DNA of 62,450 bases, from positions 1 through 62,450 of the forward strand of contig JANDLU010000010.1 of assembly GCA_024330215.1 (NCBI GenBank). Reading direction: 5' to 3'. Each line of letters opens with the position of its first letter. Position 1 is the stretch's first letter. The notes below the pieces were generated by a model. The model was not told the DNA's origin. It did no database searches and saw only the letters and a list, made by a program, of their open reading frames with translations. This document shows positions 1 through 62,450 of the stretch, one piece after another. The stretch comes from Candidatus Gaiellasilicea maunaloa (GTDB taxonomy: Bacteria; Actinomycetota; Thermoleophilia; Gaiellales; Gaiellaceae). A program made the position numbers and the translations under genes.

Positions 1-817
1 GATGTTCGGAATTCCACTTCGCCCGATTATGGATCGCCCGCACCGCCACCCCTTCATCGGGGCCGCGCTGCTCGTCGTAGAGCCCGAGCGGAGCCTTGGC
101 GAAGAAGAGTCGCGTCTCGACGAAATTCTTTTCGGCTGAGAGATGATCGGCTCCCCAGAGCCCGACCGCTGACGGTCCTTTGGTGTCGATCGTTTCCTTC
201 AGTTTGTCGGCGACGAGGTCGATCGCCTCTTCCCAGCCGGCGTCCGACAGGTCGCCGCCCTTCGACTCGCGGGTCTGCGGCTTCAGCAACCGCTCGGTCG
301 GCTTCGTCAGCGGGTGCTCGTGGGTCGTGTAGATGGTTAGGGCGTTCGTCGCACCGCGGGGCGAATGGTCGCCCTTGTTGACGACGCAGTCCTTGTCGGG
401 GGCGACCGCAATGAACGAGTCGACGCCGTTGATGTCACGGCGGGTGACGAAACTCGGCGAGACCCAATCGCCGAGAACAGCCGTCGGCGCGCCGCCGCCA
501 ACCGCCCCCTCTACACCAGCCTTCGGCGTGTCCTCGATCGGCCAGGTGTAGACGATGTAGCCGCAGCCAACGTTGCAGAACTGGCAGGCGGTCGTGTAGC
601 GCTTGGCCGTCGTCGGAGGGATCGGCAGCTCCTCCTGGCCGAGGAAGAGCGCCTCCGCCTCGATCGAGTCGGCCTCTCCGGCGGCGAGCGCGTCACTCGG
701 CTGGAGGAACTTCGGGAGTGCGATCGAAACCCCTGCGACGGTGATCACGCCGAGGCTGCGCTTGCGGGTGAGGCCCTTTGAGATGGCATCCGCCTCGTGC
801 TTTCGATCAATAGCCAT
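1..817 (-). CDS. aioA: Arsenite oxidase large (molybdopterin) subunit, partial
   Basis: Catalytic subunit of periplasmic arsenite oxidase, which oxidises As(III) to As(V) at a molybdopterin centre. The N-terminal 272 codons are present; the rest lies beyond the window edge. Residues 78-85 read CQFCNVGC, the C-x2-C-x3-C ligands of the [3Fe-4S] cluster, and a later KGDHSPRGA carries the serine that in this family stands in place of a fourth cysteine. Both are diagnostic for AioA rather than nitrate or formate enzymes. Start ATG 817 follows a GAGAGAGGGG ribosome site, 14 bases after the aioB stop. Residues about 17-45 form a KR-plus-hydrophobic, Tat-like segment; in characterised enzymes the Tat signal is usually on AioB. 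Identity is secure, the export route is inferred. Confidence 0.93.
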   Translation of the reverse strand, partial: MAIDRKHEADAISKGLTRKRSLGVITVAGVSIALPKFLQPSDALAAGEADSIEAEALFLGQEELPIPPTTAKRYTTACQFCNVGCGYIVYTWPIEDTPKAGVEGAVGGGAPTAVLGDWVSPSFVTRRDINGVDSFIAVAPDKDCVVNKGDHSPRGATNALTIYTTHEHPLTKPTERLLKPQTRESKGGDLSDAGWEEAIDLVADKLKETIDTKGPSAVGLWGADHLSAEKNFVETRLFFAKAPLGLYDEQRGPDEGVAVRAIHNRAKWNSEH

Positions 818-831
818 CGCGCACCCCTCTC

Positions 832-1236
832 TCAGGCGACCTTCTCGCCCGGGGCGAGGTTGTCGCGATAACCGAAGATCAGGCCTTCGACCCCGACGGC
901 GATGATGTCGTCGCCATCGACTTCCAGTTGGACGCGCGGCAAAGGCCGCTGGGCAACGCCCTGGATGACGTAGCCCCCGCGAGCCGGGTCGTAAAGCGTC
1001 TGGTGACAGGGGCACATGAAGTGTTTGTCCTGCTTCTTGTAACCAACCGGACAGCCCATGTGCTGGCAGACAATCGAGTAGGCGACGAGGCTGGAGTTCT
1101 CGCCGACACCGCCCGGGACGGCCTCGCCCAGATCGAGGAGCATGTTCTTCTGGCCCTGGAGCGGATAGTCGAACTCGACCGCCTTTCCAGCCTGCAGATC
1201 GCCCTTCTTCGCGATCTTCGCGCGCGGGTAACCTAG
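832..1236 (-). CDS. aioB: Arsenite oxidase small Rieske subunit, 5' end missing
   Basis: Rieske [2Fe-2S] partner of AioA that passes electrons from the molybdenum subunit to a soluble acceptor. The cluster motifs CQHMGCP and CPCHQTLYDP are intact. The frame is open upstream of the internal ATG at 1143 and reads ALGYPRAKIAKKGDL, which matches the conserved post-signal part of AioB, so translation did not begin at 1143. Homology stops near 1236 without any start codon, signal peptide or ribosome site; the next bases belong to an arsR gene on the other strand. The Tat signal and first residues are therefore lost. Either a deletion removed the shared divergent promoter region or the joint is an assembly artefact. 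Gene identity is very likely, functionality doubtful. Confidence 0.88.
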   Translation of the reverse strand, partial: LGYPRAKIAKKGDLQAGKAVEFDYPLQGQKNMLLDLGEAVPGGVGENSSLVAYSIVCQHMGCPVGYKKQDKHFMCPCHQTLYDPARGGYVIQGVAQRPLPRVQLEVDGDDIIAVGVEGLIFGYRDNLAPGEKVA

Positions 1237-1502
1237 AGCTGGTTGCCCTGATCGCCGCCAACGGACCGATCTGCGTCTGCAACCTTCAGGAGGCCGTCCC
1301 GTACAGCCAGCCGCGCGTGTCGAAGCATCTCGGTGTGCTGCGAAAGGCTGGACTTGTTACGGCCGAACGCAGGGGCAGCTGGGTCTATTACAGCCTCGAC
1401 CCCGACGCCGTCGCCGCCGCTACGGATTTCCTCGGCGACCTCGACGCCTCCATGCATTCACCGCACCTGGCCGACAGCTGCGATGAGCCCGAGCCGGCCT
1501 AG
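1236..1502 (+). pseudogene. arsR: ArsR-family repressor, N-terminus missing
   Basis: Winged-helix ArsR/SmtB fragment. From codon 1236 it reads LELVALIAANG, then GPICVCNLQEAV with the C-x-C As(III)-sensing pair, then the recognition helix region SQPRVSKHLGVLRKAGLV and a wing with GSWVYYSLDPDA. A complete family member would have about 25-30 more residues before LELVAL, including the usual start. Only a GTG at 1317 is available downstream, which would remove most of the DNA-binding domain. The missing part coincides exactly with the missing 5' end of divergent aioB. The 3' end overlaps the aquaglyceroporin start by 20 bases, so the pair was probably cotranscribed. Confidence 0.85.
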
Positions 1503-2232
1503 GCTCCTCCCGCCGGGCGACCGGACGCCCGGACGACCGGCGCAAGACATCCACCCGGCTAGAGCGTTCTGGCGCCCACTCCTCGCCGAGGCAATCGGCA
1601 CCTTCGCCCTCGTCTTTGCGGGCTGCGGCGCGATCATGGTCGAGGCGAAGACCGAGCGGCTTGGACACCTCGGGATCGCGATCACCTTCGGGCTCGTGAT
1701 CATGGCGATGATCTACGCAGTCGGACACATCTCCGGCGCCCATTTCAACCCGGCTGTCACCTTCGCCTTCTCCCTCACCCGCCACTTCCCCTGGAGCCGG
1801 GCGCTCGCCTACTGGGCGGCGCAACTCGCGGGAGCCATTCTCGCGGCTCTCCTCCTGCGTGTCTCGCTCGGAGATCTCGTGGAAGTCGGAGCGACGCTTC
1901 CCTCCGGCTCGCACAGGCAGGCGTTCCTCTGGGAAGCCGTGCTCACTTTCTTCCTGATGTTCGTGATCATGAGTGTCGCGACTGACACCCGGGCTGTAGG
2001 CGACGCAGCCGCGATCGCGATCGGCGGCACGGTCGGGCTCGACGCGATGTTCGGCGGCCCGATCACCGGCGCCTCGATGAACCCTGCCCGCTCAATCGGC
2101 CCGGCGCTCGCCTCCGGAACCTCCGACGCGCTCTGGATCTACATCGCCGCGCCGCTTCTCGGGGCGGCGCTCGGAGCGTTCGCCTACCAAGCGGTTCGCG
2201 GCGAGACACCGTCGATCGGAGCGGCGGCTTAG
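1483..2232 (+). CDS. aqpS: MIP-family aquaglyceroporin of arsenic locus
   Basis: Membrane channel of the major intrinsic protein family, 249 residues, the usual length. The two half-helix signatures are HFNPAV (about residue 85) and SMNPARS (about residue 200), each carrying the NPA pore motif; six hydrophobic segments are visible. In rhizobial ars operons the homologous AqpS lets arsenite leave the cell down its gradient after arsenate reduction, and the position between arsR and arsR-arsM supports that role here. ATG 1483 is chosen because it overlaps the upstream arsR end and precedes the first membrane helix; the frame is open further upstream but that stretch is arsR in another frame. 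Substrate selectivity is inferred from context. Confidence 0.87.
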   Translation: MSPSRPRLLPPGDRTPGRPAQDIHPARAFWRPLLAEAIGTFALVFAGCGAIMVEAKTERLGHLGIAITFGLVIMAMIYAVGHISGAHFNPAVTFAFSLTRHFPWSRALAYWAAQLAGAILAALLLRVSLGDLVEVGATLPSGSHRQAFLWEAVLTFFLMFVIMSVATDTRAVGDAAAIAIGGTVGLDAMFGGPITGASMNPARSIGPALASGTSDALWIYIAAPLLGAALGAFAYQAVRGETPSIGAAA

Positions 2233-2246
2233 GGCGGCCTCGGGAC

Positions 2247-2276
2247 TTGACACGTATCGACGTTGGTCGATATATT
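2247..2276 (+). promoter_or_regulatory. ArsR-type operator over a sigma70-like promoter
   Basis: TTGACA at 2247-2252 and TATATT at 2271-2276 are separated by 18 bases. A perfect inverted repeat, TATCGAC-gttg-GTCGATA (2255-2272), fills the spacer, and a third half-site GTCGATA lies at 2284-2290. Transcription would begin about 2283, only a few bases before the arsR start at 2290. The layout fits autorepression of arsR-arsM released by As(III). Confidence 0.75.
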
Positions 2277-2289
2277 GACGGATGTCGAT

Positions 2290-2631
2290 ATGTCTATCGC
2301 CGAGCCGATCACCTGTTGCGCCCCGCTCGACCAGCCCGCCCTCTCCGCTGCGGAGGCGGTGGCGACGGCCGAGCTCTTCAAGGCGCTCGGCGACCCGGCG
2401 CGGGTGCGGATTGTGAATTGCCTGGCCACTGCGAACGAGCCGGTGTGCATCTGCGACCTGAACGGCCCGCTCGGGCTCGCGCAGCCGACGGTCTCCCACC
2501 ACATGAAGAAGCTGGTCGACGCCGGTCTCGTCGAGCGCGAGCAACGCGGCAAGTGGGCCTTCTTCTCGCTGAAGCGCGACGCCGTCGAGACCCTCGCGGC
2601 CGTCGCCGATCTGAAAGGAGCGTGCTGCTGA
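2290..2631 (+). CDS. arsR: ArsR-family As(III)-responsive repressor
   Basis: 113-residue winged-helix repressor. [18 protein letters not shown] starts the fold, EPVCICDL carries the C-x-C metalloid pair on the sensing helix, and [18 protein letters not shown] is the recognition helix. Extra cysteines occur at the N-terminus (ITCCAP) and at the very end (GACC). ATG 2290 was chosen over the in-frame TTG at 2263 because 2263 lies inside the promoter and operator. The near-leaderless start implies translation without a conventional ribosome site. It shares one base with the arsM start (TGATG), so arsR and arsM are translationally coupled. It probably represses itself and arsM through the palindrome at 2255-2272. 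Confidence 0.92.
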
Positions 2632-3464
2632 TGACCATCACGACTGCCGACGAGCCCAACGCAGAGGAGCTCAGAGAGGAAGTGCGCCGCCGGTACGCCG
2701 AGTCGGCCGTCGCCGTCACGAGCGGCGAGGCCAACCCGGGTTGCGGGAGCGGCTCATGCTGCGGAGACGGCGATCCCGCCGACTTCGGCGAGGCGCTGTA
2801 CGAGGTCGAGCAGCGCGGCGAGCTCCCCGAGACGGCGGTGCTCGCGAGCCTCGGCTGCGGCAACCCGACCGCCGTCGCCGACCTGCGGGAGGGCGACACA
2901 GTTCTCGATCTCGGCTCCGGCGGCGGGATCGACGTGATTCTCTCCGCGAAGCGGGTCGGCCCTACCGGTCTCGCCTACGGACTCGACATGACCGACGAGA
3001 TGCTCGCGCTCGCCCAGCGCAACGCGGCCGAGGCCGGGATCCGGAACGCGATCTTCCTCAAGGGCGTGATCGAGTCCGTGCCGCTGCCCGCGGAGTCGGT
3101 CGACGTCGTGATCTCGAACTGCGTGATCAACCTCTCCGTCGACAAGCCGGCCGTGCTGCTCGAGATCGGCCGCGTGCTGCGACCCGGCGGGCGGATCGGG
3201 ATCAGCGACGTCGTCGCCGAGGACAGGCTCGCAGCCGACGAGCGCGCGGAGCGCGGAAGCTTCGTCGGCTGCATCGCCGGCGCCCTCTCCCGGAGCGAGT
3301 ACGTCGAGGGTCTCGAGGCGGCCGGCTTCGTGGACGTCAGCGTCACCTTCACCCACGAGGTGGCGGACGGGATGCACGGCGCGATCGTGAAGGCGACCAA
3401 GCCGTCGCAGTCCGAGGAGACTCGGCGTGAGCTACCCCTCGCGCAGCAAGCAGGCTGCTGCTAG
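2631..3464 (+). CDS. arsM: Arsenite S-adenosylmethionine methyltransferase
   Basis: Cytosolic enzyme that methylates As(III) with SAM to mono-, di- and trimethyl arsenicals. The 277-residue length is normal for bacterial ArsM. The SAM-binding motif is [10 protein letters not shown] (about residue 92). The conserved cysteines sit in [16 protein letters not shown] and FVGCIAGAL; a Cys-rich [11 protein letters not shown] near the N-terminus and a terminal GCC are additional thiols common in this family. ATG 2631 overlaps the arsR stop by one base. With aioBA, arsC and the aquaporin it makes a locus able to oxidise, reduce, export and methylate arsenic. Confidence 0.93.
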
Positions 3465-3478
3465 GCGCCGCTGCTGAT

Positions 3479-3520
3479 CGAGCGAGCTGAGGCGCGGCCG
3501 GCCTGCCCTCGGCTCGCTCG
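3479..3520. terminator. Possible bidirectional hairpin between arsM and phoX
   Basis: CGAGCGAGC (3479-3487) pairs with GCTCGCTCG (3512-3520) across a 24-base GC-rich loop between two convergent genes. There is no clear T-run, so termination is only plausible. Confidence 0.4.
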
Positions 3521-3533
3521 CGATTCCTTCGTT

Positions 3534-5003
3534 CTACAGCGGACCGTGCGCCCAGGGACCGGTGATCGCGCAGGTCGTGCCGCTCCCGGGTGTGCCGTCA
3601 CCGAAGACGTTGACGAACAGCCACTCGCCCTCGGGGCTGAAGCACGCGCCGGCGAACTCGGTGTCGTTGAGCGTGTTGACGGCGAACGGGAACGACTCGC
3701 CCTGCTCCGTTAGACCGATCAGCCGGTTCACGTCGGTGATTCCCGTGGCCGTCGGATCGGTGTCCGTCGCGCTGTAGGCGCTCGAGGGATCGTCCTCGCA
3801 GAGGATCAGCCCGTCACGCGGGGTGACGCAGAGGTTGTCCGGGCCGTCGAGCACCGAGCCGTCCGTCGACTCGAAGATCAGCTTCAACGTCCCGCGGCCG
3901 CGGCCGCGGGGACGGTACTGCCAGATCTGGCCCCAGCCCTCGCGGAAGCCGTCGCTCCCGACGTCGCCGTTCTTCGCATCGCCTCCGCTCGTGGAGGCGA
4001 AGAAGATCGTTCCGTGAGCCTCCCAGCAGCCCTCGAGCCTGTTGAACTTGGCGGCACCCTTCGTGAAGCCCTCGGTGAAGACCGTGCTGGTCGTGGCGGC
4101 CGCCGGATCCGGGTCCTCGATCTCGACCCACTCCGTTGCAAGCCGCGCTCCGAGCTGTTGGCCTTCGCGCAGGTCGGCCTGCGGCCGGCCGTGGATCGCG
4201 AGGATCTGGAGCTTCCCGCCCCGCGCAAGCTCGCTCCGGTCGTCCGGGATGAAGCGATAGAACCCCGAGCCACGCCCGGAGCCGGCGTCCTCGGTCTGGT
4301 AGACGATCCCTGTCGCCTGGTCGACGGCGACGGCCTCGTGGGCGAAGCGCCCCATCGCCCGCAGCGGCTCGGTCAACGCCGGGCCCTCGCGGTCGAGCGG
4401 AACGAAGTAGTTGTAGCCGTGATTCTGGGCCCAGCCCTGCGCCGGACCCTGGACGGTCTCCTCGCCGGTGATCCAGCCACGGCGCCGCCACGCGATTCCG
4501 CCCGCGCAGTTGACGATCGTTCCGTTCAGGCTGATGAAGTCCCGGACGAGCTCCTCGCGCCTCAGGTCGAAATCGAGCGTCGTCGTCCCGCCGCCGGCCT
4601 GAGCGTCGTACTTCGCGGCCGGATCTCCACCTACAGAGCCTGCCCCAGGCGCCTGCCTGTCCTCGTGGTTGCGGATCAGCCGCACGGTCGTCGAGCCGTG
4701 GCCCTTGAAGCAGGCCATCCCGTCGAGCGCGACGCCCGTTGTGTTCCCGTCTGCCATCGGAGCCCCGATGTCGCCGAAGGTGACGTAGCGGAAGCCCGGT
4801 GGCAGCGCGAGGATCTCGCGCCCGAGCTGGTCGCGCATTCTCACGGGAGCGCCGTAGCCGACTGCCGCCGCCCCTTTCGAGCTCACGCCGGCGGCGGCCC
4901 GGGCCTCCCGCACGTTCAGGCGCTCGATCACGCCTGCCGTCAGGACGGTTCCCCCCGCCGCCGCGGCGCGGCGGACGAGCGTTCGCCTGTCGAGTGTCGA
5001 CAT
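3534..5003 (-). CDS. PhoX-like phosphatase, DUF839 family, Tat-exported
   Basis: Secreted protein of the PhoX/DUF839 family, whose characterised members are Ca/Fe-dependent alkaline phosphatases. The N-terminus STLDRRTLVRRAAAAGG is a Tat-type leader with a hydrophobic stretch ending near ARA. Family blocks visible include GFRYVTFGDIGAPMADGN, LIRNHED, GTIVNCAGGIAWRRRGW, GRFAHEAVAVD, YQTEDAG and DGPDNLCVTP, and the C-terminus has FVNVFGDG. Start ATG 5003 has GGGGAG eight bases upstream; the in-frame ATG at 5027 lacks one. It is convergent with arsM and divergent from arsC. Phosphate acquisition genes are often found in arsenic islands because arsenate competes with phosphate. The exact substrate is unknown; length (489 residues) is shorter than classical PhoX, so it may be a related esterase. 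Confidence 0.83.
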   Translation of the reverse strand: MSTLDRRTLVRRAAAAGGTVLTAGVIERLNVREARAAAGVSSKGAAAVGYGAPVRMRDQLGREILALPPGFRYVTFGDIGAPMADGNTTGVALDGMACFKGHGSTTVRLIRNHEDRQAPGAGSVGGDPAAKYDAQAGGGTTTLDFDLRREELVRDFISLNGTIVNCAGGIAWRRRGWITGEETVQGPAQGWAQNHGYNYFVPLDREGPALTEPLRAMGRFAHEAVAVDQATGIVYQTEDAGSGRGSGFYRFIPDDRSELARGGKLQILAIHGRPQADLREGQQLGARLATEWVEIEDPDPAAATTSTVFTEGFTKGAAKFNRLEGCWEAHGTIFFASTSGGDAKNGDVGSDGFREGWGQIWQYRPRGRGRGTLKLIFESTDGSVLDGPDNLCVTPRDGLILCEDDPSSAYSATDTDPTATGITDVNRLIGLTEQGESFPFAVNTLNDTEFAGACFSPEGEWLFVNVFGDGTPGSGTTCAITGPWAHGPL

Positions 5004-5025
5004 GCTCTTCTCCCCTCTCGATGTC

Positions 5026-5042
5026 ACGCAGCAGTGCTGCGT
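5026..5042. promoter_or_regulatory. Short palindrome in phoX/arsC divergent region
   Basis: ACGCAGCA-g-TGCTGCGT is an 8-bp perfect inverted repeat about 25 bases upstream of the phoX start, in the 215-base spacer between divergent phoX and arsC. It could be an operator or a leader hairpin. I see no clear PhoB box and nothing else recognisable in this spacer. Confidence 0.3.
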
Positions 5043-5218
5043 CTCAGCGCGACCCTATGGGCGGCTGGGCGACAGAGGAAGGCGGCGCACCACTCCGTTT
5101 CCAAGTGTTCACTGCCTGCATGCGACGGCGATTTCGAGGACACTTCTCGACCCCGGCTCGACTCCACTTCTTTGCCACCTCTTGACCAACCTCGCCGGGC
5201 GCTCCAGGGAGGATTCGC

Positions 5219-5851
5219 GTGATGCCAGCTCGGATCGACGCCGTCACCCGGACGCACCTCGATCGCGCCGTCGCGAGCCTCGCGGACGAGTTCAAAGGCG
5301 TCTTCTCGGTCGAGACGGTCGCCCGTTTCGTCGAGGAGTCGATCGAGCGACTGGGAGAAGTCCGAGTCTCGGAGTTCCTGCCGGTTCTCGCCCACCGGTT
5401 CGCCCGCGAGCGGTTGCGGGCGCTCGGGCAAGCGGAGGGCTCGATCGCGAAGGAGGTGCCGGAAGTCCTGTTCGTCTGCGTCCAAAACGCCGGTCGCAGC
5501 CAGATGGCCGCAGCGCTGCTCAACCATCGCGCCCGGGGCAGAGTCCACGTCCGAACGGCGGGCAGCGCGCCCGCCGAGCACATCCACCCCGAGGCGATCG
5601 CCGCGCTGGCGGAGATCGGGATCGATCTGGAGCAGGAGTTCCCGAAGCCGCTGACCGACGAGGTCGTCCGGGCCGCGGATGCGGTGATCACCATGGGCTG
5701 CGGGGACGCCTGCTCGATCTATCCCGGCAAGCGCTACCAGGACTGGGAAGTCGGCGATCCGGCAGGCCAGGAGCTTCCGCGCGTGCGAGCGATCAGGGAC
5801 GAGATCGACGTTCGCGTCCAGGCGTTGCTCGCCGAGCTCGGGGCGGCTTGA
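5219..5851 (+). CDS. arsC: Arsenate reductase, LMW-PTPase fold, with N-terminal helical domain
   Basis: Reduces arsenate to arsenite in the cytosol. Residues about 82-210 form the low-molecular-weight phosphatase fold. The P-loop CVQNAGRSQM (C-x5-R-S) starts near residue 87, and a second redox cysteine pair is in MGCGDACSIYPG, followed by YQDWEVGDPAG. This pattern is that of actinobacterial ArsC enzymes that use mycothiol or thioredoxin. Residues 1-80 are a three-helix module seen fused to many actinobacterial ArsC proteins and thought to mediate dimerisation. Start is GTG 5219 or ATG 5222; AGGGAGG at 5206-5212 serves either. A reductase beside an arsenite oxidase looks contradictory, but the oxidase works outside the membrane and ArsC detoxifies arsenate that enters the cytosol. 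Confidence 0.92.
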   Translation: MMPARIDAVTRTHLDRAVASLADEFKGVFSVETVARFVEESIERLGEVRVSEFLPVLAHRFARERLRALGQAEGSIAKEVPEVLFVCVQNAGRSQMAAALLNHRARGRVHVRTAGSAPAEHIHPEAIAALAEIGIDLEQEFPKPLTDEVVRAADAVITMGCGDACSIYPGKRYQDWEVGDPAGQELPRVRAIRDEIDVRVQALLAELGAA

Positions 5852-5973
5852 CCACCTTCACGACTACGCCACCACTCCTTCACCTGCTGTAAGCCCATGC
5901 AGCGTCGGCATGGCCCGACAATCGGCCTCGCAATGTGGCACCGAAAATGTGGGACCGACATCAGGGGAGAGAT

Positions 5974-6900
5974 ATGAAGAAGGTTGTACTGCTGGCGGCG
6001 CTCGGCGCCGTCCTACTCGCGGCCAGCGCGACCGCGGGCGTCAAGGCTTTGGGGGGGACGATCACTGCGGACGGGTCGAGCACCGTCGGCCCGTACACGA
6101 TCGCCGCTGCGGAGGGCTTCCAGAAGAAGAACAAGGGCGTGCGCGTCACCGTCGGCATCTCCGGCACGGGCGGTGGCTTCGAGCGCTTCTGCCGCAACGA
6201 GATCGACCTCGCGAACGCGTCGCGCCCGATGAAGAACTCGGAGGCGATCAGCTGCCGCGATGCCGGGGTCAAGTGGGTCGCATTCACGGTCGCCAACGAC
6301 GGCATCTCCGTCGTCGTCAACAAGGCGAACACGTGGGTCGACTGCCTGACGACCGCCGAGCTCAAGGCGACGTGGAACACCGGCTCGAAGGTCAAGAGCT
6401 GGAAGGACATCCGCTCGAGCTTCCCGGACGTGCCGCTGAAACTCTTCGGCCCCGGCACCGACTCGGGCACCTTCGACTTCTTCACCGAGGCGATCAACGG
6501 CAAGTCGAAGGCCAGCCGCTCCGACTATCTCGCGACCGAGGACGACAACATCATCGTCCAGGGAGTCTCAGGCGAGCGCGGGGGGATGGGGTACTTCGGC
6601 TTCTCCTACTTCGAGGAGAATGCGGACAAGTTGAAGCTCGTCAAGGTCGACAACGGCAAGGGTTGCGTCGCGCCGAGCATCAGGGCGGTGCAGGGCGGAA
6701 CGTACAAGCCGCTTGCGCGGCCGCTCTTCATCTACGCGAAGCGGCCGTCGTTCCGGCGGGCCGAGGTGGCCTCGTTCATCGGCTACATCTTCAACAACGA
6801 GAAGGCAATCGCGAAGCAGGCGGGCTACATCGCGCTGACCGATCGCCAGCTCAAGAAGGCGCGCTACCAGTTCCGGGTCGCGCTGAAGGCAAACGGCTAG
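5974..6900 (+). CDS. pstS: PstS-like phosphate (or arsenate) binding protein
   Basis: Exported periplasmic-type binding protein, 308 residues. MKKVVLLAALGAVLLAASATAG is a signal peptide; mature blocks GTITADGSSTVGPYT, GISGTGGGFERFCRNEIDLANASRPM, FGPGTDSGTFDFF and GERGGMGYFGFSYF are characteristic of PstS and include the anion-binding serine and threonine residues. ATG 5974 follows AGGGGAGAG; an upstream ATG at 5935 has no ribosome site and would bury the signal peptide. No pstC, pstA or pstB follows, so it must work with a transporter elsewhere. Solitary PstS copies are recurrent in arsenic islands. It is not the PhnD-type AioX arsenite sensor. Whether it prefers phosphate or arsenate cannot be read from the sequence. 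Confidence 0.9.
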   Translation: MKKVVLLAALGAVLLAASATAGVKALGGTITADGSSTVGPYTIAAAEGFQKKNKGVRVTVGISGTGGGFERFCRNEIDLANASRPMKNSEAISCRDAGVKWVAFTVANDGISVVVNKANTWVDCLTTAELKATWNTGSKVKSWKDIRSSFPDVPLKLFGPGTDSGTFDFFTEAINGKSKASRSDYLATEDDNIIVQGVSGERGGMGYFGFSYFEENADKLKLVKVDNGKGCVAPSIRAVQGGTYKPLARPLFIYAKRPSFRRAEVASFIGYIFNNEKAIAKQAGYIALTDRQLKKARYQFRVALKANG

Positions 6901-6915
6901 GCCCTCAGACGACGC

Positions 6916-6951
6916 ACGACCGAACGCCGCCTCAGGGCGGCGTTCGGTCGT
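6916..6951 (+). terminator. Strong stem-loop terminator after pstS
   Basis: A 16-bp perfect stem (arms 6916-6931 and 6936-6951) with a TCAG loop lies 15 bases after the pstS stop. Only two T residues follow, so the stem rather than a long U-tract would do the work. It closes the arsenic/phosphate locus. Confidence 0.8.
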
Positions 6952-6990
6952 TCACCACATCTTCACGGGCGCTCTCTCTACAGTCCAAGC

Positions 6991-8361
6991 GTGCGGGAGA
7001 CGCTCGAGCGGGAGGTGAAGCTGCGTGCCGGCGAGGCGTTCGAGCTGCCGGAGCTCGGCGGCCAGACGATCGAGCCGCGGCTCTTCGACTCGACCTACCA
7101 CGACTCGCGCGACCACAGGCTGGCCCAGTACGGGGCGACGCTGCGGCATCGCGTCGAGAACGGCAAGGGGCTCTGGCAGCTCAAGCTGCCGCGCGGGGTC
7201 GCCCGGCTCGAGCTCGAGCTCGAGGGTCGCCCGACGAGGCCGCCCGAGAAGATGCTGACTCTCCTGCCCGCGTACCTGCGCGGAGCGAAGCTCGTTCCCG
7301 TCGCACGGCTGCGCACGCGCCGCACCGGAGTGCGCGTGGACGGCGCGGAGATCGTCCACGACAGTGTCTCCGTCCTCGACGACGACCGGGTCTCCCGGAG
7401 CTTCGACGAGCTCGAGGTGGAGCTGATCGAGGGGGACGAGAAGGCGCTGCGACGGATCGAGAAGGCGCTGCGGAGAGCGGGCGCCGGCGACGGCGAGCAG
7501 CGCCCGAAGGTGTTCCAGGCCCTCGACCTCGAGTACGAGCGCGAGCCGGCCGCCCCTGCCAAAGATGCCTCGACGGGCGAGGTGCTGCGGGCACAGCTCG
7601 CGCTTCAGTACGAGCGTCTTCTCGCCCACGATCCCGGCACCCGGCTCGGCACCGACCCCGAGGACTTGCACCAGTTCCGTGTCGCCACGAGGCGCCTGCG
7701 CGCGTTCCTCCGCGCCGGGCGTGAGCTGCTCGATCCCGACTGGGCGAGTCCGCTCCGCGAGGAGCTGCGCTGGCTCGGTGGCGCGCTCGGGCCGGTGCGC
7801 GATCTCGACGTCCTGATCGAGCGTTTATCGGCCGAGGTGGACCAGCTCGGACCCGAGCGCGAGGCCGGCCGGCCCCTCGTCGGGCTCCTCCAGCGACGAC
7901 GTCGCTCGGCGCGCACGAGGCTGAGGGCGGCGCTCGAGAGCGAGCGCTACTTCGACCTGCTCGATCTGCTCGAGCGACCGGCGCCCACGGTGGCGGAGGG
8001 GGTGACGCTCGAGCAGATCGAGACGGCGGAGCACCGGAAGCTGCGGAAGGCGATTGGCGCCCTCACCGACGAGTCGGTCGACGCCGAGCTCCACGAAGCG
8101 CGGATCAAGACGAAGCGGGCGCGGTACGCAGCCGAGCTCGCCGCGGACGGCGCCTACGTCAAGGCGGCCAAGGTGCTGCAAGACGTGCTCGGCGAGCACC
8201 AGGACGCCGTGGTCGGAGCCGGTCGCCTGCGGGAGCTCGCCGCTCGGTCGCCGGACGCGTCGCTCGCGGTCGGGCGTCTGCTCGAGCGGGAGCTCCGACG
8301 TGCCGCCGAGTGCCGGGCCGAATGGCCCCGCGCCTGGAAGAAGCTCTCGCGCGTGGCGTGA
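6991..8361 (+). CDS. CYTH and CHAD domain protein
   Basis: Two-domain protein linked to polyphosphate. Residues 1-185 are a CYTH (triphosphate tunnel) domain starting with the signature EREVKL and containing the run of alternating basic and acidic strands that forms the tunnel. Residues about 200-456 are the helical CHAD domain, rich in conserved His and Arg/Lys (LHQFRVATRRLRAFLRA, VRDLDVLI, ARIKTKRARYAAE). CYTH members hydrolyse inorganic triphosphate or related molecules, and CHAD domains bind polyphosphate. The neighbours nudix, ppx and ppk1 strongly support a polyphosphate role. GTG 6991 is used as start; it follows the pstS terminator. The Nudix gene overlaps its stop by four bases, so the two are cotranslated. 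Confidence 0.9.
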   Translation: MRETLEREVKLRAGEAFELPELGGQTIEPRLFDSTYHDSRDHRLAQYGATLRHRVENGKGLWQLKLPRGVARLELELEGRPTRPPEKMLTLLPAYLRGAKLVPVARLRTRRTGVRVDGAEIVHDSVSVLDDDRVSRSFDELEVELIEGDEKALRRIEKALRRAGAGDGEQRPKVFQALDLEYEREPAAPAKDASTGEVLRAQLALQYERLLAHDPGTRLGTDPEDLHQFRVATRRLRAFLRAGRELLDPDWASPLREELRWLGGALGPVRDLDVLIERLSAEVDQLGPEREAGRPLVGLLQRRRRSARTRLRAALESERYFDLLDLLERPAPTVAEGVTLEQIETAEHRKLRKAIGALTDESVDAELHEARIKTKRARYAAELAADGAYVKAAKVLQDVLGEHQDAVVGAGRLRELAARSPDASLAVGRLLERELRRAAECRAEWPRAWKKLSRVA

Positions 8362-8759
8362 GGCTCCGCCTCCCGCGCCGGCAGGAGGTCGTCAGGGCGG
8401 CAGGCGGTCTCGTCGTCCGGCCGGGACCGGAGGTGCTCCTCGTTCATCGGCCGAAGTACGACGATTGGACGTTCCCGAAGGGAAAGGCAAAGCCCGGCGA
8501 GACCGGGGAGGCGTGCGCGCTCCGTGAGGTCGAGGAGGAGACCGGACTCCGTTGCCTACTCGGGGCCGAGCTCGCGACGACGCGCTACACCGACTCGCGC
8601 GGGCGGCCGAAGGCCGTTCGCTACTGGCAGATGACCGTTCAGGAGGGCGCCTTCGTCGCGAACCGCGAGGTCGACGAGATCGCGTGGCTCGACCCGAAGT
8701 TGGCATCAGAACGCCTCTCGTATGACCGGGACCGATCTCTTCTCGCCCGTCTCCCGTAG
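8358..8759 (+). CDS. Nudix hydrolase
   Basis: 133-residue MutT/Nudix hydrolase that cleaves nucleoside diphosphates linked to another moiety. The Nudix box GKAKPGETGEACALREVEEE (continued by TG) fits G-x5-E-x7-RE-x2-EE-x-G exactly. The GTG at 8358 overlaps the CYTH-CHAD stop in a GTGA pair and removes no part of the domain; a longer in-frame start at 8310 would run deep into the upstream gene. WTFPKGKAKPGE and the short length resemble diadenosine-polyphosphate or phosphohistidine-related actinobacterial Nudix proteins. Coupling with CHAD and proximity to ppx/ppk1 suggest a substrate such as Ap4A or a polyphosphorylated nucleotide, which is inference. Confidence 0.9.
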   Translation: MRLRLPRRQEVVRAAGGLVVRPGPEVLLVHRPKYDDWTFPKGKAKPGETGEACALREVEEETGLRCLLGAELATTRYTDSRGRPKAVRYWQMTVQEGAFVANREVDEIAWLDPKLASERLSYDRDRSLLARLP

Positions 8760-8764
8760 TTTCT

Positions 8765-8795
8765 GAGCCGAAGTTCCGAAGGCACTTCGGCTCAC
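8765..8795. terminator. Bidirectional hairpin between nudix and ppx
   Basis: TGAGCCGAAGT (8765-8775) pairs perfectly with ACTTCGGCTCA (8785-8795) around a 9-base loop, between convergent genes. It overlaps the ppx stop codon. Confidence 0.65.
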
Positions 8796-9682
8796 GCGGC
8801 GGCGCGCTCGCTCGCGAGTCGGAGCGCGACGCCCTCGCGGATCCCGCCCTTCGCGGGGGCGAGCTCGACGCCGAGGAGCCGGGAGACCTCGGCGAGGACG
8901 AGCGCGCCCGCGAGGAGCGTTCGTGCTCGGTGGAGCGGAATCGCAAGCTGCGCCGCGGACAGCTCGGCGGGACGGCTCGCGAGCAGCTCGATCACCTGCT
9001 GGAGCGCATCGGCGTCGTAGGCGCCCCCGACGATTCGCGCGAGAGCGCGCGCGCTCCCGCCCGTCCCGAGCGCGCGACCCGGATGCGGCGGCTCGAGCGC
9101 GGACAGGGCTTCGCGGACCGAAGCGCGCGCACGCTCGATCTCGGCGGCGGTGGGCGGATCGCCGTGCAGGAGCGACGCGGTCAGGCGGAGCGAGCCGACG
9201 TCGAGCGAACGGACCCAGGCTGGGCCGAGGAGAGCGGTGCCGACGACGAGCTCCGTCGAGCCGCCGCCGACGTCGCAGACGGCGACGACCTCGTCGCCGA
9301 CGTCAGTCCGCGCGACTGCGCCGGTGTAGGCCAGGCGGCCCTCGTCCTCGGCCGAGACGATGCGCACGGGCCCGCCGGTCGCTCGCGCGAGGACCTGGAG
9401 AAGCCGCTCCGGCGCGTCACCTTGACGACCCGGCGCCGTGACGACGGTCTCGAGCTGACGCACGCGGTGCTCTCTGGCGATCCGGCCGAACTCGGTCGCC
9501 ACGACGGCCAGCTCCTCGAGCTTGCGACGTCGAACCCGGCCGTGGCGGAGGATCTCCTCGCCGAGGCCGAGGTGCGCGCGCTCCTCTCGCAGGGATCGCA
9601 CCTCGCCGCCGCCGACCGACGCGACGAGCAGGCGAACCGTGTTCGAGCCGACATCGACGACCCCGATCTTCATCTCGGCCAT
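8792..9682 (-). CDS. ppx: Exopolyphosphatase / GppA-type phosphatase
   Basis: ASKHA-fold phosphatase that removes terminal phosphate from polyphosphate or converts pppGpp to ppGpp. The two nucleotide-binding phosphate loops are visible as VVDVGSNTVRLLVA near residue 5 and CDVGGGSTELVVG near residue 135; SAEDEGRLAYTGA is the conserved catalytic-glutamate block. At 296 residues it is the short actinobacterial Ppx1 type without the C-terminal HD domain. ATG 9682 (MAEMKIGV) is preceded by AAGGAAG; an in-frame codon at 9715 adds residues with no similarity. It lies 40 bases downstream of ppk1 on the same strand, so synthesis and breakdown of polyphosphate are probably one operon. Confidence 0.9.
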   Translation of the reverse strand: MAEMKIGVVDVGSNTVRLLVASVGGGEVRSLREERAHLGLGEEILRHGRVRRRKLEELAVVATEFGRIAREHRVRQLETVVTAPGRQGDAPERLLQVLARATGGPVRIVSAEDEGRLAYTGAVARTDVGDEVVAVCDVGGGSTELVVGTALLGPAWVRSLDVGSLRLTASLLHGDPPTAAEIERARASVREALSALEPPHPGRALGTGGSARALARIVGGAYDADALQQVIELLASRPAELSAAQLAIPLHRARTLLAGALVLAEVSRLLGVELAPAKGGIREGVALRLASERAAA

Positions 9683-9722
9683 TCTTCCTTCGTCCCCGGT
9701 CGGCGCCCGTCGCACGCGCCAC

Positions 9723-11834
9723 TCACCGGTTGCGGTTGCGCGCCGCCGCGACCCGGCGCGAGCGCACCCTTGCTCGGCGCTGCAAGTTCACCTGGTGGTT
9801 GTGCGCCCGCTCGCCCTTCGAGGGTGCAAGCCGTGTCCAGATGCCGTCTGCCGCGAGCTCCCAGGAGGCGGTGTTGTCCGCGAGGGCGCTGTCGAACAGG
9901 GAGACCACCTCCTGCCGCAGTCGAGGCTGCTCGACCGGCACGAGCACCTCGATCCTCCGGTCGAGGTTGCGCGTCATCAGGTCGGCGCTGCCGAGGTAGA
10001 GCTCGACCGCATCGTCGATCTCGAAGGCGTAGACGCGGCTGTGCTCGAGATAGCGGCCGATGATCGAGCGGACGCAGATGTTCTCGCTCAGACCAGGGAC
10101 GCTGGGGCGCAGCATGCAGATCGAGCGCGAGACGATCTCGATTCTCGCGCCCGCGCTCGAAGCCGCGTAGAGCTCGTCGATCAGCGCCTGATCGGTGAGC
10201 GCGTTGACCTTGATCCGGATCCGGCCTCGCTTGCCCTCCGCGGCGGCGTGGGCCACCGCTCGGATCCGCTCGACGAGCCGCGCGCGCAGATTGAACGGCG
10301 CCACCAGGATCTTCTCGAAGCGGACGGGCCGGCCGAATCCCGTCAGGTAGTTGAAGAGCGAGGCGACGTCGGTCGCGATCTCCGGATCGGCCGTGAAGAG
10401 GCTGAGATCCTCGTAGGACCGCGCCGTCTCGGCGTGGTAGTTGCCGGTGCCGACGTGGACATAGCGGCGGAGCGTGTCGCCCTCCCGCCGGACGACGAGC
10501 GTCATCTTCGCGTGCACTTTCAGGTCGGGGAAGCCGTAGACGACGTGGACTCCGGCCTGCTCGAGCGCGCGCGACCACTCGATGTTCCGGTGCTCGTCGA
10601 AGCGCGCCTTCAGCTCGACGAGGCAGACGCTTTGCTTCCCGTCCTCCGAACAGGCGATCAGCGCGGGGACGAGCGGACTGTCGCCGCTCGTCCGGTAGAC
10701 GGCCGTCTTCATGGCGATCACGTCGGGGTCGCGCGCGGCGGCGCGTACGAAGGCCTCGAAGCTCGTCGCGAACGACTCGTACGGCTGGTGGACGAGGAAG
10801 TCGCCGCGACCGATCTCGAGGAAGAGGTCGCGCGGTTGCTTCGCCCGCACGAGCCGCGGTGCGGTCGCACCCGGGGTCGACTCGTACTTCAGCTCCGGAT
10901 GGTGCAGCCCCGTCAGCTCGTCGAGATCGGCCAGGTCGAGAGGACCGTGGATCTCGTAGACCTGGTCGTCCTCGACGTCGAGGCCCTGCTGCAGCCGCTC
11001 GAGCATCCCGCGCGAAGTCGAGCTCGAGGCCTCGAGGCGGACGACGTCGCCGAAGCGGCGGCGGCGCAGCTCTAGCTCGACCGCCTCGAGCAGGTCGTCG
11101 GCCTCGTCGGAGACCTCGAAGTCGGCGTCGCGGGTAACCCGGAAGACCGAGCGCTCGACGATCTCCATCCCGGGGAAGAGCCAGTCGAGGAAGTGGCCGA
11201 GCACCTGCTCGAGCGGGACGAGGCGCCCCCGCGAGCCGACCGTCAGGAAACGCGGCAGGCCCTCGGGCACCTTGACGCGCGCGAAGCGCTCCTCGCCGGA
11301 CTCGGGGTCGCGGGCGAGGACGCCGAGGCTGAGCGAGAGCCCGGAGATGTACGGAAACGGCTGTCCCGGCCCCACTCCGAGCGGGGTCAGGACGGCGAAG
11401 ATCTCGCGCTCGAAGCGGCTCTCGAGCTGCTTCAGCTCGCCGGCGTCGAGCTCCGACAGCCGCGCGACGACGATGCCCGCCTCGGCGAGGGCCGGTCGCA
11501 GCTCCTTCTTCCAGATCCGCGCCTGGCGCTCGGTCAGCTCCCGCACGCGGTCGCGGATCGCGAGAAGAGCCGTCTCGGGCGCCAGGCCATCGGCGGAGTG
11601 GACGACGACGCCGGCAGCGGCCTGACCGAGCAGTCCGGCGACTCGGACCATGAAGAACTCATCGAGGTTCGAGGAGAAGAAGCGGCACATCTTCACGCGC
11701 TCGAGCAGGGGCACGCTCGGATCGGCGGCGAGGTCGAGGAGCCGATCGTTGTACTCGAGCGCGGAGAGCTCCCGATTCAGAAGTCGGGCGGTCACCTCGA
11801 TGTCGCGCTTCGACTTTCTCGTCTCGGCTGCCAT
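9723..11834 (-). CDS. ppk1: Polyphosphate kinase 1
   Basis: Reversibly transfers the gamma phosphate of ATP to growing polyphosphate chains at the membrane. 703 residues, normal for PPK1. NRELSALEYNDRLLDLA and MCRFFSSNLDEFFMVRVAG are the N-terminal domain signatures. YVHVGTGNYHAETAR contains the histidine that becomes phosphorylated in this family, and RGRIRIKVNALTDQALID belongs to the C2 domain. The frame extends upstream of ATG 11834 into noncoding DNA, but homology begins there. The upstream ATP-grasp gene ends 78 bases before, on the same strand. With ppx, CYTH-CHAD and Nudix it forms a compact polyphosphate cluster. Confidence 0.95.
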   Translation of the reverse strand: MAAETRKSKRDIEVTARLLNRELSALEYNDRLLDLAADPSVPLLERVKMCRFFSSNLDEFFMVRVAGLLGQAAAGVVVHSADGLAPETALLAIRDRVRELTERQARIWKKELRPALAEAGIVVARLSELDAGELKQLESRFEREIFAVLTPLGVGPGQPFPYISGLSLSLGVLARDPESGEERFARVKVPEGLPRFLTVGSRGRLVPLEQVLGHFLDWLFPGMEIVERSVFRVTRDADFEVSDEADDLLEAVELELRRRRFGDVVRLEASSSTSRGMLERLQQGLDVEDDQVYEIHGPLDLADLDELTGLHHPELKYESTPGATAPRLVRAKQPRDLFLEIGRGDFLVHQPYESFATSFEAFVRAAARDPDVIAMKTAVYRTSGDSPLVPALIACSEDGKQSVCLVELKARFDEHRNIEWSRALEQAGVHVVYGFPDLKVHAKMTLVVRREGDTLRRYVHVGTGNYHAETARSYEDLSLFTADPEIATDVASLFNYLTGFGRPVRFEKILVAPFNLRARLVERIRAVAHAAAEGKRGRIRIKVNALTDQALIDELYAASSAGARIEIVSRSICMLRPSVPGLSENICVRSIIGRYLEHSRVYAFEIDDAVELYLGSADLMTRNLDRRIEVLVPVEQPRLRQEVVSLFDSALADNTASWELAADGIWTRLAPSKGERAHNHQVNLQRRARVRSRRVAAARNRNR

Positions 11835-11911
11835 CGATCCATCTTCCGCTCGGGCTCGAGCGGCCGAGTCTCGATCCGGTGTGCGGGGTGTGAACGTTTG
11901 GAGAAGAAGCG

Positions 11912-12823
11912 CTACGCCTCGAGCGGCGCGGCCTCGACCGGGAGCACCGGGAATGCCGGTCGCATCCGGCCCGAGGGCTCCTGCGGGCAGCCGAGCGCTC
12001 GGCGCGATAGCTCCCAGGCGGCTGCTGCGAAGGGGTCGCGATCGAGGGCGTACTCGGCGGTGAACTCGACCGCCCCGTTCAGCTCCAGGACGGTGTAGCC
12101 GCCGGTGCCGTCCGGGAGAAGGTCGACACCGAGCAACTCCGCTCCCGCTGCGGCGGCTGCCCGAAGCGCGAGCTCGCAGGCGAGCTCGGGCGGATCGACC
12201 GCGACGCGCGTGGCGCCGAGCGCGACGTTCGTCCGCCACTCGCCGGGCGCGCAGCTGCGGGAGATCGCGCCGACGACCGTCCCGGCAGCGACCACGATCC
12301 GCAGGTCGTGCCCGCGAGGCGGGATCAGCTCCTGGACGAGTGCGCCGTGGGCGCGGAACCAGACACGCTGCTCCAGCTCGCGGACGTGCCGGCCGAGCGC
12401 CTTCGCGTCTCGGCAGCGGACGACATCGCGGCCCCAGCTGCCGAAGCGCGGCTTGACGACGACGGGGCCGTCGAGCAGCGGGAGCGGCCGGCCGGCGGTG
12501 AGCAGGCGTGTGCGCGGATGCGGCAGACCCGCGCGGAGGAGCAGTCTGGCCGTGAGCAGCTTGTCGTGGGCGGCGAGCAGGGCGCTCGCGCGATTCATGG
12601 TCTGGACGCCGTGCGCAGCGAGCGAGCCGAGCGCCCAGAGGCCGTCGTCGACGCCGTCGAGAGTCTCGAGCACGTCGAGCCGGCCGAGCACCGCGTCGCC
12701 ACGCTCCACCGTCTCCAGCGCCTGCTCGGGAGTGAGGACGCGGATGTCGACTCCGCGCGGCGCCGCCGCGGCGAGGGCGAGGTTGGTCGGCGTCGAGTGC
12801 TGGGCGACGAGCGCGAGCAGCAT
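11912..12823 (-). CDS. RimK-type ATP-grasp ligase
   Basis: 303-residue ATP-grasp protein that would ligate a carboxylate to an amine or thiol through an acyl-phosphate. The pre-ATP-grasp domain is followed by VVVKPRFGSWGRDVVRC (ATP-binding lysine and glycine loop, about residue 130), a basic PPRGHDLRIVV block and the metal-binding VLELNGAVEF near residue 255. This pattern fits RimK/LysX/GshB relatives. No LysW-like carrier protein or ribosomal S6 context is near, so the substrate cannot be named. It sits upstream of ppk1 on the same strand, but the 78-base gap leaves operon membership open. Confidence 0.8.
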   Translation of the reverse strand: MLLALVAQHSTPTNLALAAAAPRGVDIRVLTPEQALETVERGDAVLGRLDVLETLDGVDDGLWALGSLAAHGVQTMNRASALLAAHDKLLTARLLLRAGLPHPRTRLLTAGRPLPLLDGPVVVKPRFGSWGRDVVRCRDAKALGRHVRELEQRVWFRAHGALVQELIPPRGHDLRIVVAAGTVVGAISRSCAPGEWRTNVALGATRVAVDPPELACELALRAAAAAGAELLGVDLLPDGTGGYTVLELNGAVEFTAEYALDRDPFAAAAWELSRRALGCPQEPSGRMRPAFPVLPVEAAPLEA

Positions 12824-12942
12824 GGCCCCTCTATGCCATGCGGATCGGCGCCCGGCAAGGGCCGGCGCCCACCTCGCCGCCGGTCGTTCACCAGTTGGAG
12901 GGACCTGCTCGGCGCGGCGCGACGGTTCGTCCAGTCAGACCG

Positions 12943-14004
12943 CTAGTCGGCGAGCGCTTCCACGAGGAGGCCCTGGAAGTGGGCGATCAGGCGCTCGGAC
13001 TCGGGGAGCAGATGCCCATGCTCGAGCCCGCCGCTGCGCAGTCCCTTCTGCGCTCGCTCGATCAGCACGACGTCCTCCGCCCCGACCTGGTCGTCGAACG
13101 CGAGCATCTCCTCGAGCCAGGCCGCGTCCACGTCTGGCCCGACGTAGTAGTCGAGGAAGCGTGCCGTCGTCTCGACGCCGGTCGGGACGACGGGGCCGAT
13201 CGAGAGGTTCGGGTGGCCGGGCATGACGTTGATCGTTGCGTTCGGCCAGAAGAAGTGGAACTGACCGCGCGCGACGGGGCCGCGCGGGTCGAAGTCGCCC
13301 GACCAGCGCTCCCGCACCGGCCCGAGCTGCGTCGAGAACCAGCGGCTCGGCTCGAGCACGTAGGCGTCGGCGGAGACGTCGACGACCTTCGAGAAACCCG
13401 GATGGGCGACCTGGCAGTGATAGCACTCGAGGAAGTTCTCGCAGCAGACCTTCCAGTTCGCCTCGTAGGTCGAGTGCACGCGCTTCAGGAAGCGGAGCGC
13501 GCCGAGGTCGAGCCCGGCGGCTGCGACGAGCCGCGGCAGCTCGCCGAGCGTCGCGGCGAGCGGCGCGGCGGCGGGATCGGGATTGACGAAGACGAACGGC
13601 CCCCAGGCATCGACCTGCACGGGTCTGAGTCCGAGCTCCGACCGGTCGAAGGCCGCCTCCCGGTCGGCGCGCGGCGCGGCTCTCAGCGAGCCGTCGAGCT
13701 CATATGTCCAGGCGTGATAGGGGCACTGGAGCGTCTCGCGCCGGCCCTCGCCCTCGCAGACGAGCGAGCCTCGGTGACGGCAGACGTTCAGGAACGCCCG
13801 TAACTCCTCGTCTCTCCCGCGGACGACGACGATGGGGATCCCACCCGCCTCGCAGGCGAAGAAGGAGCCTGGCGCGGCGACCTGGTCGGCGCGGCCCGCG
13901 TACTGCCAGGTCCGGCGGAAGATCCGGTCGCGTTCCTGCCGGAGGACGGCCGGATCGGCGTACCAGTCGAAGGGAATCGTGCGTACGTTCGCGACCGTCG
14001 CCAT
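12943..14004 (-). CDS. Rieske aromatic-ring-hydroxylating oxygenase alpha subunit
   Basis: 353-residue non-haem iron oxygenase alpha subunit. The Rieske cluster motifs are NVCRHRGSLV and QCPYHAWTYELDG. The mononuclear iron site is in NFLECYHCQVAHPGF, which gives the usual two histidines, with a downstream acidic ligand likely in FDDQVGAEDV. The family ranges from ring-hydroxylating dioxygenases to choline or carnitine monooxygenases and sterol oxygenases; PFVFVNPDP and the compact C-terminus resemble the choline monooxygenase-like group. No beta subunit, ferredoxin or reductase gene is adjacent, so partners must be elsewhere. The substrate is unknown. ATG 14004 is the only plausible start. 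Confidence 0.88.
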   Translation of the reverse strand: MATVANVRTIPFDWYADPAVLRQERDRIFRRTWQYAGRADQVAAPGSFFACEAGGIPIVVVRGRDEELRAFLNVCRHRGSLVCEGEGRRETLQCPYHAWTYELDGSLRAAPRADREAAFDRSELGLRPVQVDAWGPFVFVNPDPAAAPLAATLGELPRLVAAAGLDLGALRFLKRVHSTYEANWKVCCENFLECYHCQVAHPGFSKVVDVSADAYVLEPSRWFSTQLGPVRERWSGDFDPRGPVARGQFHFFWPNATINVMPGHPNLSIGPVVPTGVETTARFLDYYVGPDVDAAWLEEMLAFDDQVGAEDVVLIERAQKGLRSGGLEHGHLLPESERLIAHFQGLLVEALAD

Positions 14005-14013
14005 GCGAGGAAT

Positions 14014-14435
14014 CTAGACGTCGCGGTAGCGCGCCTGCACGAAGCACCAGAGCGAGTAGGCGATCAGGCCGACGGCGACGGCGCCGAGCAGGAAGCCCCC
14101 GTACGGCTGCTGCGAGAGCTCGAGCAGCGCGCCGTGGAGCCCGCGCGTCTCCTTCGAGTCGAACTCCCAGGCGGCCTTCAGGAGGAACAGGCCGATCGGC
14201 GCGAACACGACCGTGCGCGCGAGGTGGCCGAGGACGCCGACCCCGGTCGCCGCCTTCTCCTCGGCCTCGCTCATCTCGCCCTGCTTCAGCTTCTCGTTGA
14301 ACTTGCAGGTGACGGCGCGGTAGCCGTTGAACGCCGCTGCGGCCAGGAAGCCGAGTCCGGCCGCGTAGACGAGGTAGCGGCCGGCCGGAAGGTCGAAGAC
14401 GCCCGCCGTCGTCTTCTTCTCGTTGCCGCCGCCGC
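14014..14435 (-). pseudogene. DUF1206 membrane protein, N-terminal part missing
   Basis: The C-terminal part of a DUF1206 protein. GRYLVYAAGLGFLAAAAFNG and the segments around TVVFAPIGLFLLKAA and GFLLGAVAVGLIAYSLW are the paired hydrophobic helices of the last one to two repeats. Complete family members have three two-helix repeats and about 260-280 residues; only about 140 are here. Homology ends at GGGNEKK near 14430, and the frame then runs into DNA that codes, on the opposite strand, for the end of another gene. There is no start codon or ribosome site at the junction. The product, if any, is unlikely to be functional. Confidence 0.7.
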
Positions 14436-14441
14436 GCCGCG

Positions 14442-14555
14442 CGGGAGGACACCGCGGAGCGGCTGCGGGGGATGTACGAGTTTCGGCTGAGCCGCTTCTC
14501 GGCGCGCTTCGACGACGGCGAGGACGGCGCGATCGAGGAGCGCTCGGCGGCCTAG
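14442..14555 (+). pseudogene. C-terminal remnant of an unidentified gene
   Basis: An open plus-strand frame ends at TAG 14553-14555 and reads REDTAERLRGMYEFRLSRF then an acidic tail. It has the charged composition of a real C-terminus and no start of its own. It begins exactly where the DUF1206 remnant stops. I do not recognise the family. Confidence 0.4.
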
Positions 14556-14614
14556 CTCTTCCCGTACGAGGCGATGTGCCTACAGTCGCGGGTTCCTCGG
14601 TCGATAAAGAGGTC

Positions 14615-16093
14615 ATGGCCTTCTTCCTTCTGCGCTGGTGGGCGCCTTTCGTCGCGACGACCGGCTCCGCCTTGACGATCCTCTCGCTGGGCCCCGCCCG
14701 CGACGCCGTCTGGTACCACCCGAGACTCGCGTTCGTCGCCGTGCTCGTGCTCACCGCAGCCTGTGCCGTCGGCGCCGCGCTCGTGCTCGCCGTCGGCTTG
14801 ATCCGGCGGCTGCCGGAGGTGGCGCTGCTGGGAAGCGCTCTTTGGGTCGTGTCGGTGCTGCCGATGGTCCACGGCCTCCTGCTTCCGGGTCACCTGTACG
14901 GGCCCAACCCGGGCACGCTGGTCGCGGTGATGGCCGCGGTCCCCGCCGCGCTCCTCGCCGGTCTGCCGCTCCTGCTCGACGGAACCGGAGCGGGGTTGTG
15001 GCTCGCCCGACGCTGGTGTTCGTGGGCGTGCTCCTGGGCGGCCCTGGCCGCGATCGGCGGCGCTGCGCTCCTTCTGTGGCCGAACCGGCTTCCTGCGCCC
15101 GCGGGCGGGTGGACAACGGCGATCGTCGCCGTCAGTATCGGGGGGACCGCCGTCCTGTCGTTGCGCCATCTTCGCCTGTTCGCGATCGGCAGACGTGCGG
15201 GCTCGCTGCTCGTATCGTTGGGCTTCATCGCCCCGGGGCTGGCCACGATCGCCTTCCTCGGCGCGGCTCCCCTGTCGCCCGGCTGGTGGCTGGCACACCT
15301 GATCGACGCTGTCGGCGTACTGTTCGCCGCGGCCGGCCTGCTCTGGATGCACGGACGGGACCGGTCGCTCGCTCTCGTGCTGCGCCCGGTGCTCACGCGG
15401 GAGCCGCTGGTCGCGCTCGAGCTCGGTCTGACGCCGGTCGTGCACGATTTCATCGCCGCGCTCGAGCGCAAGGACCCCGTTACGCGCAAGCACGTCGTCC
15501 GGGTTGCCGAGTTGGCGATGCGCTCCGGAGAACGCGTCGGTCTCGACGGAGTGTCGCTGCGCGCTGTCGGCCTGGGCGGCCTGCTCCACGACGTGGGCAA
15601 GCTCCTGACGCCGGAGGCGATCCTGAGCAACCCGGCCGCGCTGACAGCCCATGAGCGCACGGTGATCGAACGCCACCCAGTAGACGGCGCGGCCATGCTC
15701 GCGCCCTATCCGCACCTCCGAGAGGCGGCTGCCGTCGTGCGCGCCCATCACGAGCGGCCCGACGGGACCGGGTATCCCGATGGGCTGGCGCGTGCGGAGA
15801 TCTCCTTCGCCGCCTCGATCGTCAGCGTGGTCGACGCGTGGGATGCGATGGTCAGCGACCGGCCCTACCGTGCCGGCCTGCCGATCGAGCGCGCCGAGGC
15901 GATCCTTCGGGAGGGTGCCGGCGCACAATGGCTCCGCGCCGCCGTCGACACGGTGCTCTCGGAGCTGCACGCTGCTGGACCCGTCAGCGTGCCCCGCCTC
16001 ACGACCGCCGGACGAGCGCCCACGCACGCGATGGCGCGCTCCGAGGACGACATCGTCGACGCCTGCTTGCCGGCGCTCGCAGGGGCCGACTAG
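14615..16093 (+). CDS. Membrane HD-GYP domain protein
   Basis: 492-residue protein with about eight predicted membrane helices in residues 1-260, followed by an HD-GYP domain (about 290-460). The metal-binding and catalytic signatures are GLLHDVGKLLTP (HD), then HHERPDGTGYPDGL, which holds the GYP motif, and VVDAWDAMVSDRPYR. Complete HD-GYP domains usually degrade cyclic di-GMP or cGAMP-type messengers, or act as HD phosphohydrolases; the extra motifs are intact so activity is plausible. ATG 14615 follows AAAGAGG at 14606-14612; the frame is open upstream but noncoding in character. The membrane part is not a known sensor domain, so the input signal is unknown. Confidence 0.88.
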   Translation: MAFFLLRWWAPFVATTGSALTILSLGPARDAVWYHPRLAFVAVLVLTAACAVGAALVLAVGLIRRLPEVALLGSALWVVSVLPMVHGLLLPGHLYGPNPGTLVAVMAAVPAALLAGLPLLLDGTGAGLWLARRWCSWACSWAALAAIGGAALLLWPNRLPAPAGGWTTAIVAVSIGGTAVLSLRHLRLFAIGRRAGSLLVSLGFIAPGLATIAFLGAAPLSPGWWLAHLIDAVGVLFAAAGLLWMHGRDRSLALVLRPVLTREPLVALELGLTPVVHDFIAALERKDPVTRKHVVRVAELAMRSGERVGLDGVSLRAVGLGGLLHDVGKLLTPEAILSNPAALTAHERTVIERHPVDGAAMLAPYPHLREAAAVVRAHHERPDGTGYPDGLARAEISFAASIVSVVDAWDAMVSDRPYRAGLPIERAEAILREGAGAQWLRAAVDTVLSELHAAGPVSVPRLTTAGRAPTHAMARSEDDIVDACLPALAGAD

Positions 16094-16150
16094 CGCGCGC
16101 TAGCCCGACGTTCCGCTCCTGCACCCCGGCGAGGCGATAATCGTCCAGAG

Positions 16151-16483
16151 ATGGCCGCCGTGCTCGAGATCCGCACCTACACGCTGAAGGCCGGTTGCGG
16201 CGCGGAGTTCCATCGCCTCGCGCTCGAGGAATCGCTGCCGCTGCTGGAGCGCTGGGGCGTCGAGGTCGTCGCCTCCGGCCCCTCGCTCGACGACGCCGAC
16301 TCGTACTACCTGATCCGTGCGTATCCGAGTCTCGCCGCGCTCGAACGGAGCCAGGACGCGTTCTACGGCAGCGACGAGTGGCGCCAGGGCCCGCGCGAGG
16401 CGATCGTCTCCCTGATCGAGAGCAGCAGCTCGGTCGTCCTGCCTCGGGCCGCCTTCCGGCTCGATCCGCAGCCCGGCGGATAA
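16151..16483 (+). CDS. NIPSNAP-family protein
   Basis: 110-residue protein with the ferredoxin-like NIPSNAP/dimeric alpha-beta-barrel fold. LEIRTYTLKAGCGAEFHRL, PLLERWG, SYYLIRAYPSLAALERSQDAFY and WRQGPREAIVSLIESS match the family closely. Its biochemical role is not established in bacteria. It lies 22 bases upstream of an MFS exporter on the same strand, and its ATG 16151 is well placed. It is probably cotranscribed with the exporter. Confidence 0.85.
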   Translation: MAAVLEIRTYTLKAGCGAEFHRLALEESLPLLERWGVEVVASGPSLDDADSYYLIRAYPSLAALERSQDAFYGSDEWRQGPREAIVSLIESSSSVVLPRAAFRLDPQPGG

Positions 16484-16504
16484 CTCGGCCCCTATCGTCT
16501 CTGC

Positions 16505-17683
16505 GTGCCCTCGTCCCGCGCTTGGCTGCCGCTCGCACTGCTGCTCGTCGCCGTCGGCTGGGGTGCGAACCAGTTCGCGCCGCTGCTGCTCGTCTACCGG
16601 GACACGCTCGACCTGTCCGACACGACGCGGGCGGCTGCATTCGGCGTCTACGCGGCCGGTCTCGTCCCGGGTCTCCTGCTCGGCGGCCCCGCCTCGGATC
16701 GCTTCGGCCGGCGAAGGCTGGTGGGCGCGGGCGCGCTGCTCTCCGCGCTTGCGAGCATCGCACTCGTCGTCGGCTCGCTCGGCACGCCCGGGCTCTTCGC
16801 TGGACGCCTGCTCGCGGGGGTGGCGTCGGGCGTCGTCTTCAGCGCCGGCGGCGCCTGGATGACGGAGCTCTCGCGCGGTGCGGCACCCGGCACGGGCGCG
16901 CGGCGCGCCGCGGTCGCGATGACGCTGGGCTTCGGCGGAGGCCCGCTCGTGGCGGGATTCCTGGCGGAGCTCCTGCCCGCGCCGGACGTGCTCCCGTACG
17001 TCGTGCATCTCGCGCTGATGGCGGTCGTGATTCCCCTGGCCCGGCGGATCCCGGAGACGGTCGCCGCGCGGTCGCCGACAGCACCCCGGATCCGGCTTCG
17101 GGTTCCCGAGCCTGCGCGGTCGGCCTTCTGGCTCACCGTCGCGCCGATGGCTCCCTGGGTCTTCGCCCTGCCCACGATCGCGTTTGCCGCACTCCCGGCC
17201 GAGATCGGCGAGGTCCGCGGCCTGGCGATCGCCTACAGCGGTGCGATCACCGCGATCGGCGCGTTCACCGGCGTCCTCGTCCAGCCGGTCGGTCGGCGCT
17301 TCGGCGAGGAACGAGGAGCGGCGCTGGGTTTGGCGCTCGGCGTGGCCGGTCTCGTCGTGGCGATGGTGGCGGTGACGACCGCAGGGCCGGTCCTGCTCGT
17401 GATCGTCTCACTCCTCCTCGGCTGCGGCTACGGGCTTTGCTTGACCGCCGGGCTGCGCCTGATCGAGACGCTCGCCCTCCCAGCCGAGCGAGGAGCCCTG
17501 ACGGGCATCTACTACGCGCTGACGTATGTGGGGTTCGCGGCGCCCTTCCTCGTGGCGGCGGCAGCCTCGGAGCTGGACTACCCGGTCGCGCTCGGCGGCA
17601 CCGCGCTGCTCGCGGCGCTCACCGCCGTCTGGTTGCTCGTACGTGCCGCCCATCCGGTCGGCTCGCCGGCGTCCGCGGGGTGA
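16505..17683 (+). CDS. MFS transporter
   Basis: 392 residues with twelve hydrophobic segments, a major facilitator superfamily transporter of the inner membrane. GGPASDRFGRRRLVGAGA between helices 2 and 3 is the family's motif A. MPMAPWVFALP-like proline-rich segments and ERGALTGIYYALTYVG in the second half match drug/metabolite antiporters. Start is GTG 16505. It follows the NIPSNAP gene and ends convergently with another MFS gene 120 bases away. The substrate cannot be deduced. Confidence 0.87.
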   Translation: MPSSRAWLPLALLLVAVGWGANQFAPLLLVYRDTLDLSDTTRAAAFGVYAAGLVPGLLLGGPASDRFGRRRLVGAGALLSALASIALVVGSLGTPGLFAGRLLAGVASGVVFSAGGAWMTELSRGAAPGTGARRAAVAMTLGFGGGPLVAGFLAELLPAPDVLPYVVHLALMAVVIPLARRIPETVAARSPTAPRIRLRVPEPARSAFWLTVAPMAPWVFALPTIAFAALPAEIGEVRGLAIAYSGAITAIGAFTGVLVQPVGRRFGEERGAALGLALGVAGLVVAMVAVTTAGPVLLVIVSLLLGCGYGLCLTAGLRLIETLALPAERGALTGIYYALTYVGFAAPFLVAAAASELDYPVALGGTALLAALTAVWLLVRAAHPVGSPASAG

Positions 17684-17803
17684 GGCTCGCGGTCGGTGCG
17701 CGCAGGCGTGTCGTCAGGTCGCTGTTGCGCCCGCCTCGGAATCGGATCGGGGAGACGGTAGGTCTCCTCGACCAGTCGCAGCGGCTCGATCGTAGGGGCT
17801 CCT

Positions 17804-18979
17804 TCAATCATGCTCGGGCACGGGTGCGATTCGAGCTCCCACGGCGAGTAGGGCGGCGAGCGCGGCGACACCGGCCAGCGCGGTCGTCAAGGTGGACGCT
17901 GCGGCAGCGAGACCGACGGCCGCGGGACCGACGAGGAAGCCGAGGTAGGCGATCGTGGTCACGATCGAGACGGCGCTGCCGCGCCGCTCCGGCGCCGCGA
18001 TCCGTCCGGCGAGGCTGATCAGCGTCGGTGCGCACACCGACGTGCCGAGACCGGCGAGACCGATCCCGAGCAGTGCGAGGCCGGAGCGATCGGCGGTTGC
18101 GCCGAGCAGCGTCCCCGAGGCAGCCACACCCGCTCCGCCTGCGAGCAAAGCGCGATCGGAGACACGGCTCGCCAGCGGCTGTCCGAGGAGCCGGCCGGTC
18201 AGCGCCGAGGCGGCGAAGAGGGCCGGCCCGAGCGAGGCAACTGCCGCTGTCGCGTCCAGCGTCTCCTGCAGATGCACGGCGCTCCAGCTCTGCCACGCGT
18301 TCTCCACCAGATAGGCGATCGCGCACAGGCCGCCGAGGATCGCGAGGGGGCGCGGGATGCGCAGCGGGCCGCCGGTGCGTCTCATTGACACCGACGGCGG
18401 CCGAGGGGCGGCCTCGAGCCGGTGCAGCAGGATCGCGCTCGCCGCGAGCGCCGCAGAGGTGGCGCCGAGCAGGACGACGAGGTCGGCATCGAGGCTGCTG
18501 AGGACTCCCGTCAGTAGGCTCGCTCCGACCACTCCTGCCGAGAACAGAGCGTGCGCGAGGTTGAGCAACGGACGTCCGCTCGCTTCCGTCCGGACGGCCT
18601 CGGCATTGATGGCGACATCGACGGCACCCGAGGCCGCCCCGAGCAGCAGCAGGGCGGCGCCGAGTACGAGCGCCGATCTCGCGGCGCCGGGAAGGAGCGC
18701 CGTCCCCGCGAAGACGAGCATCGACGCCGGGAGCAACCGCCGCCCGTGACGATCGACCAGTGCTCCCATCGGCCGCATCGTGGCAAGCGCGCCCACGCCG
18801 ATACAGAGGAGCGCGATCCCGAACGCCCCCTCGCTCACGTCGGCCTGCGCCTTGATCGCCGGGAGGGACGCTCCGAACGTCCCCCAGAACCAGCCGAAGG
18901 CGCCGAAGCCGACGAGTGCGCGATGTCGCCCGACCGTTGCCGGGCGTCCGCTGGAACGCCAGTCCTCGGGTGAGCTCAC
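17804..18979 (-). CDS. MFS transporter (YbjJ-like)
   Basis: 391-residue twelve-helix transporter. FGWFWGTFGASLPAIKAQ in helix 1, MGALVDRHGRRLLP as motif A and GLAGLGTSVCAPTLISLAG in the second half resemble the YbjJ-type branch. GTG 18979 gives a start inside the 30-bp palindrome at 18960-18989; the next in-frame GTG at 18934 (VGRHRALVGF) would leave the palindrome entirely intergenic and still keep every helix, so it may be the true start. It is divergent from the histidine kinase gene, and the shared 23-base gap is filled by that palindrome. Substrate unknown. Confidence 0.85.
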   Translation of the reverse strand: MSSPEDWRSSGRPATVGRHRALVGFGAFGWFWGTFGASLPAIKAQADVSEGAFGIALLCIGVGALATMRPMGALVDRHGRRLLPASMLVFAGTALLPGAARSALVLGAALLLLGAASGAVDVAINAEAVRTEASGRPLLNLAHALFSAGVVGASLLTGVLSSLDADLVVLLGATSAALAASAILLHRLEAAPRPPSVSMRRTGGPLRIPRPLAILGGLCAIAYLVENAWQSWSAVHLQETLDATAAVASLGPALFAASALTGRLLGQPLASRVSDRALLAGGAGVAASGTLLGATADRSGLALLGIGLAGLGTSVCAPTLISLAGRIAAPERRGSAVSIVTTIAYLGFLVGPAAVGLAAAASTLTTALAGVAALAALLAVGARIAPVPEHD

Positions 18980-18989
18980 CCGAGGACTG
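18960..18989. promoter_or_regulatory. 30-bp perfect palindrome at a divergent promoter
   Basis: Half-site CAGTCCTCGGGTGAG is followed directly by its exact reverse complement, with no spacer. It sits between the divergent MFS gene and the histidine kinase gene, 13 bases before the kinase ATG, and covers the annotated MFS GTG start. It may be an operator or a bidirectional hairpin. Confidence 0.7.
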
Positions 18990-19002
18990 TTACAAGAGGG
19001 AG

Positions 19003-20136
19003 ATGGTGGAGCGCCTGAGTCCCACCCTCAAGGCCGTCAGCGATGCCGTGCTCGCGGTCGCGGCCGGTCTCTCGGTCGACGAGGTCCTGCAGCGGCTCGT
19101 CGACAGCGCGCGCGAGCTCGTCGGGGCGCGGTATGCCGCGCTCGGGCTGCCTGACGGGGAGGGTGGGTTCCGGCGGTTTCTCACCTCGGGGATGAGCGAA
19201 CGGCTGGTCGCGTCGCTCGGGCCGCTGCCGCGGCAGCACGGCATCCTCGGCGCCATGCTCGACGTCCGCTCGCCCTACCGCACGCAGGACATCCACGAGC
19301 ACCCGCGCTTTCGCGGCTGGTGGCCCGCCGCGCACCCGGACATGCACTCCTTCCTCGGCGTGCCGATCCTCGAGCCGCCCGCCGTGATCGGGGCCTTCTA
19401 CCTGACCGAGAAGCTCGACGCGACCGACTTCAGCGACGAGGACGAGGAGCTGATCGGCCTCCTCGCCGCTCACGCCGCGATCGCGATCGCGAACGCCCGC
19501 CTCCACGAGCAGACCCGGGAGCTCTCGATCGTCGCCGAGCGGAACCGGCTCGCCCTCGACCTCCACGATGCCGTCAGCCAGAAGCTCTTCGGGCTCGTGC
19601 TGAGTGCCGAGGCCGCGGCGACCCTGCTCGAGCGCGACCCGGAAGCGGCGCGCGGCCAGGTGACGAAGCTTCAGACGCTGGCGCAGGAGGCCCTCGAGGA
19701 GCTGCGCTCGCTCGTCTTCGAGCTGCGCCCGCCGGAGCTCGAGCGCGACGGCCTGCCCGGCGCGCTGCGCAAGCACGTCGAGCTGCTGCGGCGGCTCGGA
19801 CAGCACGAGCTCGAGCTGGTCGTCGACGGCGAGGTTCCCGTCGACGGGACGCGCGACAGAGAGGTGCTGCGCATCGCTCAGGAGGCGCTCCAGAATGCGC
19901 TCAAGCACGCCCGCGCAAGTCGCGTGACGGTGAGGTTGGGCGCCGAGGAGGGCCGGCTCTTGCTCGAGGTCGAGGACAATGGCGTCGGCTTCGACCCGGA
20001 TGCGCAGGAGGCCCGAGGACGCAGCCTCGGGCTGACGTCGATGGAGGAGCGCGCGCGTCGGCTCGGCGGCACGCTCGCGATCGTCTCGACCTCCGGCGCG
20101 GGTACCACGGTGCGCCTGGAGCTCCACGATGGCTGA
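19003..20136 (+). CDS. GAF-domain sensor histidine kinase (NarX/HisKA_3 type)
   Basis: Soluble histidine kinase of 377 residues. Residues about 20-180 are a GAF domain (ELVGARYAALGLPDGEGG to AAHAAIAIANARL). The dimerisation and phosphoacceptor helix is ERNRLALDLHDAVSQKLFGL, the HisKA_3 type, with His near residue 191. The ATPase has LRIAQEALQNALKHA (N box) and VEDNGVGFD (G1 box). There is no membrane segment, so it senses a cytoplasmic signal, possibly redox or a small molecule as in DevS/NreB relatives. ATG 19003 is preceded by AGAGGGAG. Its 3' end overlaps the response regulator by eight bases, so the two form a coupled two-component system. Confidence 0.92.
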   Translation: MVERLSPTLKAVSDAVLAVAAGLSVDEVLQRLVDSARELVGARYAALGLPDGEGGFRRFLTSGMSERLVASLGPLPRQHGILGAMLDVRSPYRTQDIHEHPRFRGWWPAAHPDMHSFLGVPILEPPAVIGAFYLTEKLDATDFSDEDEELIGLLAAHAAIAIANARLHEQTRELSIVAERNRLALDLHDAVSQKLFGLVLSAEAAATLLERDPEAARGQVTKLQTLAQEALEELRSLVFELRPPELERDGLPGALRKHVELLRRLGQHELELVVDGEVPVDGTRDREVLRIAQEALQNALKHARASRVTVRLGAEEGRLLLEVEDNGVGFDPDAQEARGRSLGLTSMEERARRLGGTLAIVSTSGAGTTVRLELHDG

Positions 20137-20776
20137 GAGCATCCGCGTCCTCGTCGTCGACGACCACGCGGTCGTTCGCGAGGGCCTGCACACGTTCCTC
20201 GAGCTCCAGGAGGGAATCGAGGTCGTTGGTGACGCCGTCGACGGCCGGGAGGCGGTCGAGACGGCCGTGCGGCTGCGGCCCGACGTGATCGTGATGGATC
20301 TCGTGATGCCGCGACTGGACGGCGTGGCGGCCATGCGGGAGCTGCGCGAGAGTCTTCCGGAGGCCCGGGTGATCGTTCTGACGAGCTTCCTCGACGACGA
20401 CAAGCTGCTCCCGGCTCTGCGGGCCGGCGCCGCCGGCTATCTGCTGAAGAACGCGCAGCCGCGGGAGCTCGCGCGCGCGGTCCGCGCAGCCCACGCCGGC
20501 GAGACGTTGCTCGACCCGATCGTCGCCGCGCGGCTCGTCGAGACGCTCGCGGCTGCCGGCGAGGAGGAGCCGCTTGACCGGCTCACGTCGCGCGAGCGCG
20601 AGGTGCTGATCCTGATCGGCCGCGGCTTTCCGAACAAGCTGATCGCACGCGAGCTGGGCCTCTCCGAGAAGACCGTCAAGACGCACGTCTCCCACGTGCT
20701 GGCGAAGCTCGGCGTCACCGACCGGACGCAGGCGGCCGTGCTCGCAGTCCGCGCCGGCCTCGTTCCGAGGTCCTAG
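20129..20776 (+). CDS. NarL/LuxR-family response regulator
   Basis: 215-residue cognate regulator. The receiver domain has VLVVDDHAVV (acidic pair), VIVMDLVMPRLDG with the phosphoacceptor Asp, LTSF and LLKNAQP (conserved Lys). The LuxR DNA-binding domain begins LTSREREVLILIGRG and has the recognition helix LSEKTVKTHVSHVLAKLGV. The pair resembles LiaR/DevR-type regulators. Targets are not visible, although the palindrome just upstream of the kinase gene is a candidate for autoregulation or control of the divergent transporter. Confidence 0.93.
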   Translation: MAESIRVLVVDDHAVVREGLHTFLELQEGIEVVGDAVDGREAVETAVRLRPDVIVMDLVMPRLDGVAAMRELRESLPEARVIVLTSFLDDDKLLPALRAGAAGYLLKNAQPRELARAVRAAHAGETLLDPIVAARLVETLAAAGEEEPLDRLTSREREVLILIGRGFPNKLIARELGLSEKTVKTHVSHVLAKLGVTDRTQAAVLAVRAGLVPRS

Positions 20777-20845
20777 GACCAATTGCGCCTGGCGCTCGGG
20801 CCCGAGCCGCGGCCATCCTGAGGGCAGCGACGAAAGGAGATCTCG

Positions 20846-21202
20846 ATGAGCACGCCACCAATGGCGGGGACGGCAAGCGAGCAGATCGCGGCGGAGGTCA
20901 CCTCCTGGTCCGGTGTGGAGGCCGGCGTCGGCCAGCGCGGTGAGTTCGGCTTCACCGTCGGCCGGAAGGAGATCGGCCACCTGCACGGCGACCACGCGCT
21001 CCATCTCGGCTTCCCGAAGCCTGTCTGGGCCGATCTTCACGCCCAGGGGCGGATCGACTATCACCCGGTGTTCCCCGGCAAGCCGGGCTACGCCGCGCGC
21101 AGGATCGAGAACGAGGCCGATATCCGTGACGCGATCGCGCTGCTACGGCTCAACTACGACCGGGTCGTGGCGCGCCACGGCGTGCCCGCCGAGGCGGCCT
21201 GA
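20846..21202 (+). CDS. Luciferase-domain (DUF5519) protein
   Basis: 118-residue protein matching the small luciferase family domain once annotated in Mycobacterium and Streptomyces proteins. EFGFTVGRKEIGHLHGDHALHLGF and WADLHAQGRIDYHPVFPGKPGYAARRI are the family hallmarks. ATG 20846 has GAAAGGAGAT upstream. Despite the name, no light-producing activity is shown for this family and its function is unknown. The SDR gene starts four bases after its stop, suggesting cotranscription. Confidence 0.82.
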   Translation: MSTPPMAGTASEQIAAEVTSWSGVEAGVGQRGEFGFTVGRKEIGHLHGDHALHLGFPKPVWADLHAQGRIDYHPVFPGKPGYAARRIENEADIRDAIALLRLNYDRVVARHGVPAEAA

Positions 21203-21205
21203 GCC

Positions 21206-21892
21206 GTGAACGGGATCGTCACCGGCGCGTCGCGCGGCCTCGGCTTGGCGCTGACGCGGGCGCTCGCCGAGCGGGGCTGGCGGCTCGTCGTGGACGCACG
21301 CGACGCGGAAGCCCTCGAGCGTGCAACCGGAGGGCTCGACGGTGTCGTTGCGCTTGCGGGCGACGTCGCCGATCCGGACCACCGCCGCCGGCTGGTCGGC
21401 GCGGCCGGCGATTCGATCGACCTCATCGTCAACAACGCGAGCTCGCTCGGCCCCCTGCCACCGCTTGGGCCGCTCCCGGCGCTCGCGGACTATCCGATCG
21501 AGGAGCTGCGCCGGGTCTACGAGATCAATGTGCTCGCCCCACTCGCGCTCGTCCAGCTCGCCTTGCCTCGACTCGGCAAGGGGGCGCGGGTCATCAACGT
21601 CAGCTCGGACGCGGCGGTCGAGGCCTACGAAGGGTGGGGCGGCTATGGGAGCTCGAAGGCGGCGCTCGCGCAGCTCACCGCGGTGCTCGGCGCCGAGAAT
21701 CCCGGCCTCCTTGCGTACGCAGTCGATCCGGGCGACATGCGCACGCGGATGCAGCAAGAGGCGTTCCCGGGCGAGGACATCTCCGACCGGCCGCCGCCGG
21801 AGGAGAGCGTTCCGGGCTTCCTGGCGCTGCTCGAAGGCGATCTCCCGAGCGGGCTCTACCGCGCGCACGAGCTCGTCGCGGCCACGACGTGA
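21206..21892 (+). CDS. Short-chain dehydrogenase/reductase
   Basis: 228-residue classical SDR, NAD(P)-dependent. TGASRGLGLALTRALAERG is the Rossmann cofactor loop at the N-terminus; VNNAS and the catalytic Ser-Tyr-Lys set INVSSDAA and YGSSKAAL are present; VDPGDMRT is the usual PG motif. Arg at the cofactor loop suggests NADPH preference. GTG 21206 begins four bases after the upstream stop. The queA-like gene starts inside its stop codon (GTGA). The substrate is unknown; a function together with the QueA-like enzyme is suggested only by this coupling. Confidence 0.9.
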   Translation: MNGIVTGASRGLGLALTRALAERGWRLVVDARDAEALERATGGLDGVVALAGDVADPDHRRRLVGAAGDSIDLIVNNASSLGPLPPLGPLPALADYPIEELRRVYEINVLAPLALVQLALPRLGKGARVINVSSDAAVEAYEGWGGYGSSKAALAQLTAVLGAENPGLLAYAVDPGDMRTRMQQEAFPGEDISDRPPPEESVPGFLALLEGDLPSGLYRAHELVAATT

Positions 21893-22935
21893 GCTCCGTC
21901 GCGTTCGAGCTGCCGGCGCGGCTCGAGGCGCACGAGCCCCCCGAGGCCCGTGGGCTCACCCGCGACGGCGTCCGTCTGCTCGTCTCCGACCGAGCCGACG
22001 ACTCGATCACCCACGGCCGCTTCGCCGACCTGCCTCGGTTCCTCGCCGCCGGCGACCTCCTTGTCCTGAACACGTCGGCGACCCTCGCCGCGGCGCTGCC
22101 GGCGAGGCGCGCCGACGGCACCGCGCTCGAGCTCAGGCTCTCGACACCGGCCGAGGGCCGGGATCCCGACCGCTTCTGGATCGTCGAGCTCCGCACCGGA
22201 GACGCACCGTTCGGTGCCGTCGAGGTCGGCGAGCGGCTCGAGCTTCCCGCCGGTGGATCGGCTCGGATCCTCGCGCCATACGCAGGCGTGCGGCTGTGGT
22301 TGGCCCGGCTCGAGCTACCCGGACCGCTCGAGAGCTTCCTCGCCGAGCACGGGCGCGCAATCCGCTACGGCTACGTCCCGCGCCGCTGGCCGCTCTCCGC
22401 GTATCAGAACGTGTACGCGGTCGAGCCGGGGAGCGCCGAGATGCCGAGCGCAGGGCGTCCGTTCACCGCCGAGCTGCTCACGCGGCTCGTCGCCGGCGGG
22501 GTTCTCGTCGCGCCCGTCACGCTGCACACCGGCGTCTCCTCGCAGGAGCGTCACGAGCGGCCGTATCCGGAGCGCTTTCGTGTTCCCGAGCAGACCGCGA
22601 GGCTCGTCAACGCCGTTCGTAGCTGGGGTGGGCGGGTGATCTCCACCGGTACGACGGTCGTGCGCGCGCTCGAGACCGTCGCCGGCCCGGACGGCACGGT
22701 CACCGCCGGTGAGGGCTGGACGAACCTCGTCGTCACACTGGAACGTGGCCTGTGGACGGTCGACGGCCTGCTCACCGGCCTGCACGAGTCGGAGTCGTCG
22801 CACCTCGACCTCCTACGCGCCGTCGCCGGCGAGGAGTTACTCGCGCGGAGCTATCGGCAGGCCCTCGAGCACGGCTACCGCTGGCACGAGTTCGGCGACA
22901 GCCAGCTGATCCTCGGACGAAGGAACCGCCGCTGA
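21889..22935 (+). CDS. QueA-like SAM:tRNA ribosyltransferase-isomerase
   Basis: 348-residue member of the QueA family, which transfers and isomerises ribose from SAM to form epoxyqueuosine in tRNA. LPARLEAHEPPEARGLTRDG, LLVLNTSATLAAALPARR, YGYVPRRWPLSAYQNVYA and VTLHTGVSSQ correspond to family blocks, and RLVNAVRSWGGRVISTGTTVVRALET is the conserved core. The motif differs from canonical QueA, where GTFRPV occupies the region read here as HTGVSS, so the protein may be one of the QueA paralogues common in actinobacteria that lack tgt and other queuosine genes. No tgt or queF is in this window. GTG 21889 overlaps the SDR stop by four bases. Confidence 0.82.
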   Translation: MSSVAFELPARLEAHEPPEARGLTRDGVRLLVSDRADDSITHGRFADLPRFLAAGDLLVLNTSATLAAALPARRADGTALELRLSTPAEGRDPDRFWIVELRTGDAPFGAVEVGERLELPAGGSARILAPYAGVRLWLARLELPGPLESFLAEHGRAIRYGYVPRRWPLSAYQNVYAVEPGSAEMPSAGRPFTAELLTRLVAGGVLVAPVTLHTGVSSQERHERPYPERFRVPEQTARLVNAVRSWGGRVISTGTTVVRALETVAGPDGTVTAGEGWTNLVVTLERGLWTVDGLLTGLHESESSHLDLLRAVAGEELLARSYRQALEHGYRWHEFGDSQLILGRRNRR

Positions 22936-23029
22936 CGGACGCCGTGGTCCCGGGCTCCACGCCTCGGCGCTCGCGGCCTTCGATACGTCGCTCAGGATTG
23001 CTTTCCTGCGAGCCGTCGCTCAGCCCGCT

Positions 23030-23056
23030 TATGATCGCGCCGAGACAAGAGGAGGA
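23030..23056 (+). promoter_or_regulatory. cox operon -10-like element and ribosome site
   Basis: TATGAT at 23030-23035 resembles a -10 hexamer and AGAGGAGGA at 23048-23056 a strong Shine-Dalgarno sequence. No good -35 is seen at the proper distance. These elements precede the coxM frame, which has no ATG, GTG or TTG near the ribosome site. Confidence 0.4.
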
Positions 23057-23062
23057 CAGGGG

Positions 23063-23929
23063 ATCTACCCAGCCGCGTTCGACTACGTTGTCCCGGAATC
23101 GCTCGAGGAGGCCCTCGGCTTGCTCGGCGAGCGTGGCGAGGACGCGAAGATCCTCTCGGGCGGGCAGAGCCTGATCCCGCTCCTGAAGCTCCGCTTCGCC
23201 TCGCCGGCGGTGGTCGTGGACATCAACCGGATCGCCGGGCTCGACACCCTGGCCGAGGAAGACGGCGGGTTGCGGATCGGAGCGCTCGTGCGCACGAAGA
23301 CCTGCGAGCTCTCCGAGCTCCTGCGCGATCGCTACCCGATCCTCAGCCAGGCGGCGGCGCAGATCTCCGATCCCATCATCCGCAACCTCGGCACCGTCTG
23401 CGGCTCCGTCGCCCACGCCGATCCGCAGGGCGACTGGGGCTCCGCGCTGATGGCTGCGGGCGCCGAGGCCGTCGCTCGCGGTCCCGGCGGAGAGCGCACG
23501 CTTCCGCTCAGCGACTTCTTCCAGGGGCCGTTCACGACGACGCTCGAGCCGACCGAGGTGGTGACCGAGATCCGCGTCCCCGGTCCCGGGGAGCGCTCCG
23601 GCGGCGCCTATCTCAAGCTCGAGCGCAGGGTCGGCGATTTCGCGACCGCAGCCGTAGGTGTCCAGGTCAGCTTCGAGGCGGGCAAGATCGCACGGGCCGG
23701 GATCGGGCTTACCGGTGTAGGGGCGACGAACCTGCGGGCGACCGAGGCGGAGCAGGCGCTCGTCGGCGCCGAGCTCGACGAGGAGGCGATCCAGGGCGCG
23801 GCAGAGCTGGCCGCTCAGGCAGCCGACCCGCAGAGCGATACGCGGGGGAGTGCGGAGTACAAGCGGCACGTCGTGCGCGTCTTCACCGAACGAGCGCTGC
23901 GGGCCTCGGCCGGGAAGGCGAACGGCTGA
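23063..23929 (+). CDS. coxM: CO dehydrogenase medium (FAD) subunit
   Basis: FAD-binding subunit of aerobic carbon monoxide dehydrogenase, carrying electrons from the iron-sulfur subunit to quinone or acceptor. AKILSGGQSLIPLLKLRF contains the FAD pyrophosphate loop, IRNLGTVCGSVAHADPQGD the second FAD motif, and TEIRVPGP and the C-terminal CoxM domain follow. The usual N-terminus (PAAFDYVVPESLEEALGLL) is encoded from 23063, where the codon is ATC; the Shine-Dalgarno sequence lies seven bases before it. The first conventional start is TTG 23120, which would remove 19 conserved residues. ATC initiation is therefore proposed. Its stop overlaps the zinc-ribbon start by one base. Confidence 0.9.
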   Translation: MYPAAFDYVVPESLEEALGLLGERGEDAKILSGGQSLIPLLKLRFASPAVVVDINRIAGLDTLAEEDGGLRIGALVRTKTCELSELLRDRYPILSQAAAQISDPIIRNLGTVCGSVAHADPQGDWGSALMAAGAEAVARGPGGERTLPLSDFFQGPFTTTLEPTEVVTEIRVPGPGERSGGAYLKLERRVGDFATAAVGVQVSFEAGKIARAGIGLTGVGATNLRATEAEQALVGAELDEEAIQGAAELAAQAADPQSDTRGSAEYKRHVVRVFTERALRASAGKANG

Positions 23930-24225
23930 TGGCCGAGCAGAAGTGTCCCACTTGCGGCATCGGGCTCCCGGAGGAGCTCGGCCAGCACTCGATCGCGCCC
24001 CAGTCCAATCTCGTCCGGTGCCCGAACTGCGGCGAGACCGTCAACCTCGAGAAGCCGGCCGACGACGGCGAGGTCGCTGACGAGGCGGCGTCGGGCGACG
24101 TGCCGCGCTCGACCGAGACCGTGGGCGGAGAAGCAGGCGCGCCGAACGAGTTCAGCGGCGAGACGACGCTCGAGGGCCTGAAGGAAGAGCTCGAGGAGAA
24201 GCCCGGCGGCGGGGAGGCTGCATGA
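23929..24225 (+). CDS. Small zinc-ribbon protein inside the cox operon
   Basis: 98-residue protein with CPTCGIGLP near the start and CPNCGETVN about 25 residues later, a two-knuckle zinc ribbon. The rest is acidic, low in complexity and probably disordered ([17 protein letters not shown], then [11 protein letters not shown]). It overlaps coxM by one base and coxS by four, so its translation is tied to both. Standard form I operons place coxM, coxS and coxL consecutively, and I know of no CO dehydrogenase subunit of this type. A role as assembly factor, metal or sulfur handling protein, or regulator is possible but unproven. Confidence 0.8.
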
Positions 24226-24701
24226 AGATCGAGGTCACAGTCAATGGGGTGGAGCATTCCGCCGAGGTGGAGCCCCGGCTCCTGCTCGTCCACTTCCTCC
24301 GCGACTCGCTCGAGCTCACCGGAACCCACATCGGCTGCGACACGACGAGCTGCGGCGCGTGCACCGTCCTCCTCGACGGCACCCCGATCAAGTCGTGCAC
24401 GTTCCTCGCCGTCCAGGCGAACGGGCGCGCGATCAAGACGGTCGAGGGCCTGATCCGAAACGGCAGCCTGCATCCGATCCAGCAGGGCTTCAAGGAGGAG
24501 CACGGACTCCAGTGCGGCTTCTGTACGCCGGCGATGATGCTCGTCTCGGCCGCGCTGCTCGAGGAGAACCCGCAGCCGAGCGAGGAGGAGATCCGCTGGG
24601 CGATCTCCGGGAACATCTGCCGCTGCACCGGCTACGTGAACATCGTCAAGGCCGTCCAGTGGGCGGCCGCCAACGGACAGTCCGAGCGGGCCCAAACCTA
24701 A
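24222..24701 (+). CDS. coxS: CO dehydrogenase small [2Fe-2S] subunit
   Basis: 159-residue iron-sulfur subunit with two [2Fe-2S] clusters. The N-terminal plant-ferredoxin-like domain has [16 protein letters not shown] and SCTFLA; the C-terminal helical domain has [10 protein letters not shown] and [11 protein letters not shown]. All eight cluster cysteines are present. ATG 24222 overlaps the zinc-ribbon gene by four bases (ATGA). It passes electrons from the Mo-Cu centre in CoxL to FAD in CoxM. coxL follows after ten bases. Confidence 0.95.
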
Positions 24702-24711
24702 GGGGACGGAG

Positions 24712-27069
<2,358 letters not shown>

Positions 27070-27079
27070 CGGCGGTTCG

Positions 27080-27970
27080 GTGAATCGAGCGGACGTGCTC
27101 GTGCGCGCCGGACGGCTGGCGGCCGAGGAAATCCCGTTCGCGCTCGCCACGGTCGTCGCCGTCGAGCGGCCGGCGTCGGCGCGGCGAGGCGACCGGGCGC
27201 TCGTAACCGCCGAGGGCGAGCTCGTCGGCTGGGTCGGCGGCGCGTGCTCCGAGCCGATCGTCGTTCGCGAGGCGCTGCGCGCCCTTGCCGACGGCGAGGC
27301 TCGCCTCGTCCGGATCGGGCCGCCCGGCCGGGCTGCCGCGGGCGCCGCCTCGGAGACGGTGGTCGCGGCCAGCGCTTGCGCTTCGGAGGGCGTCGTCGAG
27401 GTGCTCGTCGAGCCGCAGCGTCCCGAGCCGGTGCTCGTCATCCTCGGCGGTAGCCCGGCCGCGGAATCGCTCGCCCGGATCGCGCCCGAGGTCGGCTGGC
27501 GCGTCGCGCGCGAGTTCCGTGCCGACGCCGCAGCCGTCGTCGTCGCGACCATGGGGCACGACGACGAGCAGCCACTCGCGGCGGCGCTCGAGCAGGGAAT
27601 CGGTTACGTCGGGCTGGTGGCGAGCGCGAAGCGGGCGGCCTCCGTACTCGCCGCGCTGCGCTCGCGCGGCGTCGACGAGGAGGCGCTGGTCCGAGTCCGC
27701 AGTCCAGCCGGCCTCGATCTCGGTCCCGCGACGCAGCCCGAGATCGCGGTCGCGGTGCTCGCAGAGCTCGTGTCCTGGCGCCACAGCCGCGCGGCCGTTC
27801 CCGCCTCGCCGGAGGTCGCCGTCGATCCGGTCTGCGGGATGGAGGTCGCGGTCGACGGGGTCAGGGAGACCGTCCGCCACGATGCTCGGATCTACTACTT
27901 CTGCGCAGCCGGCTGTCGCAGCCGCTTCGAGGCCGAGCCGGCTCGCTATCTCTCGGTCGAGAGCCGCTGA
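27080..27970 (+). CDS. XdhC/CoxF-like maturation protein with C-terminal YHS domain
   Basis: 296 residues. Residues 1-75 are the XdhC/CoxI-type domain (PFALATVVAVERPASARRGDRA, VGGACSEPIVVREA), and residues about 110-225 the Rossmann-like XdhC_C domain (VILGGSPAAESLARI, GYVGLVASAKRAASVLAALR). Residues about 245-296 form a YHS metal-binding domain: DPVCGMEV and YYFCAAGCRSRFEAEPARYL. XdhC-type proteins load and sulfurate the molybdenum cofactor, and CoxF helps mature the CO dehydrogenase centre. YHS domains often bind copper, which would suit delivery of Cu to the Mo-S-Cu centre; that is inference. GTG 27080 lies ten bases after coxL. Confidence 0.88.
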   Translation: MNRADVLVRAGRLAAEEIPFALATVVAVERPASARRGDRALVTAEGELVGWVGGACSEPIVVREALRALADGEARLVRIGPPGRAAAGAASETVVAASACASEGVVEVLVEPQRPEPVLVILGGSPAAESLARIAPEVGWRVAREFRADAAAVVVATMGHDDEQPLAAALEQGIGYVGLVASAKRAASVLAALRSRGVDEEALVRVRSPAGLDLGPATQPEIAVAVLAELVSWRHSRAAVPASPEVAVDPVCGMEVAVDGVRETVRHDARIYYFCAAGCRSRFEAEPARYLSVESR

Positions 27971-27985
27971 AGCTCTGGCCGAGCC

Positions 27986-28336
27986 TCAGGCGCTCGTCTC
28001 GTCGAGGAGCTGCAGCAGCTCGTGCGCTACGAGCTCGACGTCCTTGTGCCGCCACTCGGCGGCTCGGTACTGGCACGCGATCAGTCCCGTTCGATGCACG
28101 CGACGGAAGTCCCCGTAGACGAACGCGTACCTGGACTTCGTCTCGTCCGTCGCGCCTTCGGTGACGCCGAGATGCCACTCGGCGTACTCGTCCCACGAGT
28201 GCGAGGCGAGGAACGCGTTCTCGTCGTCGGCCCCCGGCTGAACGTCGCCCCAGTCGCTCTCGAGCACGTACTGCCGAGCCTCGATCAAACGCCGCGCACG
28301 AGCGACTGCGCGTTTGTTGACCGAGTACGAGGCCAC
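27986..28336 (-). CDS. Conserved hypothetical protein
   Basis: 116-residue soluble protein of a conserved actinobacterial family without known function. SVNKRAVARARRLIEARQYVL, SHSWDEYAEWHLGLTEGA-like and YAFVYGDFRRVHRTGLIAC followed by RAAEWRHKDVELAAHEL-like segments are the conserved parts. It converges on the cox operon, with only 15 bases between the two stops, and has its own promoter region to the right. ATG 28336 is the only reasonable start. No catalytic motif is evident. Confidence 0.75.
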   Translation of the reverse strand: MASYSVNKRAVARARRLIEARQYVLESDWGDVQPGADDENAFLASHSWDEYAEWHLGVTEGATDETKSRYAFVYGDFRRVHRTGLIACQYRAAEWRHKDVELVAHELLQLLDETSA

Positions 28337-28453
28337 GTTGCAGTATGACCGCCCGTCTGACCGCTCGTGCGGGCGAGGCGTTGCTCGGATTTCGAAGTTG
28401 TTGCAGATCTCCTCGGCTCCGTACGGGCGCGGATCCGCATGCTGCCGCGGCGC

Positions 28454-29362
28454 TCAGACGATGAGCGGGCGGAGGGTGTTTCTCGCGAGGACGAACCCGC
28501 GCTTCACGAGCTCCTCGCTCCCCTCGAAGTCGCGGTCCTCGTGCTCGACCGAGACGACTCCCTCGTAGCCGACCGCGTAGAGCGCGGCGACGAAGCGATC
28601 CCACCGCACCTCCCCGAGCCCGGGTAGGCGGGGCACCTGCCAGCCGACCCCGGACGAGAGCGTCCCATGCCGGTAGAGGCCGTCTCGTCGCACCTCCATG
28701 TCCTTGGCGTGGACGTGGAAGATCCGCTCCGAGAACTCGTAGACGACGCGCTCGTAGTCGATCATCAGCCAGACGAGGTGCGACGGATCGAGATTGAGCC
28801 CGAAGCCCTCGTCGGGAATCGTCTCGAAGAGCCGCTCCCAGATCGCCGGCGACCAGGCGAGGTTACCGCCGCCCGGCCACTCGTCGGGGCCGAAGATCAT
28901 CGGGCAGTTCTCGATCGCGATCCGGACGCCTCGCTCGGCTGCGTGGCGGGCGAGCGCAGGCCACACCGCGCGGAACCGCTCGAGATTCTCGGAGAGCGAG
29001 CGATCCTTGTCGTTGCCGACGAAGGTGCCCACCGTTGGCACCCCGAGCTCGGCCGCCGCCTCGATCACCCTGCGCAGGTGGCCGTTCGCTGCGGCCCGGT
29101 GCGTCTCGTCGGGGTGGAGGTTGTTGGGGTAATAGGCGAGGGCGGAGATCTCGAGCCCGTGCCGGTCGAGCATGTCCCCCACCTCGCCGGCGTCGAGAGC
29201 CTCGACGTCGAGATGGGCGACACCGGCGTAGCGGCGCTGCTCGGCGCCGGCCCGCGGCCAGCAGGCGACCTCCAGCGCCTCGAAGCCCTCCTCCGCCGCC
29301 CAGGCTGCGATCTCCTCCAGCGAGAGGTTCGGGAAGGCTGCGGTCAGGAGGCCGAGCTTCAC
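28454..29362 (-). CDS. Sugar phosphate isomerase/epimerase-type TIM barrel
   Basis: 302-residue xylose-isomerase-like TIM barrel. MKLGLLTAAFPNLSLEEIAAWA is the first strand and helix, VAIENCPM-type strand (IAIENCPMIFGPDEWPGG) carries the first metal-binding Glu, NLDPSHLVW and IFHVHAKDMEV provide Asp and His ligands, and VVSVEHEDRDF the last Glu. Members isomerise or epimerise sugars, inositols or hydroxypyruvate. It overlaps the upstream Gfo/Idh/MocA gene by four bases, a frequent pairing for inositol or rare-sugar catabolism. The precise substrate cannot be assigned. Confidence 0.9.
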   Translation of the reverse strand: MKLGLLTAAFPNLSLEEIAAWAAEEGFEALEVACWPRAGAEQRRYAGVAHLDVEALDAGEVGDMLDRHGLEISALAYYPNNLHPDETHRAAANGHLRRVIEAAAELGVPTVGTFVGNDKDRSLSENLERFRAVWPALARHAAERGVRIAIENCPMIFGPDEWPGGGNLAWSPAIWERLFETIPDEGFGLNLDPSHLVWLMIDYERVVYEFSERIFHVHAKDMEVRRDGLYRHGTLSSGVGWQVPRLPGLGEVRWDRFVAALYAVGYEGVVSVEHEDRDFEGSEELVKRGFVLARNTLRPLIV

Positions 29363-30429
29363 CTTCTCACCTCCTCCCAGCTTCCGGTTCGCGCCGACTC
29401 GGCGATGGCTTCACCGACGAGGATCTGCTCGTGCCCGTCCTCGAACGTGGGGAAGTCCGGCTCAGCAGGCATAGCCCCCGACTGGACGGCCCGGTAGACG
29501 GCCCGGTAGAGCTCCTTGAACGTGTCGGCGAACCCCTCGGCGTGGCCCCCTGGCGCATCGCCGCGGAGTGACTGGGAGAGCAGCGCCGGATCGCGGCGCA
29601 GCAGTTGGTTCGGCTCGTCGCGTCGGCCGAGCCAGAGCTGCTCGTGCCGCTCCGAGCTCCACGCGAGCGCGCTCTCGGAGCCATCGAGCTCGAACGAGAG
29701 GTCGTTCTTCCGGCCCGCGCTGACCTGCGAGATCGTCACCTGCCCACGCATCCCGTCCTCGTACCGAAGCAGGACGTTCGCAACATCCTCCGTCATGACG
29801 GGCCGGTTCGGGTCGCGCGTCTCGTGCACCGTCGCGAGGTCGGCGCAGACTTCGCTCACCCGCCGACCCGAGATCCAGGCGGTGAGATCGAGCCAGTGAG
29901 AGCCGATGTCGGCCACCGCTCGGAGCGGACCACCGAGTTCGGGGTCGATCCGCCAGCTCCAGTCCGAAGGCTCGTGCAGCCAGTCCTGGAGGTAGGAGCC
30001 GTGCGCATTCCAGATCCGCCCGAGCTCGCCGCGCCGCACCCGCTCGCGCGCTTCGTGGCAGAGCGGGTAGAAGCGGAGGTTGTAGTTCGTGCAGTGGACG
30101 CGGCCGGCGGCCTCGCCGAGCGCGACGAGCTCCCCTGACTCGGCGGAGGTGAGCGCGAGTGGCTTCTCGCAGACGACGTGCTTACCGGCGGCGAGCACCG
30201 CGCAAGCCTGAGGATAATGGAGGTGGTTCGGCGTCGCGAGGTGGACGACGTCGACGCCTTCGTCGTCGAGCAGCGCCTCGAAGGACTGGTACGGCTCGGG
30301 GAGTCCGGGACGGGCTCGCGCGCGCTCGGGCGTGGACCCGACGACGCCGGTGACCTCGACCCCGATCCGGCGTAGCGCCTCCACGTGGACGGCCCCGATG
30401 AACCCCGTTCCGACGACTGCTGCTCTCAT
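29359..30429 (-). CDS. Gfo/Idh/MocA-family oxidoreductase
   Basis: 356-residue NAD(P)-dependent sugar or inositol dehydrogenase. The Rossmann motif is VVGTGFIGAVHVEALRRIG at the N-terminus. DVVHLATPNHLHYPQACAVLAAGKHVVCEKPLALT holds the EKP motif, whose Lys is catalytic, and GGPLRAVADIGSHWLDLTAWISG carries the D-x3-H pair. The four-base overlap with the TIM-barrel gene implies one transcript and a shared pathway. To its right lies a truncated ROK kinase, consistent with a former sugar-utilisation cluster. Substrate unknown. Confidence 0.92.
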   Translation of the reverse strand: MRAAVVGTGFIGAVHVEALRRIGVEVTGVVGSTPERARARPGLPEPYQSFEALLDDEGVDVVHLATPNHLHYPQACAVLAAGKHVVCEKPLALTSAESGELVALGEAAGRVHCTNYNLRFYPLCHEARERVRRGELGRIWNAHGSYLQDWLHEPSDWSWRIDPELGGPLRAVADIGSHWLDLTAWISGRRVSEVCADLATVHETRDPNRPVMTEDVANVLLRYEDGMRGQVTISQVSAGRKNDLSFELDGSESALAWSSERHEQLWLGRRDEPNQLLRRDPALLSQSLRGDAPGGHAEGFADTFKELYRAVYRAVQSGAMPAEPDFPTFEDGHEQILVGEAIAESARTGSWEEVRR

Positions 30430-30842
30430 CGACGCCGATCATCTCGCGCCTGGGCGGGCGGCGTCGGCGCTTCCTGGACGGCGAGCATCTTCCCTTCGCC
30501 GAGGCCGCCGTCTGGCGGTGATCGACCACCCGAGCCGGGCGTTGCGGATCATCCGGCAGGAGACGCTGCCGGATCCCGGCGTCGAGCTCGGCCCACCAGA
30601 CGAGGCGGGCGGTCGGGCCTGGGCCGAGTTCGCGTCGGGCCACTCGTCAAGGGCGAGGGCGAGCAGTAGTGGGCAGGCTTGGGCAGCTCGGCCACGCGCT
30701 CGCGCAACCGGGAGCAATACGAGCAACGTCCGTCGCTCGATGCGGCGAGCCGGCGGAGGAGCTGCACGACTTGCTCGACGGAATTGTGCGCTGCGCACGG
30801 CCTCCCCGTAGCTGCACAACCCTGCGAGCGGTGGAATCCGGG
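30430..30842. other. 413-base stretch without a confident gene
   Basis: Several frames are open here on both strands but none has a recognisable domain and start. On the minus strand, HNSVEQVVQLLRRLAASSD followed by GRCSYCSRLRERVAELPKP looks protein-like, then changes frame. The composition suggests coding remnants disrupted by indels, perhaps a decayed small gene. I cannot identify it. Confidence 0.4.
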
Positions 30843-31664
30843 TCACGTCGCGGCCACCGCGAATCTGGCGGCGCCGAGGAGGGCCGCGTCGTCGACCCGC
30901 CCGGCGGGACGCACGGCCGCGTGCAGGAGCCCTTCGAGCGGCGGTGAGATCAGATCCCAGGCCAGGGCGATCCCGCCACCGACGACGACGCAGGTCGGCG
31001 AGAACGCGGCCACCCACTGGGCGAGGATCTCGGCGAGGTCGGAGGCATAGCGGCCGATCTCCTCGCGCGCCCGCTCCTCGGCGCCTCGAGCGCGAGCAGC
31101 GATCTCCTCGACGTCCGCTCTCGGATCGCCCCCTGCGTCGGCATGGCGTGCGAGGAGCGCTCGTCGCGACACCGTCTCCTCGACGGGCACCCCCCGGAAG
31201 CTCGCGCGGTAGAGCTCGCCTGCCGGCGGAACCGAGGGGCCGGAGTCGACGAGCCGGCCGCGCTCGAGGAACGCCGAGCCGACGCCGCTCCCGAGGGTGA
31301 TCCCGAGGATGCGCTCGTGCCCGCGCGCGGCGCCCGCCCACCACTCGCCGAGCGCGAAGGCGTGCGCGTCGTTCAGGAAGCCGATCGCCGCCCGCACCAT
31401 GGCCCCGAGCTCCACGCGAAGATCGACTTCGTAGAGCCACTCGAGCTTGCCGAGGCCGCGGATCAGGCAGACGCCGCGCTCGTAGTCGAAGGGGCCGGGA
31501 GTCGCGACCGCCCAGCGGTCGACCTCGGGGCCATCCACCGGCCGCGCCATCTGCGCGATCGCTCCGAGCAGCTCCTGCCGGCTTGCGTCCGGGGCGAAAC
31601 CGATGCGGTTCACGCCCGCCGCGGTCGTGGGCGGCGCTTCGATCTCCACGCGGCAGCCGCTCAC
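30843..31664 (-). pseudogene. ROK-family sugar kinase, N-terminus missing
   Basis: 273 codons of a ROK kinase. LGKLEWLYEVDLRVELGAM is followed by FLNDAHAFALGEWWAGAARG with the catalytic Asp, then ITLGSGVGSAFLERGRLV, and the C-terminal VVVGGGIALAWDLI. The N-terminal strand with the DxGGT phosphate loop is absent: the frame begins VEIEAPPTTAAGVNR, which corresponds to about residue 25-30 of a normal protein. Immediately upstream is the interrupted end of a DHFR-like gene on the same strand. Without the ATP loop the product should be inactive. The GTG at 31664 is probably fortuitous. Confidence 0.75.
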
Positions 31665-31665
31665 G

Positions 31666-31866
31666 TTGTCATGGGCCCGGCGATGCTCTCGTAGGCGGTG
31701 CGGCCCATGATGTGTGCGTACGCGCTCTGGAGAAAGTCGAGTTGCGCCGGGTCGTCGGGCTCACGGTTTTCGGGCAGGTCGAAGCAGAACTTCCAAACTC
31801 GGTGCCCTCGTCGGCGAGAAGGCCGTCGAGCGAGTAGTTGAACACCGTCGCTATCAGCTTCCGCAT
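31666..31866 (-). pseudogene. DHFR/RibD-C-like gene, frameshifted and truncated
   Basis: Starts at ATG 31866 with MRKLIATVFNYSLDGLLADE, the typical beginning of small RibD C-terminal-domain (DHFR-fold) proteins. One base is missing after codon 24, near 31795. In the shifted frame the sequence continues WKFCFDLPEN, ending AHIMGRTAYESIAGPM, which is the expected family order. The gene stops there, about 65 residues into a family of about 190. The following bases belong to the truncated ROK kinase. So both a frameshift and a 3' truncation are present. Confidence 0.78.
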
Positions 31867-31945
31867 GATCGGAACTCCTTGGTCTCGGGTCGTCTGGGGA
31901 CCGTGCTTGCTACGGCCGCCGGAGAGCCGATCTGCGCGGGCCGCG

Positions 31946-32212
31946 CTACTTGCCTGTGCGGTCGCGGTGCTTGCACCCCGGCCAGCAGCAGGGTCGGCGT
32001 TGGCCTTCCTCCAACTCCTCCTGCGTTCGCCGAATCCGGCGCGCTCGGGTGGTCTCCTGCTTGGCATCCTCGACCCAACAGATGAACTCGTTGCGGGCCA
32101 ACGGCGTGATGTCGTTCCAGGCATCGAGCGCCGTCACGTTGGTTAGCAGCGCCTCACGGAGGTCCGCGGGCATTTCATGCACCACCCCACCGGGAACGCT
32201 CTGGCCGCTCAC
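31946..32212 (-). CDS. YdeI/OmpD-associated family protein
   Basis: 88-residue protein matching the YdeI/OmpD-associated (bacteriocin-protection) family. DAWNDITPLARNEFICWVED, ETTRARRIRRTQEELEEGQ and RRPCCWPGC are conserved blocks. Start is GTG 32212 (VSGQSVPGG) or ATG 32173 (MPADLREAL); the longer form is given. The family is poorly characterised and linked with resistance to cationic peptides in some bacteria. It is on the same strand as the DHFR-like remnant, a combination often seen in actinobacterial genomes. Confidence 0.82.
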   Translation of the reverse strand: MSGQSVPGGVVHEMPADLREALLTNVTALDAWNDITPLARNEFICWVEDAKQETTRARRIRRTQEELEEGQRRPCCWPGCKHRDRTGK

Positions 32213-32303
32213 CCATCCATCGTAATGAGGTCGCCGTCTCCCCGTACCCGAGGGCTCGGCGTTGGGGAGTCGGGGCCGAGAACGCGTGAAAGCGAGCGAG
32301 GCG

Positions 32304-32975
32304 TCACCCCGTAGCTGGCTCGTCTGTGTTGCCCCGAACCAGCTCCTTGAAAGCGGCCGTGTCGCGGATCGGGTCGAAGTCGCTGTCCTCTGCAGCGAGC
32401 GACCGGAACGGTTCGTGGCGGTCGATCGCGAGCCGGAGATGCTTGATCGCGTCCTCTGTCCGCCCGGCGAGGCTCTCGCAGCACGCAAGGTTGTAGAGCG
32501 GCCCTGCGTACTCAGGATGAGCTTCGATCAACTCGCGTCCCCGATCGGCAGCCTCGGCGTATTCACCTGACTCGTAGAGGTGGTGGAGCGGCATCCAAAT
32601 CTCGCCGCCCTGGGCCTCGTACGCCTTCCCCGGAGTTCCGCCGAGCGCCACGAGCGTCGTCCCCGCCTCCTCAGCGAACGCCGTCCGCTTGACCTCAAGG
32701 CGAACGAAGACGAGTGTGCCCGCGGGTGCGTCGACACGCTCGCCGTCGAGTTCGAACGTCGCGCGCCCCCGCTGGACGAGATACAGCTCCTCCTGCAAGT
32801 CATGCTCCTGTGACTCGTCGTGCTCGTTGATGAGCCGATCGCCCACCCGACGAGCCGTAAACGCATTGACGCCGAAGGACGTGATCCCGAAGTGGAACCG
32901 GACGGGCCGCCAAGGACAGCGGCCGTCACTGATCTCGTCGATCTCGTCAATCTGCGCCACCGCGTAACCGCTCAT
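32304..32975 (-). CDS. Cupin plus TPR-like protein
   Basis: 223 residues. Residues about 25-120 form a cupin barrel (EELYLVQRGRATFELDGERV, then APAGTLVFVRLEVKRTAFA). Residues about 130-205 are helical repeats of TPR type (HLYESGEYAEAADRGRELIE, GPLYNLACCESLAGRTEDAI, HLRLAIDRHEPFR). Such cupin-TPR fusions are common in actinobacteria but have no defined function; the cupin lacks an obvious three-His metal set. ATG 32975 is the natural start. Upstream to 33167 is noncoding with a short hairpin around 33034-33056. Confidence 0.78.
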   Translation of the reverse strand: MSGYAVAQIDEIDEISDGRCPWRPVRFHFGITSFGVNAFTARRVGDRLINEHDESQEHDLQEELYLVQRGRATFELDGERVDAPAGTLVFVRLEVKRTAFAEEAGTTLVALGGTPGKAYEAQGGEIWMPLHHLYESGEYAEAADRGRELIEAHPEYAGPLYNLACCESLAGRTEDAIKHLRLAIDRHEPFRSLAAEDSDFDPIRDTAAFKELVRGNTDEPATG

Positions 32976-33167
32976 TCGGCCGCCCTCCTTCAGGTCTGTG
33001 GGACACCCAGGCGACCCAGCCTAACGAGCGCCCGGCCGAGGATCGACCACCTCGGCGCGGCCGACACCATAGATGCTCGCCTGCGCAAGCGTGCTCTCGC
33101 CTGAACCTCGCCCTCCCGGTCTCGCGAGGCTCAACCGGGCTGAGTTGCACGCTGCGGTTGGCTCGAG

Positions 33168-33831
33168 CTACGGCCTGATGTTCTGGTTGAGCCGGAGGAC
33201 GTTGTTGGGGTCCCACTCACGTTTGAGCGCCACGAGCCGTTCGTACTTCGCGTCGCCGTAGATGATGTGCGCGACGTCGCCTCCGACCTCGGTGACATCG
33301 TTGACGTCGCGCCCGACCGTGGCATGCGGCGCCGCCGTGTCGGCCGGCGGCCCGCGCCCAGGAACGGCAGTCATCGTCGAGCGCGCCGTCTTTCCAGACG
33401 ATCTCGGCGGCTGCCCAGAAGGCAGCGTCGCGACCCGTGAACGCAGTCTGTTCCTCGGACACGGCCGCGATCGCGCGACTCCAGGCCCAGACCGAAAAGC
33501 CACCCTCGGCTCCGTCGGGCACCCGGGAGACCTGGTCGGCCCAGTCGCGCACGAGCTCAGGGGGCGCGAGGCGAGGAACGAGCTCTTCATCGAGAAGCGC
33601 TGCCCCCACTCCATTGGCGCGTCGAACAGGCGCTGCGATGCGAGGTACGGCTTCGGTTTCGACGGAGTCCTCGAGCGGGTCGTCGAGTGCGCGGAGTCCG
33701 GCGAGATCGCGCTCGGTGTCGGCCGACGAGCCGCTGTGAAGCACGGACACCGAGGCGACTGGCCCGCGAGGATCCGCTCCGGCGGCGATGCCGAAGGAAG
33801 CGCTCGAGCGGCTTGTTCCCAAGGCAATCAC
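33168..33831 (-). pseudogene. FAD-linked oxidase (berberine-bridge type), C-terminal remnant
   Basis: The last 220 or so codons of a BBE-type FAD oxidase. The segment PRGPVASVSVLHSGSSADTE onward belongs to the substrate domain, and the end has VNDVTEVGGDVAHIIYGDAKY, then LKREWDPNNVLRLNQNI, the diagnostic BBE C-terminus. A frame change near 33340-33375 separates the two parts. The N-terminal half with the FAD-binding domain is missing; at its place begins the border zone of the tRNA-Ser island. It was probably inactivated by integration events or drift. Confidence 0.8.
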
Positions 33832-34101
33832 GTGCTCGACTGCCTACGCCTAACAGCGGCGGGACAGCACCTATCCGTGAATCGGCGCGTCACGCTGTTG
33901 TCTGACAAGCGAACCGCGTCCTTCAATCCCACGGTGCTCGACTTCAGACGCGATCCCGGATGATGCGCCAGTTGTGCGCCAGCCAGACCGAATTGGCGGA
34001 CGTTCAAAGACGTTGGTGGACGTCCATGGACTGCTGTCGCAGTTCGAAAACCGACCGCGACCCGCCCCAAGCGGAATCTTGTCGCGAGAACGGCTTGGTT
34101 G
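33832..34101. repeat. Relict integrase-end attachment arm left of the island
   Basis: No gene is seen. TGCGCCAG occurs twice at 33964 and 33975 (period 11), and TGGACGTCCA lies at 34017-34026, 75 bases before the 66-bp core. The genuine integrase end of the island has the same order: two CGTTCGCCAGT units with period 11, then TGGACGTCCA at 47700-47709, 74 bases before its core. The stretch is thus best read as the leftover end of an earlier related element at the same tRNA. Confidence 0.6.
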
Positions 34102-34167
34102 AGCGGAGGGGGAGGGATTTGAACCCTCGATCCGCCGTTAAGACGGATAACGGTTTTCGAGACCGCC
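34102..34167 (-). repeat. attL: Left attachment site: 66-bp copy of tRNA-Ser 3' part
   Basis: 66 bases are identical to 47784-47849, the 3' three quarters of tRNA-Ser(CGA) from the anticodon stem to the discriminator base. The copy lacks the D-arm and 5' acceptor strand, so it is not a functional tRNA. It marks the distal border of the integrated island. Confidence 0.93.
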
Positions 34168-34200
34168 TTCAACATGCCGATTTGCAGGTGTTTCTCCGCT

Positions 34201-34224
34201 CGTTCGCCAGTACGTTCGCCAGTA
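34201..34224 (+). repeat. Tandem 12-mer, probable integrase arm site (left)
   Basis: Two perfect copies of CGTTCGCCAGTA lie 33 bases inside the left core. The same 11-mer CGTTCGCCAGT occurs twice at the other end (47653-47674) in the same orientation. Paired arm-type sites inside both ends are what a tyrosine integrase needs. Confidence 0.7.
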
Positions 34225-34301
34225 CGCGCCCATGCTCCCGGTCTGGCCGGCGACGAGAACGAGCAGCGCCGAGCTCGCGAGTCCGCTGCGATGCTGTATC
34301 G

Positions 34302-35128
34302 GTGAGCGGTAGCGCCGACAACCACGGCCCACGCCGACTTCGGCTGCGGTACCCAGCTGTGTGCGTGGCCTGCGGCATCGAGTTGTCGCGAGGTGTCGAA
34401 GCGCTCTGGGACCGCGCGACGAAGCAGACGACTTGCCTCGCCTGCGCACCTGACGGCACGGAACCGACCGCCGGCGCCGCCGGAGCATCCGCGGCGGCCG
34501 AAGGTGAACGGCGGAAAGACAAGCGTGTCGAAGACGTCCGCCGTCGATACGGGGATCACGCCGCTATCGTGGCTGAGGAAATGGCCGGACGCGACGCCGC
34601 GGCGACCTGGGGAAAAGGGGGTCAAGGGGAAAGCAGGCTCGCCGCTTTCGTCGCGCGGGAAGTCGGGGACGCCGTGATTCCACTGCACGACCGGCTGATC
34701 CCCGGCACCCGCGGCAACATCGATCACATCTTCATCGCGTCTACGGGAGTGTGGGTCGTCGACGCGAAGGCGTACAAGGGAAAGGTCGACAAGCACGAGA
34801 CTGGCCCCATCTGGCGGCGCGAGAACGAGGTCTACGTCGGCGGCAGGAACCGCAGCACTCTTGCAAAGGCGTCGAGAAGCAAGTGGCTGCCGTGATCGCG
34901 GCGCTCAAAGCCGATCCCACCCTCAAAGGAATCGACGTGCACGCGGCGCTCTGCTTCCTCGACTCCGAGTGGGCGCTGCTCGACCTCCCCTTTCAGATCG
35001 GCAACGTCTGGGTGATCTACCCCGGCGCACTCCGGAAGCGACTGAAGAAAACCGGGCCGGTCTCACGCGAAACGATGAAGCGGCTCGCCCAAAGACTCGC
35101 GCTCAGCCTGCCGCCTGCCGCTGGCTGA
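34302..35128 (+). pseudogene. NERD-domain nuclease-related protein, one-base frameshift
   Basis: A protein of about 275 residues when the frame is restored. The N-terminus has a zinc-binding-like pair CVACGIE and CLAC. Residues about 105-200 are the NERD domain: GKGGQGESRLAAFVAREVGD, then GNIDHIFIASTGVWVVDAKAYKGKV, where the Asp-x-Lys of the nuclease fold is present, and PIWRRENEVYVGGRNRS. At about 34868 one G is missing from a G-run; the other frame continues GVEKQVAAVIAALKADPTLK and HAALCFLDSEWALLDLPF to the stop. GTG 34302 is used as start. NERD proteins are putative nucleases found in defence systems. A sequencing error would also explain the frameshift. Confidence 0.8.
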
Positions 35129-35206
35129 CCTTCGCTCAGCGGCGCCGGCTCGGCAGTCGCGATCCGGTCGTGCGCCCGACGCCGGTCGAATGTCTACCCT
35201 CGCGCG

Positions 35207-35914
35207 GTGAGCGCCGATCCCAACAAACCCTCTCGCAAGTCCATCGACCGCGCAGGAACTCTCCTTCGCGACTGGTGGGCGGACCGAGTCCCGTTAGACG
35301 ATTCCGGTGTTGATGCTGCCTTCCGACTCGTGTCGGAGTACAGATCCAGTTTCAGGTATCCCCTCATGAAGGTCACAGTGACGATGCGGGGCTTCGCGGA
35401 GCGCGAGTCGAGCGAGGTGATCGTGAGTTCGCGTCTCAAGCGCCTGCCTACCCTGCTCGACAAGCTCGGACGACACCCGAACATGAAGATCACCCGCATG
35501 CAGGACATCGGCGGATGCCGAGCGATTCTGCCCGGCGGGCTGAAGGAAGTGGCCGGGGTTCTGCGACGCATCCAGAAGAATTGGGACGTCGTCGAGGTTT
35601 ACGACTACGTCGGGTCTCCCAAGCCCGTAACGGGCTACCGGGCCACCCATGTTGTCGTACGAAGGGACGGGTGTCTCATCGAAGTGCAGCTGAGGACTCC
35701 GAGCCAGCATGAATGGGCGCTGCAGATCGAGCGAACCGGGTCGCGGCTCGACCTACCTCATCTCAAAGACGGGGATGGCCCCAAGGAACTCGTGAGGTAC
35801 TTCGAGCTCGCTTCCTACTTTCTGGGGATTCAGGACACGGGCGAGGCAGCCGACGAAAGTCTGAACGCAGAGTTCAGACAGCTCCGCGGAGAGGTGCTTG
35901 GCTACTTTGCGTGA
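35207..35914 (+). CDS. RelA/SpoT-domain small alarmone synthetase (toxSAS candidate)
   Basis: 235-residue single-domain (p)ppGpp synthetase-like protein. SRLKRLPTLLDKLGRHPNMK leads into ITRMQDIGGCRAIL, the conserved core; GYRATHVVV is the G-loop region and IEVQLRTPSQHEWALQIE carries the catalytic Glu. There is no hydrolase, TGS or ACT domain. Toxic small alarmone synthetases (toxSAS such as FaRel or PhRel) have this architecture, lie on mobile elements and pyrophosphorylate nucleotides or tRNA CCA ends; each is neutralised by an adjacent antitoxin. GTG 35207 follows CTCGCGCG without a strong ribosome site. A small gene starts 25 bases after its stop and is a candidate antitoxin. Confidence 0.85.
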   Translation: MSADPNKPSRKSIDRAGTLLRDWWADRVPLDDSGVDAAFRLVSEYRSSFRYPLMKVTVTMRGFAERESSEVIVSSRLKRLPTLLDKLGRHPNMKITRMQDIGGCRAILPGGLKEVAGVLRRIQKNWDVVEVYDYVGSPKPVTGYRATHVVVRRDGCLIEVQLRTPSQHEWALQIERTGSRLDLPHLKDGDGPKELVRYFELASYFLGIQDTGEAADESLNAEFRQLRGEVLGYFA

Positions 35915-35939
35915 CTTCGCACCGCGGTACACTCATCTC

Positions 35940-36182
35940 GTGCCTCTCGTCCATTTCCTCATCGTCTTCGACCGGGCCGACCAGCAGGTCGTCACCGCGG
36001 AGCGATTCGTCGATGGCGAGCTCGCCGCGGAACGGTACGCGGCGATGGAGCGCGAGCACGGCAACGAGCCCAACATGGAGATCGTGTTGGTGGGCTCCGA
36101 TTCAATCGAGACAGTACGGCGTACCCACGGCAACTACTTCGGCGACGAAGCCGGATTGCCGTTCCGCGAGCTCGTCAGCTAG
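35940..36182 (+). CDS. Small protein downstream of alarmone synthetase, putative antitoxin
   Basis: 80-residue acidic protein from GTG 35940, beginning PLVHFLIVFDRADQQVVTAE and containing ELAAERYAAMEREHGNEP and EIVLVGSDSIETVRRTHGNY. An in-frame TTG at 35898 would overlap the synthetase gene. The strand-helix-strand pattern suggests a compact alpha/beta fold, but I recognise no family. Its position directly after the synthetase, and its size and charge, fit an antitoxin or accessory protein; that is inference. It meets the ARPP-1 gene tail to tail with an eight-base overlap. Confidence 0.65.
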   Translation: MPLVHFLIVFDRADQQVVTAERFVDGELAAERYAAMEREHGNEPNMEIVLVGSDSIETVRRTHGNYFGDEAGLPFRELVS

Positions 36183-37248
36183 AGCCTTCGCGGCGGCAGC
36201 TGCTCCCCGTCGAGCGCGTTGCCACCTTCGAACGCGCGCGCCGATGCCATTGCTCCATTCCGCGCGCGACGCGCATCAGCGGCGGGTCGAGTGCGAACGG
36301 AGCAAGAGTCACCTCTGATCTTCGCTCACCGGCGCGGCTCGGCCTCGCGATCCGGCCGCTGCGCTCGTCGCCGGTGAAGGCGCAGAGCTGGAGCAGCTCG
36401 GCGTCGAGCTCGAGCCCGGAGCCGACGACGCGTTCGCCGCGGAGCCGCACGTCCTCGCCGAGGCCGGCTGAGTGCTGCCGGGCTCGGGTCGCCGCTCCGA
36501 TCGACTCGACGAAACCGGCCAGCGTGTCTCCGCTCGTGGGTTTCGTGTCGAGCTGCTCGAGCGCGTCGAGCAGGTAGCCGGCACGGAGCTTCGGGAAGAG
36601 GCGTGCGAACGCCTCGGGTCGGGAGACGTAGTCGAGGCAGAGATCGTCGCCAAGCCCGAGCAGGGCGCCGCACTGGCCGGGCTGGAGCGGGAACACCTGC
36701 TCGAGCTCGCGCACGCCGGTCTCCCGGGAGCGGAAGACGTCGGCCTGGGCGCCGGTCGGGGAGTGGACGCCCATCCGGGTGGACTTCGCTCGCACCTCGT
36801 CCCAGACCTCGCTCTGGGCGACTCCGCGGGCGAGCGGTTCGGCGGCGAGCCGGTGCGCCTTCCGCCGCCGCAGCTCTGGGTGCGCCGCGTGCGGTGCGGA
36901 CGCGAAGCTCGCGGAGCGGCGGCTCCAGCGGCCTTCCTCGACGCAAGAGACGGGGATCGGTGTGGTGCTTCGCGCCGCGACCAGCACCGTGATGTTGAGG
37001 ATCCGGTTCTGCTTGGCGCCGAGCAGCTCCTCGCCGTCGTAGAGCAGGACGTTCGCGTCGGTCGGGTTCGTGACCGCGAGCTCGGGCACGACGCCGGCCT
37101 CGCTGACCTCGTCGATCCGGAGGCCGAGCGGGAGCGCATCCTCGAGCGTCGCGTACTCGGCGACCGGCGACTGCCGCGGGAAGAGCGGCGCGATCAGGAT
37201 GCCGCGGTGCTCGACCGCGTCGCCGACCTGAAGGATTGTCGAGAGCAT
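36175..37248 (-). CDS. ARPP-1 domain protein
   Basis: 357 residues. LQVGDAVEHRGILIAPLFPR, then TLEDALPLGLRIDEVSEAG, LAVTNPTDANVLLYDGEELLG and AKQNRILNITVLVAARSTTP, followed by SCVEEGRW, are the conserved blocks of the ARPP-1 domain, named for its association with ADP-ribosylation and Rhodanese/phosphatase genes. Function is unknown; comparative genomics tied it to stress and conflict systems. ATG 37248 is chosen because AAAGGAG lies five bases before it; an ATG at 37329 has none. The ribosome site is inside a hairpin (37251-37276). The last about 60 residues are unusually basic and may be a run-on past the normal end. Confidence 0.8.
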   Translation of the reverse strand: MLSTILQVGDAVEHRGILIAPLFPRQSPVAEYATLEDALPLGLRIDEVSEAGVVPELAVTNPTDANVLLYDGEELLGAKQNRILNITVLVAARSTTPIPVSCVEEGRWSRRSASFASAPHAAHPELRRRKAHRLAAEPLARGVAQSEVWDEVRAKSTRMGVHSPTGAQADVFRSRETGVRELEQVFPLQPGQCGALLGLGDDLCLDYVSRPEAFARLFPKLRAGYLLDALEQLDTKPTSGDTLAGFVESIGAATRARQHSAGLGEDVRLRGERVVGSGLELDAELLQLCAFTGDERSGRIARPSRAGERRSEVTLAPFALDPPLMRVARGMEQWHRRARSKVATRSTGSSCRREGSS

Positions 37249-37250
37249 GT

Positions 37251-37276
37251 GGACTCCTTTCGTTTTCAAGGAGTCC
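37251..37276 (-). promoter_or_regulatory. Hairpin sequestering the ARPP-1 ribosome binding site
   Basis: In the ARPP-1 mRNA, GGACTCCTT pairs perfectly with AAGGAGTCC around the loop GAAAACGA, and the start codon follows two bases after ... AC ATG. The Shine-Dalgarno AAAGGAG is in the 3' arm. A 9-bp stem of this form would block initiation until opened by heat, a protein or a small RNA. Confidence 0.7.
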
Positions 37277-37386
37277 GCGTACCGACCGCCCTTTCTTACG
37301 CGATGACGTTTACTCAACGTACTGAGCAAATTTGCTCAATACCTTGAGAAGTACGGGCTATTACATATTTGTGCTATCATCCCTCG
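37277..37386. promoter_or_regulatory. AT-rich divergent control region with TGAGCAAATTTGCTCA palindrome
   Basis: The stretch between ARPP-1 and XRE genes is AT-rich compared with its surroundings. It holds a perfect 16-bp palindrome at 37323-37338, flanking CTCAA and TTGAG half-sites, and TATCAT at 37375-37380 close to the XRE start. It is the likely operator for the adjacent XRE protein and may also act on ARPP-1. Confidence 0.65.
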
Positions 37387-37716
37387 ATGAACGGCGGCGA
37401 CCTCGTTTATCTCGCGCGGACGCGGGCGGGCCTGACCCAGGCCGAGTTGGGCGGGCACGCGGGGATTGCCCAGAACGCTGTCTCTCGGATCGAGCGGGGG
37501 GAGGTGGACGCGGCCTTCTCGACCGTGCGCAAGCTCGTCCGCGCGTGCGGGTTCGAGCCGCAGATCAGTCTCGCGGCCGGAGACAGCTCGTACGCGAGCG
37601 ACGTCCGCAGACGGCTTGGCCTGACGCCGGGTGAGCGGCTCGAGGAGGGTGTCCGCCTCGCGCACGTCGCCCAGTGGGTGCGCCGAGCAGCCCTCGCGAG
37701 CCATGCAACCGGGTAG
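37387..37716 (+). CDS. XRE-family HTH regulator, antitoxin-like
   Basis: 109 residues. Residues 5-60 are the Cro/CI helix-turn-helix: DLVYLARTRAGLTQAELGGH, then GIAQNAVSRIERGEVDAAFS. The rest includes MARR-free helical sequence VRRRLGLTPGERLEEGVRL typical of XRE partners of nucleotidyltransferase toxins. ATG 37387 is preceded by the palindromic control region, and its 3' end overlaps the downstream nucleotidyltransferase gene by 14 bases. It is proposed to be the antitoxin and autorepressor of that module. Confidence 0.82.
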   Translation: MNGGDLVYLARTRAGLTQAELGGHAGIAQNAVSRIERGEVDAAFSTVRKLVRACGFEPQISLAAGDSSYASDVRRRLGLTPGERLEEGVRLAHVAQWVRRAALASHATG

Positions 37717-38221
37717 CGCACCGTTCGATCCCGAGGCGATCCTCGCGGAGTTGGCGCGTTAGAGGGTCGATTTCGTGGTGATCGGTGCCTACGCGGCGGT
37801 GACGCAGGGCTGGCCGGAGCCGACCGGCGACATCGACATCACCCCGGATCGCGAGGTGCGGAACCTGCAGCGTCTCGCGACCGCGCTCCAGGCGATGGAC
37901 GCGAAGGTGCTGACCGAGGACGGCGAGATCGACGAATCGTGGCCGATCGACGACCAGCATCTGCGGCTCCGAGAGACCACCTTCCTCACGACCCGCTTCG
38001 GTGACCTCGATGTCGTGATCAACCCGGCGGGCGCGGCGGGCTACCCGGATCTGGCGCGGTCGAGCGAGTCGTTCGTCCTCCGGCTCGGCACCGTTGAGGT
38101 CCGCGTCGCGAGGCTCGAGCGGGTGATCGAATCGAAACGTGCCAGCGATCGACCCAAGGATCGCGACGCGCTGCCACGGCTCGAGGCGCTTCTGCGAGGG
38201 GTCCGCGGAGACGGCACGTGA
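37703..38221 (+). pseudogene. Nucleotidyltransferase-fold protein interrupted by TAG
   Basis: From ATG 37703 the frame reads MQPGSAPFDPEAILAELAR, then TAG at 37760-37762, then RVDFVVIGAYAAVTQG and PTGDIDITPDREVRNL. Homologous proteins run through this point, so an original sense codon (for instance CAG) has become an amber stop. The DxD metal-binding motif GDIDI is downstream of the stop, and a restart at GTG 37775 would lose the first helix and strand. RPKDRDALPRLEALL ends the domain. This is the toxin-like partner of the XRE gene (DUF6036/AbiEii-like fold). Stop readthrough is possible; simple inactivation is more likely. Confidence 0.78.
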
Positions 38222-38243
38222 GCGTCCAACCGAAGGTTGGTCC

Positions 38244-38732
38244 ATGAGTAGGGAGCGGCGCGGCGAGTGGCAGGACTGGCCCTTTGAGCCCCTCGCCGTC
38301 CTGCGCGCGCTCAACGGGCACGGGGTCGAGTACGTCCTGATCGGGGGTGTTGCGGCCGTTCTCCAGGGCTCGCCGCTTCCCACCTACGACATCGACATCA
38401 CGCCAGCACCGGGAGCTCGCAACCGCGCTCGCCTGCTCGCCGCGCTCGCCGATCTCGACGGCACCGCGCTCACCGATCCCGACGGCGAGCAGAGCGACGT
38501 CAGCTTCTACACGCCGTTCGGCCACGTCGACGTGCACCACCGCCCGGCCGGCTTTACGAGCTACACCGAGCTGCGCCGCGGCAGTCGTCCGATCCAGCTC
38601 GAGCCGAACCTCATGGTCCACGCCTCGTCGCTGCGGGACATCATTCGCTCGCGACTCGCACTGGGCGACGACCGCCAGCTTCCGGCGCTCGAGGCCGCGC
38701 TCGAGCTCGACGGATCCACGCGGCCGACTTAG
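38244..38732 (+). CDS. Second nucleotidyltransferase-fold protein
   Basis: 162 residues, homologous to the interrupted gene just upstream. EPLAVLRALNGHGVEYVLIG, then GVAAVLQGSPLPTYDIDITP with the DxD motif, and VDVHHRPAGFTSYTELRRGS followed by SLRDIIRSRLALGDDRQLPA. The active-site aspartates are intact, unlike the third copy at 45289. ATG 38244 follows AAGGTTGG. It lies 22 bases after the previous gene on the same strand, so the module has one XRE regulator and two nucleotidyltransferase-like proteins. Such enzymes can adenylylate or cytidylylate proteins or tRNA; the target here is unknown. Confidence 0.8.
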   Translation: MSRERRGEWQDWPFEPLAVLRALNGHGVEYVLIGGVAAVLQGSPLPTYDIDITPAPGARNRARLLAALADLDGTALTDPDGEQSDVSFYTPFGHVDVHHRPAGFTSYTELRRGSRPIQLEPNLMVHASSLRDIIRSRLALGDDRQLPALEAALELDGSTRPT

Positions 38733-38760
38733 TAACACTAGTAGGACGCGAGACGCAGAT

Positions 38761-38794
38761 GCACTAGACCCATAAATGGGTCTAGTGCTACAAT
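38761..38794 (+). promoter_or_regulatory. Perfect inverted repeat abutting the relaxase promoter, possible oriT
   Basis: GCACTAGACCCA (38761-38772) pairs with its exact complement at 38777-38788 around TAAA. TACAAT at 38789-38794 is a good -10 box directly after it, and transcription would start at about the relaxase GTG (38801). A repeat in front of a relaxase gene can be an operator, an origin of transfer, or both. Confidence 0.65.
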
Positions 38795-38800
38795 GTGGTT

Positions 38801-41690
38801 GTGTTGAGCGTGGCCAAGTTGACGCCGGGGCAGGAGGGCTACTACGAGCGCTCCGTCGCCGCAGGGATCGACGACTACTACGCGGGCCGGGGCGAGTCAC
38901 CGGGAGTCTGGGCGGGGCGCGGCGCCCTGGCGCTAGAGCTCGAGGGCTCGCTCGACGAGGGGCAGCTGGGAGCGCTGATCCGAGGGGAGGACCCGGCGAC
39001 AGGACAGCGACTGCGCCCGCCGGCATCCTCACGCACGGAGGATCGCGATCGAGCGGATCGACCCCGCCAGCGGTGAGCGGCGGCTGGAGGAGAAGACGCT
39101 CCGCCCGGTCGCGGCCTTCGACCTGGTCTTCTCGGTTCCCAAGAGCGTCAGCCTCCTGCACGCACTCGGCGACGAACAGACCCGCCGCGCCGTCAACGAG
39201 GCGCACACTGCGGCCTGGCAGGCGGCGCTCGGTTATCTCGAGGACGAAGCCTGCGTCGTTCGCAAGGGTGCGGGTGGGATTGAGCGTGAGCACGCGGACG
39301 GCTTCGTCGTCGCGGCCTACCAGCACCGCACTTCGCGGGCGCAGGACCCGCACCTGCACACGCATCTGATCGTCGCGAACATGGCCCGCCGCCCAAGCGA
39401 CGGCAAGTGGCGCGCCCTCGAGGGTGGGGCGATCCTGAAGACCTACCGGCTTGCCGCCGGCTATCTCTACGAGGCGCAGCTCCGGCAGGAGCTCTCCCGC
39501 TCGCTCGGGGTTGAGTGGGCGATTCCGGAGAAGGGGTGGGCGGAGCTTGCCGGGGTGCCGCGAAGCGTGATCGAGGAGTTTTCGACCAGGCGGCAACAGC
39601 TGGTCGAGCGGCTGGAGGAGCGGGAGCGGACCGGCTTCTACGCCGCCAAACGCGCCGCCCTCGAAACGCGCGAGCCCAAGGAGCACGTGGATTTGGGTGA
39701 GTTGCGCGAGGATTGGCGTGCCCGCGCCGCTGAGCACGGACTCGGGCAGGCCGAGCTGGGCGCGCTCCTCCACCGCTCGCGCCGGCGGGAGCTCTCGCGA
39801 CAGGAGCTGCTCGCGCATGGGCGACGGCTGCTCGGCCCCGGCGGTCTGACCGAGAAGACGACCGCCTTCTCTGAGCCCGAGCTGGTGATGGCCTGGGCGC
39901 AGGCGCATACCCAAGGCGCCGACGCCAGCCGGGTGCGCATGCTCGCCGCCCGGCTCGCCAGGACAGAGGGCGTTGAGCAGGTCGGCGAACCATCCCAGCC
40001 TGGCCGCCCGGCGCGTTACTCCACCGCCGAGCTGATCGCCGCCGAACGAGCCGCGCTCGCGCTCGTAGAGCGCGGTCGTGCGGCTGGCGCCCCGGTCGTT
40101 TCTCCCCGGCCGCTCGGCTGGCCGGCGTCGCTCTCGCCCGAGCAGCGGGCAATGGTCGAAGCGGTTGCGGCCAGCCCGGATCGTGTGGTCTGCGTCGTCG
40201 GGCTCGCCGGCGCCGGGAAGACGACCGCCACCCGCAGTCTGGGCGAGGTCTACCGGGCGGCCGGCTTGCCCATGCTCGGAGGTGCCCCCTCCGGCGTCGC
40301 TGCGGAGAAGCTCCAGGACGAGACCGGCATCCCCTCCACAACCCTGCACCGATTGCTGCAGAGGGAGCTGCCGAAGCGCTGTCTGCTTGTCGTCGACGAG
40401 GCCGGGATGGCCGAGACCCGGATCCTCGGACCGCTACTCGAACGAGTCGAACATGCGGACGGGAAAGCAGTCCTGATCGGCGACCCGCACCAGCTCCCGG
40501 CGGTCGGGGCCGGCGGTCTCTTCGCGGGGATCGTCGAACGCCACGGCGCGATCGAGCTGACCGAAAACCGGCGTCAGCACAACCCCGAGGAACAGCGCGC
40601 GCTCGAGCAGATCCGCGACGGGCTTGGCCGTAACTATCTCGCCTTCGCCCAGGGCACCGGGCGGCTCGTCGCCTCCGAGACGCCGCTCGCGACCCGCGCC
40701 CGCCTGCTCGCCGACTGGTGGGCCGCCGCCCGCGACGATCTCCCGGGCAGCGTGATGATCGCGCTGCGCCGCTCAGACGTAGCCGACCTGAATGCGCTCG
40801 CCCGTGCGCTGATGGAAGCCGAGGGCCGGCTCGGAGCCGAGCGGCTCCGGCTTGGCGCGGGCGAGTTCGCGTCGGGCGACCGGATCGTCTGCCTCCTCAA
40901 CTCCGACGAACGCGGCGTCCGCAACGGCACCCGCGGAAGCGTCGAGGCCGTCGACCCCGCCCGCCGCACCCTGACCCTGCAGACCGACCGCGCTGAGCGG
41001 GCCGAGCTCGACCGGGCTTACCTCGAGCTCGGACACGTCCGCCACGGCTACGCGCTCACCGGCCACTCCGCCCAAGGCGTCACCGTCGAGCGAGCCTTCG
41101 TGCTCGGCACCGGCGGCCAACGCCTGCAGGAATGGGGCTACGTCGCCCTCTCCCGCGCCCGCACCGAGACGCGGCTCTACGTCACCGGCGAACCCCGCGA
41201 ACGTGAGAGCCACTTCCACGACCTCGACGACCGCGACCACATCACCCTGCTCGCCCAGGAGCTCGAGGAATCAGCGATCGAACGGCTCGCGATCGACCAA
41301 CGCCCGCACCCAACCGGGCCTCGACACGAGACCCGCGCCGTGATCGACCGGCCCAGCGAATCCGACCGCACGTACCACCGGCTGATCGAGCAGCAGCGGC
41401 TCGTGCTCACCAAGACCCGGTCGCGCGCTCAAACGCGACTGACCGAGGCAGAACGCGAGCTCGAGCGGCTCGGCCCGTTCAATCGCCGCCGTCGCGGCCC
41501 TCAGCTCCTCGCGGAGATCGCCCTCCAGGAACGAGCCCTCCAGATGAGCGAGGACAAGCTCAGAGAGCTCGACCGCAATCTCGCGAGACCGCCTCTCCCA
41601 CCCGCGAACCATGAAATCCCCATCGCACCAACTCGCGCCAGAGAGCGAACGCGCGAGCGCTGCATCGAGCTTCCCGGGCTCGAGCGCTGA
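38801..41690 (+). pseudogene. MobF-family relaxase-helicase, one-base frameshift
   Basis: About 960 residues when repaired. The N-terminal relaxase domain has the tyrosines GYYERSVAAGIDDYYAG, then FDLVFSVPKSVSLLHALGDE and DPHLHTHLIVANMARRPS with the three-His metal site. The C-terminal helicase has Walker A VVGLAGAGKTTATRSLG, Walker B LLVVDEAGMAE and YALTGHSAQGVTVERAFVLG. A single base change of phase lies between 39015 and 39030, where TGQRLRP leaves the frame and HPHARRIAIERIDPASGER resumes in another. The start GTG 38801 coincides with the predicted transcription start, so the mRNA is probably leaderless. It would nick at oriT and unwind the island DNA for mobilisation. Confidence 0.9.
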
Positions 41691-41945
41691 GACCGGGTCT
41701 ATGGCCACCGAGTCCTTGACACGGTCGTCGATCGGTGACAACTTGGGCGTGCCGATCAAGTTGGGGGTCTCATGAAGGTGTCTGCGCGCTTTGCGGCTGC
41801 CGCCGCGTCGGAGGGTTGTGCACCAACCGGTATGGCGACCGCGCCCGGCCCATCCGAGCCTCGGCGACCGGCCCGGCAAGACGGCGTGTTGGCCAGGTTG
41901 CCTTTGACTGCGGCTGAACGGTTTGGCTGGGACAACGGCGGTCGG
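41691..41945 (+). other. 255-base leader before the secreted protein gene
   Basis: No gene recognised. TTGACA at 41716-41721 could be a -35 element. AACTTGGG and AAGTTGGGGG near 41740-41767 form a short inverted repeat resembling an IS end, but no transposase is recognisable. The frame of the secreted protein is open back to ATG 41772. Confidence 0.35.
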
Positions 41946-43790
41946 ATGCGTCGTTTTGCTCTCGTCCTGGCGGCGGGCGCGGTCGCGGCTGGGATTGGTG
42001 CGGGCTCGGCTAGCGCTGTCGAGCCGCCTCTGGCGGAGCAGCCCTATCGGCAGGTAGCGAATCAGGAGATGCTTCGCGATCTGGTCGAGCGGGCGGTCAC
42101 GGGGTCGCCCGATCCGACGATTCCCGGCGACCTCGACCCTGAGAAGGCAAGACGGGGCCTCTGGCGCGCTCGCACGGCGGCCCGTGTGCTGCCGGCTCTC
42201 CGCCTGCTTGGGCCGGTTGCGCTGGCGGCGTCTGCTCCCGAAGCGGTGGTGGGCTACAAGGTCACGATCGGCGCGACGCTGAATTGGTTTCGGTTCGGTA
42301 CGTTCGGCGCCGGCCGTCCCGGAACCTATGCCGACCCCAACGTGACACTTGAGGTGGGCCCGTGGTCGTGGCAGGCTGCTGGCGGAGACGGCGTCGGCGG
42401 TACCGGCTCCTACGGTTACCCGGCCTCGTATGTGCGCTCCTTTACTGGCAGTTTCTCTGCTTCTGAGATCGGCCTCTGTATGACGCCTGGGCACTCGTAT
42501 TGTGTTGGTGGCGCGAGCGTTACTCAAGCAAACTTCGACTCCAGCAAGGTGCAACTCCAAGCGGCTGGCATCGGGGCTGAGCATTGGTGGTGGACCAGCG
42601 ATAACCAAGGGATCATCACCCGCCGGTACATGTGGATCGCGACCGAGGATGCGATGGAACAGACCCTCAGGCCGCAACTGTACGCAAGCGCCCCTACCGG
42701 TAGCCCCGACCCGAGTTGGTACACCGAGCTTCCCGCAGGCCAGAAAGCGTCGAGCAGCTACACGCGGCCGGCCGACGCCGGCGACACGGCCGAGGACTAC
42801 GACGCGATTAAAGCGGAGCTCGATTCCGAGCCTGACCCAGATGCGCGCACCTGGATCAACCGCTACCTCGACCCCACCTATGACTCGGACGTAGCCCCGA
42901 CGATCACGATGCCCAACTGCATTGGCGTCTCGCAGACGGCCTGTGGGGCTGCGCTCGATTCGGCGGTTCACACCGGGACGAGGACGTACACGGTGCTCGA
43001 GCGCGATGCCGCTGACCTGACGAAGCCTGCGGGCGTGGTTGTGACTCAGAGTCGCCAGGCGACCACGACGTTCGAGAGCGACCAGCTCGTCACTTTCACC
43101 GTAAACCCGACTCCGCTGCCCATCGTCTGGGTGGCAGCCAATTCGGCTGAAACCTACGACGACTATCTCATCCGCCTCCGCGCCCTCGGATGGCTCGGCA
43201 CCGTCTCCCTGATCACACTCGGCGACAACAACGGCGACTCGGAATACATAGCCTCTGGCGTCCCGTGTACGAGCGTACAGACGGGTGCGCGCATCGCACC
43301 AAGCGATCCTGCCTCCATCTATCAAAACTCGGTAACTCTCGGGGCTGGCGACCCGAATCAGACGAGCGCAGCCTGCACAGGTCGACTTCTCACGTCGAAG
43401 ACGTCGAAACGGTGCAGCTTCCACATCGTTCGTTGGCTGGATCAGATCCAGGGCAACGAGACCTTTTATGACCAAGCATGCAACGACGCGTGGACGTATT
43501 TTTGGGCCAACCAGGACATCTTCGATGACGTAGGGAAGATTACCCAATGGGCGCTTGACAATGCGCAGTTAAGACCGATCGTCGCAGGTGTGAAACTCCT
43601 AGCTGATGCCGAGCTTTGGGCCAAACTATCGGCGCAAGACTCTGACCCGAGCCATTGGGAAAAAGGCACCACAACGACGTTCAACTTTACGCACCCATTT
43701 CAGATTCACTTCTATCGGCACCTCCCAAGTAACACGATTCGCTACGACGTTGATTTTAAGATCAGATTCAGTAACGTTTTTTGGCCGTGA
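41946..43790 (+). CDS. Secreted PASTA-like protein, candidate toxin
   Basis: 614 residues from ATG 41946. RRFALVLAAGAVAAGIGAGS then ASA is a signal peptide. The region up to about residue 310 is a Gly/Ser/Tyr-rich beta-type segment (WFRFGTFGAGRPGTY, GSYGYPASYVRSFTGSFS). Residues about 316-390 resemble a PASTA repeat (MPNCIGVSQTACGAAL, VVTQSRQATTTFESDQLVTF). The C-terminal about 120 residues are lower in GC and aromatic-rich (THPFQIHFYRHLPSN, KIRFSNVFWP), with no known domain. The next gene starts within its stop codon. A modular exported protein with variable C-terminus plus a coupled small gene is the pattern of a toxin-immunity pair, here inferred only. ATG 41772 is an alternative start without support. 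Confidence 0.7.
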   Translation: MRRFALVLAAGAVAAGIGAGSASAVEPPLAEQPYRQVANQEMLRDLVERAVTGSPDPTIPGDLDPEKARRGLWRARTAARVLPALRLLGPVALAASAPEAVVGYKVTIGATLNWFRFGTFGAGRPGTYADPNVTLEVGPWSWQAAGGDGVGGTGSYGYPASYVRSFTGSFSASEIGLCMTPGHSYCVGGASVTQANFDSSKVQLQAAGIGAEHWWWTSDNQGIITRRYMWIATEDAMEQTLRPQLYASAPTGSPDPSWYTELPAGQKASSSYTRPADAGDTAEDYDAIKAELDSEPDPDARTWINRYLDPTYDSDVAPTITMPNCIGVSQTACGAALDSAVHTGTRTYTVLERDAADLTKPAGVVVTQSRQATTTFESDQLVTFTVNPTPLPIVWVAANSAETYDDYLIRLRALGWLGTVSLITLGDNNGDSEYIASGVPCTSVQTGARIAPSDPASIYQNSVTLGAGDPNQTSAACTGRLLTSKTSKRCSFHIVRWLDQIQGNETFYDQACNDAWTYFWANQDIFDDVGKITQWALDNAQLRPIVAGVKLLADAELWAKLSAQDSDPSHWEKGTTTTFNFTHPFQIHFYRHLPSNTIRYDVDFKIRFSNVFWP

Positions 43791-44176
43791 GAGTACGGTT
43801 CGTTGGTAATAGGACCAAGCCGTCGATCGGCGAGCGAACAGCGAGCGCGTTCTTGACGGTTGGAAAGGAGTACGCGGTCCTTTCCATTCTTGCCAGTGAC
43901 ACGGATGGTGTGAGGTTCCTTCTCCTTGACGATCTCGAAGAGCAACCGGGTTGGCATCCTGCTTCGGCATTCGATCTGAGCTCCGACTCGGTCCCCTCGA
44001 ACTGGCGGATCGCAGTGGGGGCCGCCGGGAAGCCGGATCATCTGGAGATCGCGCCTGAGCCGTGGCTCGATCCGGGATTCTTCAACGCCTACTGGGCTGA
44101 TGGCGGCGAGGCCGCAACAGAGGCGCACGAGCTCTTCAGGCGTGAGCTAGCAGTGATTCTTGACGAGAGCCTCTGA
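43787..44176 (+). CDS. Small protein coupled to the secreted protein, putative immunity
   Basis: 129 residues from GTG 43787, which overlaps the previous stop (GTGA). VRFVGNRTKPSIGERTASAF, then LTVGKEYAVLSILASDTDG, SNWRIAVGAAGKPDHLEIAP and EPWLDPGFFNAYWADGGEAA, ending ELFRRELAVILDESL. The WLxPGFFxxYWxDG-type motif with an acidic C-terminal helix resembles immunity proteins of polymorphic toxin systems, though I cannot name a family. No signal peptide, so it stays in the cytosol. Tight coupling with a secreted protein supports an immunity role. Confidence 0.6.
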   Translation: MRVRFVGNRTKPSIGERTASAFLTVGKEYAVLSILASDTDGVRFLLLDDLEEQPGWHPASAFDLSSDSVPSNWRIAVGAAGKPDHLEIAPEPWLDPGFFNAYWADGGEAATEAHELFRRELAVILDESL

Positions 44177-44223
44177 GCCCACCCTCGAAGAAGCGCTGTC
44201 AGGCCGCGAGCGTGTCTTCGGCC

Positions 44224-45217
44224 TCAGGCGTGGAAGTGGTAGACGACGTTGGCGAGGTGGCGTTTGAGCGAGCGACGTGCCTCGCTGGGCGGTCTTGCCT
44301 CGGCCCGCTTGCGTGCGAGGAAGGCTTGCACGCGTGGATCGACCCGCGCTGGACGACGGCGATTCGGTGCAGGGCCGCGTTCAGTTGCGGTTGCCGCCAC
44401 GGTCGAGACGATGGTGATCGGCGATTCCTCCTGAGCCGCAGCGGAGGGGCGCGACCCCGCAGAAGCGTGCGTAGGCGGCCTTGTCCTTGAAGCGGCGCAC
44501 GTCTCCGGACTGCGCGATCAGCGCGACGGCAACGGTGGCGCCCGCCCCGGCCAGGTCGGCGAACGGGTTGCCGCACTCGCCCAGTAGTTCCTCGAGCTTG
44601 TGCTCGAGCGTGGCGATCCGCTCGTTGAGTCGCTCGATCTCGCGGGCGAGTTTCCAGATGCAACGCGCGGCCGCCTGATCGGCGATCCCTGCGCCGAAGC
44701 TGATCCGCTTCAGCCTGCGCAGCTCGCGCTGCCGCTGACAGTGGATGACACGCGCCTCGCCCTCCAGGTCGACCTGCGTCCAAACGGCACGCAGTCGCTG
44801 GATCGCCTGCGTGCGCTGATAGACCGGCTGGCGGCGCAGGCCCTCGAGCAGCGCCAGGGCGCGGATCAGCTCGCGCTCGAGCGCCGGGCCGAGCTGCGCT
44901 CGCTTGCGCAGCACGACCTGCGCGATCGCAACCTCGTCGCCGGGGTCGCTCTTACCCCGTCCCTGCTCGTGCCGATCTCGATGTGTGCCCAGGCCGGAAC
45001 GTTGAGGACCTTGCAGCTGGCCGCGGCAAGCGCTGCGCACAGCGGGTGACCATAGCCGGCAGGCAGCGTTCTGGATCCTGACGACCGCGTCGAAGGCGTC
45101 GTGCTCGTCGAGCCAGCCGAGCAGGCGTTCGGCGCCAGCAGGGCTAGAACGAGTCTTTCGGAAATAGGCGGAAGGACGAGCAGGCCTCATCGCACTGTCC
45201 GGTGGCCTGACTATCAA
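44224..45217 (-). pseudogene. IS110-family transposase remnant
   Basis: Broken IS110 transposase. The conserved C-terminal Transposase_20 region is recognisable (NPFADLAGAGATVAVALIA, then GDVRRFKDKAAYARFCGVAP and QLNAALHRIAVVQ in another frame), with the stop at 44224-44226. Earlier parts such as AERLLGWLDEHDAFDAVVRI and LGPALERELIRALALLEGLR are separated by several frame changes. The N-terminal catalytic Asp region is missing. I found no convincing ends. It is unrelated to island mobility and probably a later, decayed insertion. Confidence 0.8.
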
Positions 45218-45288
45218 GGGTTCCGTTCGCGACGAGACGGGCGGCTGCCATCACGAGCACGGGCGGACGCTTGAGCCACGCGGAGTTG

Positions 45289-45795
45289 CTAGAGCTCGAG
45301 CCCGTGGCCGACGTCGAGCTCGGCGATCCGGCGCATGGCCATCAGCTTGGTGATGTCGTCTTCGCGGCCGAGGGCGGAGATCATGCGGGCGAGGTCACCG
45401 ACGGAGGCGATCGAGGAGCGGACGCCTTTGCCGAGGTACTCGCGGGTGGCGGCTCGTCGGAGGTCGTCGTAGCCGCCGGTTCCTTCCGGTTGGGGGATGA
45501 TCTTCAGCTCGCCGAGATCGGTGGTGAGAGCGAGCACCGGCTCGGGCGAGGGGTCGTTCTGGAGCGGTGCGAGCTTCTTGCGGTCGCTTCGGCGGGCGCC
45601 GAGCTCGGCGAGCGCGAGGTCGAGGCGGCGCAGGGTCTCCTCGCGCATCGGAGGAACGATGTCGACGCCGTTGGTCATCTCGTCGGCGCCTTGGATGATC
45701 CGGGCGAGGCTTCCGACGACGATGAAGCTGACGCGATGGTTGTCGAGGGCTTGAAGCACCCCGAGTGGGTCGAAGTTCTCAGCCACGGGCGGCAT
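45289..45795 (-). CDS. Third nucleotidyltransferase-fold protein, altered active site
   Basis: 168 residues, third relative of the 37703 and 38244 proteins. FDPLGVLQALDNHRVSFIVV and GSLARIIQGADEMTNGVDIV align with the nucleotidyltransferase core, but the DxD motif seen as GDIDI and YDIDI in the other copies reads NGVDI, so the first metal-binding Asp is Gly. GELKIIPQPEGTGGYDDLRR and SIASVGDLARMISALGREDD complete the fold. It overlaps the upstream XRE gene by 17 bases, the same order as in the first module. It may be a catalytically dead or degenerate toxin. Confidence 0.78.
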   Translation of the reverse strand: MPPVAENFDPLGVLQALDNHRVSFIVVGSLARIIQGADEMTNGVDIVPPMREETLRRLDLALAELGARRSDRKKLAPLQNDPSPEPVLALTTDLGELKIIPQPEGTGGYDDLRRAATREYLGKGVRSSIASVGDLARMISALGREDDITKLMAMRRIAELDVGHGLEL

Positions 45796-46081
45796 CTTCC
45801 GCTCTGCGTTTGGCGAAGAAGCGCTCCAGGCGCCGCTCGGGCGAGAGCATCCGCATCTTCTCGAGCGTCTCGTGTTGGCTCGTGTCGCGGGGGATCAGGA
45901 CGAGCGGGAGGTCGTAGCCGCAGGCTTCGACGATCGCGAGCAGGTTGTCGACACTGGGGGAGACGGCGCCTTGCTCCCAGCGGGCGATCACCGAGCGTTC
46001 GCGCCCTGTCTTGTCGGCGAGATCGGCCTGGGTGAGTCCCGCGCGGAGGCGCGCTTCTCGGATCAGCTGTCCACCTCTCAC
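45779..46081 (-). CDS. XRE-family HTH regulator, second module
   Basis: 100 residues with a classic XRE helix-turn-helix: LIREARLRAGLTQADLADKT, then GRERSVIARWEQGAVSPSVD and NLLAIVEACGYDLPLVLIP. The C-terminal helix SPERRLERFFAKRRAEDAA matches antitoxins paired with nucleotidyltransferase proteins. It is divergent from the excisionase gene, with 60 bases between starts, so it may also influence expression of xis and int. Probably antitoxin and autorepressor. Confidence 0.85.
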   Translation of the reverse strand: MRGGQLIREARLRAGLTQADLADKTGRERSVIARWEQGAVSPSVDNLLAIVEACGYDLPLVLIPRDTSQHETLEKMRMLSPERRLERFFAKRRAEDAARG

Positions 46082-46141
46082 GGCCGCAATCTAAGCACAG
46101 AACTTGCAATCAAGCTACGACCCATATAAGCTACGTGAAGG

Positions 46142-46420
46142 ATGAAAGTGTCAGACCGCTTCGTATCGAGCGCTGGAGTCGGTCAGGCCGAGCCCTGCTG
46201 CGGTGAAGTGGTGAAGAGGGCGCTGCCACTGGGGGATAAGGTTCCCCGTCTCGCGTTGCGGCCCGAACAAGCGGCCGAATCACTCGGCGTCTCTCGCTCC
46301 TTCTTCTTCGCCCAGATCCTTCCCGAGCTCCGAGTCGTCCGGTGCGGGCGTCTCCGGCTCGTCCCGATTCGATCGCTCGAGGACTGGCTGGCGAGGCGAT
46401 CGTCGCGGGTCGTCGAGTAG
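46142..46420 (+). CDS. xis: Excisionase-like HTH protein
   Basis: 92 residues with a winged helix of the excisionase/MerR type: LRPEQAAESLGVSRSFFFAQ, then ILPELRVVRCGRLRLVPIRS and LEDWLARRSS, the pattern of helix-turn-helix 17 proteins next to integrases. The first about 30 residues are not conserved and a later start is possible. It lies 12 bases before the integrase gene and would direct excision by binding near the attachment arms. Confidence 0.82.
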   Translation: MKVSDRFVSSAGVGQAEPCCGEVVKRALPLGDKVPRLALRPEQAAESLGVSRSFFFAQILPELRVVRCGRLRLVPIRSLEDWLARRSSRVVE

Positions 46421-46432
46421 GCTCGAGGGAGA

Positions 46433-47601
46433 GTGGCTGAGGGGATCCGGAAGCTGCACTCAGTCGGCTGCGCAGGTCGCGCCGGAGGAAGATGTGGCTG
46501 CCGTGCCGGCTACGAGGCCTTCGTCTACTCGACCCGAGATCAGACGAAGGTCCGGAAGACCTTGCCGACGTTGGCCGCGGCGAGAGCCTGGCGGGTCGAC
46601 GCGCTAGCAGGGCTGAGGCTCGGCACCGTTCGAGCTCCCAGGCCGGTCACTGTTCTGGAAGCCGGCGAGCAACTCCTCTCGGGGATGCGGAGCGGAGTCG
46701 TCCGCACGCGATCGGGCGACGTCTATAAGCCAAGCGCGATCCGGTCGTATGAAGCCGCTCTCCGGCTGCACGTGTTGCCCGAGTTGGGAGGCATGCGGCT
46801 GGCAGACGTGCAGCGGCGCGACGTCCAGCGGCTCGCCGACGATCTCCTCGCGGCGGGACGCGATCCATCGACGATCCGCAACGCGCTGATGCCGCTTCGC
46901 GTGATCTACCGGCGGGCGCTCCAGGACGGCGATGTCGTCTTGAACCCCAGCACGAACCTGCGACTCGCGGCGAGCCGGGGAAGGCGGGAGCGCATCGCTT
47001 CGCCTGAGCAGGCCGCGGCTTTGATCGCTGTTCTGCCCCCGCCCGATCGAGCCGTCTGGGCGCTTGCACTTTACGCCGGGCTTCGTCGAGGCGAGCTCAT
47101 GGCGCTCAAGTGGGACGACGTCGACCTCGCCGCCGGAGTCATCCGCGTCGAGCGATCCTGGGATGCGAAGAGCCGGTTGATGGTCGAGCCGAAGAGCCGG
47201 GCGGGACGGAGGCGTGTTCCGATCGCGGCAGTCCTGAGGGATGTCCTCGCCGAGCACAAGATGGTGGCTGAGGGAGACCTCGTCGTGGGCGGGACCGAGG
47301 CAGGACTCCGTTCAACGGCACGAGCATCGTCGGTCGCGCTCGGACCCTCTGGCGGCGGGCGGATCTGGAGCCGATCCGTCTCCACGAAGCCCGTCACACC
47401 TTCGCGAGCCTGATGATCGCCGCCGGCGTCAACGCTCGCGCGCTCACGACGTACATGGGCCACTCCTCGATTACGACTACCTACGACCGCTACGGACACC
47501 TGATGCCCGGAAACGAAGACGAGGCCGCCGCGCTTCTGGATGCGTACCTCGAGAGGTCGAACACTCGGGCACGACTCGCTGCGCTCGACGCTCCGTCCTA
47601 G
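46433..47601 (+). pseudogene. int: Tyrosine integrase, one frameshift
   Basis: About 388 residues when repaired. Arm-binding N-terminal region (GCAGRAGGRCGCRAGYEAFV), SAM-like core-binding domain (YKPSAIRSYEAALRLHVLPE) and catalytic domain with YAGLRRGELMALKWDDV (first Arg), HEARHTFASL (H-x-x-R) and TTTYDRYGHLMPG (nucleophilic Tyr). Between about 47285 and 47310 the phase changes: DLVVGG leaves the frame and GTPFNGTSIVGRARTLWRRA continues in another. GTG 46433 is the start. Its position 185 bases from tRNA-Ser and its direction toward the core are typical. If the frameshift is real the island cannot excise. Confidence 0.9.
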
Positions 47602-47652
47602 CGCGCGCATTCGACTTGCGGCACGGTCGAATGGGGCATCCGGCTAGTCATC

Positions 47653-47674
47653 CGTTCGCCAGTCGTTCGCCAGT
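47653..47674 (+). repeat. Tandem 11-mer, probable integrase arm site (right)
   Basis: Two contiguous copies of CGTTCGCCAGT, 109 bases from the right core, in the same orientation as the pair at 34201-34224. TGGACGTCCA follows at 47700. Confidence 0.7.
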
Positions 47675-47747
47675 GAGCACCGAGAACAGTGGACATTCAT
47701 GGACGTCCACGGACTTGAGCGATCGCGTTCCGCCGCCTTCGAACGCG

Positions 47748-47778
47748 GCGCAAACCCGCATAGCTAGCGGGTTTGCGC
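47748..47778. terminator. Perfect 12-bp hairpin between integrase and tRNA
   Basis: GCGCAAACCCGC (47748-47759) pairs with GCGGGTTTGCGC (47767-47778) around the self-complementary loop ATAGCTA. It lies between convergent int and tRNA-Ser and can terminate both. Confidence 0.65.
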
Positions 47779-47783
47779 TCAAA

Positions 47784-47849
47784 AGCGGAGGGGGAGGGAT
47801 TTGAACCCTCGATCCGCCGTTAAGACGGATAACGGTTTTCGAGACCGCC
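47784..47849 (-). repeat. attR: Right attachment site within tRNA-Ser(CGA)
   Basis: Second copy of the 66-bp repeat, here continuous with the rest of an intact tRNA. Divergence from the left copy begins at the base after 47849, in the D-arm side of the anticodon stem. Confidence 0.92.
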
Positions 47850-47875
47850 GCATTCGACCGCTCTGCCACCCCTCC
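47786..47875 (-). tRNA. tRNA-Ser(CGA)
   Basis: 90-nt class II tRNA. Acceptor strands GGAGGGG and CCCCTCC pair perfectly with discriminator G. The anticodon loop is CTCGAAA (anticodon CGA), a long variable arm (TCCGTCTTAACGGCGGA) follows, and the T loop is GGGTTCAAATCCC. CCA is not encoded. Its 3' part is the integration site of the island to the left. Confidence 0.97.
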
Positions 47876-47940
47876 GCGCGCGCACAGACTACCGGCCAGC
47901 CAGTGGGATTCCGCCGGCGCCGCCGATCAGGAGCACGAGG

Positions 47941-48031
47941 CGGAGAAGGAGGGATTCGAACCCTCGATGGAGGAGTTCACCCCCATAACGCCTTAGCAGG
48001 GCGCCGCCTTCAGCCACTCGGCCACTTCTCC
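47941..48031 (-). tRNA. tRNA-Ser(GCT)
   Basis: 91-nt class II tRNA with acceptor strands GGAGAAG and CTTCTCC, discriminator G, anticodon loop CTGCTAA (anticodon GCT), long variable arm and T loop GGGTTCGAATCCC. It lies 65 bases upstream of tRNA-Ser(CGA) on the same strand and is probably cotranscribed with it. Confidence 0.97.
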
Positions 48032-48403
48032 GTGGCCCGGGGATGGTACCGCACGGGCCAGGTGGCGAATCCCCTGTTCGGGGACGAGAAGCGAGGCGGA
48101 CGCGCTCTCCCTCTCGGGGGCGCGTCCGCCTCGAGGCAGCGGCTCCTCGCCGCCAAGGAGCACAGATGCCTCTTGCTCGCCATCGTGCGCGAACGGGTCC
48201 GCTTCACACCATCACCCGATCGGAGTTGATCGGCCTGGTTCACTCGATCCAGGGATACGGCATCGCGGCGCGCGGCCCGATTGGACAGGTACGCCGTTTC
48301 TGTGGGAGCCGCAGCCCACGCGAGCGGTCAGAGCTCGAGGCCGCGCGGCAACTGCCGCGCGGCCTTGCTCGTTTCTCGGGCTCGCCTGGGCGGGTCTAGG
48401 GGC
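48032..48403. other. Intergenic stretch with two GC-rich hairpins
   Basis: No gene recognised upstream of the tRNA-Ser pair. One hairpin has 14-bp arms (48092-48105 and 48120-48133); another has 11-bp arms (48339-48349 and 48354-48364) with an AACT loop, downstream of the small zinc-ribbon gene on the minus strand and probably its terminator. Confidence 0.5.
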
Positions 48404-48565
48404 CTAGTCGCCGAACTCGCGCTCGGCGCACTCCGTGCAGTAGACGAGGAGCGTCCGCTCCTCGCTCAGATAGGCCTTCCAGCCCTTGGACTCGTAGTCG
48501 ACGGTCCCGCACTCGAGACACGTCACGGCGAAAGGCGGCGTTTCGACCTGCGGCTTAGGCTCCAA
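48404..48565 (-). CDS. Small zinc-ribbon protein
   Basis: 53 residues with two CxxC knuckles, VTCLECGTVDYE and LVYCTECAEREFGD, separated by WKAYLSEERTLL. TTG 48565 is chosen because AAGGAG lies six bases before it; the open frame extends to 48697 but those residues are not protein-like. Conserved small proteins of this sort occur in many actinobacteria; function unknown. Confidence 0.68.
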   Translation of the reverse strand: MEPKPQVETPPFAVTCLECGTVDYESKGWKAYLSEERTLLVYCTECAEREFGD

Positions 48566-48712
48566 GCCGAGCTCCTTGTTCGCTGGTACGTGACTGCGGA
48601 AACTTGTCAGATTCGCTCGCGGCGAGACAACGACCAGAAGCCGAAAAAGTGTGCAGTTTGCGGATGAAGCCGTGCGAATCGAAGGTTGAGGAAGCAAGAG
48701 TAGGCTGTTCCG

Positions 48713-48991
48713 GTGCGCGCGGCCGCGACCACCCTGACCATCCTCGCTCTCGGCGCCGCGTTCTCGCTGATGCTCGCAGTCGCGGTTCGGAGCCGCGACT
48801 GGCCGGGCTGGGACGAAGGGTGGGCGCTCGTCGTCTTCCCGCTCGGAATTCCGGTGGCGATCGTGGTCGGGCTCGCGGCCTCCCTGCGGAACGTCGCCCC
48901 GTCCAGGGTCGTACGGCTCGGTCTCGGAGCGACGCTCGCCGTCTGGTTCTGGGGCGCGGCGATCTTCGCGGCGTGGTACGCCCTGGGCTGA
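48713..48991 (+). CDS. Small membrane protein
   Basis: 92 residues with three hydrophobic helices (TLTILALGAAFSLMLAVAV, LVVFPLGIPVAIVVGLAA, LGLGATLAVWFWGAAIFAAW). GTG 48713 begins the frame; no clear ribosome site is seen. No family recognised. It converges with groES, 20 bases between stops. Confidence 0.55.
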   Translation: MRAAATTLTILALGAAFSLMLAVAVRSRDWPGWDEGWALVVFPLGIPVAIVVGLAASLRNVAPSRVVRLGLGATLAVWFWGAAIFAAWYALG

Positions 48992-49011
48992 GCGTCAATC
49001 TGGGCTGACAG

Positions 49012-49302
49012 TCAATCGTGGACTCGCGCGATCAGCTCGTCGCGCCGCAGCACCTTGACCTCGGCGCCGTGTAGGCGCACCTCGAAGCCCGCGTCCTTCG
49101 GGAAGAGCACCTTGTCGCCGGTCTCGATGCCGCTGGCCTCGGCGCCGATCGCCGTCACGATCCCAGTGCGGCAGAGAGCCTCCGCCGACGCGGGAATGAT
49201 CAGCCCGGTCCGCGTTTCTGCCTCCTCGTCGGTCGGCTGCACGACGACGTAGTCGTCGAGCGGCTCCAGCGAGAGATCGATGCGCTGGGGATCCTGGACC
49301 AC
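49012..49302 (-). CDS. groES: GroES-type co-chaperonin
   Basis: 96-residue Cpn10. LEPLDDYVVVQPTDEEAETR, then TGLIIPASAEALCRTGIVTA (mobile-loop region and GIV motif), and DKVLFPKDAGFEVRLHGAEVK followed by VLRRDELIARV are the expected order. No groEL is adjacent. The sequence departs from canonical GroES in the mobile loop (RTGLIIPASAEA), so it may be a secondary copy. It lies nine bases after the ABC ATPase stop-start boundary to the right but reads in the same direction. Confidence 0.88.
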   Translation of the reverse strand: MVQDPQRIDLSLEPLDDYVVVQPTDEEAETRTGLIIPASAEALCRTGIVTAIGAEASGIETGDKVLFPKDAGFEVRLHGAEVKVLRRDELIARVHD

Positions 49303-49311
49303 GACAACAGA

Positions 49312-50049
49312 TTAGAGACGTCCAGCCTCGATGATCCGGTCGAGGAACTGGCGGGTGCGCGGTTCCTGCGGGGTCGAGAAGATCCGAGCCGGCGGCCCCT
49401 GCTCGAGAATCACGCCCGCGTCGAGGAAGCAGACGCGGCTTGCGATATCGCGCGCGAAGCCCATCTCGTGCGTCGCGATCAGCATCGTCATCCCGCCGGC
49501 GGCGAGCTCGCGAATCACGTTCAGCACCTCGGCGACGAGCTCGGGGTCGAGCGCGCTCGTGACCTCGTCGAGCAGCATCACGTCCGGCCGCATCGCGAGG
49601 GCGCGCACGACCGCGACTCGCTGTTGCTGGCCTCCGGAGAGCCGATCCGGATAGTCGTCGCGCTTGTCGGCGAGCCCGAAGCGGCGGAGGAGCTCGTCCG
49701 CCTCGGCCTCGGCCTGCCGCCGCGAGAGCCCGAGCGCCTTCCGGGGCCCGAGCGTCACGTTGCGGATCACGCTCATGTGCGGGAAGAGGTTGTACGCCTG
49801 GAAGACGATTCCGATCCGGCGCCGGAGCGCGTTGACGTCGACGCCGCGTGCCGTGATCTCATCGCCCCCGACGACGATCTGGCCTGCGTCCACCGGCTCG
49901 AGCAGGTTGACGCAGCGGAGCAGGGTCGACTTCCCGGAGCCGGAGGCGCCGATCAGGCAGACGACCTCGTGCTCGGCAACGTCGAGGTCGATTCCGCGCA
50001 GCACCTCGAGCCTGCCGAACGATTTACGGACTCCGTCGATCTCGATCAC
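49312..50049 (-). CDS. Polar amino acid ABC transporter ATPase
   Basis: 245-residue ATP-binding subunit. Walker A GASGSGKSTLLRC, signature LSGGQQQRVAVVRAL, Walker B VMLLDEVTSALDPELV and the switch His in IATHEMGFARDIA are intact. VFQAYNLFPHMSVIRNVTLG is the GlnQ/HisP-type Q-loop. GTG 50049 overlaps the permease stop by four bases. With the permease and binding protein it imports a polar amino acid such as glutamate or glutamine. Confidence 0.94.
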   Translation of the reverse strand: MIEIDGVRKSFGRLEVLRGIDLDVAEHEVVCLIGASGSGKSTLLRCVNLLEPVDAGQIVVGGDEITARGVDVNALRRRIGIVFQAYNLFPHMSVIRNVTLGPRKALGLSRRQAEAEADELLRRFGLADKRDDYPDRLSGGQQQRVAVVRALAMRPDVMLLDEVTSALDPELVAEVLNVIRELAAGGMTMLIATHEMGFARDIASRVCFLDAGVILEQGPPARIFSTPQEPRTRQFLDRIIEAGRL

Positions 50050-50879
50050 GCGAGCGCCCCGGCTTGACGGCGCCGCCGGTCGCGTGCGACGAGCCAGTCG
50101 GTGAAGCGCGCGAGCGGAATGGTGATCGCGACGAAGAGTGTCGCCGCGACGAGGTAATGGGTGAAGTTGAAGTCGGCCGCGACCTCGATCTGGGACTGCT
50201 TGAACGCCTCGACCGAACCGAGGATGCCCACGAGCGCCGTGTCCTTCTGCAGACCGATGAAGTCGTTCAGGAGCGGCGGGATCACGCGGCGGACGGCCTG
50301 TGGGAGCACGACCCACCCCAGTGCCTGGCTCCGCGTCAACCCGAGTGAGCGCGCAGCCGCCTCCTGGCTCGGGTGCACCGACTCGATCCCGGCCCGGTAG
50401 ACCTCGGAGACGTACGCCGTGTAGATGAGGACGAGCGAGACGATTCCCCAGAAGGTCGTCGAGGTTGGAATCCCATCGATCGCGAGCGCGGGCGCGCCGA
50501 AGCCGAGCAGTGCGATCACGAGGATCGTCGGTACCCCACGGAAGAAGTCGGCATAGGCGATCGAGAGCGCCCGGATCGGGAAGAAGACCGGCCCCGGCAG
50601 GCTCCGCAACACGGCGAGCAGGAGCGCGAAGACGAGGATGAACGCCTCCGCGATCAGGAAGATCTTCACGTTCAGGAGGAACGCCCTCGAGATCGCGGGG
50701 AACGAGTCGCGGTAGGCGCCCCAGTCGAAGAAGGCGGCCTCGACCTCGGGCCAGCCCGGGGAGTGGGTGACCGCGTAGACCAATCCTGCGAAGACGAGGA
50801 CCGTGGAGAGAAGGGCGAGGGCGACAGCGCGTCCCGCGCCGCCGCCCCCGAGAATCAGCGACCTCCGCTGTCTGTTCAG
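50046..50879 (-). CDS. Polar amino acid ABC transporter permease
   Basis: Permease of the HisM/GlnP family. FFRGVPTILVIALLGFGAP and EAAARSLGLTRSQALGWVVL (EAA loop, where the ATPase docks), then PQAVRRVIPPLLNDFIGLQK are conserved. The first conventional start, TTG 50783, would cut through the first membrane helix. The frame continues upstream as NRQRRSLILGGGGAGRAVA then LALLSTVLVFAGLVYAVTHS, a typical positively charged cap and helix, back to a CTG at 50879, four bases after the binding-protein stop. CTG initiation is therefore proposed. About 277 residues. Confidence 0.88.
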   Translation of the reverse strand: MNRQRRSLILGGGGAGRAVALALLSTVLVFAGLVYAVTHSPGWPEVEAAFFDWGAYRDSFPAISRAFLLNVKIFLIAEAFILVFALLLAVLRSLPGPVFFPIRALSIAYADFFRGVPTILVIALLGFGAPALAIDGIPTSTTFWGIVSLVLIYTAYVSEVYRAGIESVHPSQEAAARSLGLTRSQALGWVVLPQAVRRVIPPLLNDFIGLQKDTALVGILGSVEAFKQSQIEVAADFNFTHYLVAATLFVAITIPLARFTDWLVARDRRRRQAGALA

Positions 50880-50883
50880 CGCG

Positions 50884-51756
50884 TTACTTCAGGACGGGCG
50901 CGCCGGTCACCTTGGCGAGCCAGATCTGCTGGATCCGCTTCAGCGTCCCGGCTCGCTTCATCGCTGCGAGCGCGTTGTTGACGCAGCCGACGAGCGGATT
51001 GCCGCGCTGGAAGACCATCCCGAAGCGCTCCTGGGTGCCCGTCGAGGCGAACTGGCCGACGATCTTCCCGTTCGGCACCTGCACCGCGGTCACGTAAAAC
51101 GCGGTCGGTAGGTCGACGATCAATCCGTCGATCTGCCTGTTCTTCAGCGCTGTCACTGCCGCCGTGTTGTCGTCGAAGGCCGACGGGGTGCGCGCGGGGT
51201 TGATCCGGTTGACGATGAACTGGTAGCTCGTCGTGCCGAGCTGGGCGCCGAGCTTGTACCCACGCAGGCCGGCGATCGAGCGGATGCTCGCGATCCGTGT
51301 GCCCTTGAGCGCGACGATCGCCTGGTTGACGTTGTAGTAGGAGGCGCTGAACGCGAGCACCTTCGCGCGCGCCGGCGTGTAGGAGATCTGGTTGATCCCG
51401 AGGTCGAACGCCTTCCGCCCAGGCGCGATCGTCCTGGCGAACGGCGAGTAGACCCACGTGACCTCGGAGGTCGCAAAGCCGAGCCGTTTGGCGACCGCGT
51501 AGGCGACCGCCGACTCGAAGCCCTTGCCGGTGCCCGGGTCGTTGATCTTCCACGGTTTCGTCTTCTCGCCGCCGCCGAACCAGGGCGGGAAGGCGGGGTT
51601 GTCCGTGCCGATCGTCAGCCGCCCGTCGTTCACGAGCGTCAGGTTCCCCTTCGCGCAGCTCGCCGGCGCTGCGACGGCGACCTCGCTCCGGCCGCCGGCC
51701 ACAGCCGCGAGAACTGCGGCGGCGACCACCGCGAGCGGGATCAGGATCTTGCGCAT
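50884..51756 (-). CDS. Amino acid ABC transporter substrate-binding protein
   Basis: 290-residue exported binding protein. MRKILIPLAVVAAAVLAAVA is the signal peptide. The type 3 binding-protein fold starts GRLTIGTDNPAFPPWFGG and includes GFESAVAYAVAKRLGFATSE, FDLGINQISYTPARAKVLAF and GAQLGTTSYQFIV. ATG 51756 has GGGAGAGA upstream; longer in-frame starts are unlikely. First gene of a three-gene operon with permease and ATPase. The ligand is a polar amino acid by family; the exact one cannot be assigned. Confidence 0.92.
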   Translation of the reverse strand: MRKILIPLAVVAAAVLAAVAGGRSEVAVAAPASCAKGNLTLVNDGRLTIGTDNPAFPPWFGGGEKTKPWKINDPGTGKGFESAVAYAVAKRLGFATSEVTWVYSPFARTIAPGRKAFDLGINQISYTPARAKVLAFSASYYNVNQAIVALKGTRIASIRSIAGLRGYKLGAQLGTTSYQFIVNRINPARTPSAFDDNTAAVTALKNRQIDGLIVDLPTAFYVTAVQVPNGKIVGQFASTGTQERFGMVFQRGNPLVGCVNNALAAMKRAGTLKRIQQIWLAKVTGAPVLK

Positions 51757-51826
51757 TGCTGTCTCTCCCTCTGTTGACCCGTGGTGAAAAGAGGTCTCGA
51801 ACGTACCACGCGGTACGGTTCCCGCA

Positions 51827-52837
51827 ATGGCGTCGCCCTTCGTCGAGCTCGAGGTGGGGGAGCGGATCGTGAAGGTGACGAACCCGGACAAGGTGCTGTT
51901 TCCCGCCCGCGGCGAGACGAAGCTGGATCTCGTTCGCTACTACCTCTCGGTCGGCGAGGGGATCGTGCGGGCGCTGCGCGAGCGGCCGACGCAGCTCCGC
52001 CGCTTCCCGGACGGCGTCGAGGGAGAGCAGATCTACCAGAAGCGCGTGCCCGAGAAGAGGCCGGACTGGATCGAGGTCGCGCGCGTCACGTTTCCCTCCG
52101 GGCGGCACGCGGACGAGCTCTGCGTCACCGAGCTCGCGCAGGTCGCGTGGGCGGCGAATCTCGCGGTCGTCGACTTCCACCCATGGCCCTCGCGCCGGCC
52201 GGACGTGAACCGGCCCGACGAGCTCCGCATCGACATCGACCCGCAACCCGGGACGGACTTCGGCGACGCGAAGGTCGTCGCTTCGCTCGTCCGCGAGGTG
52301 CTGGCGGAGATCGGCTACACGGGCTGGCCGAAGACGTCCGGCAACCGCGGTGTCCATGTCGCCTGCCGGATCGAGCCCCGGTGGGAGTTTCCGGTCGTGC
52401 GCCGCTGTGCGCTCGCGTTCGCACGCGAGGTCGAGCGGCGACTGCCCGAGCGCGTGACCACTGCCTGGTGGAAGGAGGAGCGGGGCGAGAAGGTCTTCAT
52501 CGACTACAACCAGAACGCCCGCGACCGGACGATCGCCTCCGCCTACTCCGTGCGAGGCCGCGCGGACGCGACCGTCTCGGCGCCCGTCCGCTGGGACGAG
52601 CTCCCGGACGTCGAGACCGAGGCCTTCACGCTCGCGTCGATGCCGGCCCGGTTCGCTGAGCTCGGCGACGTCCAGGCGGCGATCGACGACACGATCTGCC
52701 CGCTCGAGGTGCTGCTCGAGTGGGTCGAGCGCGAGGAGGCGGCCGGCGAGGGCGAGGCGCCCTACCCGCCGAACTTCCCGAAGATGCCCGGCGAGCCGCC
52801 GCGCGTCCAGCCTTCGCGGAAGAAGGCAGCGGGCTGA
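51827..52837 (+). CDS. LigD-type NHEJ polymerase/primase
   Basis: 336-residue archaeo-eukaryotic primase-like polymerase (LigD PolDom). KVTNPDKVLFPARGETKLDL at the start, LQIDIDP-type catalytic motif here LRIDIDPQPGTDF, TSGNRGVHVACRI, and VFIDYNQNARDRTIASAYSV with the remaining catalytic Asp. It fills or edits ends during non-homologous end joining. Ligase and nuclease domains are absent; a stand-alone ATP-dependent ligase is at 58643. No ku gene is in this window. ATG 51827 fits the family N-terminus. Confidence 0.93.
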   Translation: MASPFVELEVGERIVKVTNPDKVLFPARGETKLDLVRYYLSVGEGIVRALRERPTQLRRFPDGVEGEQIYQKRVPEKRPDWIEVARVTFPSGRHADELCVTELAQVAWAANLAVVDFHPWPSRRPDVNRPDELRIDIDPQPGTDFGDAKVVASLVREVLAEIGYTGWPKTSGNRGVHVACRIEPRWEFPVVRRCALAFAREVERRLPERVTTAWWKEERGEKVFIDYNQNARDRTIASAYSVRGRADATVSAPVRWDELPDVETEAFTLASMPARFAELGDVQAAIDDTICPLEVLLEWVEREEAAGEGEAPYPPNFPKMPGEPPRVQPSRKKAAG

Positions 52838-52838
52838 G

Positions 52839-53057
52839 CTAGCGGTCGCGCTTGCGGCGGGGCTTCGGCTTCCGCCCCTTCTCGCTAATGCTGATCAGCG
52901 TGGGATCGGGCTTGGTCGGAAGCGGCTCCTCTTGGGCCTGCTGAGGAATGCGTTTTTCGGCTGCAGGCTGTTGTGGCTGGGGGCTCGTCACGTTGTCTCC
53001 GACTCGTGTGGAAGCATAGACGGCAGGCGGGTCATCCGAGGTAGGGCCGAGCGACAA
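52839..53057 (-). CDS. Short basic-tailed hypothetical protein
   Basis: 72 codons from TTG 53057, Pro/Gln-rich (SPQPQQPAAEKRIPQQAQEE) with a strongly basic end (EKGRKPKPRRKRDR). It overlaps the membrane-protein gene upstream by 26 bases. No domain or ribosome site is evident; it may not be a real gene. Confidence 0.3.
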   Translation of the reverse strand: MSLGPTSDDPPAVYASTRVGDNVTSPQPQQPAAEKRIPQQAQEEPLPTKPDPTLISISEKGRKPKPRRKRDR

Positions 53058-53526
53058 TCAGCGCTATGAGATAGACGACTTCGAGGGCAAGGGAGCGTTG
53101 TGTCCAACGCACCCAGTGAAGCTTCTCATCAATAGAGGAGGCATTGGCGTCGAACGCATCCAACCGGTTGAGGATGATCTGGTGCTCGACCCATTCCTTC
53201 GCTCGGAGGCGGTGCTGCTCCCAGAGCGGACGAGGTTCGGGATCGCGACGCCAGCCCTGCAGTCCCCAGGCGCGTAGGCCGGAGCCGGCAACGCACGCGA
53301 ACAGGACGAGGGCCAGCGCGCACAGCGACGAAACGGCCACGTCTCGGGTGGGCGGCCGGAGCGTCACGACGAGGCTGACCGTGATCGCGCCGAAGCCAAG
53401 CAGCTGCTGGGCGCGTGCGTTCAGCTCGGCCATGTGCTCGAACTGCTTCTCGAGCGCGGCCGACAACTCCGAGTAGATGAGGTCGAGCGTGGCGAGTGGG
53501 GGCCGTAGAAGAGCCGTTCGCTCCAT
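53032..53526 (-). CDS. Membrane protein with N-terminal helix and three hydrophobic segments
   Basis: 164 residues from ATG 53526. An amphipathic helix (ALEKQFEHMAELNARAQQLL) leads into two adjacent membrane helices (GAITVSLVVTL, SSLCALALVLFACVAGSGL), then a charged cytosolic region and a last hydrophobic helix (ALEVVYLIALIVARP). The helix-then-two-membrane-segments design recalls small membrane proteins of nucleotide-signalling defence systems, but no match can be claimed. It is located downstream of the LiaR-like regulator on the same strand with 106 bases between. Confidence 0.6.
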   Translation of the reverse strand: MERTALLRPPLATLDLIYSELSAALEKQFEHMAELNARAQQLLGFGAITVSLVVTLRPPTRDVAVSSLCALALVLFACVAGSGLRAWGLQGWRRDPEPRPLWEQHRLRAKEWVEHQIILNRLDAFDANASSIDEKLHWVRWTQRSLALEVVYLIALIVARPYLG

Positions 53527-53632
53527 CCCTCGACCGTACGGAACCGCGATGCTCGGGCCCAGTCTCCAGACCGGACCCGTCCGCTCCTGCGCAGGTCGGG
53601 AGGCGAGCCGCTCCTCCAGCGAGATCCGCATC

Positions 53633-54265
53633 TCAGATCAGCCGCCGTTCCGCCGCCCAGCGCGTCAGCTCGTGGCGATTCGAGAGCTGGAGCTTGCGCA
53701 GCACGGCCGAGACATGGGTCTCGACGGTCTTGACGGAGAGATGGAGCCGCGTCGCGATCTCCTTGTAGCGGTAGCCGCGGGCGATCAGCTGGAGGACCTC
53801 GCGCTCGCGCGTCGTCAGGACGTCCAGCTCGGGGTCGACCGCCGGCGCGCCGGAGCGGAAGGCGTCGAGGACGAACCCGGCGAGCCTGGGCGAGAAGACG
53901 GCGTCGCCGTCGGCGGTGCGCCGCACGGCGTCGATCAGGTCCGAGCCGGAGATCGACTTCGTTACGTAGCCGCGCGCACCGGCCCGGATCACGGCGATCA
54001 CGTCCTCAGCCGCGTCGGAGACGGAGAGCGCGAGGAAGCGGACGCCGGGCCGCTCCGGGGCTACCTGCGCGATCACGGCGTGGCCGCCGCCGTCCGGGAG
54101 GTGGACGTCGAGGAGGACGACGTCCGGGTCGAGCTGGCGGATCAGCGGCACCGCCTCCGCCACCGATCCGGCCTCGCCGACGATCTCGACCGCCTCGCCG
54201 AGCTCGCTGCGGACACCCGCACGGAAGAGGTCGTGGTCGTCAACCAGCACGACGCGACGTCTCAT
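53633..54265 (-). CDS. LiaR-like NarL-family response regulator
   Basis: 210 residues. Receiver: VVLVDDHDLF, DVVLLDVHLPDGGG (phosphoacceptor Asp), VTKSISG. DNA-binding: LTTREREVLQLIARGYRYKE, then IATRLHLSVKTVETHVSAVL. It overlaps the kinase gene by four bases and is the third gene of a LiaF-LiaS-LiaR-type operon that in Gram-positives responds to envelope stress. Confidence 0.92.
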   Translation of the reverse strand: MRRRVVLVDDHDLFRAGVRSELGEAVEIVGEAGSVAEAVPLIRQLDPDVVLLDVHLPDGGGHAVIAQVAPERPGVRFLALSVSDAAEDVIAVIRAGARGYVTKSISGSDLIDAVRRTADGDAVFSPRLAGFVLDAFRSGAPAVDPELDVLTTREREVLQLIARGYRYKEIATRLHLSVKTVETHVSAVLRKLQLSNRHELTRWAAERRLI

Positions 54266-55368
54266 GGATTCCTCCGCAGCCGCAGCTCGACCTCGGTGCC
54301 CTCCGCCGACGATGTGACCGTCGCGGTGCCGCCGGCGCGGGTCATACGCCCGCGGATCGACTCGGCGATCCCGTGCGCGCCTGTCGGCATCGCCTCCGGG
54401 TCGAAGCCGCCGCCGCGGTCGCGGACGAAGATCGCGATCTCGCCCTCGCCCACGTCGACGAAGGTCGAGATCTCGTCGGCACCCGAGTGCCGCGCTGCGT
54501 TCGCCATCGCTTCGCGCGCAGCGAGCACGATCGCCTCGACCCGCTGGTCGAGGGGCACGTCACCGGTCCGAACGAGCTCGACCGGCACGCCGTGTAGCTC
54601 CTCGACCTCCGCGGCTGCGTCCTCGATCGCGGAGGCGAGGCCGGCGCCCACGGCATGCGGGGCGGGATACAGCCAGGCACGCAGCTCGCGCTCCTGGCGC
54701 CGCGCGAGCGTCGCCACCCGGCGAGCGTCGCCCGACTCTCGCTGGACGAGGGCGAGTGTCTGGAGCACCGAGTCGTGCACGCGCGCCGCCATCTCGGCTC
54801 GCTCCTGCTGGCGGATGCGACCGGTGCGCTCCGTGTCGCGCTCGGCTGCGAGCCTCCAGGCCCAGGGGCCGAGCACGAGCAGGAGTGCGATCGCGACGGC
54901 GCTCGACTCGAACGCGGCGTCGCGACCGGCGTCGGTCGCGCTCCGATCGACGAACAGGACCACGCCGAGGGCGACGAGCGAGACTCCGGCGACGAACCGC
55001 GCGCCGCGACGACGACGCGCGAGCAGGATCCCCGCGGCGCAGAGGGCTCCCGGCCAGATCAGCGAGTCGGAGAAGCCGAAGCCGCGCAGGGCGATCGCGG
55101 CGGCCACGGCGAGCAGGACGAACCCGAGGAGCCGCCGTCGCGGCGGCGGCGGCCCGTGCTCCGGCGCGATCGCGAGCCACGCGCCGACGTACGCCACGAT
55201 GCCGGCGCCGCCGGCGAACGCGAGCAACGCGAACGTCAGGCGCGGCAGCGTCGGGTCGACGCCGAGGCTCTTGCCGATCCCCGCGCAGACGCCTGCGACG
55301 GCGCCCTCGTCCTCCGCGCGCCGCACGCGCGGAAGGGCGAGGGGAAGCCGGTACGAGTCGGAGGTCAA
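54262..55368 (-). CDS. PspC-domain sensor histidine kinase (LiaS-like)
   Basis: 368 residues. The N-terminal PspC domain (GAVAGVCAGIGKSLGVDPTL) is followed by four membrane helices to about residue 165. The HisKA_3 phosphoacceptor is AEMAARVHDSVLQTLALVQR, and the ATPase has AIVLAAREAMANAARHSG and VRDRGGGFDPEA. PspC at the N-terminus of a kinase is typical of actinobacterial envelope-stress kinases. It overlaps both neighbours by four bases, so the three genes are translated as a unit. Signal probably arises at the membrane. Confidence 0.92.
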   Translation of the reverse strand: MTSDSYRLPLALPRVRRAEDEGAVAGVCAGIGKSLGVDPTLPRLTFALLAFAGGAGIVAYVGAWLAIAPEHGPPPPRRRLLGFVLLAVAAAIALRGFGFSDSLIWPGALCAAGILLARRRRGARFVAGVSLVALGVVLFVDRSATDAGRDAAFESSAVAIALLLVLGPWAWRLAAERDTERTGRIRQQERAEMAARVHDSVLQTLALVQRESGDARRVATLARRQERELRAWLYPAPHAVGAGLASAIEDAAAEVEELHGVPVELVRTGDVPLDQRVEAIVLAAREAMANAARHSGADEISTFVDVGEGEIAIFVRDRGGGFDPEAMPTGAHGIAESIRGRMTRAGGTATVTSSAEGTEVELRLRRNP

Positions 55369-56450
55369 CCGCGTCGCACCTCGAGGTAACCGAAGCCGAC
55401 GTCTGCGTCGAGCTTCAGGACCGGTGCATCGGGCGTCGAGCCTGCCACGGCGATGCGTTCGTCAGCGCCCGCGCCTTCGTCCCTGTCGCCGAGGACGTTG
55501 ACCTCGCCGATGCCGGCGCGAGCGTCGACCTCGAGCGCGACGCCGTCCGGCACGGTGATCACGACCTCGCCGAGCCCGAGCTTGACGTCGACCTCGGTCG
55601 TGCCGGACGGGAGCTCGACGCTCGAGAGGTCGACCGAAAAACTGCCGGCGCCGAGCTCGTACGACTCCTCGAGGTCCGTCACTGCGAGCGGCCGCTCGGT
55701 CCGGTCGCCGACGCCCGACGAGAACGAGACCGGCGTCGCGGCTGCGACACCGAAGCCGGCGAGCAGAGCGAGACCGAGGAGGACGAGCGCACCGACGCGC
55801 CGGCCGGTGGTCGCGCCGACGGCAACCGCCGCCCCGACGATCGCGACGCCCGCGGCCAGCGCGACGGCGACGTCGACCTCATACACGTCCAGCACCGCAA
55901 GCAGGCCGAGGAGTCCAGCAGCGGCCAGTAGGGCGCCGAGGACGGGGAAGAGGAGCGACGGCCGCGTCGGCTGCGGGGGCGGCGCGGGCACCGTCGTGCT
56001 CTCGGGAGATGTGGTGCGAGGGCGGTCGGAGCGGTTCCCGACGTGCCACCAGACGATCGCCGCGCCGACGAGAAGCGCGGCGAGCCAGACGTTCCCGGTG
56101 CCAGGCCAGAAGCGAGCCTCGGAGAGCGCGAGGATGGCACCGAACGAGAGCAGTCCGACTCCGAGGAGGAGCCAGGGCCGATCGCGGTGCTCGCGCAGTG
56201 CCTCGGCCGCGATCGAGTCGTCGCCCGTCTCGCTCGGCATCACGAGCCAGGCGGCGAGGTAGAGGAGCAGGCCCGTGCCGCCGGCGAGCGAGAGCGCGGC
56301 GAAGGCGATCCTGTAGACGAGCGGGTTGACGTCGAAGTAGCGGCCGAGCCCGGCGCAGACGCCGCCAAGCCAACGGCCGTCGGCGATCCGGACGAGCCGC
56401 CGCGGCGGCGCCTCGTCGACGGGGGTGTTCTCGGTGATCGTGTCGGACAA
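55365..56450 (-). CDS. PspC and LiaF-like membrane protein
   Basis: 361 residues from TTG 56450, which has AAGGAGG seven bases before it; the longer frame to 56588 is unsupported. PspC domain: GRWLGGVCAGLGRYFDVNPL. Then several membrane helices and a C-terminal beta-rich domain (SYELGAGSFSVDLSSVELPS, KLGLGEVVITVPDGVALEVD, DVGFGYLEVRRG) of the LiaF/DUF4097 type. LiaF-like proteins keep the kinase off until the envelope is damaged. First gene of the operon and probably the inhibitor of the adjacent kinase. Confidence 0.88.
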   Translation of the reverse strand: MSDTITENTPVDEAPPRRLVRIADGRWLGGVCAGLGRYFDVNPLVYRIAFAALSLAGGTGLLLYLAAWLVMPSETGDDSIAAEALREHRDRPWLLLGVGLLSFGAILALSEARFWPGTGNVWLAALLVGAAIVWWHVGNRSDRPRTTSPESTTVPAPPPQPTRPSLLFPVLGALLAAAGLLGLLAVLDVYEVDVAVALAAGVAIVGAAVAVGATTGRRVGALVLLGLALLAGFGVAAATPVSFSSGVGDRTERPLAVTDLEESYELGAGSFSVDLSSVELPSGTTEVDVKLGLGEVVITVPDGVALEVDARAGIGEVNVLGDRDEGAGADERIAVAGSTPDAPVLKLDADVGFGYLEVRRG

Positions 56451-56554
56451 CGTGAGCCTCCTTGGGGAATGCTCACAGCTTCGGGGACGGACGGGCGCAG
56501 CGGTATCCGGCAATACCCCGACCCGACCCTGATCTTCACCCGCACCGGGCCCCC

Positions 56555-56601
56555 ATGTAAAGCGTACTTGACACTCCCTCTCTGTCAAGCTAGCTTTACA
56601 T
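56555..56601 (+). promoter_or_regulatory. Long inverted repeat containing the XRE promoter
   Basis: ATGTAAAGC-gta-CTTGACA (56555-56573) faces TGTCAAG-cta-GCTTTACAT (56583-56601) across nine bases: 16 of 19 positions pair. TTGACA (56568-56573) is the -35, and TAGCTT (56591-56596) after 17 bases a -10. Transcription would begin at the GTG start at 56603. It is the likely autorepression operator. Confidence 0.75.
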
Positions 56602-56602
56602 C

Positions 56603-56806
56603 GTGAAGAACGCGATCCGCGAGTTGCGCGCGGCGCGGAGCCTTTCCCAGGCCGAGCTGGCGACGGCGATGCAGGTCTCGCGCCAGACGATCAACGCAAT
56701 CGAGACGGAGCGGTACACACCCTCGCTCCCGCTCGCGCTCGCGCTCGCTCGCTTTTTCGACTCGACGGTGGAGGAGGTATTCGATGGAGGCAACGATGGT
56801 GTTTAG
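56603..56806 (+). CDS. Small XRE-family repressor
   Basis: 67 residues, almost entirely a Cro/CI helix-turn-helix: IRELRAARSLSQAELATAMQ, then VSRQTINAIETERYTPSLPL and FFDSTVEEVF. It belongs to the short YozG/YgzD-like XRE group usually paired with a small membrane protein. GTG 56603 coincides with the predicted transcription start, so the message is leaderless. It overlaps the membrane gene by 23 bases. Confidence 0.88.
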   Translation: MKNAIRELRAARSLSQAELATAMQVSRQTINAIETERYTPSLPLALALARFFDSTVEEVFDGGNDGV

Positions 56807-57176
56807 AAGCAAGTGGTTCCTGCCGCTCTTCTCGGTGGCGCTGGGGCTCGCCTTCGGTGGTGCGCTGTGGGCCGGCGGCGAGCCGAGGGCCGGGATCCAG
56901 GCCCTCGTGCTGATGACGGTGGTCGGGCTGATCTTCCTGGTCGGCGGGCGGAGCGAGATGATCCGCGGCCTACGCGGCGACGGGCGGGACGAGTATTGGC
57001 AGCGGCTGGACGTCCACGCGACCGCTCTTGCCGGCCATGTGGTGATCGCGGCCATCCTCGTCATGTGCATGTGGGAATGGGCTCATGGGCGCGACGGCAG
57101 CCCGTATACCCAGCTCGGCGCGATCACCGCCGTCGCCTACATCCTGGCCCTCGGTGTCCTCAGGTGGCGGAGTTGA
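56784..57176 (+). CDS. Small membrane protein paired with XRE repressor
   Basis: 130 residues with four hydrophobic segments (FLPLFSVALGLAFGGALWAG, ALVLMTVVGLIFLVGG, ALAGHVVIAAILVMCMWEWA, GAITAVAYILALGVL). RGDGRDEYWQRLDVHATALA between helices 2 and 3 is the conserved part of DUF2178-like proteins. Start ATG 56784 or 56796. Function unknown; coexpression with the repressor is evident from the overlap. Confidence 0.75.
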   Translation: MEATMVFRSKWFLPLFSVALGLAFGGALWAGGEPRAGIQALVLMTVVGLIFLVGGRSEMIRGLRGDGRDEYWQRLDVHATALAGHVVIAAILVMCMWEWAHGRDGSPYTQLGAITAVAYILALGVLRWRS

Positions 57177-57181
57177 GCGGC

Positions 57182-58213
57182 GTGCGGGTCAGCCGGCTCG
57201 CCGGGGTCGTCGCGGTCAGCACCCTCGTCGCGGTGGGTGTCGCCGCCGCAGCTCCGCCTGGGTACGAGCAATCGCAGCAGCGCATCAGGGTCGAGGGCCG
57301 CGCGGTTGCCGCGCTCGTGCGGGCGGGTGAGTCCGAGAGCCTCTTCGGACGCTTCACGCCGGAGCTCGCTGAAGCCGTCCCTTTCGCGCAGGTGCGGCGG
57401 ATCCTCGCCGAGACGCGACGCACGGCACCGATCGGAGTCCGGACCGCCGAGTCCGCGCTGCCGTTCGCCCCCGGCCGCCGTGGCTACGTCGCCGTCCACC
57501 GCTGGGGCAAGCGAACGATCACGCTTCAGGTGCTGCTCGATGCTAAGGGGTCGATCGCGGCGATCGACCTCGCGCCGGCCAAGGCGCTCCCGCGCGACCC
57601 CTACGCAGGCCGACGGTTGCGGGCTCGCCTGTCGCTGCCGTTCGAGGGAACGTGGTGGGTGCTCTGGGGCGGGCCGACCAAGCGGCAGAACTATCACGCC
57701 GTCGCGCCCGACCAGCGCCACGCCTACGACCTCGTGGTATGGCGTTTCGGTGCCACTCATCGCGGAATCGGGACGCAAAACGCGGACTACTGGGCGTGGG
57801 GAAAGGAGGTGCTGGCGCCCACCGCGGGCGTCGTCGTGCAAGCTACGGACGGAGTTCGCGACAACCGGCCGCGAGTGCAGGTCGAGAACCGGAAGGATCC
57901 TGCAGGGAACCACGTCGTGCTCGACCTCGGCAACGGCGAGTACGCACTCCTGGCGCACATGCAGAAGGGGAGCGTCCGGATTCGAGTCGGCGAACGCGTG
58001 CGTTCGGGCGACGTCCTCGGCCGCACCGGCAACTCCGGAAACTCGTCCGAGCCGCACCTGCATTTCCACGTCCAGGATCGGCCAGGGCTGTTCGGCCGTG
58101 CGCGCGGCTTCCCCGTCTCGTTCGTCGGTTACCGCGCCGACGGGCGCCGGGTCGCGCGCGGCACGCCTGTTCAGGGTCAGTTCATCCAGAGGGAGGTACG
58201 AGGCGGAGGCTGA
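57182..58213 (+). CDS. Exported M23-family metallopeptidase
   Basis: 343 residues. RVSRLAGVVAVSTLVAVGVA is a signal peptide. Residues about 30-120 resemble a DUF3887-type domain (ALVRAGESESLFGRFTPELA). Residues about 180-320 are the M23 (LytM) peptidase: HAVAPDQRHAYDLVVWRF holds the first His and Asp, APTAGVVVQATDGVRD the core, and HLHFHVQDRPG the H-x-H ligand; GNSGNSSEPHLH is conserved. All zinc ligands are present, so it may cleave peptidoglycan cross-links. GTG 57182 or TTG 57173 is the start, right after the membrane gene. Confidence 0.88.
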   Translation: MRVSRLAGVVAVSTLVAVGVAAAAPPGYEQSQQRIRVEGRAVAALVRAGESESLFGRFTPELAEAVPFAQVRRILAETRRTAPIGVRTAESALPFAPGRRGYVAVHRWGKRTITLQVLLDAKGSIAAIDLAPAKALPRDPYAGRRLRARLSLPFEGTWWVLWGGPTKRQNYHAVAPDQRHAYDLVVWRFGATHRGIGTQNADYWAWGKEVLAPTAGVVVQATDGVRDNRPRVQVENRKDPAGNHVVLDLGNGEYALLAHMQKGSVRIRVGERVRSGDVLGRTGNSGNSSEPHLHFHVQDRPGLFGRARGFPVSFVGYRADGRRVARGTPVQGQFIQREVRGGG

Positions 58214-58221
58214 CGGGGGCT

Positions 58222-58248
58222 GGCCAAGTAGCAGTCTGTTACTTGGCC
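58222..58248. terminator. Bidirectional hairpin between M23 and cupin genes
   Basis: GGCCAAGTAGCAG (58222-58234) and CTGTTACTTGGCC (58236-58248) pair at all positions with one G-U, around a single T. It lies between convergent stops and includes the cupin stop codon. Confidence 0.7.
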
Positions 58249-58646
58249 TCCTCCTCGTCGCTCCACCAGCCCGGGACGGTCTCGGCGTCGCGGGGGTCCG
58301 TGCCGGCGCCGAAGGCGAGATACTCGACGCCGTCGGGCCCCGCTTCGACGGCTCGCATCGTGTTCTTGTCGAAGCGGATCGCGTCCCATTCGCGGAGCTC
58401 GACGATCTCGTCCTCGACCTTGATCCGCGCCGAGCCCCGGATCACGACGTAGACCTCTTCCTGCCCCTCGTGCTTGTGGCCGAACGGAATCCGGAAGCTC
58501 GGTGCGAGCTTCATATGGCTGAGGCCGAGCGTCTCGCCGCCGAGCGCCGTTCGGGCGAAGCGCGCCTCGAGCTCTGCCGGCATCCCGAAGTTCGGTGCCT
58601 GGTTCTCGACGTCTTTCTTCAGGTTCTTCTTCGTGTGGCTGCTCAT
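58239..58646 (-). CDS. Single-domain cupin
   Basis: 135 residues. KLAPSFRIPFGHKHEGQEEV then YVVIRGSARIKVEDEIVELR form the two cupin motifs with His, His, Glu ligands (GHKHEGQEE); FDKNTMRAVEAGPDGVEYLA is motif 2 with its His replaced. ATG 58646 overlaps the ligase stop by four bases. Enzymatic role unknown. Confidence 0.82.
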   Translation of the reverse strand: MSSHTKKNLKKDVENQAPNFGMPAELEARFARTALGGETLGLSHMKLAPSFRIPFGHKHEGQEEVYVVIRGSARIKVEDEIVELREWDAIRFDKNTMRAVEAGPDGVEYLAFGAGTDPRDAETVPGWWSDEEEAK

Positions 58647-59686
58647 GCGCCGGATTCTAGAAGGGATTCGACCGTGGGGTCGCCCTGGCGGCGTGCCGGG
58701 CGTACCTCGCGCCAGGTGCACTGCTCGGGATCCTTGTCGGACCGGAAGCGGATCAGCTTCGTGCCGTGGCGGAAGCGGTTTCCCTGCACCTTGTCGTAGC
58801 GCACCTCGGCGACGAGCTCGGGGCGGAGCGGGGTCTCCTCGAGCTCGCCGGTCCCCCAGCGGTTCGGCTCGGAGAAGCGGCGCTCGTTCTTCTCGTCGAG
58901 GAGCGGGAGCACGAGCGCCGCGATCTCGTCGTGGTTGCGCCGACCGATCGCGGCAGAGCCGACATAATCGAGCTCGCCGTCATCGCGGTAGAGCCCGAGC
59001 AGGAGCGTCGCGAGCTTCTCCGGTCGCTCCTTCCAACGGACGCCGACGACGACGCAGTCGGCCGTCTTGTGCTCCTTCACCTTGACGACGGCCTCGCGCG
59101 AGCCCGGCAGGTACGGCGAGCCGAGGCGCTTCGCGATCACGCCGTCGAGGCCCGCCGCCTCGAAGCGGTCGAGCCAGGCCGTCGCGGCCTCGAGCTTCCG
59201 TGTCGCCGGCGAGATCCAGAAGCCCTCGCCGCGACGGAGCAGCTCCTCGCGACGCTCCTCGAGCGGTCGCGGATGCACCGGCTCGCCGTCCCAGACCAGC
59301 AGGTCGAAGGCGATGAAGATCGCGGGGATCTCGGCCGACAGCTTGCGGATTCGGCTCTCCGCGGGATGAAGCCGCGTTTGCATCGAGTCGAAGTCGAGCA
59401 CGCCGTCCCGAGCGATCACGATCTCTCCGTCGAGGGCGCAGTGGGGAGGGAGCAGCTCGCCGAGTGCGGCCAGCTCCGGGAAGTAGCGGAGCAGCGGTCG
59501 TCCGTTGCGCGACCAGAGGGCGAGCTCGCCGCCATCGTTCTCGAGGACGCCTCGGAAGCCGTCCCACTTCGGCTCGTACTGCCAGCCCTCGCCCGAGGGG
59601 AGCTCTCGGACGAGCTCGGCCTCCATCGGCGGGAAGGGGACGCCCTCTCCAGGACCGGTTGCAGCAGAGGCGTTTTCTTCGCTCAC
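58643..59686 (-). CDS. ATP-dependent DNA ligase (LigC/LigD-ligase type)
   Basis: 347 residues. The adenylation motif is YEPKWDGFRG with the nucleotidyl-acceptor Lys; LDGEIVIARDG, IFIAFDLLVW, GLDGVIAKRLGSPY and VVKVKEHKTADCVVVG are the later nucleotidyltransferase motifs; the OB domain follows (DYVGSAAIG, VAEVRYDKV). GTG 59686 begins the protein; the frame is open upstream without similarity. With the LigD-type polymerase at 51827 it is a likely non-homologous end-joining ligase. Cotranslated with the cupin by overlap. Confidence 0.93.
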   Translation of the reverse strand: MSEENASAATGPGEGVPFPPMEAELVRELPSGEGWQYEPKWDGFRGVLENDGGELALWSRNGRPLLRYFPELAALGELLPPHCALDGEIVIARDGVLDFDSMQTRLHPAESRIRKLSAEIPAIFIAFDLLVWDGEPVHPRPLEERREELLRRGEGFWISPATRKLEAATAWLDRFEAAGLDGVIAKRLGSPYLPGSREAVVKVKEHKTADCVVVGVRWKERPEKLATLLLGLYRDDGELDYVGSAAIGRRNHDEIAALVLPLLDEKNERRFSEPNRWGTGELEETPLRPELVAEVRYDKVQGNRFRHGTKLIRFRSDKDPEQCTWREVRPARRQGDPTVESLLESGA

Positions 59687-59707
59687 GGCGAGGAAGGCTA
59701 ACGGTGC

Positions 59708-59992
59708 GTGAGCGAGCTGGACGGGACCTGGAACGTCGAGCGGGTGAGCGGCCTCCTGCCGCCGCTCCTCGGCGTGCGCAAGCGAATCGACGGCCCCGGC
59801 GGCCGCACGACCGTCGGTCCGATCCGTGCGCCGTTCGCCGTCGTCGGTCGCGAGCTCCGGTACACCGGTCTGTTCACGGGCTTCGTCGACGTGCTCGAGC
59901 CTGCCGGCGACGGCTGGACGGGACGGGCGCTCTATCGCGAGCGCGAGTACGGCCGCTTCCGACTGACCGCAAGGCGCGCCGAGCCCCGTTGA
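59708..59992 (+). CDS. Conserved small beta-rich protein
   Basis: 94 residues from GTG 59708: ELDGTWNVERVSGLLPPLLG, then VGRELRYTGLFTGFVDVLEP and GRALYREREYGRFRLTARR. Alternating strands with GTW at the start suggest a small lipocalin-like barrel, a common pattern in actinobacterial hypotheticals. Divergent from the ligase gene with 21 bases between starts. Function unknown. Confidence 0.6.
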   Translation: MSELDGTWNVERVSGLLPPLLGVRKRIDGPGGRTTVGPIRAPFAVVGRELRYTGLFTGFVDVLEPAGDGWTGRALYREREYGRFRLTARRAEPR

Positions 59993-59996
59993 CAGC

Positions 59997-60311
59997 TCAG
60001 CGAAGCCAGGGAGCCAGCAGCGCTTCGATGTCGCGGCAGCCACGAGGCGACTCGAGCCGCGCCTGCTCCTTCCTGCCTTCGACGACGACGAGTGTCGTTA
60101 GTGCGGTCACCCTGAAGCGCGCGACGAGTTCGGGTCGGGCGTGCTCGTCGACCACATGCAGCCTGAATGTGCCGTGGTTTCGCCGACGCTGCAGCACCTG
60201 CGCGAGGAAGCCCTCGACGCGGCGGCAATGCCCGGAAACGGACGAGGTGAAGAAGACGAGCTTCGGTTTCGTGACCCTCTCGCGGGCGACTGGTGCCTCG
60301 GCAGTCGCCAT
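59997..60311 (-). CDS. Thioredoxin-like protein with atypical active site
   Basis: 104 residues. KLVFFTSSVSGHCRRVEGFL corresponds to the thioredoxin beta1-alpha1 region, but the CxxC is SGHC with a single cysteine, and the cis-Pro position reads VTALTTLVVV without Pro. The rest follows thioredoxin order (TFRLHVVDEHARPELVARF). One Cys could serve in a monothiol or bacilliredoxin-like way, or the protein is only a fold relative. Confidence 0.68.
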   Translation of the reverse strand: MATAEAPVARERVTKPKLVFFTSSVSGHCRRVEGFLAQVLQRRRNHGTFRLHVVDEHARPELVARFRVTALTTLVVVEGRKEQARLESPRGCRDIEALLAPWLR

Positions 60312-60372
60312 GGCCTGTTCGTTCCCGCCCGCCGCGCTCCGCTAACGCAGGCGTCGCCTCTACGATGCCGCG

Positions 60373-61650
60373 ATGCGACGAGTCGCGATCACCGGCCTCG
60401 GGGCCGTCACCCCGATCGGCCTCGACGCGCCCTCGACCTGGCGCGCGGCCGTTGCGGGCGAAAGCGGGATCGACTTCATCGAGGGCTTCGACACGAGCGC
60501 GTATCCGGTGCGAATCGCGGGGGAGGTGAAGGGATTCGATCCGGCCTCGGTTGCGCCGCCGAAGGAGGGCCGTCGGATGGAGCGGAACGTCCTGCTGGCG
60601 CTCGGAGCGGCGCAGGAAGCATGGCGAGAGGCGAGTCTCGAGGACGTCGATCGGGCACGGGTCGGCGTCGTCGTCGGCTCGGCGATCGGCGGCCTGCCCG
60701 GAATCGCGGAGCAGCACGGGGTTCTGCGCGACCGCGGCCCCGACCGCGTCTCGCCGTTCTTCCTCCCGAGCGTGCTCGTCGACTCCGCGAGCGGCCAGAT
60801 CGCGATCTCGCTGGGGTTGCGCGGCCCCAACTACGCGCCCGTCTCGGCGTGCGCGACCGGATCGCATGCGGTGGGCGAGGCGGCCGAGATCATCAAGCGT
60901 GGTGACGCGGATGTCGTGCTCGCGGGAGGCACCGAGTCGTGCATCCATCCGTTGGTTCTGGCCGGCTTCTGCGCGATGCGCGGACTCGTTGTCGAGGACG
61001 ATGACCCGACGCTTGCGTCGCGTCCGTTCGATGCGACGCGAGCCGGCTTCGTGATGGCCGAGGGGGCCTGCATCCTCGTGCTCGAGGAGCTCGACGCGGC
61101 CTGCGCGCGCGGCGCGACGGTCTATGCGGAGATGCTCGGCTACGGCGCCTCGAACGACGCGCACCACATGGCGCAGCCCGACCCGGAGTCCACCGGCGTC
61201 GCGGAGATGATGCGCGCAGCGCTCGACCGCGCGGGGATCGAGCCGGAGCGGGTCGGCTACATCAACGCGCATGGCACCTCGACCCCGCTCGGCGACGCGG
61301 CGGAGACGAGGGCGATCAAGGCGGTGTTCGCCAAGCACGCGTATCGCCTCGCGGTCTCGTCGACGAAGTCGGTGACGGGGCACTGCTTCGGCGCAGCCGG
61401 TGCGATCGAATCGATGATGTGCGCGCTCGCGCTGCACCATCAGCGGCTCCCGCCGACGATCAACTACCGGAACCCCGATCCCGAGTGCGATCTCGACTAC
61501 GTCCCGAACGAGGCGCGAGAGGTCGAGCTCGAGATCGCGCTCTCGAACGCGATGGGCCTCGGTGGCCACAACGGCTGCGTGTTGCTCGGCCGCGTGGCCG
61601 GCGGCGGCCGTCGCCTGACCCCGCTGGCCGCCCCTGCCCGACCAAGCTGA
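60373..61650 (+). CDS. fabF: Beta-ketoacyl-ACP synthase II
   Basis: 425-residue condensing enzyme of fatty acid synthesis. The catalytic triad is complete: VSACATGSHAVGEA (Cys), INAHGTSTPLGD (His) and TKSVTGHCFGAAGA (Lys and His). RRVAITGLGAVTPIGLDAPS is the N-terminal signature. Homology normally ends near GGHNGCVLLGRV; the last about 16 residues are Arg/Pro-rich and may be a run-on into the fragment downstream. No acpP or fabD is adjacent in this window. Confidence 0.93.
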   Translation: MRRVAITGLGAVTPIGLDAPSTWRAAVAGESGIDFIEGFDTSAYPVRIAGEVKGFDPASVAPPKEGRRMERNVLLALGAAQEAWREASLEDVDRARVGVVVGSAIGGLPGIAEQHGVLRDRGPDRVSPFFLPSVLVDSASGQIAISLGLRGPNYAPVSACATGSHAVGEAAEIIKRGDADVVLAGGTESCIHPLVLAGFCAMRGLVVEDDDPTLASRPFDATRAGFVMAEGACILVLEELDAACARGATVYAEMLGYGASNDAHHMAQPDPESTGVAEMMRAALDRAGIEPERVGYINAHGTSTPLGDAAETRAIKAVFAKHAYRLAVSSTKSVTGHCFGAAGAIESMMCALALHHQRLPPTINYRNPDPECDLDYVPNEAREVELEIALSNAMGLGGHNGCVLLGRVAGGGRRLTPLAAPARPS

Positions 61651-61897
61651 TCGCGGTCGCGCCCGGCAAGTCCTGGTACGACGTCGTCGGCCGCGTGACG
61701 GGCGACTCGAGTCGTGCGCGAGCGAGCATCCCGCGCGACGGCTTCGAGATTCCGGTTACGCGCGTCGCCCCGAACCGCTGGCGCGCGTTCGTCAGTCCCC
61801 GCGGGCGGATCGCTGGCTGCTGATCATCCCGAACGGAGCGCCGGTCGGGTTCATGATCCCACCGCCGGTCGGCGAGACAGTCGTCGTCGGCCGCTAG
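61629..61897 (+). pseudogene. Unidentified gene fragment with a frameshift
   Basis: A plus-strand frame without a start reads LIAVAPGKSWYDVVGRVTGD then IPVTRVAPNRWRAFVSPR. Near 61800 one base is extra and the sequence goes on in another frame as DRWLLIIPNGAPVGFMIPPP to TAG 61895-61897. The protein-like character in both parts suggests the C-terminal 85-90 residues of a gene whose beginning is missing after fabF. Confidence 0.5.
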
Positions 61898-61927
61898 CGA
61901 CGCTGCCGGGTCAAAACGTCTCTCGAG

Positions 61928-62212
61928 CTATTCCGGATCGGCGATGAACCGGCGCATGACTGTGAGGTGCGTGAGTCCGATCTCAGCGCGCTCGATCCAC
62001 GCAACCGGGTCAAGGTCTCGCGTGTCCGAGGGCTTGTCGAAGTCGGGGTTCGTTCTGTAGTCCAGGCCCTCCGCAGCGATGTATCCGACCTTGAACCCGT
62101 TCTCGTGCGCGAACAGCGGCCACTCGACATCGTTCGCGATGGTGTCTTCCTGACATCTCGCCACGACTGCCTCGGCCGCCGCCCTGGAAAGGACGCGAAC
62201 AGCGAACATCAC
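61928..62212 (-). CDS. Hypothetical protein
   Basis: 94 residues: MFAVRVLSRAAAEAVVARCQ, then EWPLFAHENGFKVGYIAAEG and DYRTNPDFDKPSDTRDLDPV, ending IGLTHLTVMRRFIADPE. The reading frame stays open upstream of 62212 (VVNHVYQLITGHAADV) until a stop near 62269, so the true start may be a non-ATG codon further right or the gene is truncated. No family recognised. Confidence 0.5.
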   Translation of the reverse strand: MMFAVRVLSRAAAEAVVARCQEDTIANDVEWPLFAHENGFKVGYIAAEGLDYRTNPDFDKPSDTRDLDPVAWIERAEIGLTHLTVMRRFIADPE

Positions 62213-62450
62213 GTCGGCCGCGTGTCCGGTGATCAGCTGGTAGACGTGGTTGACGACGGATTCCGTTTAGGCGGGCTGGAGATCGCGCGAACGCAGCTGG
62301 GGTTCGACCGACCACGAGGAAGTCGTGTCTGTGATCTCCGGCCGTTAGAGCTCATTTCAGAATGACGCTTCGTCGGTGGGGTGCGCTGGAGGTTGTCCCG
62401 TAGCTCGTGGAACTTGACGGCGGTCCCTCCGGCCTCGTCCGCTCCTGTTG
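62213..62450. other. Right edge, no confident gene
   Basis: Beyond the hypothetical gene, a minus-strand frame entering from the edge reads ADEAGGTAVKFHELRDNLQR and could be the end of a gene cut by the window. Nothing else is recognised. Confidence 0.3.

Follow-up and report, generated by a model that had tools for sequence, protein, structure and literature searches.

The window, that is, the whole 62,450-nucleotide stretch of DNA analyzed, comprises the entire contig C190 of a draft assembly of 3.85 Mb in 200 contigs, with an estimated completeness of 97.3% and an estimated contamination of 4.97%. The features considered here are as follows.

832 to 1439, no strand assigned: first joint, near 1230, where an arsenite-oxidase small subunit (minus strand) faces an ArsR-type regulator (plus strand)
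12943 to 14004, minus strand: Rieske-type oxygenase, intact, directly downstream of the DUF1206 remnant
14014 to 14433, minus strand: DUF1206 membrane protein, C-terminal remnant of about 139 residues, with its stop codon at 14014 to 14016
14434 to 14441, no strand assigned: first break, 8 bases (gcgccgcg) that can be assigned to neither gene with certainty
14442 to 14554, plus strand: CPA1-type Na+/H+ antiporter, interior piece, 37 codons (14442 to 14552) and two shared bases
14554 to 14555, no strand assigned: second break, where a conserved Tyr codon becomes TAG and antiporter homology stops
14615 to 16093, plus strand: HD-domain protein gene, apparently intact, beginning after a short spacer, with a C-terminal HD domain (HD_5/HDIG-type)

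The Rieske-type oxygenase is 59% identical to its counterpart in G019 across residues 1–352 of 353 and 86% identical to that of the same-genus genome G001 across residues 229–353. The open reading frame containing the HD-domain gene matches PF13487 with an E-value of 9.7e-31, as well as TIGR00277, and a same-order relative aligns with the protein over residues 9–443 at 36% identity.

The open reading frame containing the DUF1206 remnant matches PF06724 (E 4.8e-29) with 100.7 bits, well above the Pfam cut-off of 26.2, and in this respect resembles DUF1206 membrane proteins in general. One full relative carries three repeats over 263 residues, whereas the remnant consists of repeat 3 and the remainder of repeat 2, with repeat 1 and the start of repeat 2 absent. 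Matches to the remnant were found in 12 of 40 relatives, seven from the same family at 47–59% identity and five from the same order at 33–46%, and the open frame runs 278–628 codons from stop to stop in 11 of them, the twelfth being cut by a contig end. The initial annotation had placed the end of the minus-strand homology at GGGNEKK, and the alignment with six relatives bears this out, with the N-terminal part gone beyond that motif; the open reading frames of nine relatives align from 14017–14026 to 14409–14433. The loss amounts to 132–163 residues (approximately 130–160), depending on which start codon is assumed for the relative, and the remnant is undecayed right up to the break.

On the plus strand, the same annotation had described the C-terminal piece of an unknown gene, starting at 14442. 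The start holds, and the gene can be named as a CPA1-type Na+/H+ antiporter, a family assigned through the one whole relative tested, which matches PF00999 with an E-value of 4.7e-57 and TIGR00831 above cut-off. Relatives of the 37-residue island occur in 11 of the 40 genomes at E <= 6.2e-8 and 57–75% identity, and eight additional genomes gave weak matches only (E 0.1–0.6). Open frames of 526–611 codons hold 10 of the 11 matches; the eleventh, in the draft genome G010, is interrupted by N letters. The piece is not C-terminal, as all 10 aligned relatives run about 45 residues past the stop in the window, and this stop, TAG at 14553–14555, takes the place of a Tyr codon that is conserved except in one relative, which has Phe. 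The island corresponds to residues ~445–481 of a 528-residue relative and sits in the tail past the exchanger domain, which in the relative ends near residue 406. It therefore resembles antiporters of the TIGR00831 type in sequence but contains neither the transmembrane exchanger domain nor the end of the protein; a Pfam search of the piece itself gave no match. At this level of identity, and being in frame, conserved and free of stops and frameshifts, the island displays no pseudogene decay.

With the antiporter piece truncated on either side, the locus holds two breaks, at 14434–14441 and at 14554/14555; 113 bases separate them, and the coding sequence they interrupt is undecayed. The proposal of a head-to-head joint at which both facing ends were lost is thus half right; the facing ends are indeed missing, but the antiporter piece is cut distally as well. 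The last DUF1206-matching base is 14433 and the first antiporter codon begins at 14442, and the first break falls within a stretch made up entirely of G and C. The 18-mer at 14425–14442, which spans this break, has one further copy in the genome, at C1:4961-4978. The octamer CGCGCGGG occurs at or near both joints of the contig (1221–1228 and 14438–14445) and was rejected as a joint signal, since it was chosen post hoc and its 16 copies in the window are fewer than in shuffled sequences (mean 37). A promoter and terminator scan and a repeat search around the joint gave nothing informative.

The missing halves of the two genes were not found on other contigs or contig ends in the readable sequence, a set that leaves at least C100 and C110 outside. 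Searching the whole genome with the DUF1206 N-terminus of a relative returned the remnant itself as the sole match (E 0.0016), and a whole antiporter returned the 37-residue piece together with two distant exchangers on C136, at 28 and 33% identity. Both genes are cut in mid-protein, the antiporter at both ends, and the rest of neither was found in the assembly. No relative of the sequence was found among the viral contigs searched, and a scan of genome contigs, which may leave out records of this genome, gave a single relative (46%) in a different record. The DUF1206 and antiporter genes are adjacent in none of the 12 relative loci compared (5–14 kb each), so gene order is neutral on a deletion between neighbors.

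Our searches came upon a single further genome from the genus, G001, which is 69% complete. Its DNA matches the left flank of the joint at 89% (10426–12900) and 82% (12899–13320) and the right flank at 80–84% (80% over 16093–16443 and 81–84% over 19007–22992), with no match to 13321–16092 at E <= 1e-10. These matches indicate that both flanks belong to one lineage, and a chimera across species or lineages is accordingly unlikely, as judged with 40 of 791 candidates scored. The gene beside the G001 homologue of 16151–16483 differs from that in the window, and G001 carries approximately 1 kb extra at window position 12899/12900. The neighborhood thus varies between species, making G001 uninformative on whether the joint is real. 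The extra segment (G001:C410:2477-3493, locus L108) lies between an ATP-grasp-like gene and the Rieske oxygenase and is absent from the window; by eye it encodes what we take to be nucleotidyltransferase-like and HEPN-like proteins, the combination known from MNT/HEPN toxin-antitoxin pairs.

A direct parallel to the antiporter island is present in G010, where the antiporter gene on contig C89 (locus L029) is interrupted by two 'NN' marks at positions 1361–1362 and 1620–1621. Homology is aligned to residue 360 and continues for a few residues before the first mark, resumes from residue 400 to residue 485, and meets the second. Compared by eye with the relatives, the first mark hides about 33 residues, and the C-terminus seems to resume after the second with perhaps ~30 codons lost, indicating that these gap marks are far too small and that gap sizes in that record are untrustworthy. 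Both genomes hold an interior antiporter island that lacks coding sequence on its two sides, 257 bases long in G010 and 113 in the window, and the right end of the G010 island lies about 4 residues from that of the window island. Deprived of its N letters, the G010 island would resemble the window joint. The two differ in that G010 retains 'NN' at each gap, whereas the window contains no N, and in that the N-terminal part of the antiporter lies on the same contig in G010, whereas no other antiporter part was found in the genome studied here.

The initial annotation had also pointed to the same topology at 1236. A joint near 1230 does exist, but it is not of equal severity, since only short ends are gone. 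The arsenite-oxidase small subunit keeps positions 4–128 of the 129 of TIGR02694, so that its leader region alone can be missing, and the ArsR-type regulator is clipped N-terminally, with its HTH match starting from position 11 of 47. Arsenic-related genes stand on both sides, those on the right including an arsenite methyltransferase (NF008823), which makes a random join less likely there. The milder character of this joint weakens the argument from the same topology occurring twice; a second joint on one contig nevertheless leans toward a common technical cause. The contig end itself (1–1230) places the arsenite-oxidase small subunit near the ArsR-type regulator, an aquaporin-family protein and the arsenite methyltransferase. 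Such an arsenic gene cluster seems rare in the class, as a search of 198 further genomes sampled from it (E <= 1e-15) gave no match to the small subunit.

Broken genes were also sought at 100 homologous places, of which 24 lie in the window (16.9 kb) and the other 76 outside it (73.3 kb), in a small census that is blind to intergenic gaps and does not have the 37-residue antiporter piece among its places. Automatic flags were raised at 55 ends, 12 within the window and 43 outside. Beyond the DUF1206 finding, 18 of these ends were followed up by searching locally for the part they lack, in sets of 11 and 7, the latter being the ends, besides DUF1206, whose missing part matches other relatives. 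Four ends had a clear match nearby (two in L106 and one each in L103 and L107), the nearby match for L088 was weaker, and the L090 gene is whole by eye. The missing part had no local match for the end at 11062 in L101 or for those at 59708 and 15356 in the window. Matches that were weak, short or spread over many frames were all that was obtained at 16131 in L097, 13579, 16479 and 17618 in L098, 9987 in L102 and 8269 in L104, and at 1573, 5417 and 20870 in the window. We judge such ends to reflect shared single domains, over-long open reading frames or differences in gene content, and the other flagged ends to be mostly over-long frames with a non-coding GC pattern. For the DUF1206 break, the local search gave no match to the missing part, and matches to that part in other relatives were the most numerous of all, 28 including overlapping copies, compared with 1–13 for the other seven ends. 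Among the 76 homologous places outside the window (73 kb), no comparable break was confirmed, although several flagged ends are unsettled and the sorting is largely a matter of judgment; that none was confirmed differs from none existing. In the window, the end at 59708 belongs to a stretch (59708–59959) whose 85 residues are 54% identical to the start of a 261-residue open reading frame in G002. No nearby counterpart was found for the other 176 residues, and the stretch is either another clipped gene or the counterpart of one of two genes read as a single open reading frame in G002.

Both explanations offered initially, deletions between divergent genes and gaps closed during assembly or processing, are still in play, and we favor collapsed or closed assembly gaps over a recent true deletion, with a probability of roughly 0.6. 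Some stretches of the DUF1206/antiporter neighborhood would have failed to assemble, the antiporter island of ~113 bases would have been set between the flanking pieces, and both gaps would have been closed to nothing; in the cell, the DUF1206 gene, and possibly the antiporter gene too, would then be whole. We infer that the sequence was lost while the data were being processed, and not by the organism. This reading is favored by two fresh breaks so close together between undecayed remnants, by the parallel in G010, by the missing halves not being found, by flanks of a single lineage, by the all-G+C setting of the first break and by the other joint near 1230 on the same contig. An undecayed island with coding sequence missing on either side, as expected of closed gaps, is what the window holds. 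Against it, the window and 18 readable stretches from other contigs (248,892 bases) contain neither an N run nor a gap mark, leaving no gap visible in the record, and a removal of N runs throughout it is not shown. In addition, the census, weak as it is, confirmed no comparable break in its 76 outside places, and the antiporter C-terminus that by eye seems to resume in G010 does not do so in the window. The region differs from G001 regardless, a difference that real plasticity fits equally well.

A true recent deletion, in which the N-terminal half of DUF1206 and the greater part of the antiporter gene disappeared from the organism itself, is a serious though less likely alternative. Its route would be two deletions, or one end-joining event leaving the 113 bases as filler, in a dispensable and variable stretch of chromosome. 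The assembly that lacks the missing halves is 97.3% complete, and both genes look dispensable, occurring in 12 of 40 (DUF1206) and 11 of 40 (antiporter) relatives, many of whose genomes are incomplete. The neighborhood differs between species, as judged by the ~1 kb extra in G001 and the different gene near its 16151–16483 homologue; no similar break was confirmed in the 76 other places; and end-joining genes exist in the genome, with two Ku matches, and a LigD polymerase domain and an ATP-dependent ligase in the window. As in ordinary deletion remnants, truncated dispensable genes adjoin each other and searches of the genome did not recover the parts they lack; unlike them, neither remnant has decayed and two breaks lie 113 bases apart. 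A deletion would thus require two fresh breaks at that spacing on a contig that bears an additional joint near 1230, and between genes that were never neighbors in the 12 relative loci. A narrower version of this reading, in which the joint is a genuine end-joining scar and the Ku/LigD-type machinery deleted the bulk of both genes but spared the 113-base piece of one, is improbable; if true, it would add one more ordinary case of a known repair process, from a bacterial lineage that has been little studied.

A chimera, joining unrelated pieces that come from elsewhere in this genome or from a second organism present in the sample, is very unlikely: a draft in 200 contigs with 4.97% estimated contamination and the recurrence of the break-spanning 18-mer on C1 speak for it, but G001 matches both flanks at 80–89%, the cut-off halves, expected in the assembly if two loci had crossed, were not found there, and 18 bases of repeat are few for assemblers to overlap on.

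Nothing at the locus points to a new biological system, and neither closed gaps nor a deletion would surprise a specialist. The value of the finding is one of quality control only. Gene calls at 14014–14754 (minus strand) and 14423–16093 (plus strand, in the part before 14615) would be false fusions, and the genome is unsuitable as evidence that DUF1206 or the antiporter has been lost. The lesson from G010 is that a gap mark of two N letters can conceal about 33 codons.

Elsewhere in the window, several genes between 33168 and 47413 have a lower third-position GC content, and the mobile-element genes there are incomplete (a TrwC relaxase covering profile positions 170–285 of 286, a partial IS110 transposase and an integrase covering positions 7–67 of 172), so that the stretch looks like a decayed integrative element. 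Amid this degraded mobile stretch, 36175–37329 encodes an ARPP-1 domain protein (PF20208, E 5.5e-79).
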